A DNA stretch of 41,531 nt, taken from an uncultured Kiritimatiellota bacterium (GTDB lineage Bacteria > Verrucomicrobiota > Kiritimatiellia > RFP12 > DVOR01). Made by a program: the position numbers and the translations under genes. Below, piece by piece: positions 1 through 41,531 of the stretch (within the stretch, counting starts at the first letter, position 1; each line of letters starts with the position of its first letter). Below the pieces are notes generated by a model. The model was not told the origin of the DNA, did not search any database, and saw only the letters and a program-made list of their open reading frames with translations. The stretch lies in assembly GCA_944391065.1 (NCBI GenBank), contig CALXSH010000013.1, positions 1 to 41,531 of the forward strand, in the 5' to 3' direction.

Positions 1-197
1 CCCCCTTCCCCTTGCACCCCTTCCTGCCTCTGTCGGATGAGTGACCTGCCTGCCCTCCTTTTGACAAGATATATTGCTAGTTTCACCCCTTCGGTGCACA
101 TGACTATGACACATCACGTGCGCAAGGCGCTGGTTCGCTGTGGGTGCGGTTTTTTGTTAAGCTGACGGCGTTACTGTTTTTCTGATGGAATGGATGT

Positions 198-1709
198 ATG
201 CGCAAGGCATTGGGTTATGCTTATCTGATTGAGACATTCAGGCTGGATGTCTTGGAGCCTTTTTGTCAGATGTTTGAGGGGGTCGGGGCGGCGCGGCAGA
301 TCTCGGAGACACCTCCGTATGTGACGGTATTTCTGCCGCCGCGGGGTTCGCCTGCGGAGCGATGGCAGGAGCACCTGAGTTTCGCGCTGAAGCATGAGGG
401 AATCAATCTCGAGGTCCTGAAGGCTTTCTTTGAAAAGGTCGGCCGGGATGAGCTGGTGGCTTACATCAGGGAACGGCGGGTCGGCGCCAATCGGAGGCGG
501 GTGTGGTTTCTTTATGAATTTCTCACCGGGCGGGAATTGCCGATTGAGCCTCTTACGGCCGGTAATTACGTTTTGCTGCTGGACCCCGAAAAAATGGTGG
601 CATGCGGTGAGGGGCCCACCGTGCAGCGCGTCCGGCGTCAGCGTGTGGTGAACAATTTGCCCGGTGTCGCCGGGCTTTGTCCGATGGTTCGTCTGACGGA
701 GCGCATCCGTAAGGGGGTGGGAGCGGATTTGGGGGCGCGGCTGAGGAGGGTGTTGTCGGATTATCCGATGGATGTGCTTGACCGGGCCAACCGCTATTTT
801 TATCTGAAAGAGACGAAGTCTTCGTTTGCAATTGAGCGTCAGACGCCCGATCAGCGCAGGACAGGTTCTTTTGTGGTGCTTTTGGAGCGCGCCGGCCGTG
901 ATACGCTGAATGCCGAGTTTCTGATCCGTTCGCAACAGGCCATTGTCGATCCGAGGTATACCGAGGCGGGGTTCCGTGCGGATCAGGTGTACGTCGGACA
1001 AACGTTGGCTCCGGGACAGGAGAAGATCCATTTTGTCGGGTTGCGACCGCAGGATATTCCGGAATTCATGGGGAATTTCTTCGTCTTGGCGGAAAAATTG
1101 CTCCGGTCGGATATGCATCCGGTGGTTGCGGCGGCGGTGGTGTCGTTTCTCTTTGTCTTTATCCATCCCTTCGGTGACGGGAACGGACGCCTTCATCGTT
1201 ATCTGCTTCATCATGTGTTGGCGGCGATGGGATTTACGCCGGAGGGGGTGACATTCCCTGTGTCGGCGGTGCTGTATCGGCAACCCGGACGTTATGACCG
1301 TATGCTGGAGAGTTTTTCCGAGAGGTTGCTGAGCCGCATCCGGGACGGTTACAGGCTGGATGACCAAGGCGTGATGACGGTGGAGGCGGAGACGGCGGAT
1401 TATTACCGTTATATCGACTTCACGTGGATTGTCGAGGAATGCTTTGAGGTCATCCGTGATACGCTGGAGACGGAGTTGGTGGCGGAACTGGATCATCTGG
1501 TGCGATGGGACCGGGTGATGCAGGCCATGCGCCGTGTCGTCGATATGCCCGACCGGCGGGCGGAACGCTTTGCCAGGCTGGTGATGAATAACGGCGGGCG
1601 GTTGGCACGGGGCAAGCGTTCGCATTTTGCTGAGCTGAGCGATGATGAGGTGATTCGGCTGGAGAGGGCTATCGCTGAGGCGTGCGGGGGCAACGGAAAG
1701 AGTTCGTAA
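198..1709 (+). CDS. Fic-domain protein (probable AMP-transferase)
   Basis: A 503-residue protein with a complete Fic core motif at about residues 323-334 (HPFGDGNGRLHR). The catalytic His, the phosphate-binding GDGNGR segment and the final Arg are all present, so it is predicted to be active. Fic enzymes usually transfer AMP, or another phosphate-containing group, from a nucleotide to a hydroxyl of a target protein. Upstream, residues 208-214 read SSFAIER, which resembles the autoinhibitory helix motif [S/T]xxxE[G/N] except that the last position is Arg. No signal peptide or membrane segment is visible, so it is probably cytoplasmic. The ATG at 198 follows a GGA-rich stretch but no clear Shine-Dalgarno site. 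No antitoxin-like small ORF lies next to it. Codon use is visibly less GC-biased than in the following genes, which could mean acquisition by transfer. The target protein cannot be inferred. Confidence 0.85.
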   Translation: MRKALGYAYLIETFRLDVLEPFCQMFEGVGAARQISETPPYVTVFLPPRGSPAERWQEHLSFALKHEGINLEVLKAFFEKVGRDELVAYIRERRVGANRRRVWFLYEFLTGRELPIEPLTAGNYVLLLDPEKMVACGEGPTVQRVRRQRVVNNLPGVAGLCPMVRLTERIRKGVGADLGARLRRVLSDYPMDVLDRANRYFYLKETKSSFAIERQTPDQRRTGSFVVLLERAGRDTLNAEFLIRSQQAIVDPRYTEAGFRADQVYVGQTLAPGQEKIHFVGLRPQDIPEFMGNFFVLAEKLLRSDMHPVVAAAVVSFLFVFIHPFGDGNGRLHRYLLHHVLAAMGFTPEGVTFPVSAVLYRQPGRYDRMLESFSERLLSRIRDGYRLDDQGVMTVEAETADYYRYIDFTWIVEECFEVIRDTLETELVAELDHLVRWDRVMQAMRRVVDMPDRRAERFARLVMNNGGRLARGKRSHFAELSDDEVIRLERAIAEACGGNGKSS

Positions 1710-1990
1710 CTTTTTTTGCAGGGCGGTGCGGGGCGTTTTTTGACGGGCCGGGCGGAGTCGTGACGGGATAAGACATTGTCGGAACTGCGGATGTGTGCTG
1801 ACGTGGGGATGTTTTTTGCGGGTTTTGCCGTAACTTTTTTTGCGGGTTTGTAACTTTTTTTGCAGGGGAGATTGGGGGCTTCTGCCGATGGCGCGCGTGG
1901 CGTATTTTGGCATAACGTACTGATGGGGCTGGGGATGTGTTCGGGCGTGGACGGTTTTTGGGAGCTTGGGGGCGTAACTTTTTGTGCGGG
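1706..1990. repeat. short repeat GTAACTTTTTTTGCRGG, four copies
   Basis: Near-identical units lie at 1706-1722, 1830-1846, 1850-1866 and 1974-1990; the last has one base changed (TTTTTGTGC). A shortened form, GTTTTTTGCGGG, lies at 1811-1822. The units share the same orientation but are not evenly spaced. The first begins just inside the end of the Fic gene, so the repeat reaches into coding sequence. No hairpin arms flank the T runs, so they are not ordinary terminators. Their origin and role are unknown. Confidence 0.8.
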
Positions 1991-2230
1991 GCTTCGTGTG
2001 CTGGAGGGGAGGGCGCGCTGGCGGCGCCGATAAGGGGGAGGGGCTTGCCGCTTGGTTTGCTTTGGCCGCTGTCCGGCCATCCTTTTCCCTCTCTTCGGCT
2101 TTACTGGTGTGCAATTACATTTTGGACGATTCGGCATCGCACAGACCGCCCGCCGCAAACGGCAGGCGGAGGCGTGGTTTGGTACACTAACGCGGTTTTT
2201 TAATTCCCATTTGGAAAGGCTTCCTTAATT
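1710..2230. other. gene-free repeat-rich stretch
   Basis: No convincing gene lies between the Fic gene and the parvulin gene. The stretch holds four copies of a GTAAC plus poly-T motif (1706-1990), one copy of a dispersed repeat (2060-2132), and an imperfect hairpin at 2146-2169 with 5-bp and 4-bp arms around one C/A mismatch and a CAAA loop. A TACACT box at 2183-2188 could be the -10 element for the parvulin gene, but no good -35 partner is visible. The Lys-rich ORFs on the minus strand here are products of the A-rich repeat and have no domain signature. Confidence 0.7.
2060..2132. repeat. dispersed intergenic repeat, copy A
   Basis: This segment aligns with 27673-27750, about 25 kb away, in the same orientation. 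Shared blocks in order are CTTTGGCC, TGTCCG, CCATCC, TTCGGCT, GCAATT, CATTTTG and ACGATTC. By eye about 60 of 73 aligned positions agree, with a few short gaps. Both copies sit in gene-free DNA shortly upstream of a + strand housekeeping gene (the parvulin gene here, fba at the other copy). No transposase or terminal inverted repeats are attached. Confidence 0.75.
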
Positions 2231-3124
2231 ATGGCAGACACGATTGCCGCTACCGTCAACGGTGACCCCATCCCCCTTCAGGCTGTCGATTTCGAACTTC
2301 AGCGTCTCATTCACTTCTATCAGCAGCAGGGCGTGCCCGAGGCGCAGATCCGCACGCAGATTGACGCGCTTCGCGGCCGCGCGCTGGATCAGGCCATCGG
2401 CACGAAGCTGCTGATTGACGAGACTAAGCGTCTGGATATTACGGTTTCGGGCGAGGAGCTCGACGCGCAGTTTGAGACCTACGTGAAGCAGTTCGGCGGT
2501 GACCGTGACCACCTCGAGAAGGCCATCAAGGCCCAGGGCATGACGGTCGATCGATTCAAGCAGGAGCTCGCCCAGGGCGCGCGCATCAACAAGCTGATTG
2601 AGCAGATCTGCTCGACCGTGCCGACGCCGACCGAGGATGAGATCAAGGCCCATTACGAGGCGCATAAGGATGAGTACAAGACCGAGGACCGCGTGCTGGC
2701 GCAGCACATTCTCATCAAGCCCAACAGCGACGGCGAGAAGCCGGCGGCCCGCGCGAAGCTGGAGGCTATCCGTGAGCGCATCGTCTCGGGTAAGAGCGTC
2801 TTCGGTGATGAGGCGGCGGCCCATTCCGATTGCCCGAGCGGCAAGTCCAACGGCGGCAGCCTGGGTTGGTTTGGCCGCGGCATGATGGTCAAGCCCTTCG
2901 AGGACGTGGCCTTCAGTCTGCCGTGCGGCGAGGTTTCGGAGATTCTCGAGACGCAGTTTGGCTATCACATCATCCTCAAGAGCGAGGAGGAGAAGGGCCA
3001 TATGCCGACGCTGGAGGAGATCCATGACAACGTCCGCGACTTCCTCTTTCACGCGAAGCGCGGCGAGGCCGTGTCGGCCCATGTCGCGGAGCTCCGCGCC
3101 AAGGCCGACGTGAAGATTGCCTAA
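2231..3124 (+). CDS. parvulin-type peptidyl-prolyl isomerase
   Basis: A 297-residue protein. Residues 1-150 are a helical, charged region resembling the SurA/PrsA-type chaperone segment. Residues 150-250 form a PpiC rotamase domain, seen in the AQHILIK strand, the GGSLGWFGRG motif, the KPFEDVAFSL helix and the FGYHIILK end strand. It should speed cis-trans isomerisation at prolines and help folding. Unlike SurA or PrsA, it starts MADTIAATVNG with no signal peptide or lipobox, so as annotated it is cytoplasmic, which is less usual for this architecture. The ATG at 2231 is preceded by GGAAAGG about 12 bases upstream. tex follows after 27 bases and is probably co-transcribed. A periplasmic form would need a start further upstream, and none is visible. 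Confidence 0.85.
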   Translation: MADTIAATVNGDPIPLQAVDFELQRLIHFYQQQGVPEAQIRTQIDALRGRALDQAIGTKLLIDETKRLDITVSGEELDAQFETYVKQFGGDRDHLEKAIKAQGMTVDRFKQELAQGARINKLIEQICSTVPTPTEDEIKAHYEAHKDEYKTEDRVLAQHILIKPNSDGEKPAARAKLEAIRERIVSGKSVFGDEAAAHSDCPSGKSNGGSLGWFGRGMMVKPFEDVAFSLPCGEVSEILETQFGYHIILKSEEEKGHMPTLEEIHDNVRDFLFHAKRGEAVSAHVAELRAKADVKIA

Positions 3125-3151
3125 GGCGGACAGGGTCAGCGAGACGGCACG

Positions 3152-5476
3152 ATGTTTACCGAAGCCATTGCCCAGGAACTGAATCTCTCGCCTCGTCAGG
3201 TGGCCGCCGTGGAGCGGTTGCTGGAGGAGGGCTGCACCATTCCCTTTATCGCGCGCTACCGCAAGGAGGCGCACGGCAATCTGGATGAGGTGCAGATCGG
3301 CGCGATTGCGGAGCGGCTCGTCTATCACCGCGAACTGGAGGCGCGCCGCGCCGCGGTGCTGAAGAGCGTCGAGGAGCAGGGCAAACTGACCGAGGAACTC
3401 CGTGCCGCCATCCTGGCCTGCACCAAGCGTACGGAACTGGAGGATCTTTACCTCCCGTACCGTCCGAAGCGCCGTACCCGCGCGATGATTGCGCGGGAAC
3501 GCGGCCTGGAGCCGCTCGCCGATCTGATGCTGGCGCAGGGCGCCGAGCCGGTTGAGGAGACCGCCTCTGCCTATGTGTCGGCGGAGAAGGAGCTGCCGGA
3601 CATCCGCACGGTGCTGCGCGGCGCGCGCGACATCGTGGCCGAGAAGATGGCCGAGACGCCGGAAATTCGCGGATTCGCCCGCGATTATCTGGCGGCCCAC
3701 GGCCGTCTGCGCGCCGAGGCTGCGGACCCGGAGAACGCGCAGCCGACGAAGTTTGAGCAGTATTACGATTTCGAAGAGCCGTTGGCGGAGATTCCCTCGC
3801 ACCGCTTTCTGGCCATCCGCCGCGGCGAGGCCGAGGGCGTGCTGCGCAGCGAGCTGCTCTGCGACGCGGAGCCGACCATCGCCAAGGCGACGGAACTCTT
3901 TGGGCTTCGCCCGGGCAGCACGTGGGCGGGCGAACTGCGTACGGCCGCGGAAGAGGCTTACAGACGGTTGATCTTCCCGGGGGTGAGCGTCGACGTCTCG
4001 GTGGACGTGAAGCTGCGTTCGGACCGGGCGGCGGTCGATGTCTTTGCCGAGAATCTGCGCCATCTGCTCCTGCAGGCGCCGCTGGGCGAACGGAGCGTGC
4101 TCGCCATTGACCCGGGTATCCGCACGGGCTGCAAGTGCGCGGCGCTGGGGCCGACGGGGAAGTTTCTCGGGACGGTGACGATTTATCCCTCGCAGGGCCC
4201 GCAGCGCGAGGCCGAGGCTGGGGTGCTGCTCCTGAAGATGTTGGCGACGCTTCATCCCTACGCGGTGGCCGTCGGCAACGGCACGGCCGGCCGCGAGACG
4301 GAGAGCTTCGTGCGCCGCCTGCTGCGCGATACGGGCAATGACGACATCATCGTCGTCTCGGTGAGCGAGTCGGGAGCATCGGTTTATTCGGCCAGTGAGG
4401 TGGCGCGCGAGGAATTTCCCGATCTCGACCTGACCATCCGCGGGGCCATCTCCATTGGCCGCCGACTGCAGGATCCGCTGGCCGAACTGGTCAAGATTGA
4501 TCCGAAGGCCATCGGGGTGGGGCAGTATCAGCACGATGTCAGCCAGACGCTGCTCTCCTCCAAACTCGACGAGGTCGTGGTGTCCTGCGTGAACCGCGTG
4601 GGCGTGGAGGTCAATACGGCCAGCGCGCCGCTCCTGACGCGTGTTTCGGGCATCGGGCCGACGCTGGCGCGCCGCATCGTCGAGTATCGCGATGCCAATG
4701 GCCCCTTCCGTTCGCGTACCGAACTGATGCAGGTGCCGGGCATGGGGCCGAAGACCTTTGAACAGTGCGCGGGCTTCCTGCGCATCCGCGAGAGCGCAAA
4801 TCCCCTGGACCGCTCGGCCGTCCATCCGGAGCGTTATGCCTTGGTCAGCCGCATGGCGGCCGACGCGGGCATCGCGCTGAACGATCTGGTCGGCAACGGT
4901 GACGCTGTCGCGAAGATCCGTCTCTCCGATTATGCCGACGAGAGCGTGGGTATCCTGACGCTGAAGGATATCGCCGACGAACTCCGCAAGCCCGGGCGCG
5001 ACCCGCGCGCGGCCTTCGAGCCGCCGGCCTTCCGCGAGGATGTCTGCACGATCGAGGATGTGCGCCCCGGCATGAAGCTGGAGGGTGTGGTGACGAACGT
5101 GACGGCTTTCGGCGCCTTCGTGGACATCGGCGTCCATCAGGACGGGCTGCTTCACGTTTCCGAACTCTCCGATCATTATGTCCGCGACCCCTCCGAGGTC
5201 GTCAAGGCCGGTGACCGCCTGCAGGTGCGCGTGCTCGATGTCGATCTCGCCCGCCGCCGCATCTCCCTCTCCGCCCGTCCCGAAGGCAAGGGGCGCCAGG
5301 AGGGCAGGGGCCGTCCCGAGGGTAGGGGGCATCGGGATGACAGGGGGTATCGCGACCGCGGTCCCGCCGACCGTGACCGTCCGCGCGGCGGGCGGTCGTC
5401 GGGTTACGGGCCGCGCGGCGGTGCCGGTCACACCGGCCGTTCGGGCTTCTCCAACAATCCCTTCGCCGGCCTCTGA
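3152..5476 (+). CDS. tex: Tex-family S1 RNA-binding transcription accessory protein
   Basis: A 774-residue Tex protein of normal family architecture. The N-terminal helical region contains the typical IPFIARYRKE segment. It is followed by a YqgF/RNase H-like domain (AIDPGIRTGCK, about residues 315-325), tandem helix-hairpin-helix motifs (VSGIGPTLARRI and VPGMGPKTFEQ, about residues 495-540) and an S1 domain (about residues 640-705). Tex binds nucleic acid and associates with transcription complexes; its exact role is unsettled. An unusual feature is the last 65 or so residues, rich in Arg, Gly and Asp with many RG, GR and RD steps, resembling RGG-type RNA-binding tails. The stop TGA overlaps the next start (TGATG), so the dihydrouridine synthase gene is translationally coupled. 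The Shine-Dalgarno site is weak. Confidence 0.93.
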   Translation: MFTEAIAQELNLSPRQVAAVERLLEEGCTIPFIARYRKEAHGNLDEVQIGAIAERLVYHRELEARRAAVLKSVEEQGKLTEELRAAILACTKRTELEDLYLPYRPKRRTRAMIARERGLEPLADLMLAQGAEPVEETASAYVSAEKELPDIRTVLRGARDIVAEKMAETPEIRGFARDYLAAHGRLRAEAADPENAQPTKFEQYYDFEEPLAEIPSHRFLAIRRGEAEGVLRSELLCDAEPTIAKATELFGLRPGSTWAGELRTAAEEAYRRLIFPGVSVDVSVDVKLRSDRAAVDVFAENLRHLLLQAPLGERSVLAIDPGIRTGCKCAALGPTGKFLGTVTIYPSQGPQREAEAGVLLLKMLATLHPYAVAVGNGTAGRETESFVRRLLRDTGNDDIIVVSVSESGASVYSASEVAREEFPDLDLTIRGAISIGRRLQDPLAELVKIDPKAIGVGQYQHDVSQTLLSSKLDEVVVSCVNRVGVEVNTASAPLLTRVSGIGPTLARRIVEYRDANGPFRSRTELMQVPGMGPKTFEQCAGFLRIRESANPLDRSAVHPERYALVSRMAADAGIALNDLVGNGDAVAKIRLSDYADESVGILTLKDIADELRKPGRDPRAAFEPPAFREDVCTIEDVRPGMKLEGVVTNVTAFGAFVDIGVHQDGLLHVSELSDHYVRDPSEVVKAGDRLQVRVLDVDLARRRISLSARPEGKGRQEGRGRPEGRGHRDDRGYRDRGPADRDRPRGGRSSGYGPRGGAGHTGRSGFSNNPFAGL

Positions 5477-6447
5477 TGTCCATGGCCGACGACCTCACTG
5501 AAATCATCTTGGCACCCCTTCGCGGCGTCACGGGGTTGCCCTTCCGTCAGAGTTTCTGCGCGCACATGACCGGTCTCGACCGGGCTGTGGCCCCCTTCAT
5601 CGCCACGGTGGCAGGCGAGCGCGTGAAACCGGAGCTGCTGAAGAGCCTTGACCCGGCCGCACAGCCGGCCGGATTGCCGTTGATCCCTCAGGTCATCGGC
5701 AAGGATCCCCATCAGTTGCGCGTCATGCTACGGGCCATGAAGGCGCTCGGATATTGCGATGTCGACCTCAATGCGGGCTGCCCCTGGCCCTTCGTGGCCA
5801 AGAAGGGACGCGGCTCCGGGTTGCTGCGCGACGACTGCGCGCTGGCGGCCATGCTGGAGGCCGGCTGCGACGAACTCGGCCCCGGTCACTTTTCGCTGAA
5901 GGTCCGCCTCGGGTTGGATGACGCGTCATTGCTGCCGCATCGGATGCCGACCATCAACGCGTTTCCTCTGCGTGAACTCTGCATTCATCCCCGTACCGCG
6001 AAGCAGATGTATGCGGGGACGGTCGATTTGGACGGCTTCGAGCGTTGCCTTGGATTGAGCGCCCTTCCCGTGGTCTACAACGGTGACATCCGTACGCCGG
6101 GTGACCTCTTTCGGTTACGGGACCGTTTCCCCTCCGTCACCCGGTGGATGCTTGGACGCGGCATTGTGGCCGATCCCTTCCTGGCCGAGAGCATCCGCGC
6201 CGGCCGCGATGTCTGGGAGAAGGGACGTTTTCTGGCCTGGCATGCGGACACTCTGGGGCGCTATGCGGCCGAATCCTCCGGCGACCACGCGCTTCTGGGA
6301 CACCTTAAGGAGCTGTGGAGCTATACGGTTACGGCGCTTCAGAATGGCGACCGCCTCTGGTCCATGCTCAAGGTCTCCCGGACGCGCGCGGAGTTTGAAC
6401 GGATCCTCTCGCTCTTCCCCATCCGTCGCCGCGAAGGTGTCGACTGA
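5476..6447 (+). CDS. tRNA-dihydrouridine synthase (Dus family)
   Basis: A 323-residue FMN-dependent TIM-barrel enzyme that reduces uridine to dihydrouridine in the tRNA D-loop using NADPH. Diagnostic pieces are the N-terminal strand LAPLRGVTGLPFR, the DLNAGCPWPFVAKKGRG loop with the conserved catalytic Cys at about residue 102, CIHPRTAKQMYAG, VVYNGDI and MLGRGIVADP for FMN phosphate binding. The segment is closer to the DusC-like shape than to DusA, but I do not assign a subtype. The start overlaps the tex stop by one base. A second ATG two codons later is also possible. pyrH has its own promoter downstream, so this gene probably ends the tex transcript. Confidence 0.9.
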   Translation: MSMADDLTEIILAPLRGVTGLPFRQSFCAHMTGLDRAVAPFIATVAGERVKPELLKSLDPAAQPAGLPLIPQVIGKDPHQLRVMLRAMKALGYCDVDLNAGCPWPFVAKKGRGSGLLRDDCALAAMLEAGCDELGPGHFSLKVRLGLDDASLLPHRMPTINAFPLRELCIHPRTAKQMYAGTVDLDGFERCLGLSALPVVYNGDIRTPGDLFRLRDRFPSVTRWMLGRGIVADPFLAESIRAGRDVWEKGRFLAWHADTLGRYAAESSGDHALLGHLKELWSYTVTALQNGDRLWSMLKVSRTRAEFERILSLFPIRRREGVD

Positions 6448-6493
6448 GGGCCGCAGAGGCCTCTGCTTTCGCGGAAAAGGGGCGATTTGGGCC

Positions 6494-6522
6494 TTGCCTT
6501 TGGAAGTTTGATGACCTATAAT
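6494..6522 (+). promoter_or_regulatory. sigma70-type promoter for pyrH-frr
   Basis: TTGCCT (6494-6499), a 17-base spacer and TATAAT (6517-6522) give a near-consensus promoter in the gap between the dihydrouridine synthase gene and pyrH. Transcription should start near 6529, leaving a leader of about 26 bases with an AAGGTGA site before the ATG at 6555. Confidence 0.75.
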
Positions 6523-6554
6523 AACGACAAACATCCAAGGTGACTGCTCAAACG

Positions 6555-7271
6555 ATGCAACCGAAGTACAAGCGAATTCTTCTGAAGCTCAGCGGCGAGG
6601 TCCTGAAGGGGTCCTCCCCGGCCTGTCATGACGACGCTGTTCTGGCCGATGTCGCCAACCGTCTCACCCGCCTCGTGGCCATGGGGGTCGAAGTCGGCGT
6701 CGTGCTCGGCGGAGGCAATATCTTCCGCGGTCTGACGGGGTCCAAGAAGGGCACGGACCGCGTTCTCGGTGACACGATGGGCATGCTGGCCACGATTATC
6801 AACGCCTTGGCCGTCCAGAACGCGCTTGAGAGTGTCGGCACGAGAGCCGTCGTGATGACTGCCCAGCAGATGCCGCAGATTGCCCCCTCCTTTAACGCCC
6901 GCCGCGCCCGCGAACTTCTCTCTCAGGGGACGGTCGTGATTTTCGCCGGCGGCACCGGCAATCCTTTTTTCTCGACCGATTCGGGTGCGGCGCTCCGTGC
7001 CGCCGAGATCGATGCCGACGCCCTCTTCAAGGCCACCAAGGTTGACGGCGTCTACACGGCCGACCCGAAGCTCGATCTCACCGCGACGCGCTATGAGACG
7101 CTCTCCTGCGAGGAAGCCCTCGCCAAGCGCCTCAACGTGATGGACGCCGCGGCCTTTGCCCTGTGCCGCGACAACAACATTCCGATTGTCGTCTTTGATT
7201 TTCATTCCCCCGATGCCATGTTCCGAATCGCCTGCGGCGAGACCGGGCTTGGCACCATTGTCGCTGACTGA
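6555..7271 (+). CDS. pyrH: UMP kinase
   Basis: A 238-residue bacterial UMP kinase of the amino-acid-kinase fold. It phosphorylates UMP to UDP with ATP in pyrimidine nucleotide synthesis. Motifs are KYKRILLKLSGEVL near the N-terminus, GGGNIFRG for phosphate binding, FAGGTGNPFFSTDSGA in the nucleotide site and KVDGVYTADPK. The frame opens earlier, with a GTG at 6540, but the ATG at 6555 has an AAGGTGA site at the right distance and gives the usual family length, so I chose it. frr follows after 23 bases, the very common pyrH-frr pairing. Confidence 0.95.
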   Translation: MQPKYKRILLKLSGEVLKGSSPACHDDAVLADVANRLTRLVAMGVEVGVVLGGGNIFRGLTGSKKGTDRVLGDTMGMLATIINALAVQNALESVGTRAVVMTAQQMPQIAPSFNARRARELLSQGTVVIFAGGTGNPFFSTDSGAALRAAEIDADALFKATKVDGVYTADPKLDLTATRYETLSCEEALAKRLNVMDAAAFALCRDNNIPIVVFDFHSPDAMFRIACGETGLGTIVAD

Positions 7272-7294
7272 TAAACCCACCGGAGAGATTCCCG

Positions 7295-7858
7295 ATGACC
7301 ACTGTTCAAGAAGTTCTTCAAGATGCCACCACCCGTATGGACGGCGCCCTTGCCTCGCTGAAGGAGCGTTTCTCCGGCCTGCGTACCGGCAAGGCCTCGC
7401 CTTCGCTGGTCGATTCCCTGCAGGTGCCCTACTACGGTGTGCCCACCCGTCTGCGCGACATGGCCAATATCTCGACGCCCGAACCTCGTCAGATCACCAT
7501 TGCACCTTTCGATCCGAGCGTCCTGACCGAGATTGAGAAAACCATTCTTGCCGCCAACCTTGGCGTCACCCCCCGCAACGACGGCCGCATGATTCGCATT
7601 ACCCTGCCCGAGCTCACCGAAGAGCGCCGCAAGGAAATCGTCAAGGTCGCCAAGACCCAGGCCGAAGAGTGCCGCGTCGCTATCCGCAACGTCCGCCGCG
7701 ACGCCAATGACTCCCTCAAGGCTCTCCAGAAGGATTCCAAGATTTCCGAGGATGAGTGCAAGAAGGGGCTTGATGACGTCCAGAAACTGACCGACGCCAA
7801 GATTGGCAAGGTCGATTCCGATTTCAAGGCCAAGGAAGCCGAAGTGATGGCCGTCTGA
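7295..7858 (+). CDS. frr: ribosome recycling factor
   Basis: A 187-residue protein of standard RRF length. With EF-G it splits the post-termination ribosome in the cytoplasm. Recognisable parts are the N-terminal helix DATTRMDGALASLKERFSGLRTGKASPSLVD, given here only by its ends (DATTRMDG at about residue 10, RTGKASPSL at about residue 32), and the domain II strands YYGVPTRLRDMANIS and PEPRQITIAPFD. The C-terminal helices contain EERRKEIVKVAK and the RNVRRDAND motif. A GGAGAG site precedes the ATG. It is co-transcribed with pyrH. Confidence 0.96.
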   Translation: MTTVQEVLQDATTRMDGALASLKERFSGLRTGKASPSLVDSLQVPYYGVPTRLRDMANISTPEPRQITIAPFDPSVLTEIEKTILAANLGVTPRNDGRMIRITLPELTEERRKEIVKVAKTQAEECRVAIRNVRRDANDSLKALQKDSKISEDECKKGLDDVQKLTDAKIGKVDSDFKAKEAEVMAV

Positions 7859-7913
7859 TTCGACGGTCCCGGCGATTTCCGACTGACAGACCCGCAGAGA
7901 AAAGGAGCTGAAC

Positions 7914-8843
7914 ATGGCTGAACCCCGCAAGATTACGATTAAGCTTCGTCCCGTCGGTGCCAAGGCCGCGCCCGCTGCCGCCGCACCCGCAGCTCCCGCT
8001 CCTGCGCCTGCGCCTGCGCCGACCCCGGCACCCTCAGCCCCGGCCGCGCCCGCGCCTGCTGCTGAGGCATCCGCCGCCGCTCCGGTTCCCGCGCCCGCGC
8101 CTGCCGCCGAGTCTCCCGTGGCGCAGGCCAAGCGTCAGACCTCGCGTATCCAGTTGCCCGAGGGCGTCGCCCCGATGCCCTCCGAGGCGGAGCAGGCCAA
8201 GCGTCAGACCTCGCGCATCCAGTTGCCCGAGGGTGTCGGCGACACCTCCGAGGCGACAACGATCAAGCTGAAACCAATCAGCGCCGCGGCGCCCGCCGCG
8301 ACGCCTGACCGTGAGGCCGCGAAATCCAAGACCGCCCGCATTGCCCTGGATTCTGTCCTCGGTGGCATTCAGGCCAATGCCCCCATTGGCGGTTCGACGC
8401 AGAAGACAATCAAGCTCAAGCGCGCCGCTCCCGCCGCTCCGAAACCGACCGCGTCGGCCCCGATGCCTTCCGTCGGTGAGGCTCCCGCCGCCGGCGAGGA
8501 GAAGACGATTAAGCTTAAGCGTCCGACCACGCTGTCGCTGAAGAAGCCGGCGGCGCCCGCCGCTTCCGCGGTGTCTGCCGCCGATGCCGGTGACGCGCTC
8601 GAATCGCTTGAGTCCCTGGACGGGCTGGAACCGTTGGAGGAGCTCGGCGCCCTCCCGCCGCTTCCTGCTGCGGAGGAGAGCAAGGGCGCGAAGGTCTTCA
8701 CGGCCGTTGCCGTCGCGGCGGCCGCGGTCGCGGCTATCCTGGCTGTCATGGTCACCCTTAAAATCCAGTCGCAGGCCGCCTCTCCCGACGGCTCCGATCC
8801 GACGGGAAACACGCTTCACGCCTTCGGTTTCGGACGGTTCTGA
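7914..8843 (+). CDS. Ala/Pro-rich protein with repeated TIKLK and KRQTSRIQLPEG motifs, C-terminal membrane segment
   Basis: I do not recognise a functional family. The 309 residues begin EPRKITIKLRPV and continue with a low-complexity Ala/Pro stretch (about residues 20-65). Two exact copies of QAKRQTSRIQLPEGV follow at a 23-residue period, then three more TIKLK motifs (TTIKLKPI, KTIKLKRA, KTIKLKRP). A related KTARIALDSVLGG lies between them. A Leu/Glu-rich acidic stretch (about residues 220-255) leads to one strong hydrophobic helix (about residues 258-283) and a 25-residue tail. There is no signal peptide, so most of the protein should be cytoplasmic and anchored by the C-terminal helix. AAAAGGAG precedes the ATG. 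A terminator follows directly, so it is probably the last gene of the pyrH-frr transcript. Confidence 0.8.
   Translation: MAEPRKITIKLRPVGAKAAPAAAAPAAPAPAPAPAPTPAPSAPAAPAPAAEASAAAPVPAPAPAAESPVAQAKRQTSRIQLPEGVAPMPSEAEQAKRQTSRIQLPEGVGDTSEATTIKLKPISAAAPAATPDREAAKSKTARIALDSVLGGIQANAPIGGSTQKTIKLKRAAPAAPKPTASAPMPSVGEAPAAGEEKTIKLKRPTTLSLKKPAAPAASAVSAADAGDALESLESLDGLEPLEELGALPPLPAAEESKGAKVFTAVAVAAAAVAAILAVMVTLKIQSQAASPDGSDPTGNTLHAFGFGRF
8123..8238 (+). repeat. in-frame tandem coding repeat
   Basis: Two copies of about 47 bases (8123-8169 and 8192-8238) differ at only a few third-codon positions and sit 69 bases (23 codons) apart. They encode the two QAKRQTSRIQLPEGV units of the Ala/Pro-rich protein. 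The near-identical DNA suggests a recent duplication or ongoing homogenisation. Confidence 0.85.
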
Positions 8844-8852
8844 CGCAGCATG

Positions 8853-8887
8853 ACACGCACGGGGATAACACCGTGCGTGTTTCCCTT
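8853..8887 (+). terminator. intrinsic terminator after the Ala/Pro-rich protein gene
   Basis: ACACGCACGG (8853-8862) pairs perfectly with CCGTGCGTGT (8871-8880) around an 8-base loop. TTCCCTTTT follows. It separates the pyrH-frr transcript from the ATP synthase operon. Confidence 0.75.
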
Positions 8888-8982
8888 TTGGGACCGCCGC
8901 TAGCGACGGCCCCGTATTGAATGCCCCGCGGCGGAATGTCGGCGGGACGGGCATCCGGCCGGGTGCCGGCATGGGATACGGT

Positions 8983-9774
8983 ATGGAAGAAAGACTTCTC
9001 GCGTTTTTGGAGTATATCAATGAAGACGTACTCCACCATTGGGGTTCCTTGGATGCCCTGACGCACCGGGATTGGTTTGCGTCCCTTGGACATAACTTCC
9101 TCGCGATCTGGCATTATGACTGGGTCATGATTGCGTTGGTGACCCTCCTGCTGGCTCTGCTGGCCGTTTTTGCGCGCAAGACCGTCCGCCGCATCCCCCA
9201 TGGGGCTGGCGTGGCGCTGGAGCTTTATGTGCGCTTCATCCGCGACGCGATGGTGTATCCCAATTTCGGCGGACCCACGAACGGTCGCCCCTTCGTGCCT
9301 TTCTTCTGCACGATTTTCCTTTTTATCATGTTGGCCAATCTCATTGGCTTGATTCCCCTCTTTACCTGCGCCACGGGCAACGTGAACGTCACGGCCGCGC
9401 TGTCGCTGCTCTTCCTCGGATTTGCGGTCTGGTCGACCCTGCGCGCCGGCGGTCTTGTCGGCATGAAGCATGCGTTGCTGCCTGGCGGTCTGCCGTGGCC
9501 AATGCGGCCATTTATGTTCCTCATGGAGACGGTTTCGCTCTGCACGCGTACTTTTGCGCTGGCCATCCGTCTCTTCGCCAACATGCTTGGCGGTCACATC
9601 GTTCTTTACGCTATGATCAGTCTGACGGCGATTTTCGGGACGATTGCTCTGCCGTCGCTGCTGGTGGCTGTCGGACTTTATTTCTTTGAAGTCTTTGTCG
9701 CATGTCTGCAGGCGTATGTGTTTACGATGCTGGCCGCAATTTTCACTGGGATGATGGTTCATCCCCAACACTAA
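8983..9774 (+). CDS. atpB: ATP synthase F0 subunit a
   Basis: A 263-residue membrane subunit that forms the two half-channels beside the c-ring. Several hydrophobic helices are visible. The key helix RLFANMLGGHIVLY carries the essential Arg at about residue 196. RPFVPFFCTIFLFIMLANLIG, cited by its first (RPFVPFF) and last (MLANLIG) parts, is the usual second conserved helix. The frame is open from 8917, but the ATG at 8983 is chosen because GGGA lies six bases upstream and the protein then starts MEERLLAFLEY, which fits the family. It is the first gene of the atpBEFHAGDC operon. No atpI precedes it and no clear promoter is visible in the gap. Confidence 0.95.
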   Translation: MEERLLAFLEYINEDVLHHWGSLDALTHRDWFASLGHNFLAIWHYDWVMIALVTLLLALLAVFARKTVRRIPHGAGVALELYVRFIRDAMVYPNFGGPTNGRPFVPFFCTIFLFIMLANLIGLIPLFTCATGNVNVTAALSLLFLGFAVWSTLRAGGLVGMKHALLPGGLPWPMRPFMFLMETVSLCTRTFALAIRLFANMLGGHIVLYAMISLTAIFGTIALPSLLVAVGLYFFEVFVACLQAYVFTMLAAIFTGMMVHPQH

Positions 9775-9790
9775 ATCAAGGAGTACGAAC

Positions 9791-9991
9791 ATGGGTATGG
9801 GTCCTATCGGTGCTGGTCTTGCCGTTATCGGCGCGGGCGTCGGAATCGGTCTTTTGGCGCAGGCCGCCCTCTCGGGTATGGCACGTCAGCCTGAAGTCGC
9901 CGGTAAGCTTCAGACGGCTATGCTGATTGCCGCCGCGCTTATCGAAGGTGTGGCTCTCTTCGCCATCGTTGTCTGCCTGCTCAACAAGTAA
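9791..9991 (+). CDS. atpE: ATP synthase F0 subunit c
   Basis: A 66-residue hairpin protein that forms the rotating ring. Helix 1 is Gly-rich (IGAGLAVIGAGVGIGL), the polar loop is ARQPE at residues 31-35, and helix 2 carries the ion-binding Glu at residue 52 in LIEGVALFA. The position that is Gln in sodium-type c subunits (13 residues before the loop Arg) is Ile19 here, and Glu52 is followed by Gly rather than Ser/Thr. The ring is therefore predicted to be proton-coupled. AAGGAG lies upstream of the ATG. The stop overlaps the ATG of atpF (TAATG). Confidence 0.96.
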   Translation: MGMGPIGAGLAVIGAGVGIGLLAQAALSGMARQPEVAGKLQTAMLIAAALIEGVALFAIVVCLLNK

Positions 9992-10674
9992 TGGGGGCTG
10001 TCATGGCTGAAACCGGAATCATTGCCGAGCAGCCTGTCGCTGAGCCCGTCGTTGTCGCGCAGTCGGCCGTCGCGGAGGCCGTCACGGCACAGCCCGCCGT
10101 CTCCGTCGGCGCGGACACGGGGACGGATGTCTCCGCCTACGTGTCCGTGCCCCCGGCGGAATCCGAACCCGTCGCGGAGGAGGAGGGCAACGTCTTCGGC
10201 TTCCACGGCGAGATGGTGCTGCTGACGTGGGTGGCCTTCCTCATTTCGGCTGTCCTGCTTGGGAAGTTCCTCTGGAAACCGATTCTTCGGGTTTTGGAGG
10301 ACCGCGAGAACGAGATTCGCGAAGCCGCTGAGGAAGCCGTTGCAGCCCGCAAGGCTGCGGCCGAGGCCGATACGTTGGCCACCGAAAAGATCGCCGCCGC
10401 CGAGACGGAGGCGCGCGCCAAGGCCGACGCCCTGGTCTTGGCTGCGCAGCAGCGCACGGCCGCGATGGAGGCCGAAGCCCGGACCGCCATTGCCGCCAAG
10501 CAGCGCGCTTCCGATGAGCGTATGGCAGCCGAGCGTGCCGACGCCCTCAAGCGTCTCGGCGAGCAGGCCGGTGACGAAATTGCCGCCGCCCTTGAGAAGA
10601 TGCTGCCCGGCCTGCTGACGGACGAGCAACGCAAGGTCTATCAGGAACGTATCGCCGCCGAGGTCAGGTTCTGA
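9991..10674 (+). CDS. atpF: ATP synthase F0 subunit b with N-terminal extension
   Basis: A 227-residue peripheral-stalk subunit, longer than the usual 155-175. The family part starts at the single membrane helix MVLLTWVAFLISAVLLG (residues 75-91), followed by KFLWKPILRVLEDRENEI and a long Ala/Glu/Lys-rich coiled coil that reaches subunit delta. Ahead of it sit about 70 residues rich in Ala, Val, Pro and Glu, with repeated AxxPxV-like steps and no helix or signal motif I recognise. The ATG at 9991 overlaps the atpE stop. A second ATG at 10003 has GGGGG upstream and may be the real start; either way the extension remains. The stop overlaps atpH (TGATG). Confidence 0.92.
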   Translation: MGAVMAETGIIAEQPVAEPVVVAQSAVAEAVTAQPAVSVGADTGTDVSAYVSVPPAESEPVAEEEGNVFGFHGEMVLLTWVAFLISAVLLGKFLWKPILRVLEDRENEIREAAEEAVAARKAAAEADTLATEKIAAAETEARAKADALVLAAQQRTAAMEAEARTAIAAKQRASDERMAAERADALKRLGEQAGDEIAAALEKMLPGLLTDEQRKVYQERIAAEVRF

Positions 10675-11222
10675 TGTACAACGAAGAGGAATTGGCCCGT
10701 CCATACGCCCGCGCACTGGCCGAAGCGGCCGATGCGCTCGGCGTCCTCGACCGTGTGCGGGCCGACATTGAAGCTTTGGCGCTCCAGTGGGAGGCCTGTG
10801 AAGCGCTCCGGGACTGGTGTCGGGCCTTCCGCAGTCAGCCGCGGGCAGCCCACAAAGCCGAGGTCGCAGCCCTTTGGGGCGACAGCTTCGCGCCGCAGAC
10901 ACGGATGATGCTGGAGGCTCTGGCGGTCAATGGGGCTCTGGCGGTCATCCCTCACGTTGTTACGGCCTTTCGCCGCTTGGCCGACAGTCGTCAGGGGCGG
11001 GTCGCCGTCTCGCTGGTCTTTGCCGCGGACCCCGCCGCTGCCACCGTCAGCGCCCTGACCGAGCGGGCCAAAGCCGCTTACGGGCCTGGTACGGCCGTAA
11101 CCGTGACCGTTGACCCGGCGCTGGGCGCCGGGCTGATTGTCCGCGCGGGAAACAAACAGATTGACGGAACGCTTGTCGGCCGTCTGCGCCGTCTGCGCAG
11201 AGCCTTCGCGCGGTCCGAATGA
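10674..11222 (+). CDS. atpH: ATP synthase F1 subunit delta
   Basis: A 182-residue protein of normal OSCP/delta length that ties the b stalk to the top of F1. Typical parts are the N-terminal [16 protein letters not shown] helix and the C-terminal [21 protein letters not shown] region, which is the best-conserved delta signature. It overlaps atpF by one base at its start and atpA by four bases at its end, if atpA starts at 11219. This points to translational coupling through the operon. Confidence 0.93.
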
Positions 11223-11230
11223 GGATTGCA

Positions 11231-12754
11231 ATGAACAGTCAATTGAAACCCGATGAGCTTGCCGCGCTGCTGCGCCAGCGGATGGAGCAGTGCGACCGTG
11301 CCGTCGATACTACCGAGTTCGGCACGGTGCTGAGCGTCGGCGACGGTATCGCCCGCGTCGACGGGCTGACCGGCGTCATGTACAACGAACTGGTTGAGTC
11401 CGAGAACGGCGTGGCCGGCCTTGCTCTGAACCTTGAAGAGGATGTCGTCGGCGTCGCCATTCTTGACAGCGATGTGAATGTCCGCGAAGGGGACCGCTTT
11501 CACCGGACCGGCCGTGTCGTCTCCGTTCCCGCCGGTCCGGCCCTGACGGGTCGCGTTGTCGATGCCTTGGGCCGCCCGCTCGATGGGAAGGGCCCGCTGG
11601 TCGGAACCGAGCCTATGCCGGTCGAGGCCCCTGCCGCCTCCATCATCGAACGCAAAAACGTCAATACGCCCATGCAGACCGGTCTGGTCGCCATCGACGC
11701 CCTCACGCCGATCGGCCGCGGTCAGCGCGAACTCATCATCGGCGACCGCAAGACGGGTAAGACCACGATTGCCATTGATACCATTCTCAACCAGAAGGGT
11801 TCCGACGTTCACTGCTTTTACGTGGCCGTCGGCCAGAAGCTTTCCACCGTCGCGGCGCTTTATCGTCAGCTGGAGAACGCCGGGGCGATGGCTTATACGA
11901 CCATCATCCTGGCCAACGCTTCCGAACCCGCCCCGCTGCAGTATTTGGCGCCGTACTCCGGCTGCGCCATGGCTGAGTACTGGATGAATCGCGGCGGACA
12001 CGCTCTGGTGATTTACGATGACCTGACCAAGCATGCCCAGGCCTATCGTCAGATGTCGCTGCTCCTTCGCCGCCCGCCGGGCCGCGAAGCCTTCCCGGGC
12101 GACGTCTTCTATCTTCACAGCCGTCTGCTGGAGCGCGCCGCCCAGCTCTCCGACGCCAAGGGTGGGGGCAGTCTGACTGCACTGCCGATCGTCGAGACGC
12201 AGGCCAACGATATCTCGGCCTATATTCCGACGAACGTCATTTCGATCACCGACGGGCAGATCTTCCTTGAGGCCGGCCTCTTCCACCAGGGGCAGCGCCC
12301 CGCCATCAATCCCGGCATCTCGGTTTCCCGCGTCGGCGGCGACGCTCAGCTCAAGGCGATGAAGAAGGTCGCCGGTCCGCTCCGCGTCATGCTCGCCCAG
12401 TACCGCGAACTCGAGGCCTTCACGAGCTTCTCCTCCGACCTCGACGCCGGAACGCTCGATCAATTGGCCGTCGGCCGCGCGCTGATGCAGTCGATCCGCC
12501 AGAAGCCCGGCGCCCCGATGCCGGTCTCCCATCAGGTGGCCTTGCTCTACGCCGGTACCCACCGCGCGCTCGTCGGCATCCCCGAGATCCGTCTGCAGGA
12601 GGCCATCGCGGCTCTCTTTAACGCCATCGGCTCCACGCAGACCGGCCAGGCCTATGCCGCCCGCTTCGCCGCCAGCCCCGTGCTGGACGACGAACTGAAC
12701 GGCCTGCTTGAAAAGCTGACCGCCGAGGCCCTCGGGCCCTTCTCGAAGAGGTAA
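11231..12754 (+). CDS. atpA: ATP synthase F1 subunit alpha
   Basis: A 507-residue regulatory nucleotide-binding subunit. It has a beta-barrel N-domain ([12 protein letters not shown]), the P-loop [13 protein letters not shown], the [33 protein letters not shown] region, of which [10 protein letters not shown] is diagnostic, and [10 protein letters not shown] near the catalytic interface. An upstream in-frame ATG at 11219 overlaps the atpH stop, but GAGG lies six bases before the ATG at 11231, so the later start is preferred. No missing residues were noticed. Confidence 0.95.
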
Positions 12755-12757
12755 TCC

Positions 12758-15341
<2,584 letters not shown>

Positions 15342-15371
15342 CCGCGGGTGTTCGGAAGAGGACCGACACAG

Positions 15372-15397
15372 GACGGGGCTTCGGCCCTGTCTTTTTT
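15372..15397 (+). terminator. intrinsic terminator of the ATP synthase operon
   Basis: GACGGGGC (15372-15379), a TTCG tetraloop and GCCCTGTC (15384-15391) form an 8-bp stem with one G-U pair, followed by six T. It is a textbook terminator 30 bases after atpC. Confidence 0.92.
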
Positions 15398-15450
15398 GTG
15401 CCCGGTGCCCGTCTTGCTCCGTACCCGCTCCCGCCTTTCCGGCCGCGTCC

Positions 15451-15480
15451 TTGGGGCGTATCGCGCAATGATGGTATAAT
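15451..15480 (+). promoter_or_regulatory. promoter for the kinase-regulator operon, predicted leaderless
   Basis: TTGGGG (15451-15456), an 18-base spacer and a perfect TATAAT (15475-15480). Only six bases lie between the -10 box and the ATG at 15487, so transcription should start on or next to the A of the start codon, leaving no Shine-Dalgarno site. Confidence 0.75.
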
Positions 15481-15486
15481 GAGCCC

Positions 15487-16704
15487 ATGCGACAGGGATT
15501 TTTTGACCGATTTGTCTCACGCCTCGACCGTCTGGAAGCGCCCGTGGTCTCGGCGCATCTCGCGCAGCTTGCGCGCGAACGGGGCTTTCTCGAAACCATC
15601 TTTCAGTCCGTCGACGAAGGCCTGATGGTCATCGGCGCCGGCGCCCGCCTCCTCTATGCCAACCGCGCCGCCGAGAAGATGGTCGGCTTCTCCGCCGAGA
15701 GCGAGAAAGGCCACTCTGTGGCCCGTTGGCTTCGTGAATGGGGTATTGAAGAGATGCTCCTCACCCATCCCGCCGACGACTGGGCCCGCATCGGTACCCG
15801 CGATGTCGAGGTTACCTATCCTGAACACCGCTTCATTTCCTTTTACGCGCGGCCCGTCGTCTCCGATTCCGGTGATACCGATCTCCTCCTTATCCTCCGT
15901 GACATGACCCGCGTCCACCAGGCCGAGGAGACCGCCATCGCCGACGAACGCCTCGAGGCCGTCAAGACCCTCGCCGCCGGTGTCGCTCACGAGATCGGCA
16001 ATCCTCTTAACGCCATCACTATCCACCTCCAGCTTATGAACCGCGAGATTGCCCGCATGGAACCCTCCGGACGCCGCGATTCCCTGCAGGAGCTTGCCGG
16101 CGTGGCTGAACGTGAGGTGGCCCGTCTCGACGGTATCATCCGCCGTTTTCTCACCGCCATCCGTCCGGCTAAACCGATGCTTGTCCGCGGCGATGTCACT
16201 GACGTGCTTGAGCGGACCGTTTCCCTCCTTGCGCCTGACATGGAGCGTCGCTCCATCGACTTCGCCAAGGCCATTCCCTCCCCGTTGCCCGCTGTCTTCC
16301 TCGACGCCGAGCAACTTGAACAGGTCTTCTTCAATCTCCTGCGCAATGCCATGGACGCCGTTCCCGACGGCGGCCGTATCGGCCTCACCGTCACCGTCGA
16401 CGACGCCTGGCTCTGCGTCTCGGTCCTTGACAACGGCGCCGGCATCCCCGCCGAACTCCTCGGTCGCATCTTCGACCCCTACGTCACCACCAAAGAGAAG
16501 GGCAACGGCCTCGGCCTAATGATTGTCCGCCGCATCGTCCGCGCCCACGGCGGCACCATTGAGTGTTCCAGCCGCCCCGGCGAAGGCACCTGCTTCACGG
16601 TCCGCCTTCCCCGCGCCGAACGCCGAGTCCGCGCCATCCCACCCTCCGCCTTCAGCCTCGAAGCGGATACTGTCTCCGAAGCCCCCCATCAGGAGAAGCC
16701 ATGA
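15487..16704 (+). CDS. NtrB-like PAS sensor histidine kinase
   Basis: A 405-residue soluble kinase with no membrane helix, so it senses a cytoplasmic signal. Residues about 35-150 form a PAS domain (VDEGLMVIG, LLYANRAAEKMVGFS). The HisKA phosphoacceptor is His168 in AAGVAHEIGNPLNAI. The HATPase domain has an N-box (NLLRNAMDAVPDGG), G1 (VLDNGAGIPAE) and G2 (GNGLGLMIVRRI). This is the NtrB/ZraS/AtoS style that partners sigma54 activators, and such an activator is encoded next with a 4-bp overlap (ATGA). The signal is unknown; nothing nearby suggests nitrogen control specifically. Confidence 0.9.
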   Translation: MRQGFFDRFVSRLDRLEAPVVSAHLAQLARERGFLETIFQSVDEGLMVIGAGARLLYANRAAEKMVGFSAESEKGHSVARWLREWGIEEMLLTHPADDWARIGTRDVEVTYPEHRFISFYARPVVSDSGDTDLLLILRDMTRVHQAEETAIADERLEAVKTLAAGVAHEIGNPLNAITIHLQLMNREIARMEPSGRRDSLQELAGVAEREVARLDGIIRRFLTAIRPAKPMLVRGDVTDVLERTVSLLAPDMERRSIDFAKAIPSPLPAVFLDAEQLEQVFFNLLRNAMDAVPDGGRIGLTVTVDDAWLCVSVLDNGAGIPAELLGRIFDPYVTTKEKGNGLGLMIVRRIVRAHGGTIECSSRPGEGTCFTVRLPRAERRVRAIPPSAFSLEADTVSEAPHQEKP

Positions 16705-18089
16705 GCACCATTCTTGTCGTCGACGACGATCTCAACACCCGCGAAGGCGTGGCCCGCGCGCTCCGCGGCGATTACCGCGTCCTGACCGCGGCCGACGCCG
16801 AGCAGGGCATCGCCGCCCTCTCCTCCGAATCGGTCGACCTCGTCCTGACCGACCTGCGTATGCCGGGCCGTGACGGTCTTTCCCTTCTCAAGGATGTCAT
16901 TACCGGCTGGCCTACCATCCCCGTCATCCTTTTCTCCGCCTACGGTTCCGTCGAATCGGCCGTCGAGGCGATGAAGAACGGCGCCTTCGACTTCCTCACC
17001 AAGCCCATCAATCTCGATCACCTTGAGCTCGTCATCAAGCGCACCCTCCGCCAGAAGAACCTCGAGCGTCAGAATGCCGCCCTGCGTTCCCGTCTGGCCG
17101 GCCGTTCCGCCATGGACCGCATGATCGGCGAATCCCCTGCGCTTGCCCAGGTTCGTGAACGCATCGAGCAGGCTGCGCCAACCCCCGCCACCGTCCTCAT
17201 TCAGGGCTCCAGCGGCACCGGCAAGGAACTCGTCGCGCGCGCCATCCATGCCCTCAGCCCCCGCGCCGACAAACCTTTCGTCGCCGTCCACTGCGCAGCC
17301 CTCTCCTCCTCGCTTCTCGAGAGCGAACTCTTCGGCCACGTCAAGGGTGCCTTTACCGGGGCAGACGAAGACCGCAAAGGCCGCTTCGAGCTCGCTGACG
17401 GCGGCACCCTCTTCTTAGATGAGATCTCCGAGATTGAACCCTCCGTCCAAGTCAAACTTCTTCGCGTCTTGGAGACCCGCATGGTTGAACCGGTCGGCTC
17501 CGCCACGCCCATCCCCGTCGACATCCGCCTCGTCGCCGCGACAAACCGCGACCTCCGCGCCTGGGTCGACGCCGGCAAGTTCCGCGAGGACCTCTACTTC
17601 CGTCTGAATGTCGTCGACATCAACCTCCCGCCCCTCTCGGCGCGCCAAGGCGATATCCCGCTCCTGTGCAATGCTTTCATCCAGGAATTCAACCCGCAGC
17701 TCGGCAAGCAGATTCTCGGCATGACGCCTGAGCTCGCCGCCGCGCTGGGCGCCTATGCCTGGCCCGGTAACGTTCGTGAACTGCGCAATACCGTCGAGAA
17801 GATGATGGTCCTGACCCACAATGACCGCCTCACCCTCGATGATCTGCCGACTGCCATCCGTCAGGCCTCCGGCACGGCACCTGCCGCGTCTGCTCCGGTA
17901 GCGGAGAAGCCTGTCGGACCGACCGTATCCGTTGCGCCGACGGCCCATGGCGTGGCTCCTGACCTCGATGCCGACAGGCTCCGCCAGGTTCTCGCCGAAT
18001 GCCGCCACAACCGGACCGCCGCGGCCAAGGTGCTCGGCATCTCCGTCCGGACACTCTATCGCAGACTCAAGGAGTTCGGATTGGAGTAA
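16701..18089 (+). CDS. NtrC-family sigma54-dependent response regulator
   Basis: A 462-residue protein. The receiver domain occupies residues 1-115 with phosphoacceptor Asp51 in LTDLRMPG and a KPI motif. The AAA+ domain has Walker A GSSGTGKE (from residue 169), the sigma54-contact loop GAFTGA (residues 216-221) and Walker B GGTLFLDEI. A variable Ala/Pro linker follows, then a Fis-type helix-turn-helix at the C-terminus (NRTAAAKVLGISVRTLYRRL). The intact GAFTGA means it should activate sigma54 holoenzyme when phosphorylated by the upstream kinase. The frame is open from 16563, but that part overlaps the kinase. The ATG at 16701 starts MSTILVVDDD, the proper receiver start. Target promoters were not identified in this window. 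Confidence 0.94.
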   Translation: MSTILVVDDDLNTREGVARALRGDYRVLTAADAEQGIAALSSESVDLVLTDLRMPGRDGLSLLKDVITGWPTIPVILFSAYGSVESAVEAMKNGAFDFLTKPINLDHLELVIKRTLRQKNLERQNAALRSRLAGRSAMDRMIGESPALAQVRERIEQAAPTPATVLIQGSSGTGKELVARAIHALSPRADKPFVAVHCAALSSSLLESELFGHVKGAFTGADEDRKGRFELADGGTLFLDEISEIEPSVQVKLLRVLETRMVEPVGSATPIPVDIRLVAATNRDLRAWVDAGKFREDLYFRLNVVDINLPPLSARQGDIPLLCNAFIQEFNPQLGKQILGMTPELAAALGAYAWPGNVRELRNTVEKMMVLTHNDRLTLDDLPTAIRQASGTAPAASAPVAEKPVGPTVSVAPTAHGVAPDLDADRLRQVLAECRHNRTAAAKVLGISVRTLYRRLKEFGLE

Positions 18090-18094
18090 CCCTC

Positions 18095-18922
18095 ATGAAG
18101 ACGCTTCTGCTCTTTCTCCTGACCCTGACCGTGCCGGCCGGTTTCGCGATGGCCCAAACGACTGATGCCATCCCGGCCGACGCGACCGAAACCGTCGACG
18201 GCGTGACCCTCTGGTTGTCTCCGCCTGAGGTTCCCGAAACCGCCCTCGCCCTTTGCGACGCCTGCGACGGCACGGGTGAGGTCAACTACGCCGACGCCTC
18301 CCGTTTTCGCGAGGAACTCGCCGAGAAGCCTCCCGTCCGCGTGCGGTGCAGACGCTGCGGCGGTACTGGCCGTGCCCGGCGGAAGCTCACGCCCGACGAA
18401 CGCATCGAGGTTGCCCGGCGTCTCCGGATGGAATTCGTGCAGCGCCAGCTCGCCGTCGGTCATGTGCCCATCGGTGATGTTTATACGGAGAACGGCGTGA
18501 CCGACGCCCTTGATTCGATGGATTTCGCCAAACTCGCTCACCGTCATCCGAAGGTCTGCGAGGCCTGCTTCGGATTGAAGGTCGTATCCTGCCGCGGATG
18601 TCACGGCTTGGGGTACGAGGAGGAGCGCGAAAGGACCGAGCGGACCAAGGCCACCCACACCAGGATCGGCAGCATCCGTCACAATAAGCCCGGCGATGCC
18701 CCGGAGGGCAGCGATGAGGACTATCACGTCGTCCGTGTCGCCTGTGACCGTTGCGGCGGCACCGGAGCGAGTCCCTGCCGTAAGTGCAAGGGCAGTGGGC
18801 TGGCGCCGCTCTGCCGCCGGTGCGAAGGCGTCGGCTTTGCGCAGGATAAACGCACGACTGACGATGCCGGTCGCCCGCTTATGATTCGCTGCAAGAGCTG
18901 CAAAGGCACCGGCCGTCGCTGA
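18095..18922 (+). CDS. exported protein with DnaJ-type CxxCxGxG zinc-binding motifs
   Basis: A 275-residue protein with a clear signal peptide (MKTLLLFLLTLTVPAGFAMA, cleavage probably after AMA). The mature part has repeated CxxCxGxG-like motifs as in the DnaJ cysteine-rich domain: CDACDGTG, CRRCGGTG, CEACFG with CRGCHGLG, CDRCGGTG, CRKCKGSG, CRRCEGVG and CKSCKGTG at the very end. There is no J domain or DnaJ C-terminal domain. Four pairs of such motifs would bind two zinc ions each in DnaJ; here there are about eight, interrupted by a 60-residue helical insert. It starts five bases after the regulator gene and is likely in its operon. A role in envelope protein folding or redox is possible but not shown. 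Confidence 0.85.
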   Translation: MKTLLLFLLTLTVPAGFAMAQTTDAIPADATETVDGVTLWLSPPEVPETALALCDACDGTGEVNYADASRFREELAEKPPVRVRCRRCGGTGRARRKLTPDERIEVARRLRMEFVQRQLAVGHVPIGDVYTENGVTDALDSMDFAKLAHRHPKVCEACFGLKVVSCRGCHGLGYEEERERTERTKATHTRIGSIRHNKPGDAPEGSDEDYHVVRVACDRCGGTGASPCRKCKGSGLAPLCRRCEGVGFAQDKRTTDDAGRPLMIRCKSCKGTGRR

Positions 18923-18958
18923 GCCGTCGGCCGACGTGCGACACGGGTTCACGATACG

Positions 18959-18983
18959 AAAAAGCCGCTCCGTTGGGAGCGGC
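18959..18983 (-). terminator. intrinsic terminator of the metK-uppP-lpxI cluster
   Basis: On the minus strand the stem GCCGCTCC/GGAGCGGC (18964-18971 with 18976-18983, 4-base loop) is followed by five T (18959-18963 on the complement). It lies about 60 bases past the lpxI stop. Confidence 0.85.
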
Positions 18984-19041
18984 TCCCGGAATCCGCGGCC
19001 GTAGCCGCGACAGAAATGGAAGGGGTAGGGGGCGTGCGCGG

Positions 19042-19881
19042 TCAGAGTTCCAGCGGGGCAGGAGGCAGGCCGGAATCGACGCCGTAGAGGGCGATGCCGA
19101 AGCGGTCGGCCAGTTCGACCAGGCGGTCACGTTCGAGCATGACCAGACGGCCCGCCTGGAAGGCGACGGCCGTAATGCCGTACTTGCGGCAACGGCGCAG
19201 GGTATGTTCGCCGAAGACCGGAATGTCGAAGCGCATGTCATGGCCTTCCTTGGCGACCTTAATCATGACCGCGCCCTTGCCGCCGAGCTTTGATCCGCGC
19301 TTCAGCGTCGCATTGGTTCCCTCGAAGGCCTCGACCGCGAGAATCATTCCTTCCTTCACGAGGATGGTCTGGCCGATGTCGAGATTGCAGATGCCCATGG
19401 CAGCCTTCATGCCGAATTCGACGTCCGACTTCTCCTGTTCGGTCAGGCCGCGGTGATTGAGCGGCCCGGCGCCGGGAATGTGGCTCCCCATGAAGCAGGA
19501 GGCCGGAATGACGCGGGCACCGCGTGCCTCGATTTCTCGAATGATGCTACCGAAGATGGTATGGGCGTTCTTGACCTTCAGACTCGCCAGAATGCTTCGC
19601 GTGAGCGCGTCGAAGCGGCTGCGGAAGAGCGCCACGGGCGTGATCTGCCCAACCAGCATGATGTGCCTGTAGTGATGGCTCTCCATCCAGTCCAAGGCGG
19701 TCTGCAGTTCACCGATGCCGAAGACGCGGCTCTCGTCGGCTTCCCGCAGCAGACGGCGCGAGACCAGACCGCGGATGCCGGCCACGACGATGCGCCTGAC
19801 GCCCGCGGCGCGTGCGCCGTCAAAGGCCGCTTCGGGGTAGGCACCTTTGCAGGCAAAAATGACAAGTTCTTCCGGAACCAT
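19042..19881 (-). CDS. lpxI: UDP-2,3-diacylglucosamine pyrophosphatase LpxI
   Basis: A 279-residue LpxI (formerly DUF1009). It cleaves UDP-2,3-diacylglucosamine to lipid X and UMP in the lipid A pathway, replacing LpxH. Signatures are the N-terminal nucleotide-binding part (FACKGAYPEAA), VGQITPVALFR and the conserved C-terminal catalytic stretch with VEAFEGTNATLKRG, KGAVMIKVAKEGHDMRFD and PVFGEHTLRRCR. It shows the organism makes lipid A. The start lies five bases downstream of the small FtsB/DivIC-like gene. The ATG at 19881 has only a weak ribosome site, suggesting translational coupling. It is the last gene before a terminator. Confidence 0.92.
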   Translation of the reverse strand: MVPEELVIFACKGAYPEAAFDGARAAGVRRIVVAGIRGLVSRRLLREADESRVFGIGELQTALDWMESHHYRHIMLVGQITPVALFRSRFDALTRSILASLKVKNAHTIFGSIIREIEARGARVIPASCFMGSHIPGAGPLNHRGLTEQEKSDVEFGMKAAMGICNLDIGQTILVKEGMILAVEAFEGTNATLKRGSKLGGKGAVMIKVAKEGHDMRFDIPVFGEHTLRRCRKYGITAVAFQAGRLVMLERDRLVELADRFGIALYGVDSGLPPAPLEL

Positions 19882-19886
19882 CGGAG

Positions 19887-20168
19887 CTATTCGAAGACGA
19901 AAACGATTTCGTTCTCAGCCGACAGACGGTTGGCCCGGGCAAGCTGCTCAACGAAATGGGGGGAGGTGTTGAATCGCGCACGGTCACGTCGGACGGTCTC
20001 GATGTCACGGCGGATGGTGTCGACCTCGGCTTCGAGGGCGGCCTTCGTCTCACGGTTCGTTTCCCGCTTGACGTACTGCTCTCTGCCGAAAATAACAGCG
20101 AAGACAACGCTGACCAGCGTTATCAGGCAGAGGATACCGTTCCCAATTTTACGTAGCCACTCGTGCAT
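19887..20168 (-). CDS. FtsB/DivIC-like septum formation initiator
   Basis: A 93-residue bitopic protein: a short basic cytoplasmic N-terminus (MHEWLRKIGNG), one membrane helix (about residues 11-28), then a coiled coil (about residues 35-70) rich in Glu/Arg heptads and a short tail with ENEIVFVFE, the usual C-terminal strand of FtsB/DivIC. Such proteins bind FtsL and FtsQ in the divisome and activate septal wall synthesis. Assignment rests on size, topology and the tail, so FtsB and DivIC cannot be separated, and FtsL is a weaker alternative. The gene lies between uppP and lpxI, both envelope functions. Confidence 0.75.
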   Translation of the reverse strand: MHEWLRKIGNGILCLITLVSVVFAVIFGREQYVKRETNRETKAALEAEVDTIRRDIETVRRDRARFNTSPHFVEQLARANRLSAENEIVFVFE

Positions 20169-20185
20169 ACCGTTCCCTGACTCTT

Positions 20186-20215
20186 ATTATCGTCCATTCG
20201 CGGATTATAAGTCAA
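20186..20215 (-). promoter_or_regulatory. possible promoter for the ftsB/divIC-like gene and lpxI
   Basis: On the minus strand TTGACT (20210-20215), an 18-base spacer and GATAAT (20186-20191). It overlaps the end of uppP and would give a leader of about ten bases. It could allow the last two genes to be expressed apart from the metK riboswitch. Confidence 0.45.
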
Positions 20216-21005
20216 GAAAAAAGAAGAAAAAGATGCCTACGGCCAGGCAGTAGAAGCCGAAAAGCCAGAACCGGTGACGGGCCAGGAGTTTCACCATTCC
20301 CGCGACGCTGAGATAGCCGACAATGCCAGAGACCGCGAGACCGGCGATGGCCACAGTCGGGGTCAGCCCCTCGAAGACCCCCGTATTGCCGTCCTTGAAG
20401 GCCTTCAGAAGATGGAGGATGTTGCCGCCGAGGATGACGGGCACGACCATGAGGAAGGAGAAGGAGGCGATTTTATCCGAGGCGATGCCGAGGACGCGGG
20501 CAATGGAGATGGTGCTGCCGCTGCGGGAGATGCCGGGCAGCATAGCGAAGGCCTGCGCAATGCCCACGAGGAAGGCCCGTCCGGGCGTCACCTCGCGGCC
20601 CCGGTCACGGCCGAGAACGCGCGAGAGCAGCAGGATGAGACCTGTGACCATCAGCAGGCAGGCCACGAGACGGGGCGATTCTGCCGCGTGCTCGAGTTCC
20701 TCCTCAAAGAGCAGCCCCAGCGCGACGGCCGGAATCATCGAGACGATGACCGAGAGGGCGAATGTCCAGGCCGAACGCTCCCGTTTGACCAGCCCGACGC
20801 AGATGTCCCCGATGAAGCGGCGGTAGTAGGCAAAGACCGCCACCAGCGTTCCCAGATGAAGGAGAAGCTCCACGCCCAGCCCGCTGACGGCTTCGAAGCC
20901 CAGCAGTTCCTTGGCCAGAACCAAGTGACCGGAGGAGCTGACCGGAAGGAATTCGGTCAGCCCCTGGACGATCGCCAGGATAATCATGTGCAACAGGTCG
21001 GACAT
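20205..21005 (-). CDS. uppP: undecaprenyl-diphosphatase (BacA type)
   Basis: A 266-residue membrane enzyme with about eight hydrophobic helices. It removes a phosphate from undecaprenyl diphosphate so that the carrier lipid can be reused for wall and O-antigen synthesis. Both catalytic signatures are intact: EFLPVSSSGHLVL at residues 18-30 and PGISRSGST at about residues 160-170. AAGGAG precedes the ATG, which starts 26 bases after metK, so it is probably transcribed with metK. The Phe-rich C-terminus (FFFFF) is unusual but lies within the last helix. Confidence 0.95.
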   Translation of the reverse strand: MSDLLHMIILAIVQGLTEFLPVSSSGHLVLAKELLGFEAVSGLGVELLLHLGTLVAVFAYYRRFIGDICVGLVKRERSAWTFALSVIVSMIPAVALGLLFEEELEHAAESPRLVACLLMVTGLILLLSRVLGRDRGREVTPGRAFLVGIAQAFAMLPGISRSGSTISIARVLGIASDKIASFSFLMVVPVILGGNILHLLKAFKDGNTGVFEGLTPTVAIAGLAVSGIVGYLSVAGMVKLLARHRFWLFGFYCLAVGIFFFFFLDL

Positions 21006-21031
21006 GGGTGTGTCTCCTTAGATCGGGTGAA

Positions 21032-22210
21032 TCAGAGCAGGGCCGCGCGCAGCGCGTCGGTGCGGTTGAGGCGTTCCCACGGGGTGTTGGCCTTGCCGAA
21101 GTGACCGTACGTGCAGGTGTCGGAATAGCTCCAGCCCTTGGGGTGGGTGAGGTCCAAGTCGCGGATCAGCGCCGCGGGACGGAAGTCGAAGAGCCCTCCG
21201 TGCATCAGGAAGTCCGCGATTTTCTCCTCGGCGACCTTGCCGGTGCCGTAGGTGGAGACGTTGATGCTCATCGGCTGCGCCAGGCCGATGGCGTAAGCCA
21301 CCTGCACCTCGCACTTCGAGGCCAGACCGGCCGCGACGATGTTCTTGGCCACATAGCGGGCGTAGTACGCCGCGCTGCGGTCCACCTTTGAAGGATCCTT
21401 GCCCGAGAAGGCGCCGCCGCCGTGAGAGCCGACCCCGCCGTAGGTGTCGACGATGATTTTGCGGCCCGTCAGACCGGAGTCACCCGCTGGACCGCCGATG
21501 ACGAAGCGTCCCGTCGGATTGATGTGAAAGGCTGTCCGGTCCGTCAGCAACCCCGTCGGCGCCAGCGTCTCGCGGATGACCGCCTCGATGTCGCGGTGAA
21601 TCCGTTCCTCCGGCACCTCGCGTGTCTGGTGGGAGCATACGACCGTCGTGATTTCGCGCGGAACGCCGCCGTCGTAGAGCACCGACACCTGGGCCTTCGC
21701 GTCGGGACGCAGATAGGGAATCGTCCCGTCCCGGCGGAGCTCGGACAGCTTCATTAGAATGTGATGCGAGGCCACGGCCGTAACCGGCAGGAATTCTGGC
21801 GTCTCATCGGTCGCATAGCCGAACATCATGCCTTGGTCGCCCGCGCCCTGCGCCTCGGGATCGTCGCGGTCAACGCCCTGATTGATGTCGGGCGACTGCG
21901 CGTGCAGATTGTTCACATAGGCAAAATCCTGCCAGCAGAATCCCTCGGCGTGATCGTCATAACCGATGCGGCGGATCGCCTCCTGGGCGATGGCCTTCGT
22001 GTTGAGGCTTTCAAACCCCTTGCAGGTAATCTCGCCCAGGTTGACGACGAGGTTGGTGCCGCAGGCGGTTTCGCAGGCCACGCGTGCCCGGTCGTCAAGT
22101 GCCAGGCAGGCATCGAGAATGGCGTCGGAGATCGCGTCGGCGACCTTGTCGGGATGGCCCTCGGAAACAGATTCCGAAGTGTAGACGTGGCGGGCGGTGA
22201 GCTTGCTCAT
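21032..22210 (-). CDS. metK: S-adenosylmethionine synthetase
   Basis: A 392-residue enzyme that makes SAM from methionine and ATP in the cytoplasm. Signatures are SESVSEGHPDKVADAISDAI near the N-terminus, GAGDQGMMFGYA (the ATP-binding hexapeptide region) and GGAFSGKDPSKVDRSAAY (the P-loop-like GGGAFSGKD). The frame is open to 22300, but the ATG at 22210 has an AAGGA site 5-9 bases upstream and starts MSKLTARHVYTSESVSEGH, as the family does. The extra upstream codons would run through the leader hairpin and are not used. The leader carries a SAM-II-like aptamer and terminator hairpin (22241-22364), so product feedback is likely. Confidence 0.96.
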   Translation of the reverse strand: MSKLTARHVYTSESVSEGHPDKVADAISDAILDACLALDDRARVACETACGTNLVVNLGEITCKGFESLNTKAIAQEAIRRIGYDDHAEGFCWQDFAYVNNLHAQSPDINQGVDRDDPEAQGAGDQGMMFGYATDETPEFLPVTAVASHHILMKLSELRRDGTIPYLRPDAKAQVSVLYDGGVPREITTVVCSHQTREVPEERIHRDIEAVIRETLAPTGLLTDRTAFHINPTGRFVIGGPAGDSGLTGRKIIVDTYGGVGSHGGGAFSGKDPSKVDRSAAYYARYVAKNIVAAGLASKCEVQVAYAIGLAQPMSINVSTYGTGKVAEEKIADFLMHGGLFDFRPAALIRDLDLTHPKGWSYSDTCTYGHFGKANTPWERLNRTDALRAALL

Positions 22211-22240
22211 AGTGTCCTTTCCGGTCCCCGGCCGGAATAC

Positions 22241-22269
22241 AAAGAAAGGCAGTGCGTGACCGCACTGCC
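22241..22269 (-). terminator. terminator-like hairpin in the metK leader
   Basis: On the minus strand GGCAGTGCG pairs with CGCACTGCC (22248-22256 with 22261-22269, a perfect 9-bp stem with a 4-base loop) and is followed by TTTCTTTG. It sits between the riboswitch-like element and the metK ribosome site, where premature termination would cut off the whole cluster. The U tract is interrupted by one C, so strength is uncertain. Confidence 0.7.
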
Positions 22270-22293
22270 GCCTGACGTTCCGTTTCCGGGGTG

Positions 22294-22364
22294 CCTCCAT
22301 TTTAGCGTACAGTGTCGAAACCTTTGCGTCCGCAAGCAGGAGTGCTTCTCAAATCAACGCAAAG
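22294..22364 (-). promoter_or_regulatory. SAM-II-class riboswitch candidate upstream of metK
   Basis: Reading the minus strand, P1 is CUUUGCGUU with GACGCAAAG (9 bp including one U-G pair). Directly after the 5' strand comes GAUUU. The loop then has an extra 5-bp hairpin (AAGCA/UGCUU) whose loop is CUCC, and ends CC-N3-UUGC-N before the P1 3' strand. Downstream follow CUGUAC and GCUAAAAUGGAGG. The SAM-II aptamer has the same order: P1, GAUUU, CC-N3-UUGC-N, P1', UGUA, GCUAAAAAGG. The pseudoknot would pair GCG with CGC (P2a, keeping the U-U beside it) and CUCC with GGAG (P2b). It differs from the classic element by the extra loop hairpin and a longer third loop. SAM-V shares this core and is the main alternative. 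Confidence 0.72.
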
Positions 22365-22371
22365 TCCGCAT

Positions 22372-22401
22372 ACAATAACATAAAGGCATTCACGCGTACA
22401 A
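22372..22401 (-). promoter_or_regulatory. promoter for metK and its leader RNA
   Basis: On the minus strand TTGTAC (22396-22401), an 18-base spacer and TATTGT (22372-22377). The predicted start near 22365 falls exactly at the first base of the riboswitch P1 stem, which supports both calls. Confidence 0.55.
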
Positions 22402-22532
22402 CGGAAATTCGCCGTCCTCCGCCGAACCGGAGCGTGCATGATTAAATGCCGCACCATCGGACCGTAGCGGCCTGTGCGCCTGAGGCAGCCTGCCGGGATG
22501 CATGGACGCCGGGCGTTGGCCGTCGTGTCGGC

Positions 22533-22561
22533 TTGCGCTTTGGTCGAAAAGCGGCTACACT
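22533..22561 (+). promoter_or_regulatory. promoter for the SNF2 helicase gene, predicted leaderless
   Basis: TTGCGC (22533-22538), a 17-base spacer and TACACT (22556-22561). Seven bases separate the -10 box from the ATG at 22569, so the mRNA should begin at or one base before the start codon. This promoter also argues against the longer open frame from 22446. Confidence 0.7.
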
Positions 22562-22568
22562 GGCCCTC

Positions 22569-25500
22569 ATGCAAACGTTGACCCTGCCCTTGCCCCGTTC
22601 TCTTGAGTCCGTCGCACAGATGTCGCCGGAATCTTTGGCCATTCTCTCCCTGCTGATTGTCTTCGGCGACCAGCCCCGTACCCTGATGTGGGAGTGGGGC
22701 GGATTTCAGCTCTATGTGCGTGACAGTACCGCTTCCATCAAGAAGGTGGAGACCTTCCTGAGGCGATTTTCGGTAGGCGCACACACTCCGGAAGAGACGG
22801 AGATCTGTCAGCTTGCGGCGCAGGTGGCGCTGCGGGAGCTGGAGGGGACGTGGATGGTGCCTGTGCAGGTGAAGCTTATCGGGACGGATGCGTGTTTTCC
22901 GGGGTATGCGGTCCATCCGGACGTCAAATCGGATCTGATGCGGCAGGTTTACGATGGATTTCTGGATACCTTCCCGCGCTTCGGGGAGGCGGAAACGAGG
23001 GTGGCTTATGCGGAGCTCTGCGCCAAATGCCTCGTGATGGAGTATGGCCATCGACCCCACGCAGAAGGCCTCGTGGCGCTCTCATACCGGATTGCTTCAT
23101 TGCGTGTGGAGGCGTTGCGCGATCCGAACGGGTTTCTCCAGATGCTGTCCAATCGAGCGGATTTTCTGACGCAGGAGACTGACGGAGTCTCGGTGTTGCC
23201 ATGGATGTTGAAGGGATTTGAGTCGGATGCGGTACTTGGGGAGGTCGTTCGGCTTTACCGCTGTGCAGAGCGCCTGACGGAGGGCTTTGAGGAATGCTTG
23301 GACCTCCGGGAAGACCTGAAGGAATTCTGCGGGCTATTGCGGAGTTTTGCGGGTAAGCAGGTCCCCTTCTATACATCGCTTGCGCTGCTGGCGGCATCAC
23401 TGAGCGTCTGGACGGATCAACCGGAGCTGCTGCAGGACATCGGTGTGGCCGACAGTGCCCATCCGAAGGAGTTGAAGCGGTGTCTGGACGGCTTCAGGGC
23501 TATCTATAAAGGGGAGTGGTCGACCGCGGACCTTGGTCTTTCAAAAACACTTGAGGCGGGCCTTTGCGGGGGTAAGACGTGGGGCTCCTATACATCCTCA
23601 TCTTTTGGCTACCGGGGTAGTTTTGATTGTTCGATTCCGCGCATGCAGACGCCGACGCTTTTGCTGACGCTGCTGAGTTCTCTGCGTGCCGGCCTGAAGG
23701 CGACACGCATCAAGTCTCTTGGGGATGGCTTCTATGCTGTCAGCTGCAGTCTTATGAGCGCGCAGGAGAATATGCTTTTTGGCGAAGTCCCGCCGGCGCT
23801 GTCGCAGCTGAGCAGAAGTTGGCAGCGCTTCGCTCTTGGCAGGTCCGGTGTGCTGTTGCTGGGCACGGTCTGGGGCGAACCCTTCCATCCGGCGAATGCG
23901 GTTTTACTGGCTGCTGAGACCCATCGCATGATAGCCGAGGAAGAGAAGGTGCCGCCGGAGGCCGTAGACTATCTGCTGGGCGGCGCGCGTACGGCCATTG
24001 CCAATCGGGTTGATACGCTGGCAGCGCTGCTCCTCGGCGTGCTGAGCGAGGTACCGATGGATGAAGCCAAAGTCCGGGAGGCCGAAGCCCTGCGCGTGGC
24101 GCTGAGCGGTCATGGTGTCTGCTTCTGGGATCGGAATGCCGTGGATGTCAGGTGGAAGACGGCTCTGGAGGAGCTGTCGGCGCTTGGGAAAAAGCCTTCC
24201 GACGCCGAGAAGAGCACATCTTCGGATAAGACCCTTCGGCTGCTGTGGCGCGTTGTGCTGAATCCGCTTCGGAATATTGTCGGCGGTTGGTGTCCCGAAG
24301 AGGTGACGCCTTATCGCGTTGGCCGCTCCGGCCCTGAGTTGCGTCCCTGTTCGCTCCGCAGACTCATGAATCCGGCCAATACGACAGAGCTTACGGAGGC
24401 AGAACAGCGCCTCTGCGCGAAGATTGAACGGGACCCTTATCTCGACTGCTATGAAATCGACGTAGACGGGGTGACGGGCTTTCTCCCTGATATCCCCAGA
24501 CTTGAGATCGCCCTTCGGGACGACAACAGGGTTGCGGATTTGCGTGAGGAAGCCGACAGAGCGCACCGCAAGGCCGATCCCGAGGAGTTGAACCGCTGGA
24601 ATGGCAAGAACTTCCGTCCGGCAATCATTGAGCGGGCCGCAGTGCAGTTGCGTGTCGACCGGAAGGACGCCACGGGGCATATCTCCGTGCGGCTGCCTTG
24701 GGGCAATGCCTCGACCCCGTCCGGTGGCTATCTTGAAGTGCTCGATGAGAGTACTTATGTCTACCGTGAGGTGACCCCGCAGGTAACGAGAATCGCCGCC
24801 ATCATCCGAAAATACGGTACGGACGGCATCCTGCGCTTCCCGGCGGAGAGCGCGGAGCAGGTCTGCGCGGCACTCCAGAGTCTGTCGGCGGAGACGCCGC
24901 TCTGTGGGAACTTTGCCGCGCAGGCGCGTGGCAGGGGTGCGGCGGAGACGCTTGCTGGCGGATGCCACCTCGTGGCGAGACTGCGATTGGAGGAGGGCAC
25001 GCTCGGCGTGGAAATCCGCGTGCGCCCCGTGGAGTCGTTGCCGCTTCTTTTCGAACCCGGCCGTGGCCTGGCCGAACGGACTGTGCCTACGCCTGACGGA
25101 CCGCGGATGCTTTGCCGCGACATCGCCGGCGAGACGGCCGCTCTGGATGCACTGGTTGCCGCCATGCCGATCTTGGCCGAATCGTCTGTCGGCCACGCCG
25201 ACTGGTCCATCGAATCGCTTTCGGATGCCCTCGAGACCGTCGCGGCGCTGAAGGCCCATGCCGGCAAAGACCTGACAGTCGAATGGCAAAAGGGCGCCGC
25301 CCTGAATGTCGTCACGGCTGCTCCCAAAGGCACGCGCTTGCGGGCCAGTGCCACCGCGCGGGACTGGTTCGCCGTCAGTGGCACCGTCCAGGCCGATGAC
25401 GGGCGCGTCTTCTCGCTGATGGAGCTCCTGCCGCACATCGACAGCCGCCGGGGACGCTTTCTTCGCGTCGATGGCAATACCTATATCGCCCTGACCTCGG

Positions 25501-27098
25501 CCCTCATCCGCCGCCTCGGCGCCCTCCATGCCGCTGCGGCCTTCGCCACGCGCGGCACGGGTGGCGATAAGGATGCCTTCGCCGTGCCGACGGCCGCCCT
25601 GCCGATGCTCGGCGAGGCCTTTGCACCCTCGCAGGGCGGCGATGCCGACCTGCCGGGACTTCCAAAAGTGCTGGAAGAGCGTACCGAAGTCATCCGTGCG
25701 GCCTTGGCCAGCGAACCGGAGATTCCGCCGCGCCTAGCCTGCACGCTTCGCCCCTATCAGGAGGAGGGCGTGCGGTGGCTGATCCGTCTCACCGAGGCCG
25801 GGCTCGGCGTCTGCCTGGCTGACGACATGGGCCTCGGCAAGACCGTCCAGATCATCGCCCTGCTGCTCCACCGGCTCAACGTCGAAGGCCCCGCCCTGGT
25901 CGTCGCGCCCGCCTCGGTCTGCGGAAACTGGGAGGGAGAGCTGACCCGGTTCGCGCCGACGCTGCGCGTTCGCCGCGTCGACCCGACCCTGCCGGAGAGC
26001 GAGACGGCGGCGGCCCTCGAGGGACAGGACGTCATCATCGTCAGTTACAATCTCCTTGTCTCGCGCGAAGCGCTGTTTGTCGGAGAGACCTGGTCGACCG
26101 TTGTCCTCGATGAGGCGCAGGCCATCAAGAACCGCGACACCAAACGTGCCGCCGCGGTGCAGAAGCTCCGCGCGGCTGCCCGCGTCGTGGCCACGGGCAC
26201 GCCCGTCGAGAACGCCCTGACGGACCTCTGGAGCGTCTTCGCCTTCCTCAATCCCGGTCTGCTCGGACCGGCCGACACCTTCCTGAAGCGCTTCACCGAC
26301 GCGGATGGACGCCCCCGTCCGGAACTCCGCCGCCTCGTCTCCCCCCTGATTCTCCGTCGCCGCAAACGCGATGTCTTGGACGATCTTCCGCCGAAGACCG
26401 AAATCACCCTTCCTGTCATTCTGAGCGATGCCGAACGCACCGCCTACGAAGCCTGCCGCCGTCAGGCGTTGGCCTCATTGGAAGGTGAAAAGGGCGACAA
26501 CCGCATTGCCATCCTGGCCGAACTCACCCGTCTGCGGCGCTTCTGCTGCGCGCCCTCCCTCGTCCTCCCCGGTTTCGCTGAGTGCGCGAAACTCGACGCC
26601 TTGATGTCGCTCTTGGAGGACCTCCGTGCCAACGGCCACCGCGCTCTCGTCTTCAGCCAGTTTACCGACGTTCTCGCCCTTGTGCGCGAACGCCTCGATT
26701 CCGGAAAGATTGCGTATCGTTACCTCGACGGCGCGACACCGGCCGCGAAACGGACGGCCGAGGTCAACGCCTTCCAGCACGGCGAAGGGGACTTCTTCCT
26801 GATCAGCCTCCGCGCCGGCGGCACCGGTCTCAATCTGACGGCGGCCAACTATGTCATTCTCCTGGACCCGTGGTGGAATCCCGCCGTCGAGGCCCAGGCC
26901 GCCGACCGTGTCCACCGTATCGGCCAGAAACGCAGCGTCACGGTCTACCGTCTCGTCACTGCCGACACCGTCGAGGAGAAGGTTCTCGCCCTCCACGCCC
27001 AAAAGCAGACCCTGGCCGAAGACATCCTTGCCGATACCGGCAACGCTGCCATGACTCCCGAGCTCCTCCGGTCGCTCTTCGCTCCTGTGGCGCCCTGA
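22569..27098 (+). CDS. large SNF2-family DEAD/DEAH-type helicase
   Basis: A 1509-residue protein. The C-terminal 450 residues are a complete SNF2 ATPase: motif I DDMGLGKTVQ (about residue 1088), motif II LDEAQAIKN (about residue 1180), motif III ATGTPVENAL, and the helicase C lobe with SLRAGGTGLNL and QAADRVHRIGQKR (about residue 1445). It should move on or remodel DNA-protein complexes. About 1050 N-terminal residues have no recognised domain. Their last 100 residues (WFAVSGTVQADDGRVFSL, GRFLRVDGNTYIAL) resemble the segment found just before the motor in other bacterial SNF2 proteins. The first half uses more mixed codons than the motor half. No methylase, nuclease or other defence partner is adjacent, so a stand-alone transcription or repair role is as likely as defence. 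Confidence 0.9.
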   Translation: MQTLTLPLPRSLESVAQMSPESLAILSLLIVFGDQPRTLMWEWGGFQLYVRDSTASIKKVETFLRRFSVGAHTPEETEICQLAAQVALRELEGTWMVPVQVKLIGTDACFPGYAVHPDVKSDLMRQVYDGFLDTFPRFGEAETRVAYAELCAKCLVMEYGHRPHAEGLVALSYRIASLRVEALRDPNGFLQMLSNRADFLTQETDGVSVLPWMLKGFESDAVLGEVVRLYRCAERLTEGFEECLDLREDLKEFCGLLRSFAGKQVPFYTSLALLAASLSVWTDQPELLQDIGVADSAHPKELKRCLDGFRAIYKGEWSTADLGLSKTLEAGLCGGKTWGSYTSSSFGYRGSFDCSIPRMQTPTLLLTLLSSLRAGLKATRIKSLGDGFYAVSCSLMSAQENMLFGEVPPALSQLSRSWQRFALGRSGVLLLGTVWGEPFHPANAVLLAAETHRMIAEEEKVPPEAVDYLLGGARTAIANRVDTLAALLLGVLSEVPMDEAKVREAEALRVALSGHGVCFWDRNAVDVRWKTALEELSALGKKPSDAEKSTSSDKTLRLLWRVVLNPLRNIVGGWCPEEVTPYRVGRSGPELRPCSLRRLMNPANTTELTEAEQRLCAKIERDPYLDCYEIDVDGVTGFLPDIPRLEIALRDDNRVADLREEADRAHRKADPEELNRWNGKNFRPAIIERAAVQLRVDRKDATGHISVRLPWGNASTPSGGYLEVLDESTYVYREVTPQVTRIAAIIRKYGTDGILRFPAESAEQVCAALQSLSAETPLCGNFAAQARGRGAAETLAGGCHLVARLRLEEGTLGVEIRVRPVESLPLLFEPGRGLAERTVPTPDGPRMLCRDIAGETAALDALVAAMPILAESSVGHADWSIESLSDALETVAALKAHAGKDLTVEWQKGAALNVVTAAPKGTRLRASATARDWFAVSGTVQADDGRVFSLMELLPHIDSRRGRFLRVDGNTYIALTSALIRRLGALHAAAAFATRGTGGDKDAFAVPTAALPMLGEAFAPSQGGDADLPGLPKVLEERTEVIRAALASEPEIPPRLACTLRPYQEEGVRWLIRLTEAGLGVCLADDMGLGKTVQIIALLLHRLNVEGPALVVAPASVCGNWEGELTRFAPTLRVRRVDPTLPESETAAALEGQDVIIVSYNLLVSREALFVGETWSTVVLDEAQAIKNRDTKRAAAVQKLRAAARVVATGTPVENALTDLWSVFAFLNPGLLGPADTFLKRFTDADGRPRPELRRLVSPLILRRRKRDVLDDLPPKTEITLPVILSDAERTAYEACRRQALASLEGEKGDNRIAILAELTRLRRFCCAPSLVLPGFAECAKLDALMSLLEDLRANGHRALVFSQFTDVLALVRERLDSGKIAYRYLDGATPAAKRTAEVNAFQHGEGDFFLISLRAGGTGLNLTAANYVILLDPWWNPAVEAQAADRVHRIGQKRSVTVYRLVTADTVEEKVLALHAQKQTLAEDILADTGNAAMTPELLRSLFAPVAP

Positions 27099-27325
27099 GG
27101 CAGCATATCCGCCGCCGTAACCCCTCGGTCACAGCTCTTGGTGAGTCGTGCTGAGGCCCCGGCGCCATCGAATTCATCGCGCAGCGAAGCGGGGTGCACT
27201 GCCCCTTTAGCCGGAGACCGCCCCACCCATACGCATGAAGAGCCCGGAAGGGGAACCGATGGACGGCACGAAAGGGATTTGCGGTGAGGGTGCTCTTGAC
27301 CAAAAGTGCGGCGAAGAAGGACTCG

Positions 27326-27410
27326 CCACCCTATAGGGTAGTCACTCGCTACCCTATAGGGTAGTAAAGCGCCACCCTATAGGGTGGCAGGGCACTACCC
27401 TATAGGGTGG
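27326..27410. repeat. four 12-bp palindromes ACCCTATAGGGT at exact 23-bp period
   Basis: The perfect palindrome occurs at 27328-27339, 27351-27362, 27374-27385 and 27397-27408; each start is exactly 23 bases after the last. The flanks extend it to CYACCCTATAGGGTRG: copies 2 and 3 are perfect 16-bp palindromes, while copies 1 and 4 have one mismatched flank pair. The 7-base spacers between the 16-mers differ in sequence. Constant phasing with variable spacers is what an array of binding sites for a dimeric protein looks like. No other copy was noticed in the window. Confidence 0.92.
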
Positions 27411-27672
27411 AATGTCGGTTTAGGGCAATGTGCAGGTCACTTATCGGTCGCTGTGCGGTCCTGGTGGGGGCTATTGGGCGTGGCTTATGACGGCCAGAGA
27501 GGGGTCATGGCTTTCGTGTAAGCGGAGGCCTGCACGTTCAGGGGCATCCGTAGAGGTCCGTGGCAGTCAGACAAACCGAACCATCGCGGTGAGGCACTCA
27601 TGAAGGGGTAAATGTATATTTGAAAAAGAGAGGAGGGGCTGAAAGGCGGGCTGCGCCCCACCCCCTCTTTCA

Positions 27673-27750
27673 CTTTGGCCAATGTCCGCCCATCCTTTTT
27701 CTTTCCTCTCATTCGGCTGTAGAAGTGCGCAATTCCATTTTGAACGATTC
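27673..27750. repeat. dispersed intergenic repeat, copy B
   Basis: Partner of 2060-2132, with the same orientation and the same order of conserved blocks (CTTTGGCC through ACGATTC). It ends 27 bases before the -35 box of fba. On the reverse strand both copies can be read as short Lys/Arg-rich peptides (KDGRT shared), but no consistent start or frame is kept, so I treat it as a non-coding repeat. Confidence 0.75.
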
Positions 27751-27777
27751 ACGCACCGGCAACGCCTGGCGCGGCGT

Positions 27778-27806
27778 TTGCTCTATCGGGGCCGGAGTGC
27801 TATACT
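27778..27806 (+). promoter_or_regulatory. sigma70-type promoter for fba
   Basis: TTGCTC (27778-27783), a 17-base spacer and TATACT (27801-27806). The predicted start near 27813 leaves a 33-base leader with GAGGAG (27832-27837) at normal distance from the ATG at 27846. Confidence 0.8.
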
Positions 27807-27845
27807 TCAGGCATTCTTATCACCCCAATATGAGGAGTCACAACG

Positions 27846-28802
27846 ATGATTGTCACGACGAAGGAATTGTTCAAGCATGCGTACGGTAAGTATGCCGTCG
27901 GTGCTTACAACATCAACAACATGGAGCAGTGCATGGGCCTTTTCCGCGGCTGCATCGAAAGCAAGGCTCCGTTCATCATCCAGATTTCCAAGGGCGCCCG
28001 CGGTTATACCGACAAGCTCATGCTTGAGAATGTGATCCGCGCTGCCGACAAGATTTTCCCCGAGGCTGTTTTTGCGGTGCATCTGGATCACGGTGACGAG
28101 GAGTCCTGCATTGACTGCATCAATTCCGGCTTCTACAGCTCCGTCATGATTGATGCGTCGAGCAAGCCCTTTGACGAAAACGCCGCCATCACCAAGAAGA
28201 TTGTCGACATGGCCCACGCCAAAGGTCTCGTCGTCGAAGCCGAGCTCGGCAAGCTCGGCGGCGTCGAAGAGCACGTTGCCGTCGATGAGAAGGATGCCTG
28301 CCTGACCAATCCCGAAGACGTCAAGCGCTTCGTCGAGGCCACCGGCTGTGATTCTCTGGCCTGCGCGATCGGCACCTCGCACGGTGCCTTCAAGTTCACC
28401 GGTACCCAGGGCCTCCGCTTCGACGTCCTCGCCGACATCCAGAAGAAGGTCCCCGGCTTCCCGCTGGTCATGCATGGGTCCTCTTCCGTGCCCCAGGACG
28501 AAGTCGCCCGCATCAACGCCGCCGGCGGCAAGCTTGACGGCGCCAAGGGCGTCGATGACAATCAGTTCCGCCGCGCCGCCGAACTCGGTGTCACCAAGAT
28601 CAACATCGACACCGACGGCCGTTTGGTGTGGTGCCGCGTCCACCGCGAATACTTCCGCGATCACCCCGAAGGGTTCGATCTGCGCCCGATTGGCAAGATC
28701 TTCATGGAAGAATACGCCAAGTTCATCGCCGCCAAGAACGTGAAGCTCGGCTCCGCCGGTCAGCTCGACAGCGTCCGCGAGTTCTGCAAGGCCAGCAAGT
28801 AA
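27846..28802 (+). CDS. fba: class II fructose-bisphosphate aldolase
   Basis: A 318-residue metal-dependent aldolase that splits fructose 1,6-bisphosphate into two trioses in glycolysis, or the reverse in gluconeogenesis. Metal and substrate motifs are FAVHLDHGDE, VEAELGKLGG, AIGTSHGAFKF, LVMHGSSSVP and the INIDTDGR phosphate-binding strand. Length and motifs match the FbaA/type B style found in anaerobes. It has its own promoter and a strong ribosome site. A moderate terminator follows, then nifJ 61 bases downstream; read-through would join aldolase and pyruvate oxidation in one transcript. Confidence 0.95.
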   Translation: MIVTTKELFKHAYGKYAVGAYNINNMEQCMGLFRGCIESKAPFIIQISKGARGYTDKLMLENVIRAADKIFPEAVFAVHLDHGDEESCIDCINSGFYSSVMIDASSKPFDENAAITKKIVDMAHAKGLVVEAELGKLGGVEEHVAVDEKDACLTNPEDVKRFVEATGCDSLACAIGTSHGAFKFTGTQGLRFDVLADIQKKVPGFPLVMHGSSSVPQDEVARINAAGGKLDGAKGVDDNQFRRAAELGVTKINIDTDGRLVWCRVHREYFRDHPEGFDLRPIGKIFMEEYAKFIAAKNVKLGSAGQLDSVREFCKASK

Positions 28803-28811
28803 AAGGCTTCC

Positions 28812-28847
28812 GCGCGTCCGGGTTTCCGGACGCGCCCTTTAATTTTA
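28812..28847 (+). terminator. hairpin between fba and nifJ, weak terminator
   Basis: GCGCGTCCGG (28812-28821) pairs perfectly with CCGGACGCGC (28826-28835) around a 4-base loop, then CCTTTAATTTT follows. The strong stem with an interrupted T tract may give only partial termination or protect the fba 3' end, which suits a two-gene transcript with fba in excess. Confidence 0.6.
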
Positions 28848-28863
28848 CGAAGGAGAGAATACA

Positions 28864-32424
<3,561 letters not shown>

Positions 32425-32444
32425 TCGCCCTAACGGTCAATCCG

Positions 32445-32476
32445 AAAAAGGCTCCGGGAATCCGGAGCCTTTTTTT
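32445..32476. terminator. bidirectional terminator after nifJ
   Basis: GGCTCCGG (32450-32457), a GAAT loop and CCGGAGCC (32462-32469) with seven T after it (32470-32476) and five A before it (32445-32449). It ends nifJ and can also stop transcription arriving from the convergent minus-strand operon. Confidence 0.92.
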
Positions 32477-32508
32477 GATGTCTGTGCCGCGGAAAAATCA
32501 ACGGCAGC

Positions 32509-32536
32509 AAAAAGCGGACACCGGAAAGGTGTCCGC
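32509..32536 (-). terminator. terminator of the minus-strand Tad operon
   Basis: On the minus strand GCGGACACC/GGTGTCCGC (32514-32522 with 32528-32536, 5-base loop) is followed by five T (32509-32513). It lies 27 bases past the hydrolase stop. Confidence 0.88.
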
Positions 32537-32562
32537 CGCTGTTTGGCCTGTGCGCTCTGCCG

Positions 32563-33273
32563 TCAGTGTGACCGGAGCCACGCGGCGATATCGTCCAGTG
32601 CCTTGGTTCTGTGCTCTATGCCGTCTTCGCGGGAGAGGAAGATGTGGGTGGCTTCGGGGTAGACGATCTGCGTCGCTCCGAACCGGTAGACGAAGGCGTT
32701 CTGCTGGTCTGCCAGGATGTCGCGCCCCGCGGTGATAATCAGGGTCTCCGGGATACGCCCAAGCTGTTCGAGCGGAGAGGCGCCGTACCGCGCGGCCATG
32801 TCCGGACAGTAGGCGTCATAGAAGTAATCCATGAGTCTGGGGGAGAGCGGCCAGCCTTTGGTATAGGCCTTCCAGGAGCCGCTGTCGCGCGTCGGCAGCA
32901 GCGTCGTGACGGGATAGACGAAGACCGCCTTGTCAGCCATGGCGGCCGGCAGACAGCAGAGGGCCAAATGGGCGTCGGCGGAATCGCCGCCGAGAACCAG
33001 CGGACGTGGCGCCGTCCGGGTCGTCTTCTGCCAAAAGGCCGTGCACCAGCCGTTGGATTTCGGATAGGCGAATTCGCGTGCCAGCGGATAGTCGGGCAGG
33101 ACAACCGTCATGGCGGTCCGTTCGGCAAGATCGCGGCCCCAGAGCTCGGAATCCTCGCCGAGTCCAATCATCCAACCGCCGCCGTGAAACCAGACAAGCG
33201 TGCCCTGGGGATTCTCCGGCGTATAGGTGACGACGCGGAATCCTGAGAAGGCCGATTCGGAACGTTGGGTCAT
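32563..33273 (-). CDS. alpha/beta-hydrolase, hormone-sensitive-lipase-like esterase
   Basis: A 236-residue predicted carboxylesterase. HGGGW at residues 30-34 is the oxyanion-hole signature of the HSL family, GGDSAD (about residues 94-99) holds the nucleophile Ser, and the Asp and His of the triad are in ITAGRDILADQ and PEATHIFLS. HSL members usually have GDSAG; the final residue here is Asp. It is shorter than typical family members (about 300) because the N-terminal cap is reduced. No signal peptide. The substrate is unknown. It is the last gene of the operon, 14 bases after queE. Confidence 0.85.
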   Translation of the reverse strand: MTQRSESAFSGFRVVTYTPENPQGTLVWFHGGGWMIGLGEDSELWGRDLAERTAMTVVLPDYPLAREFAYPKSNGWCTAFWQKTTRTAPRPLVLGGDSADAHLALCCLPAAMADKAVFVYPVTTLLPTRDSGSWKAYTKGWPLSPRLMDYFYDAYCPDMAARYGASPLEQLGRIPETLIITAGRDILADQQNAFVYRFGATQIVYPEATHIFLSREDGIEHRTKALDDIAAWLRSH

Positions 33274-33287
33274 GGGTGCCTCGCGGA

Positions 33288-33893
33288 TTAGGGAATCCCG
33301 GCCAGTTTGTGGGTCTGGAAGGAGATCCGCCAGGGTGGGGAGGGATTGTCGGCATTGAGCCGGCCCAGCAGGACTATGGCGGGCTTCACGCGCATTCCGG
33401 CCGGCGTGTCGCAGGGGGAGAGATAATAGTCGTCGGCCGGCAGGATGCGGCGGACCTCACGGCAACGCGCCTCGGTCAGCGTCTCACTGACGACCAGACG
33501 GACCTCGTCCGCCCGCTTCAGACGGATCGGAGAGTCTTCCTTGGGGGAGGTCGCGATGTAATCCAGACAGTCGCGTACTTTTGCATCGGGCTCTAGGGTG
33601 CCGTTGGTCTCGAGACCGATCCAATAGCCATGCGCCTTCAGTAGCGTCACCAAAGGCTGCAGGTCCTGCAGCAGCGGTTCACCGCCGGTCAAGATGACCG
33701 ACTTCTCTTCGTAGCGTGACAGCTCGGCAAGGATTTTCTCCGCCGAGAGGGTCATCTTCGGCGAGAAGTCCGTATCGCACCAAGGACAGGCCAGATTGCA
33801 GCCCGAAAAGCGGACAAAGATGCAGGGACGCCCCGTGTTGCGGCCTTCGCCTTGGAGTGTCGGGAAGATTTCGTGCAGGGGATAGCGGCTCAT
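33288..33893 (-). CDS. queE: QueE-like radical SAM enzyme (7-carboxy-7-deazaguanine synthase)
   Basis: A 201-residue small radical SAM protein. It starts with the QueE hallmark HEIFPTLQGEGRNTGRPCIFVR and continues to the cluster motif CNLACPWC (Cys32, Cys36, Cys39). TGGEPLLQ binds SAM, and GLETNGT follows. QueE converts carboxy-tetrahydropterin to CDG, the precursor of queuosine and of 7-deazaguanine DNA modifications. The frame is open to 33998, but the ATG at 33893 overlaps the rfbD stop by 4 bp and fits the family start. Other queuosine genes (queC, queD, queF) are not in the window, so the pathway cannot be confirmed here. Confidence 0.87.
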   Translation of the reverse strand: MSRYPLHEIFPTLQGEGRNTGRPCIFVRFSGCNLACPWCDTDFSPKMTLSAEKILAELSRYEEKSVILTGGEPLLQDLQPLVTLLKAHGYWIGLETNGTLEPDAKVRDCLDYIATSPKEDSPIRLKRADEVRLVVSETLTEARCREVRRILPADDYYLSPCDTPAGMRVKPAIVLLGRLNADNPSPPWRISFQTHKLAGIP

Positions 33894-34750
33894 GCGGAGG
33901 GCCATTCGCTTTTGACGAAGCGCGCGAGCGCCTCCTGCCAGGTCGGCATGGCGGGCAGACCGGCCGTCGCCAGTTTGGCTTTGGAGAGGGCGGAGCAATG
34001 GGGCCGCGGGGCCGGGCGTGGATACTCCTCCGTCGTGCAGGGATCGACCGTCAGCTCCGTATAGCCCAGCAGACGGAAAATCTCCTTGGCGAATCCGTGC
34101 CAGCTGACAGTGCCTTCGCAGGTCATGTGGAAGGTCCCGCGCAGGTCGGGGCGCGCCAGAACGGCCGTCAGTTCGTCGGCGACGGCATCGCAGGAGGTCG
34201 GATTCCCGACTTGGTCGTCGACGACCTTGAGCGTCCGCTTGGGTTCGTCCGCGGCCAGCTTGGCCATGGTATGGACGAAGCTTGGTCCGCCGGCGCCGTA
34301 GAGCCAGGCGATGCGGGCGATGATATGGTTCGGGCAGAGCCGACGTACAGCCTCCTCGCCGGCGGCCTTGCTCGCGCCGTACACGGTGGCCGGCGCGATG
34401 GGGTCATCCTCCGAACGGTCCCCCGAATCGTTTCCGGCAAAGACATAGTCCGTGGAGATGGCAATGAGGCGGATGCCGCGGGCCGCGCAGGCCTCCGCAA
34501 GACCTGCGGTGGCCTCGGCATTGAGACGGAAGGCAGCCTCGCGTTCGGTCTCACAGCGGTCGACGTTGGTCATGGCCGCGCAGTGAACGACACAGTCCGG
34601 GGCGAATCGGTCGAGGGCTTCGCCGAGGCCCTTGGCGTCGGTGATGTCGGTTTCGGGCAGGTCGGCGATGAAGAGCGTGTGGTCCGCGGACCAGTGACGC
34701 GACAGCGTGCGGCCAAGCATGCCTCTGCCGCCGGTTATGAAAATCTTCAT
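33890..34750 (-). CDS. rfbD: dTDP-4-dehydrorhamnose reductase-like (RmlD family)
   Basis: A 286-residue short-chain reductase of the RmlD/RfbD family. It has the N-terminal NAD(P)-binding motif ITGGRGMLGRTL, the catalytic ISTDYVFAG strand, and the YGASKAAGE Tyr-x3-Lys pair. RWAWLYG-type strand appears as IARIAWLYG, and the C-terminal half ends in RPHCSALSKAKL, close to the usual RPxxSxLdxxKl. It should make dTDP-L-rhamnose for surface polysaccharide. The rmlA, rmlB and rmlC partners are not nearby, so a related sugar nucleotide is possible. It overlaps its neighbours by 4 bp on both sides. Confidence 0.88.
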   Translation of the reverse strand: MKIFITGGRGMLGRTLSRHWSADHTLFIADLPETDITDAKGLGEALDRFAPDCVVHCAAMTNVDRCETEREAAFRLNAEATAGLAEACAARGIRLIAISTDYVFAGNDSGDRSEDDPIAPATVYGASKAAGEEAVRRLCPNHIIARIAWLYGAGGPSFVHTMAKLAADEPKRTLKVVDDQVGNPTSCDAVADELTAVLARPDLRGTFHMTCEGTVSWHGFAKEIFRLLGYTELTVDPCTTEEYPRPAPRPHCSALSKAKLATAGLPAMPTWQEALARFVKSEWPSA

Positions 34751-36642
34751 GTGTTCGGATTCCTTGAAGTGTTCTTGTATGCGGCGTACCGTTCCGGGCC
34801 CATGTAGCGGCGCATATCGCGCTCCGGGACCCTGAGCAGATTGACGACAATCAGACCGTCGACAACTGTACCAAAGTCGGGGTCTACGTTAAAGGCGCAC
34901 ACCCGCCCGCCCAGACGGAGATACTGGCGGATCAGGACCGGCATCTCGCGCGCTCCGCCCTCGATTTCGGCGATGGCCTCGCCGATATCCGCCTCGGTCC
35001 GCCTGAAATCGGCATAGTCCGGATGGCGCCATTCCGCGAAGGGCGGGGTCTTCGGCGGCAGACGCGCGGAGACCCAGTGGGCCAGTGCCGCGTCGTAATG
35101 GCTGGTGCGGATGTAATCGATCAGCAGACTGCGCGAGGCCGGATAGAAGTCCTGTGAGATGGAGACCGGCCCGAAGAGCACCGTATAGCGCGGACGAAGC
35201 GCGACGAAGGTCAGCACGCCGCGCCAGAGCAGCAGTAACGGCGCGAAGGCCCGCTGATATTCCGGCCGGACAAAGGAGCGCCCTAATTCGACGGCCGGTC
35301 CCGGAAGGTACCCCAGAAAGCGCTCGTCGAAGCGGAAGAGGGTCCGCGTGTAGAGTGCCCTGAGGCCATAGGTCTCTACGAGTTCGTCCGAGAGACCGAG
35401 GCGGTAACTGCCGATGATTTCCTGTTTCCCGATATTCCAGAGAATGAGCTGAAAGTAGATGCCGTCGAATTCGTCCGCATCCAATGCGCGGCCCGTCCCT
35501 TCGCCGGCGGCGCGGAAAGTGAGTTCGCGGAGCCGTCCGATTTCGCGTAGCGTCTCCGGGATATCGGTGCCGCGGGCCACGTAGACCCGGTACCGCCCGT
35601 CATCCAGCAGACAGGTTGAGCGGCCCGTGTCGGAGAGTTCCTTCAGGATGACATCCGGCGGCACAGGGGCGATGAGCGTCTCCAGCGTCGGGTCGGTCAG
35701 ATCGAAGGTCAGCTGGCGCATGCTCTCGCTGAATTTCGAACTCCGCTCCCGCGACGCCAGCAGATAGGTGCGGTAGCGGACATACCGCATGGCGTCGCTG
35801 TCCTTCTCAAACCGCGTGAAGAGCGCGGCCGCCGCGATCGGCGTTCCGGTTCTGAGCGTCAGCGTCCGCTTTCGGGCGCGGAGCATCTCGCGGGGCAGCA
35901 TCAGCGTGCGCAGACGCGGATGGATCTTGCCCAGCAGGTGGAAGAGCAGGGAGGCCCGTCCCGGGACGAAGAGGGGCATGATGGCGAGTTCGCCCCGCGT
36001 GCAGTGACGGACCAGCGTCATCATGGAGGCGTGCCACTCCGGGTCACGGATGCGGAAGGCGCGCGGCGCGAAACTGGCCACCTCGCCGGCAGGAAAGACA
36101 ATGAGCGCGTGACCCTCGTTCAGCCAGGCCAGGGACTGCCGGAGGGCGTGGCTGTTGTGCTGCGTGGCCAGTGGCGCCCCGAAGAGGTCGACAAAGAACA
36201 TATCCTGCCGCAGCTCCGGAATGCGCGCCAGGAGCGCGTTGGCCAACACTTTCACGTCCGGCCGCCGACGCCGGACGAGCTCCAGCACGGCCAAGCCCTC
36301 GATGGCGCCGAAGGGATGATTGGCCGTAATGAGCAGCGCCCCTCTGGCGGGAATCCGTCTTAAGTCATCCGCGGTGTAGTAGGTCTTCGTGCGCATGTGC
36401 AGCAGAATCTGCTGCGGGAGGGCGCCCGGACGCGGATGACAGCGCAGCGCGACATAATGCCGCCGCAGCGCGCTCAGCCCCAGCAAGTGTTCGGCCATTC
36501 GGCAGAAGAGCCGGACGGCCGCGCGCAGAAGCGGATTCCGCAGACGGGTTCCGATGGAAATGCCGAAGATGGCCTCGGCCTCCCGTTTAATCGCCTCGCG
36601 CGGATCCTGCGCGTCGCCGTCAGAGGAAGTCCTTGATGACAT
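34747..36642 (-). CDS. OlsF-like bifunctional acyltransferase (PlsC-type plus GNAT/hemolysin-type)
   Basis: A 631-residue two-domain protein. Residues about 60-330 are an LPLAT/PlsC-type acyltransferase with NHPFGAIEG (His109) as the NHx4E/D block and FPAGEVA near residue 185 as block III. Residues about 340-600 are a GNAT/hemolysin-type N-acyltransferase with ILWNIGKQEIIGSYRLGL, PAVELGRSFVRPEYQ and LFGPVSISQDFYPASR. This order, O-acyltransferase first and N-acyltransferase second, is that of OlsF, which makes ornithine lipids by itself. The acceptor amino acid is not provable from sequence. The ATG at 36642 overlaps tadC by 23 bases. The frame stays open further upstream inside tadC, but that part is not family-like. 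Confidence 0.82.
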   Translation of the reverse strand: MSSRTSSDGDAQDPREAIKREAEAIFGISIGTRLRNPLLRAAVRLFCRMAEHLLGLSALRRHYVALRCHPRPGALPQQILLHMRTKTYYTADDLRRIPARGALLITANHPFGAIEGLAVLELVRRRRPDVKVLANALLARIPELRQDMFFVDLFGAPLATQHNSHALRQSLAWLNEGHALIVFPAGEVASFAPRAFRIRDPEWHASMMTLVRHCTRGELAIMPLFVPGRASLLFHLLGKIHPRLRTLMLPREMLRARKRTLTLRTGTPIAAAALFTRFEKDSDAMRYVRYRTYLLASRERSSKFSESMRQLTFDLTDPTLETLIAPVPPDVILKELSDTGRSTCLLDDGRYRVYVARGTDIPETLREIGRLRELTFRAAGEGTGRALDADEFDGIYFQLILWNIGKQEIIGSYRLGLSDELVETYGLRALYTRTLFRFDERFLGYLPGPAVELGRSFVRPEYQRAFAPLLLLWRGVLTFVALRPRYTVLFGPVSISQDFYPASRSLLIDYIRTSHYDAALAHWVSARLPPKTPPFAEWRHPDYADFRRTEADIGEAIAEIEGGAREMPVLIRQYLRLGGRVCAFNVDPDFGTVVDGLIVVNLLRVPERDMRRYMGPERYAAYKNTSRNPNT

Positions 36643-37513
36643 TGGTGACAATCGGCCCCAGCAGGACAATGATGGTCGCGGGGAAGATGAAGAGCAGCAG
36701 CGGGAAGAGAATTTTCGTCGGGGCTTCGTGCGCAAGCTTTTCCGCGCGCTCGAAGCGGTCCTTCCGCAGCTGATCCGACTGGATACGCAGAATGGCGCCG
36801 ATGCCGACGCCGAGTTCCTCGGCCTGAATGAGCGCGGCGCAGAGCACGCGGACCTGACGGATATGGAGGCGTTCTGAGAGGTTGTGCAGGGCCATCTTGC
36901 GCGTGGTGCCGATTTGCACCTCGCGGATGACACGCAGCAGCTCCTCGTTTAGCGGATCCATTGCGCGTCGTTCGCAGTTTCTGCGGATGGCCCCCATAAA
37001 GTCCATGCCGGCCTCGACGGAGAGCGTCAGCAGGTCAAGCACAAAGGGCAGGGCGCGGACAATCTGCTTCTCCCGTGCGGCCCGGACCCGACGGAGCCAC
37101 GAGAGCGGCCAGACCGTCGCCAGCAGCACCCCCATAATCCACGGCAGCGTGGCGGAGGAGCCGAAGAGCGGAAAGAGCAGCAACGCCAGTACCGGCGCCG
37201 CCGCGAGCGGGATAATCAACCTCAGTGCCAGAAACTCACGTGCGCTGAGCAGCCCTTCGTAACCGGCCGCAATCAGTTGCCACGACGCCGCCCGGAGCGA
37301 CGCCGCGAAGGCCGGCGCGCGGACGACGCGGTCGAAGTTGCACGTGAAGGGCAGCAGCAACCGAAAGAGAATCGGCAGCGAACGGGCCTGGCGGCGTCCG
37401 TCGGCCAACGTCACGTAGGTGATCTGATTCGCCAGCGTCAGCATATACCAAGCCAGGCCGGCCACGCAGAGCGCCCAGCCTGAAAGCGACAGCCAGTAGA
37501 GGAGGTTGTTCAT
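36620..37513 (-). CDS. tadC: Tad pilus inner-membrane protein TadC (T2SSF domain)
   Basis: A 297-residue polytopic protein. An N-terminal membrane helix is followed by helices near residues 105-145 and a cytoplasmic T2SSF domain (VLDLLTLSVEAGMDFMGAI, LCAALIQAEELGVGIGAIL), then a C-terminal helix (PATIIVLLGPIVTNVI). The EAG(M/L)(D/S) motif and the QAEELG motif are typical of GspF-like platform proteins. With TadB it forms the inner-membrane platform on which CpaF acts. It overlaps tadB by 4 bp. Confidence 0.9.
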   Translation of the reverse strand: MNNLLYWLSLSGWALCVAGLAWYMLTLANQITYVTLADGRRQARSLPILFRLLLPFTCNFDRVVRAPAFAASLRAASWQLIAAGYEGLLSAREFLALRLIIPLAAAPVLALLLFPLFGSSATLPWIMGVLLATVWPLSWLRRVRAAREKQIVRALPFVLDLLTLSVEAGMDFMGAIRRNCERRAMDPLNEELLRVIREVQIGTTRKMALHNLSERLHIRQVRVLCAALIQAEELGVGIGAILRIQSDQLRKDRFERAEKLAHEAPTKILFPLLLFIFPATIIVLLGPIVTNVIKDFL

Positions 37514-38391
37514 ACGTCAATGGCCACGATTTTACGGATCATCCAGCTGCCCAGCGCGACAAAGACAGTCACGCTCACAAGTGTTAGCACGCCCGTCACG
37601 GAACAGATGAAGGGCAGCATTAACCCGGGCTTGAAGACGGTCATGCCGATGGCTAACAGAAAGGGCATGGCTCCGATGACGATGCCCTGCAGGCGTCCCT
37701 GAGCCGTCAGTGTCTTGATGTGCTGATGAATTCTCAGACGTCCCCGGATGGTCTCGACGATGGCGTCGAAAATTTCCGTCAGGTTGCCGCCGGAGCGCCG
37801 CGCAATATCGATGGCGGTGCAGACCAGGGTCAGATCCTCGCAGGCCATACGTGCGTCGAGTTCCTGCAGTGCCTCGGAGAAGCCCATGCCCACGTGGAGC
37901 TGACGGAGGAAGAGGCTGATTTCCTGATTCATCGGCGGACCGAGTTCCCGGGCCACTGTTTCGAAGGCTTGGGTTACGGAGAAGCCGGCGCGAAGGGCGT
38001 TGGACATCATCGGCAGGGCCTCGAGCAGCTGCATCGTGAACCGTTCCCGGCGCCGTTCGCGGAGGCGGTGGACCAGGAACTTCGGTGACTGGAAGCCCAG
38101 CAGGCCCAGCGGAAGCGCGACGCACAGCCCCAGCGGAATCAGCCATGGCTTCTCCGGCGAGAGGCAGAAGGGCAGAAGCGTGAGGAAAAAGACCGTCAAC
38201 GCAATCGCCCAGCCAATCTCCAGCAACCGCTTTGCGGGCACGAAGAGAAACATCGCGTCAAGCGTCCGTCCCACTTCGCTCTCATAGGCGTCGGAGAGCG
38301 AGGCCGCGTTGCCGCTGAAGACGGTAAAGAGCGACCACGCCAGACCCGCGGCCGAGAGCGCGCAGAGCGCCAGAATGAGTGGCAGCGTCAT
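37510..38391 (-). CDS. tadB: Tad pilus inner-membrane protein TadB (T2SSF domain)
   Basis: A 293-residue paralogue of TadC. Membrane helices at the N-terminus and near residues 60-95 are followed by a T2SSF domain (QLLEALPMMSNALRAGFSVTQAFE, of which LRAGFSVTQAFE is diagnostic, and DLTLVCTAIDIARRSGGNLTEIFD ending in RSGGNLTE). Two C-terminal helices close it (AMPFLLAIGMTVF, VLTLVSVTVFVALGSW). It acts with TadC in pilus assembly. The start overlaps the cpaF stop by 4 bp. Confidence 0.9.
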   Translation of the reverse strand: MTLPLILALCALSAAGLAWSLFTVFSGNAASLSDAYESEVGRTLDAMFLFVPAKRLLEIGWAIALTVFFLTLLPFCLSPEKPWLIPLGLCVALPLGLLGFQSPKFLVHRLRERRRERFTMQLLEALPMMSNALRAGFSVTQAFETVARELGPPMNQEISLFLRQLHVGMGFSEALQELDARMACEDLTLVCTAIDIARRSGGNLTEIFDAIVETIRGRLRIHQHIKTLTAQGRLQGIVIGAMPFLLAIGMTVFKPGLMLPFICSVTGVLTLVSVTVFVALGSWMIRKIVAIDV

Positions 38392-40076
38392 GGACGGGAC
38401 TCGGGTCTGAAGATGGCCGGATCGAGCGCAATGCCGGAGGCAGCCAGCGTGTCAAAGAAGGAGGGCACCGCCCCCGTGGGCAGAAGCTGCCCGTGAATGC
38501 GGCCGTTCGCGTCGATGCCGCTCTGACGGAAGGTGAAGAGGTCCTGCATGACGATCTGCGGCCCCTCCATACCCATCAGCTCGGAGATGGCCACGATACG
38601 GCGCGAACCGTCCGCGAGGCGCGCTTCCTGCACGATGATGTCGACGGCGGAGGCAATCTGCTCGCGGATGGCGCGCGACGGCAGTTCGACGCCTGACATC
38701 AGCACCATTGTTTCCAAGCGGGAGATGACGTCACGGGGCGAATTGGCGTGGACGGTCGTCAGCGAACCGTCATGGCCCGTATTCATTGCCTGCAGCATGT
38801 CCAGCGCCTCGCCGCCGCGGCATTCGCCGACGATAATGCGGTCGGGACGCATGCGCAGCGCGTTGCGTACCAGGTCACGGATTGTAACGGCGCCCTTCCC
38901 CTCAATGTTCGGCGGACGGGCCTCGAGGCGGACGACGTGAGGCTGGTTGAGCCTGAGTTCCGCCGCGTCTTCGATGGTCAGAATGCGGTCGGTATGCGGG
39001 ATGAAGCCGGAGAGCACGTTCAGCAGCGTCGTCTTGCCGGAACCCGTTCCGCCCGCGACGACAATGTTTTTGCGCAGGCGGACGCAGACCGAGAGAAAGT
39101 CGGCCATGCTGTCGGTCCACGTGCCGAACCGCACAAAGTCCTCGCGAGTCAGGACACGCTTGGCGAACTTACGGATGGTGATGCAGGGGCCGGAGAGGGA
39201 GAGTGGGGGAATGATGGCGTTGACACGCGAACCGTCCTTCAGACGCGCATCCACATAGGGTTGGCTCTCGTCGATGCGGCGCCCGAGCGGTGCTACGATA
39301 CGTTCAATAATCGAGAGGATGCTGGCGTCGTCCATGAAGGTCTGATCCGTCAGCTCCAGCTGTCCGTGACGCTCGACATAGACGCTGTCCGGCCCATTGA
39401 TCATGATTTCCGTTACTGAATCGTCGGCCAGGAACCGTTCGATCGGGCCGAGACGCACGGCCTCGTTGAAAATCTCTTCCAGCAGGCTGTCCGAATCGAG
39501 TCCGGCCGGCAGAGCGTTGCGCGCGTTGACCTCCGCGAGGATGGACGCGAGCGTCTCGCGGACGCGGCGGCTCAGTTCATCCTGAGAGAGCGCGGAGGTC
39601 GCCAGGCGCTTCAGGTCGAGGCGCCGGATCAGCTCCGTATGGATTTGATCCTTGACCTGGCGCCGGATGGCGGTTTCCCGCGTGTCACGCCGCGGTGCGG
39701 CGGGCTGAGGCGACGGCGGAGGCGGAGGCTGCGGGGCGACCGGCATGGGTTCGGGCTGTCGGGGCGCCGGCTGCTGGGCAGGCTGTCTCGGTGCGACGCG
39801 CACCAGCGTGCCGCCAAGCGACAGAATGTCGTTCGGTCCCAATGCGGTGACGCCGGCGATGGGGGCGGAATTGACGGACGTCCCGTTCGACGACCCGAGG
39901 TCTTCCACCCAGGCACCAGTCGGCGCCAGGATAAGCTTGGCATGGAGTTCGCTGATGCTGGGATCCTCCAGCGTGATGTCGCAGGAGGTGCCGCGCCCGA
40001 TCAGATAGGCGCCGCAGTCCAGCGAAATCTGTTGTGAGTTCTGCCCCGGCAGGGCGACCGTCAGCGTGTAATCCAT
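38388..40076 (-). CDS. cpaF: CpaF/TadA secretion ATPase with N-terminal FHA domain
   Basis: A 562-residue fusion. Residues 20-95 form an FHA phosphothreonine-binding domain ([29 protein letters not shown]). Residues 95-130 are a Pro/Gln-rich linker. The rest is a T2SSE ATPase with [17 protein letters not shown] text (VTEIMINGP), Walker [13 protein letters not shown], the Asp box, Walker [17 protein letters not shown] and [10 protein letters not shown]. It powers Tad pilus assembly. The FHA domain suggests control by a Ser/Thr kinase or docking to a phosphoprotein; no such kinase is in the window. GAGGAAA precedes the ATG. Confidence 0.93.
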
Positions 40077-40087
40077 GACGTTTCCTC

Positions 40088-40888
40088 TCAGCGCTTGCGC
40101 AGCAGCGTCTTCTGGCGCTCTTGATTGAGGCCTTCAAGGGTCGCGCGGATCCGTTCGAAATTGACCTGCGGCAGCTCCTTCTCGTAGGATTGATCCTCCG
40201 GATTGCGGAGGGCAAAGGTCAGACGGCCACGCATCTGTTCGGCGAAGGTCAGCACCTCGGCCTCATGCGGGGTCACCTCCAGCGTCACCATGGAGTAGGA
40301 GGATGGCACGCCGCGCGTGCCGGTCTCTTGGCCTGTTGCCAAGACCAGCACGTCCTGCAGGATGGTCATCGTGATCAGCTCGGTCTCTCCGGGGACCGTC
40401 TTGCTGGGCAGCGCGAAGGTGCCGAGAATGTCGACGTGGTCGGTGGGACGCACCATGTTGCTGACGCTGGAGACCGCGGAGACCGAGACCGAGAGCGCGC
40501 GCATCTTGGGCTTGAGCATCCCGGCCAGACCGCGCTCCTCCGGCGCGCCGCCTTCGATATCAGACCAGAGCAGCGGCCGCCGTCCCTCCACGCCCATGGC
40601 CAGACGCCGTCCGACCAGACGCAGCGCGACGTTGCCTTCAGGCCGGATCACCTGACCGCGCAGGGCCTTTTCGGGAAAACTCATGATGCCCAAGTCGTCC
40701 TGCGTCAGGCGCGTGCCGGCCGGCAGCGCCTTGACAGGGACGATGACGTCGACCTTTCGGTTGGCCCGGTCAAAGGCCGCCTTCTCCTCGGCCAGACGCT
40801 CCTCCTGCGCCGCAATGTACTGGCCGGCCAGAAAGGCCGCCAAAAGACCGATCAGGACGGAGACCGCGAGAATGATTTTCTGCTTCAT
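40088..40888 (-). CDS. cpaB: Tad pilus assembly protein CpaB/RcpC
   Basis: A 266-residue periplasmic protein with an N-terminal membrane anchor (IILAVSVLIGLLAAFLAG, about residues 4-21). A SAF-type domain follows (VIVPVKALPAGTRLTQDDLGIMSFP), then the RcpC/CpaB domain with VRPTDHVDILGTF and VTLEVTPHEAEVLTFAEQ, the standard family strands. CpaB lies between the secretin and the inner-membrane platform. It is followed by cpaF after 11 bases. Confidence 0.92.
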   Translation of the reverse strand: MKQKIILAVSVLIGLLAAFLAGQYIAAQEERLAEEKAAFDRANRKVDVIVPVKALPAGTRLTQDDLGIMSFPEKALRGQVIRPEGNVALRLVGRRLAMGVEGRRPLLWSDIEGGAPEERGLAGMLKPKMRALSVSVSAVSSVSNMVRPTDHVDILGTFALPSKTVPGETELITMTILQDVLVLATGQETGTRGVPSSYSMVTLEVTPHEAEVLTFAEQMRGRLTFALRNPEDQSYEKELPQVNFERIRATLEGLNQERQKTLLRKR

Positions 40889-40912
40889 GGCGTCACCTGT
40901 TTGGAGAGCCCG

Positions 40913-41506
40913 TCATAGAGCTTTGATTTTCTGTACGGAGAAGACGACCCGCGAGCCGGAGGCGGGATTGTCGAGAGCCCGGGCCTGAACCGAGAGGACC
41001 CTGTCGCCACGTTGCCAGGCGCCCGGAAAGACCGGACTCCAGCCGGCCGGTGCGGCCGCCGCGGCGAGCGCCGCCTCGACATCGGCCGGAGATCCCGGGT
41101 GGACACCCTCAATCAGCCGGACGTTGCCGGTGTCGATGACGTAGTCGCAGGAGAGCCCGAAGGCCGGCAGATCATCGGGATAGGTGCAGATGCCGCGCCG
41201 CGGCATCACCGTATCCTCTTCGAAGACAAAGACGGTTCTGCCGACGGTCAGTGTCTTGCCTTTCGACTTGGCCAGCGGCGCGGCCGATGCATAGGTCGGC
41301 AGGGCCCAGACGTCGGCGGTAACGTTGACATCGTTGATGGTGAGCGTCCGCGTCATGGTCCGGGTGGCCCCGAGGGACGTCAGGGTCTCCTCGGCCGTCG
41401 GCGCGGACCAGCGCTGAATTATCTCTCCAACCAAGATGCCGGCGCAGGCCAAGGTGGCCAACAGCAGGACCTTGCGGACAATCGGATGACGTAGTGTGAT
41501 GAGCAT
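40913..41506 (-). CDS. unrecognised anchored protein, first gene of the Tad operon in this window
   Basis: I do not recognise a family. The 197 residues have a basic N-terminus and one hydrophobic helix (VLLLATLACAGILVGEII, about residues 13-30), then a predicted periplasmic part of mostly beta/loop character. It contains two Cys (in GICTYP and LSCDY) that could form a disulfide. The position, 24 bases before cpaB and under its own promoter, suggests an accessory Tad pilus factor, possibly a pilus-system lipoprotein-like or sensor component; this is inference from context. The ATG at 41506 has no Shine-Dalgarno site and lies six bases after a -10 box. Confidence 0.75.
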   Translation of the reverse strand: MLITLRHPIVRKVLLLATLACAGILVGEIIQRWSAPTAEETLTSLGATRTMTRTLTINDVNVTADVWALPTYASAAPLAKSKGKTLTVGRTVFVFEEDTVMPRRGICTYPDDLPAFGLSCDYVIDTGNVRLIEGVHPGSPADVEAALAAAAAPAGWSPVFPGAWQRGDRVLSVQARALDNPASGSRVVFSVQKIKAL

Positions 41507-41512
41507 GGACGT

Positions 41513-41518
41513 AGTCTA
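41513..41518 (-). promoter_or_regulatory. -10 box of the Tad operon, predicted leaderless start
   Basis: On the minus strand TAGACT (41513-41518) is followed by six bases and then the ATG at 41506, the same geometry as at 15475-15487. The -35 box would fall outside the window, so this call rests on the -10 box alone. Confidence 0.5.
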
Positions 41519-41531
41519 GCACATCCGCTGT

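Follow-up and report, generated by a model that had tools for sequence, protein, structure and literature searches.

A probable SAM-II-type riboswitch in the metK leader of an uncultured Kiritimatiellota bacterium, predicted to act as a transcriptional OFF switch

The leader of metK, the gene for S-adenosylmethionine synthetase, in an uncultured Kiritimatiellota bacterium raises the question of whether a riboswitch of the SAM-II type can control this gene outside the hosts described for that class. In the window (the whole stretch of DNA analysed, 41,531 nt), metK occupies 21032..22210 on the minus strand and encodes three S-AdoMet_synt Pfam domains. Directly upstream of it, the minus strand at 22369-22292 reads as a series of blocks in SAM-II order. 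We consider it quite probable that this leader is a SAM-II-type pseudoknot aptamer, predicted to bind SAM, and that, at high SAM, it stops metK transcription at a terminator further along the leader. It would thus be a metK-specific transcriptional OFF switch in an unexpected host, with both SAM binding and termination predicted from the sequence.

Along the minus strand, the leader opens with an extended -10 element and the 5' strand of helix P1. GAUUUG, AGC-n-CUCC and UUGC come next, before P1 is closed; a linker then leads to GCUAAAAUGGAGGC, and a strong hairpin with a U-rich tail precedes the metK ribosome site. P1 joins CUUUGCGUU (22356..22364) to GACGCAAAG (22322..22330) through eight Watson-Crick pairs and one U.G, a 9-bp stem recognised from the sequence and from two-sided changes across leaders. 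It is followed by GAUUUG (22350..22355, with GAUUU at 22355-22351), by homology the third strand of the SAM-pocket triplex. CC at 22340-22339 is separated by three nucleotides from UUGC (22335-22332), which would form part of the SAM pocket and of the 5' strand of P2a, the P2a pairs using 22333-22331. UGUAC lies at 22311-22307 and GCUAAAAUGGAGG at 22306-22294, the latter containing the putative SAM-contact strand GCUAAA (22301..22306). The 5' strand of P2b, GC-a-CUCC (22339..22345), pairs with GGAGGC at 22298-22293, an assignment supported by covariation. We use P2a for the GCG/CGC helix beside the pocket and P2b for CUCC/GGAG; PMC6061858 applies the name P2a to the latter helix. On direct reading, P1, GAUUU, CC-N3-UUGC and the downstream blocks were all found in SAM-II order, as the initial annotation of this DNA had described them.

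The pocket motifs that mark SAM_alpha, the Rfam family of SAM-II, are thus present in the expected order, and GAUUUG, UUGC and GCUAAA are invariant in 12 Kiritimatiellae leaders. The same is true of the positions that match the SAM-V pocket (UUU, UU and UAAA), mapped by motif order from the contacts given in PMC6061858. The pattern GATTTG-N5..25-TTGC-N15..60-GCTAAA occurs once in the window and twice in total in 200 first-order Markov sequences of window length, or about once per 100 windows. The block order alone is therefore modest evidence, and it is the comparative evidence that decides.

Rfam gave no match anywhere in the window at the gathering cut-off, and a whole-Rfam scan of 22200-22440 at E<=10 returned no SAM family, including SAM-V (presumably RF01826). 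The cut-off of SAM_alpha (RF00521) is 36 bits; the best same-genus metK leader reaches 18.7 bits (G011) and the spirochaete leader L078, discussed below, 25.1 bits. At E<=1, SAM_alpha produced 19 matches in 30 genomes, three of them exactly on metK leaders (G011, G016 and G010) and 16 elsewhere, and 10 of 14 control genomes also gave matches. SAM-I (RF00162) had no match at E<=0.001 in any of 21 genomes. By the Rfam cut-off, the leader is not a member of RF00521; by its predicted structure it would work like one. The initial annotation had named two contrary signs, the lack of any SAM model above threshold and relatives that do not conserve the blocks. The first is true and the second is false, as GAUUU, UUGC and GCUAAAA are kept upstream of metK in 12 of the 17 genomes of the genus.

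In these 12 genomes (G000, G002, G004, G007, G008 and G010-G016, the window's own counted) the aptamer lies directly upstream of metK. It is absent from G001, G003, G005, G006 and G009, and metK itself was matched in all 16 other genomes of the genus. In a MetK tree of 15 of the 17 genomes (G010 and G014, with partial genes, left out), the five non-bearing genomes group together in a single clade (support 100/100) that lies within the bearing rows. The simplest history is that the ancestor of the genus acquired the aptamer and that it was lost once; the absence in this clade is likely that loss. Each bearing genome has one match at E<=0.1, except G011, where a decayed second aptamer with changed pocket bases (G011:C1:399683-399762, L073) precedes a metK pseudogene copy with internal stops, so that riboswitch and gene appear to decay together. 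When 161 genomes of the order were searched with our model R1, 13 gave a match at E<=0.1 and all strong matches fell in this genus; G060, the thirteenth, scores 23.3 bits. In a 387-genome sample of the phylum the strong matches of R1 were the seven sampled bearing genomes of the genus; both searches used stricter filters that lose weak matches. Four further matches in the phylum sample scored 22.7-30.1 bits. The three of them that were read, G257, G333 and G248, lack the motif blocks and were rejected as false; G481 (22.7 bits) and, in the order, G060 are further weak matches.

Covariation further argues for the proposed fold, all counts given here being ones that ignore shared descent. Within the genus, P1 shows two-sided changes at 5 of 11 pairs in a MAFFT alignment not fitted to P1. 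Over 15 leaders from three phyla, such changes occur at 11 of 11 pairs (35 two-sided cells, reached by 0 of 500 shuffles), in an alignment that was fitted to P1 and so leans towards it. The P1 stem of SAM_alpha is thus recovered with and without such fitting. A larger alignment (A6), whose model knows only P1, comprises 32 of 39 metK-bearing or presumed metK leaders, with L100, L104 and L106-L110 left out as near copies. In it, P2b has two-sided changes at 3 of 5 pairs, and P2a keeps its G-C and C-G pairs and never varies. For the whole structure, the cells paired, the two-sided cells and the covariation score were reached by 0 of 500 shuffles and the number of pairs with two-sided changes by 129 of 500, a limit that also applies to the SAM_alpha pseudoknot as recovered here through P2b and the invariant P2a. 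Inside the genus, no change is seen in P2a or in five of the six P2b pairs, and the four core pairs of P2b lack covariation, so that the covariation of P2 rests mostly on other phyla. The pseudoknot pairs GCG/CGC and CUCC/GGAG of the initial annotation thus hold up, P2b through its changes across phyla and P2a as kept and invariant. Its suggestion that related metK leaders be compared for covariation bore fruit for P1 and not for P2a.

According to the annotation, loop 1 also held an additional stable hairpin (AAGC/GCUU) that belonged to the aptamer. All four of its pairs are possible in 11 of 12 leaders, and it turns up in single-strand folds. However, it shows no two-sided change, loses two pairs in G007, would occupy the uridines of UUGC and, by eye, is not formable in the Neisseriaceae leaders described below. 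The same AGC-n-CUCC bases pair instead with GGAGGC: the extra loop bases extend P2b by a C-G and a G-C pair beyond a one-base bulge, with a compensated change to U-A in G002 (AAGUCCUCC/GGAGACA), a single event that is reached by 48 of 500 shuffles. With P2b extended in this way, loop 1 is only ~3 nt longer than in the Rfam SAM_alpha consensus. We hence rejected the hairpin as an aptamer part, a role we now regard as very unlikely; it may represent a ligand-free fold.

How might such an aptamer control metK? In 11 of 12 leaders an extended -10 element (TGnTATAAT-like) ends 17-18 nt before GATTTG. The element of the window, TGTTATTGT (22372..22380, minus strand), was picked by eye, the script having picked another hexamer, and stands at nearly the same place. 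A consensus promoter scan found no sigma-70 site at the window leader; the nearby extended -10 makes a transcription start near the first P1 base, where it had been proposed, plausible. Past the aptamer, the terminator scan recovered the perfect 9-bp hairpin with a T-rich tail that had been noted before the metK ribosome site, at 22248..22269 on the minus strand, with its tail UUUCUUUGUA at 22247-22238. The 501-base scanned region holds three terminator-like sites, compared with a shuffle mean of 0.4. Over 12 leaders, two-sided changes occur at six of the nine hairpin pairs and at five of six pairs of an outer helix, P3 (22286..22291 with 22226..22231), which encloses the terminator; terminator and outer helix together show them at 11 of 15 pairs (0 of 500 shuffles). 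A hairpin with a U-tract was accepted in 8 of 12 leaders by a strict script, and one with a U-rich stretch in 11 of 12 by eye. In G011 the U-tract and most of the arm complementarity are gone.

A stretch of 10-12 nt running up to and into GCUAAA is complementary to the 5' arm of the terminator. In the window, the segment concerned, CACUGUACGC (22305..22314, minus strand), comprises linker and the 3' strand of P2a and would pair as CACUGU-a-CGC with GCGGCAGUG (22263..22271) in the arm region, a partner supported by complementarity and covariation. The segment was first spotted by eye and tested afterwards. Its complementarity tracks the terminator arm across the genus: the pairing averages -12.3 kcal/mol for a leader's own strands and -6.2 for shuffled strands (11 leaders), and own pairs exceed swapped ones with p 0.0004 in 12 leaders, this being the best of 30 windows scanned along the aptamer, or p 0.0015 without G011. 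No other of these 30 windows pairs as strongly or gives as good an own-over-swapped signal. In four leaders the duplex is weak: G011 (-4.6), G016 (-6.2), G015 (-7.4) and G010 (-8.3). In 10 of 12 leaders the best arm duplex found is less stable than the terminator hairpin, with a tie in G014 and G013 scored on its apical part only. As the segment shares C-G-C with P2a and abuts the SAM-contact U, P2a and the duplex with the arm are mutually exclusive. The strand before GCUAAA is thus likely an antiterminator that SAM binding would break, a feature new here. An antiterminator formed from loop-1 bases (AGCACUCC) was also considered and rejected, its pairing with the terminator arm being strong in energy and not partner-specific (p 0.077).

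With this in mind, one may propose the following mechanism. In the absence of SAM, CACUGUACGC would pair with GCGGCAGUG as an antiterminator, and metK would be read. In its presence, the C-G-C of CACUGUACGC would be locked into P2a and the next U drawn into the pocket, setting the terminator arm free; the terminator would then form and transcription would stop before metK. The outcome would be a negative feedback of SAM on its own synthetase. Of the earlier proposal that metK transcription ends when SAM is high, the terminator is borne out by sequence comparison, which adds an antiterminator, and the dependence on SAM stays a prediction.

A SAM-II-type aptamer could also act mainly on translation, with SAM closing P2b, P3 relaying the signal to the metK ribosome site and the hairpin accounting for a constitutive share of short RNA. 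We regard this as unlikely for the window, even though GGAGG in P2b is Shine-Dalgarno-like and the covarying P3 spans the stretch from directly behind GGAGGC to shortly ahead of the metK ribosome site. A precedent exists in the metA SAM-II riboswitch of S. meliloti, which, according to PMC9373788, controls translation from a distance, across a terminator that lies in between. Against such a role, metK starts 88 nt after GGAG and has its own ribosome site, GGAAAGGA, the hairpin with its U-rich stretch is kept across the leaders to the extent given above, and the antiterminator is supported by own-over-swapped pairing. Further arguments for translational control come from outside the genus, where the strict script that accepts 8 of 12 Kiritimatiellae leaders finds a terminator-like hairpin at one of 28 loci (26 of them with metK). 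In the spirochaete leader L095, the 3' strand of P2b, GGGAG, lies 9 nt before the metK start codon, which suggests translational control by the same aptamer in that spirochaete. Taken together, these observations make the terminator platform look typical of the genus, with other platforms elsewhere, and for the Kiritimatiellae leader we keep termination as the preferred reading.

In the window, metK is followed on the minus strand by uppP/bacA (20205..21005, PF02673), which is possibly co-transcribed, a DivIC-like gene and, further downstream, lpxI (19042..19881, PF06230 and PF17930). The polar effect on uppP and lpxI that had been suggested for the switch is possible in this genome. However, uppP was not found by tblastn (E<=1e-4) within up to 1.5 kb beyond metK in 14 other same-genus genomes, so an effect on uppP is not a conserved purpose. 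An upstream AUG in AAAAUGGAGG was rejected as the start of a conserved leader ORF: 7 of 12 leaders have the codon, and only those of G000, G004 and G008 can be read from it into metK in frame and free of stops. In the window, this AUG in the 3' strand of the aptamer opens a frame (22300-22210, minus strand) that is in frame with metK, is also open in G004 and G008 and is not conserved.

Does the same RNA occur outside the genus? A pattern scan of an 84,980-species genome collection returned 13 loci, namely 10 of this group (Kiritimatiellae, Kiritimatiellaeota or Lentisphaeraceae; five of the 10 from ruminant cecum, colon or rectum), one from a Spirochaetales MAG and two from Neisseriaceae MAGs. 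The three outsiders (L078, L085 and L086) all lie upstream of metK; in them, GGAGG, GATTTG, CTTGC and GCTAAAA are conserved by construction, because the scan pattern required these blocks. The labels 'spirochaete' and 'betaproteobacterial' used here rest on these three loci and on searches confined to their orders. At E<=0.01, model R2 matched 39 of the 139 genomes searched in the spirochaete's order and 44 of the 300 in the order of the Neisseriaceae record. Twenty loci were read from each set. metK lies downstream in 19 of the spirochaete loci, several of which are near copies, and the contig ends first in the remaining one; the betaproteobacterial-order loci precede metZ (nine), metK (six), metX (four) and a gene for a MetN-like protein that scores below the NCBIfam cut-off (one).

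Model R3 was trained on 20 spirochaete and betaproteobacterial metK leaders only (the contig of L098 is too short to show the gene). The rows of this training set come from a search and alignment with R2, a model in which Kiritimatiellae are included. Across 40 genomes, R3 places the metK leader at the top in every one of the 12 bearing genomes, with scores of 39.1-58.5 bits and with 41.4 bits (E 1.6e-7) for the window leader; the runners-up are the decayed G011 copy (32.7 bits) and, as best other match, G036:C603 (27.5 bits). Nothing better than E 0.9 was found in the non-bearing genomes of the genus. We set aside G036:C603 (L132) as a likely contaminant: it is a leader of betaproteobacterial type, precedes metX and comes from a 3.3-kb contig in a MAG of this order whose listed contamination is 6%. 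A chance resemblance, in which an ordinary conserved leader binds no metabolite, would fit the lack of an Rfam match. It is extremely improbable in view of the 12 of 12 top matches given by a model trained on other phyla and of the covariation of P1 and P2b over three phyla. The same matches, together with the retention of the leader in the genus, support the original claim of a SAM-II-type aptamer with metK as its target in an unusual host.

Nor do we expect the fold to bind another ligand, such as SAH, methionine or another SAM relative. Riboswitch variants have switched ligand before, from SAM-I to spermidine (PMC10853860), yet the positions matching the SAM-V pocket are invariant in the 12 leaders and the downstream genes are metK, metX, metZ and one for a MetN-like protein, which makes a changed ligand very improbable.

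SAM-II resembles the present leader in P1, the pseudoknot, the GAUUU/UUGC/GCUAAA core order, a start next to P1 and a terminator after P2; in PMC1273637, SAM-II transcripts start a few nucleotides before P1 and a terminator follows P2. The Kiritimatiellae leader differs in falling below the Rfam cut-off, in its target, metK, in its host, and in its P2b, which is GC-n-CUCC/GGAGGC with a bulge, whereas that of the consensus is GC-rich. The hosts of SAM-II are given as mostly alphaproteobacteria, a few other proteobacteria and Bacteroides (PMC1273637), or as alpha- and gammaproteobacteria together with Bacteroidetes, the alpha and beta groups having terminators (PMC2258182), and the class is described as mainly alphaproteobacterial and acting on metA, metX, metY and metZ (PMC1273637, PMC4239095, PMC9373788). 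The SAM-II long loops family (RF01726) comprises SAM-II relatives with changed loops, listed in PMC2864571 for Bacteroidetes and marine samples; in contrast to the present RNA, none of its 12 sub-threshold matches at E<=1 in 30 related genomes falls on a metK leader. SAM-V has a pocket virtually identical to that of SAM-II and is translational (PMC6061858), and it is without the 3'-terminal pairing element that most SAM-II have (PMC2704228) and that is present here.

The betaproteobacterial metXZ element, published in 2014 as a separate element, is likewise a pseudoknot with a terminator upstream of metX or metZ (PMC4239095). R2, a model from metK leaders, matches leaders of metX and metZ, and on gene context and architecture the metX/metZ leaders L119-L131 are probably this element, so that the metXZ RNA element would be a SAM-II. 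Among 20 outside loci tested at the gathering threshold, one metZ leader, L127, reaches the SAM_alpha cut-off at 36.1 bits. With somewhat less assurance than for the window leader, we favour a metK-linked SAM-II branch below the Rfam threshold that spans Kiritimatiellae, spirochaetes and betaproteobacteria, acts through terminator and antiterminator in Kiritimatiellae and, in at least one spirochaete, directly through the ribosome site of metK, and includes the metXZ element in the same family. Among the open-licence papers listed for SAM-II with its variants, Verrucomicrobia, Kiritimatiellae, spirochaetes, betaproteobacteria or metK, no title or consulted passage reports such a metK leader.

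If true, this branch would provide the regulator of metK that earlier searches failed to find in these lineages. The same pocket here precedes metK, whose product synthesises SAM, in groups whose leaders do not score up to the cut-off of the Rfam model. metK regulators in betaproteobacteria have been sought without success, according to PMC4239095, and the betaproteobacterial metK leaders are a direct candidate for them. As these results show, the current SAM_alpha model misses whole clades, and the 32-leader alignment offers a base for a better one. One further observation concerns the metZ leader of locus L119, where Rfam family RF02424 (Burkholderia sRNA Bp2_287) matches positions 1474-1646 of the minus strand with 203.9 bits, on the strand opposite to the SAM-II-type leader; this family may be a wrong-strand reading of a riboswitch leader.
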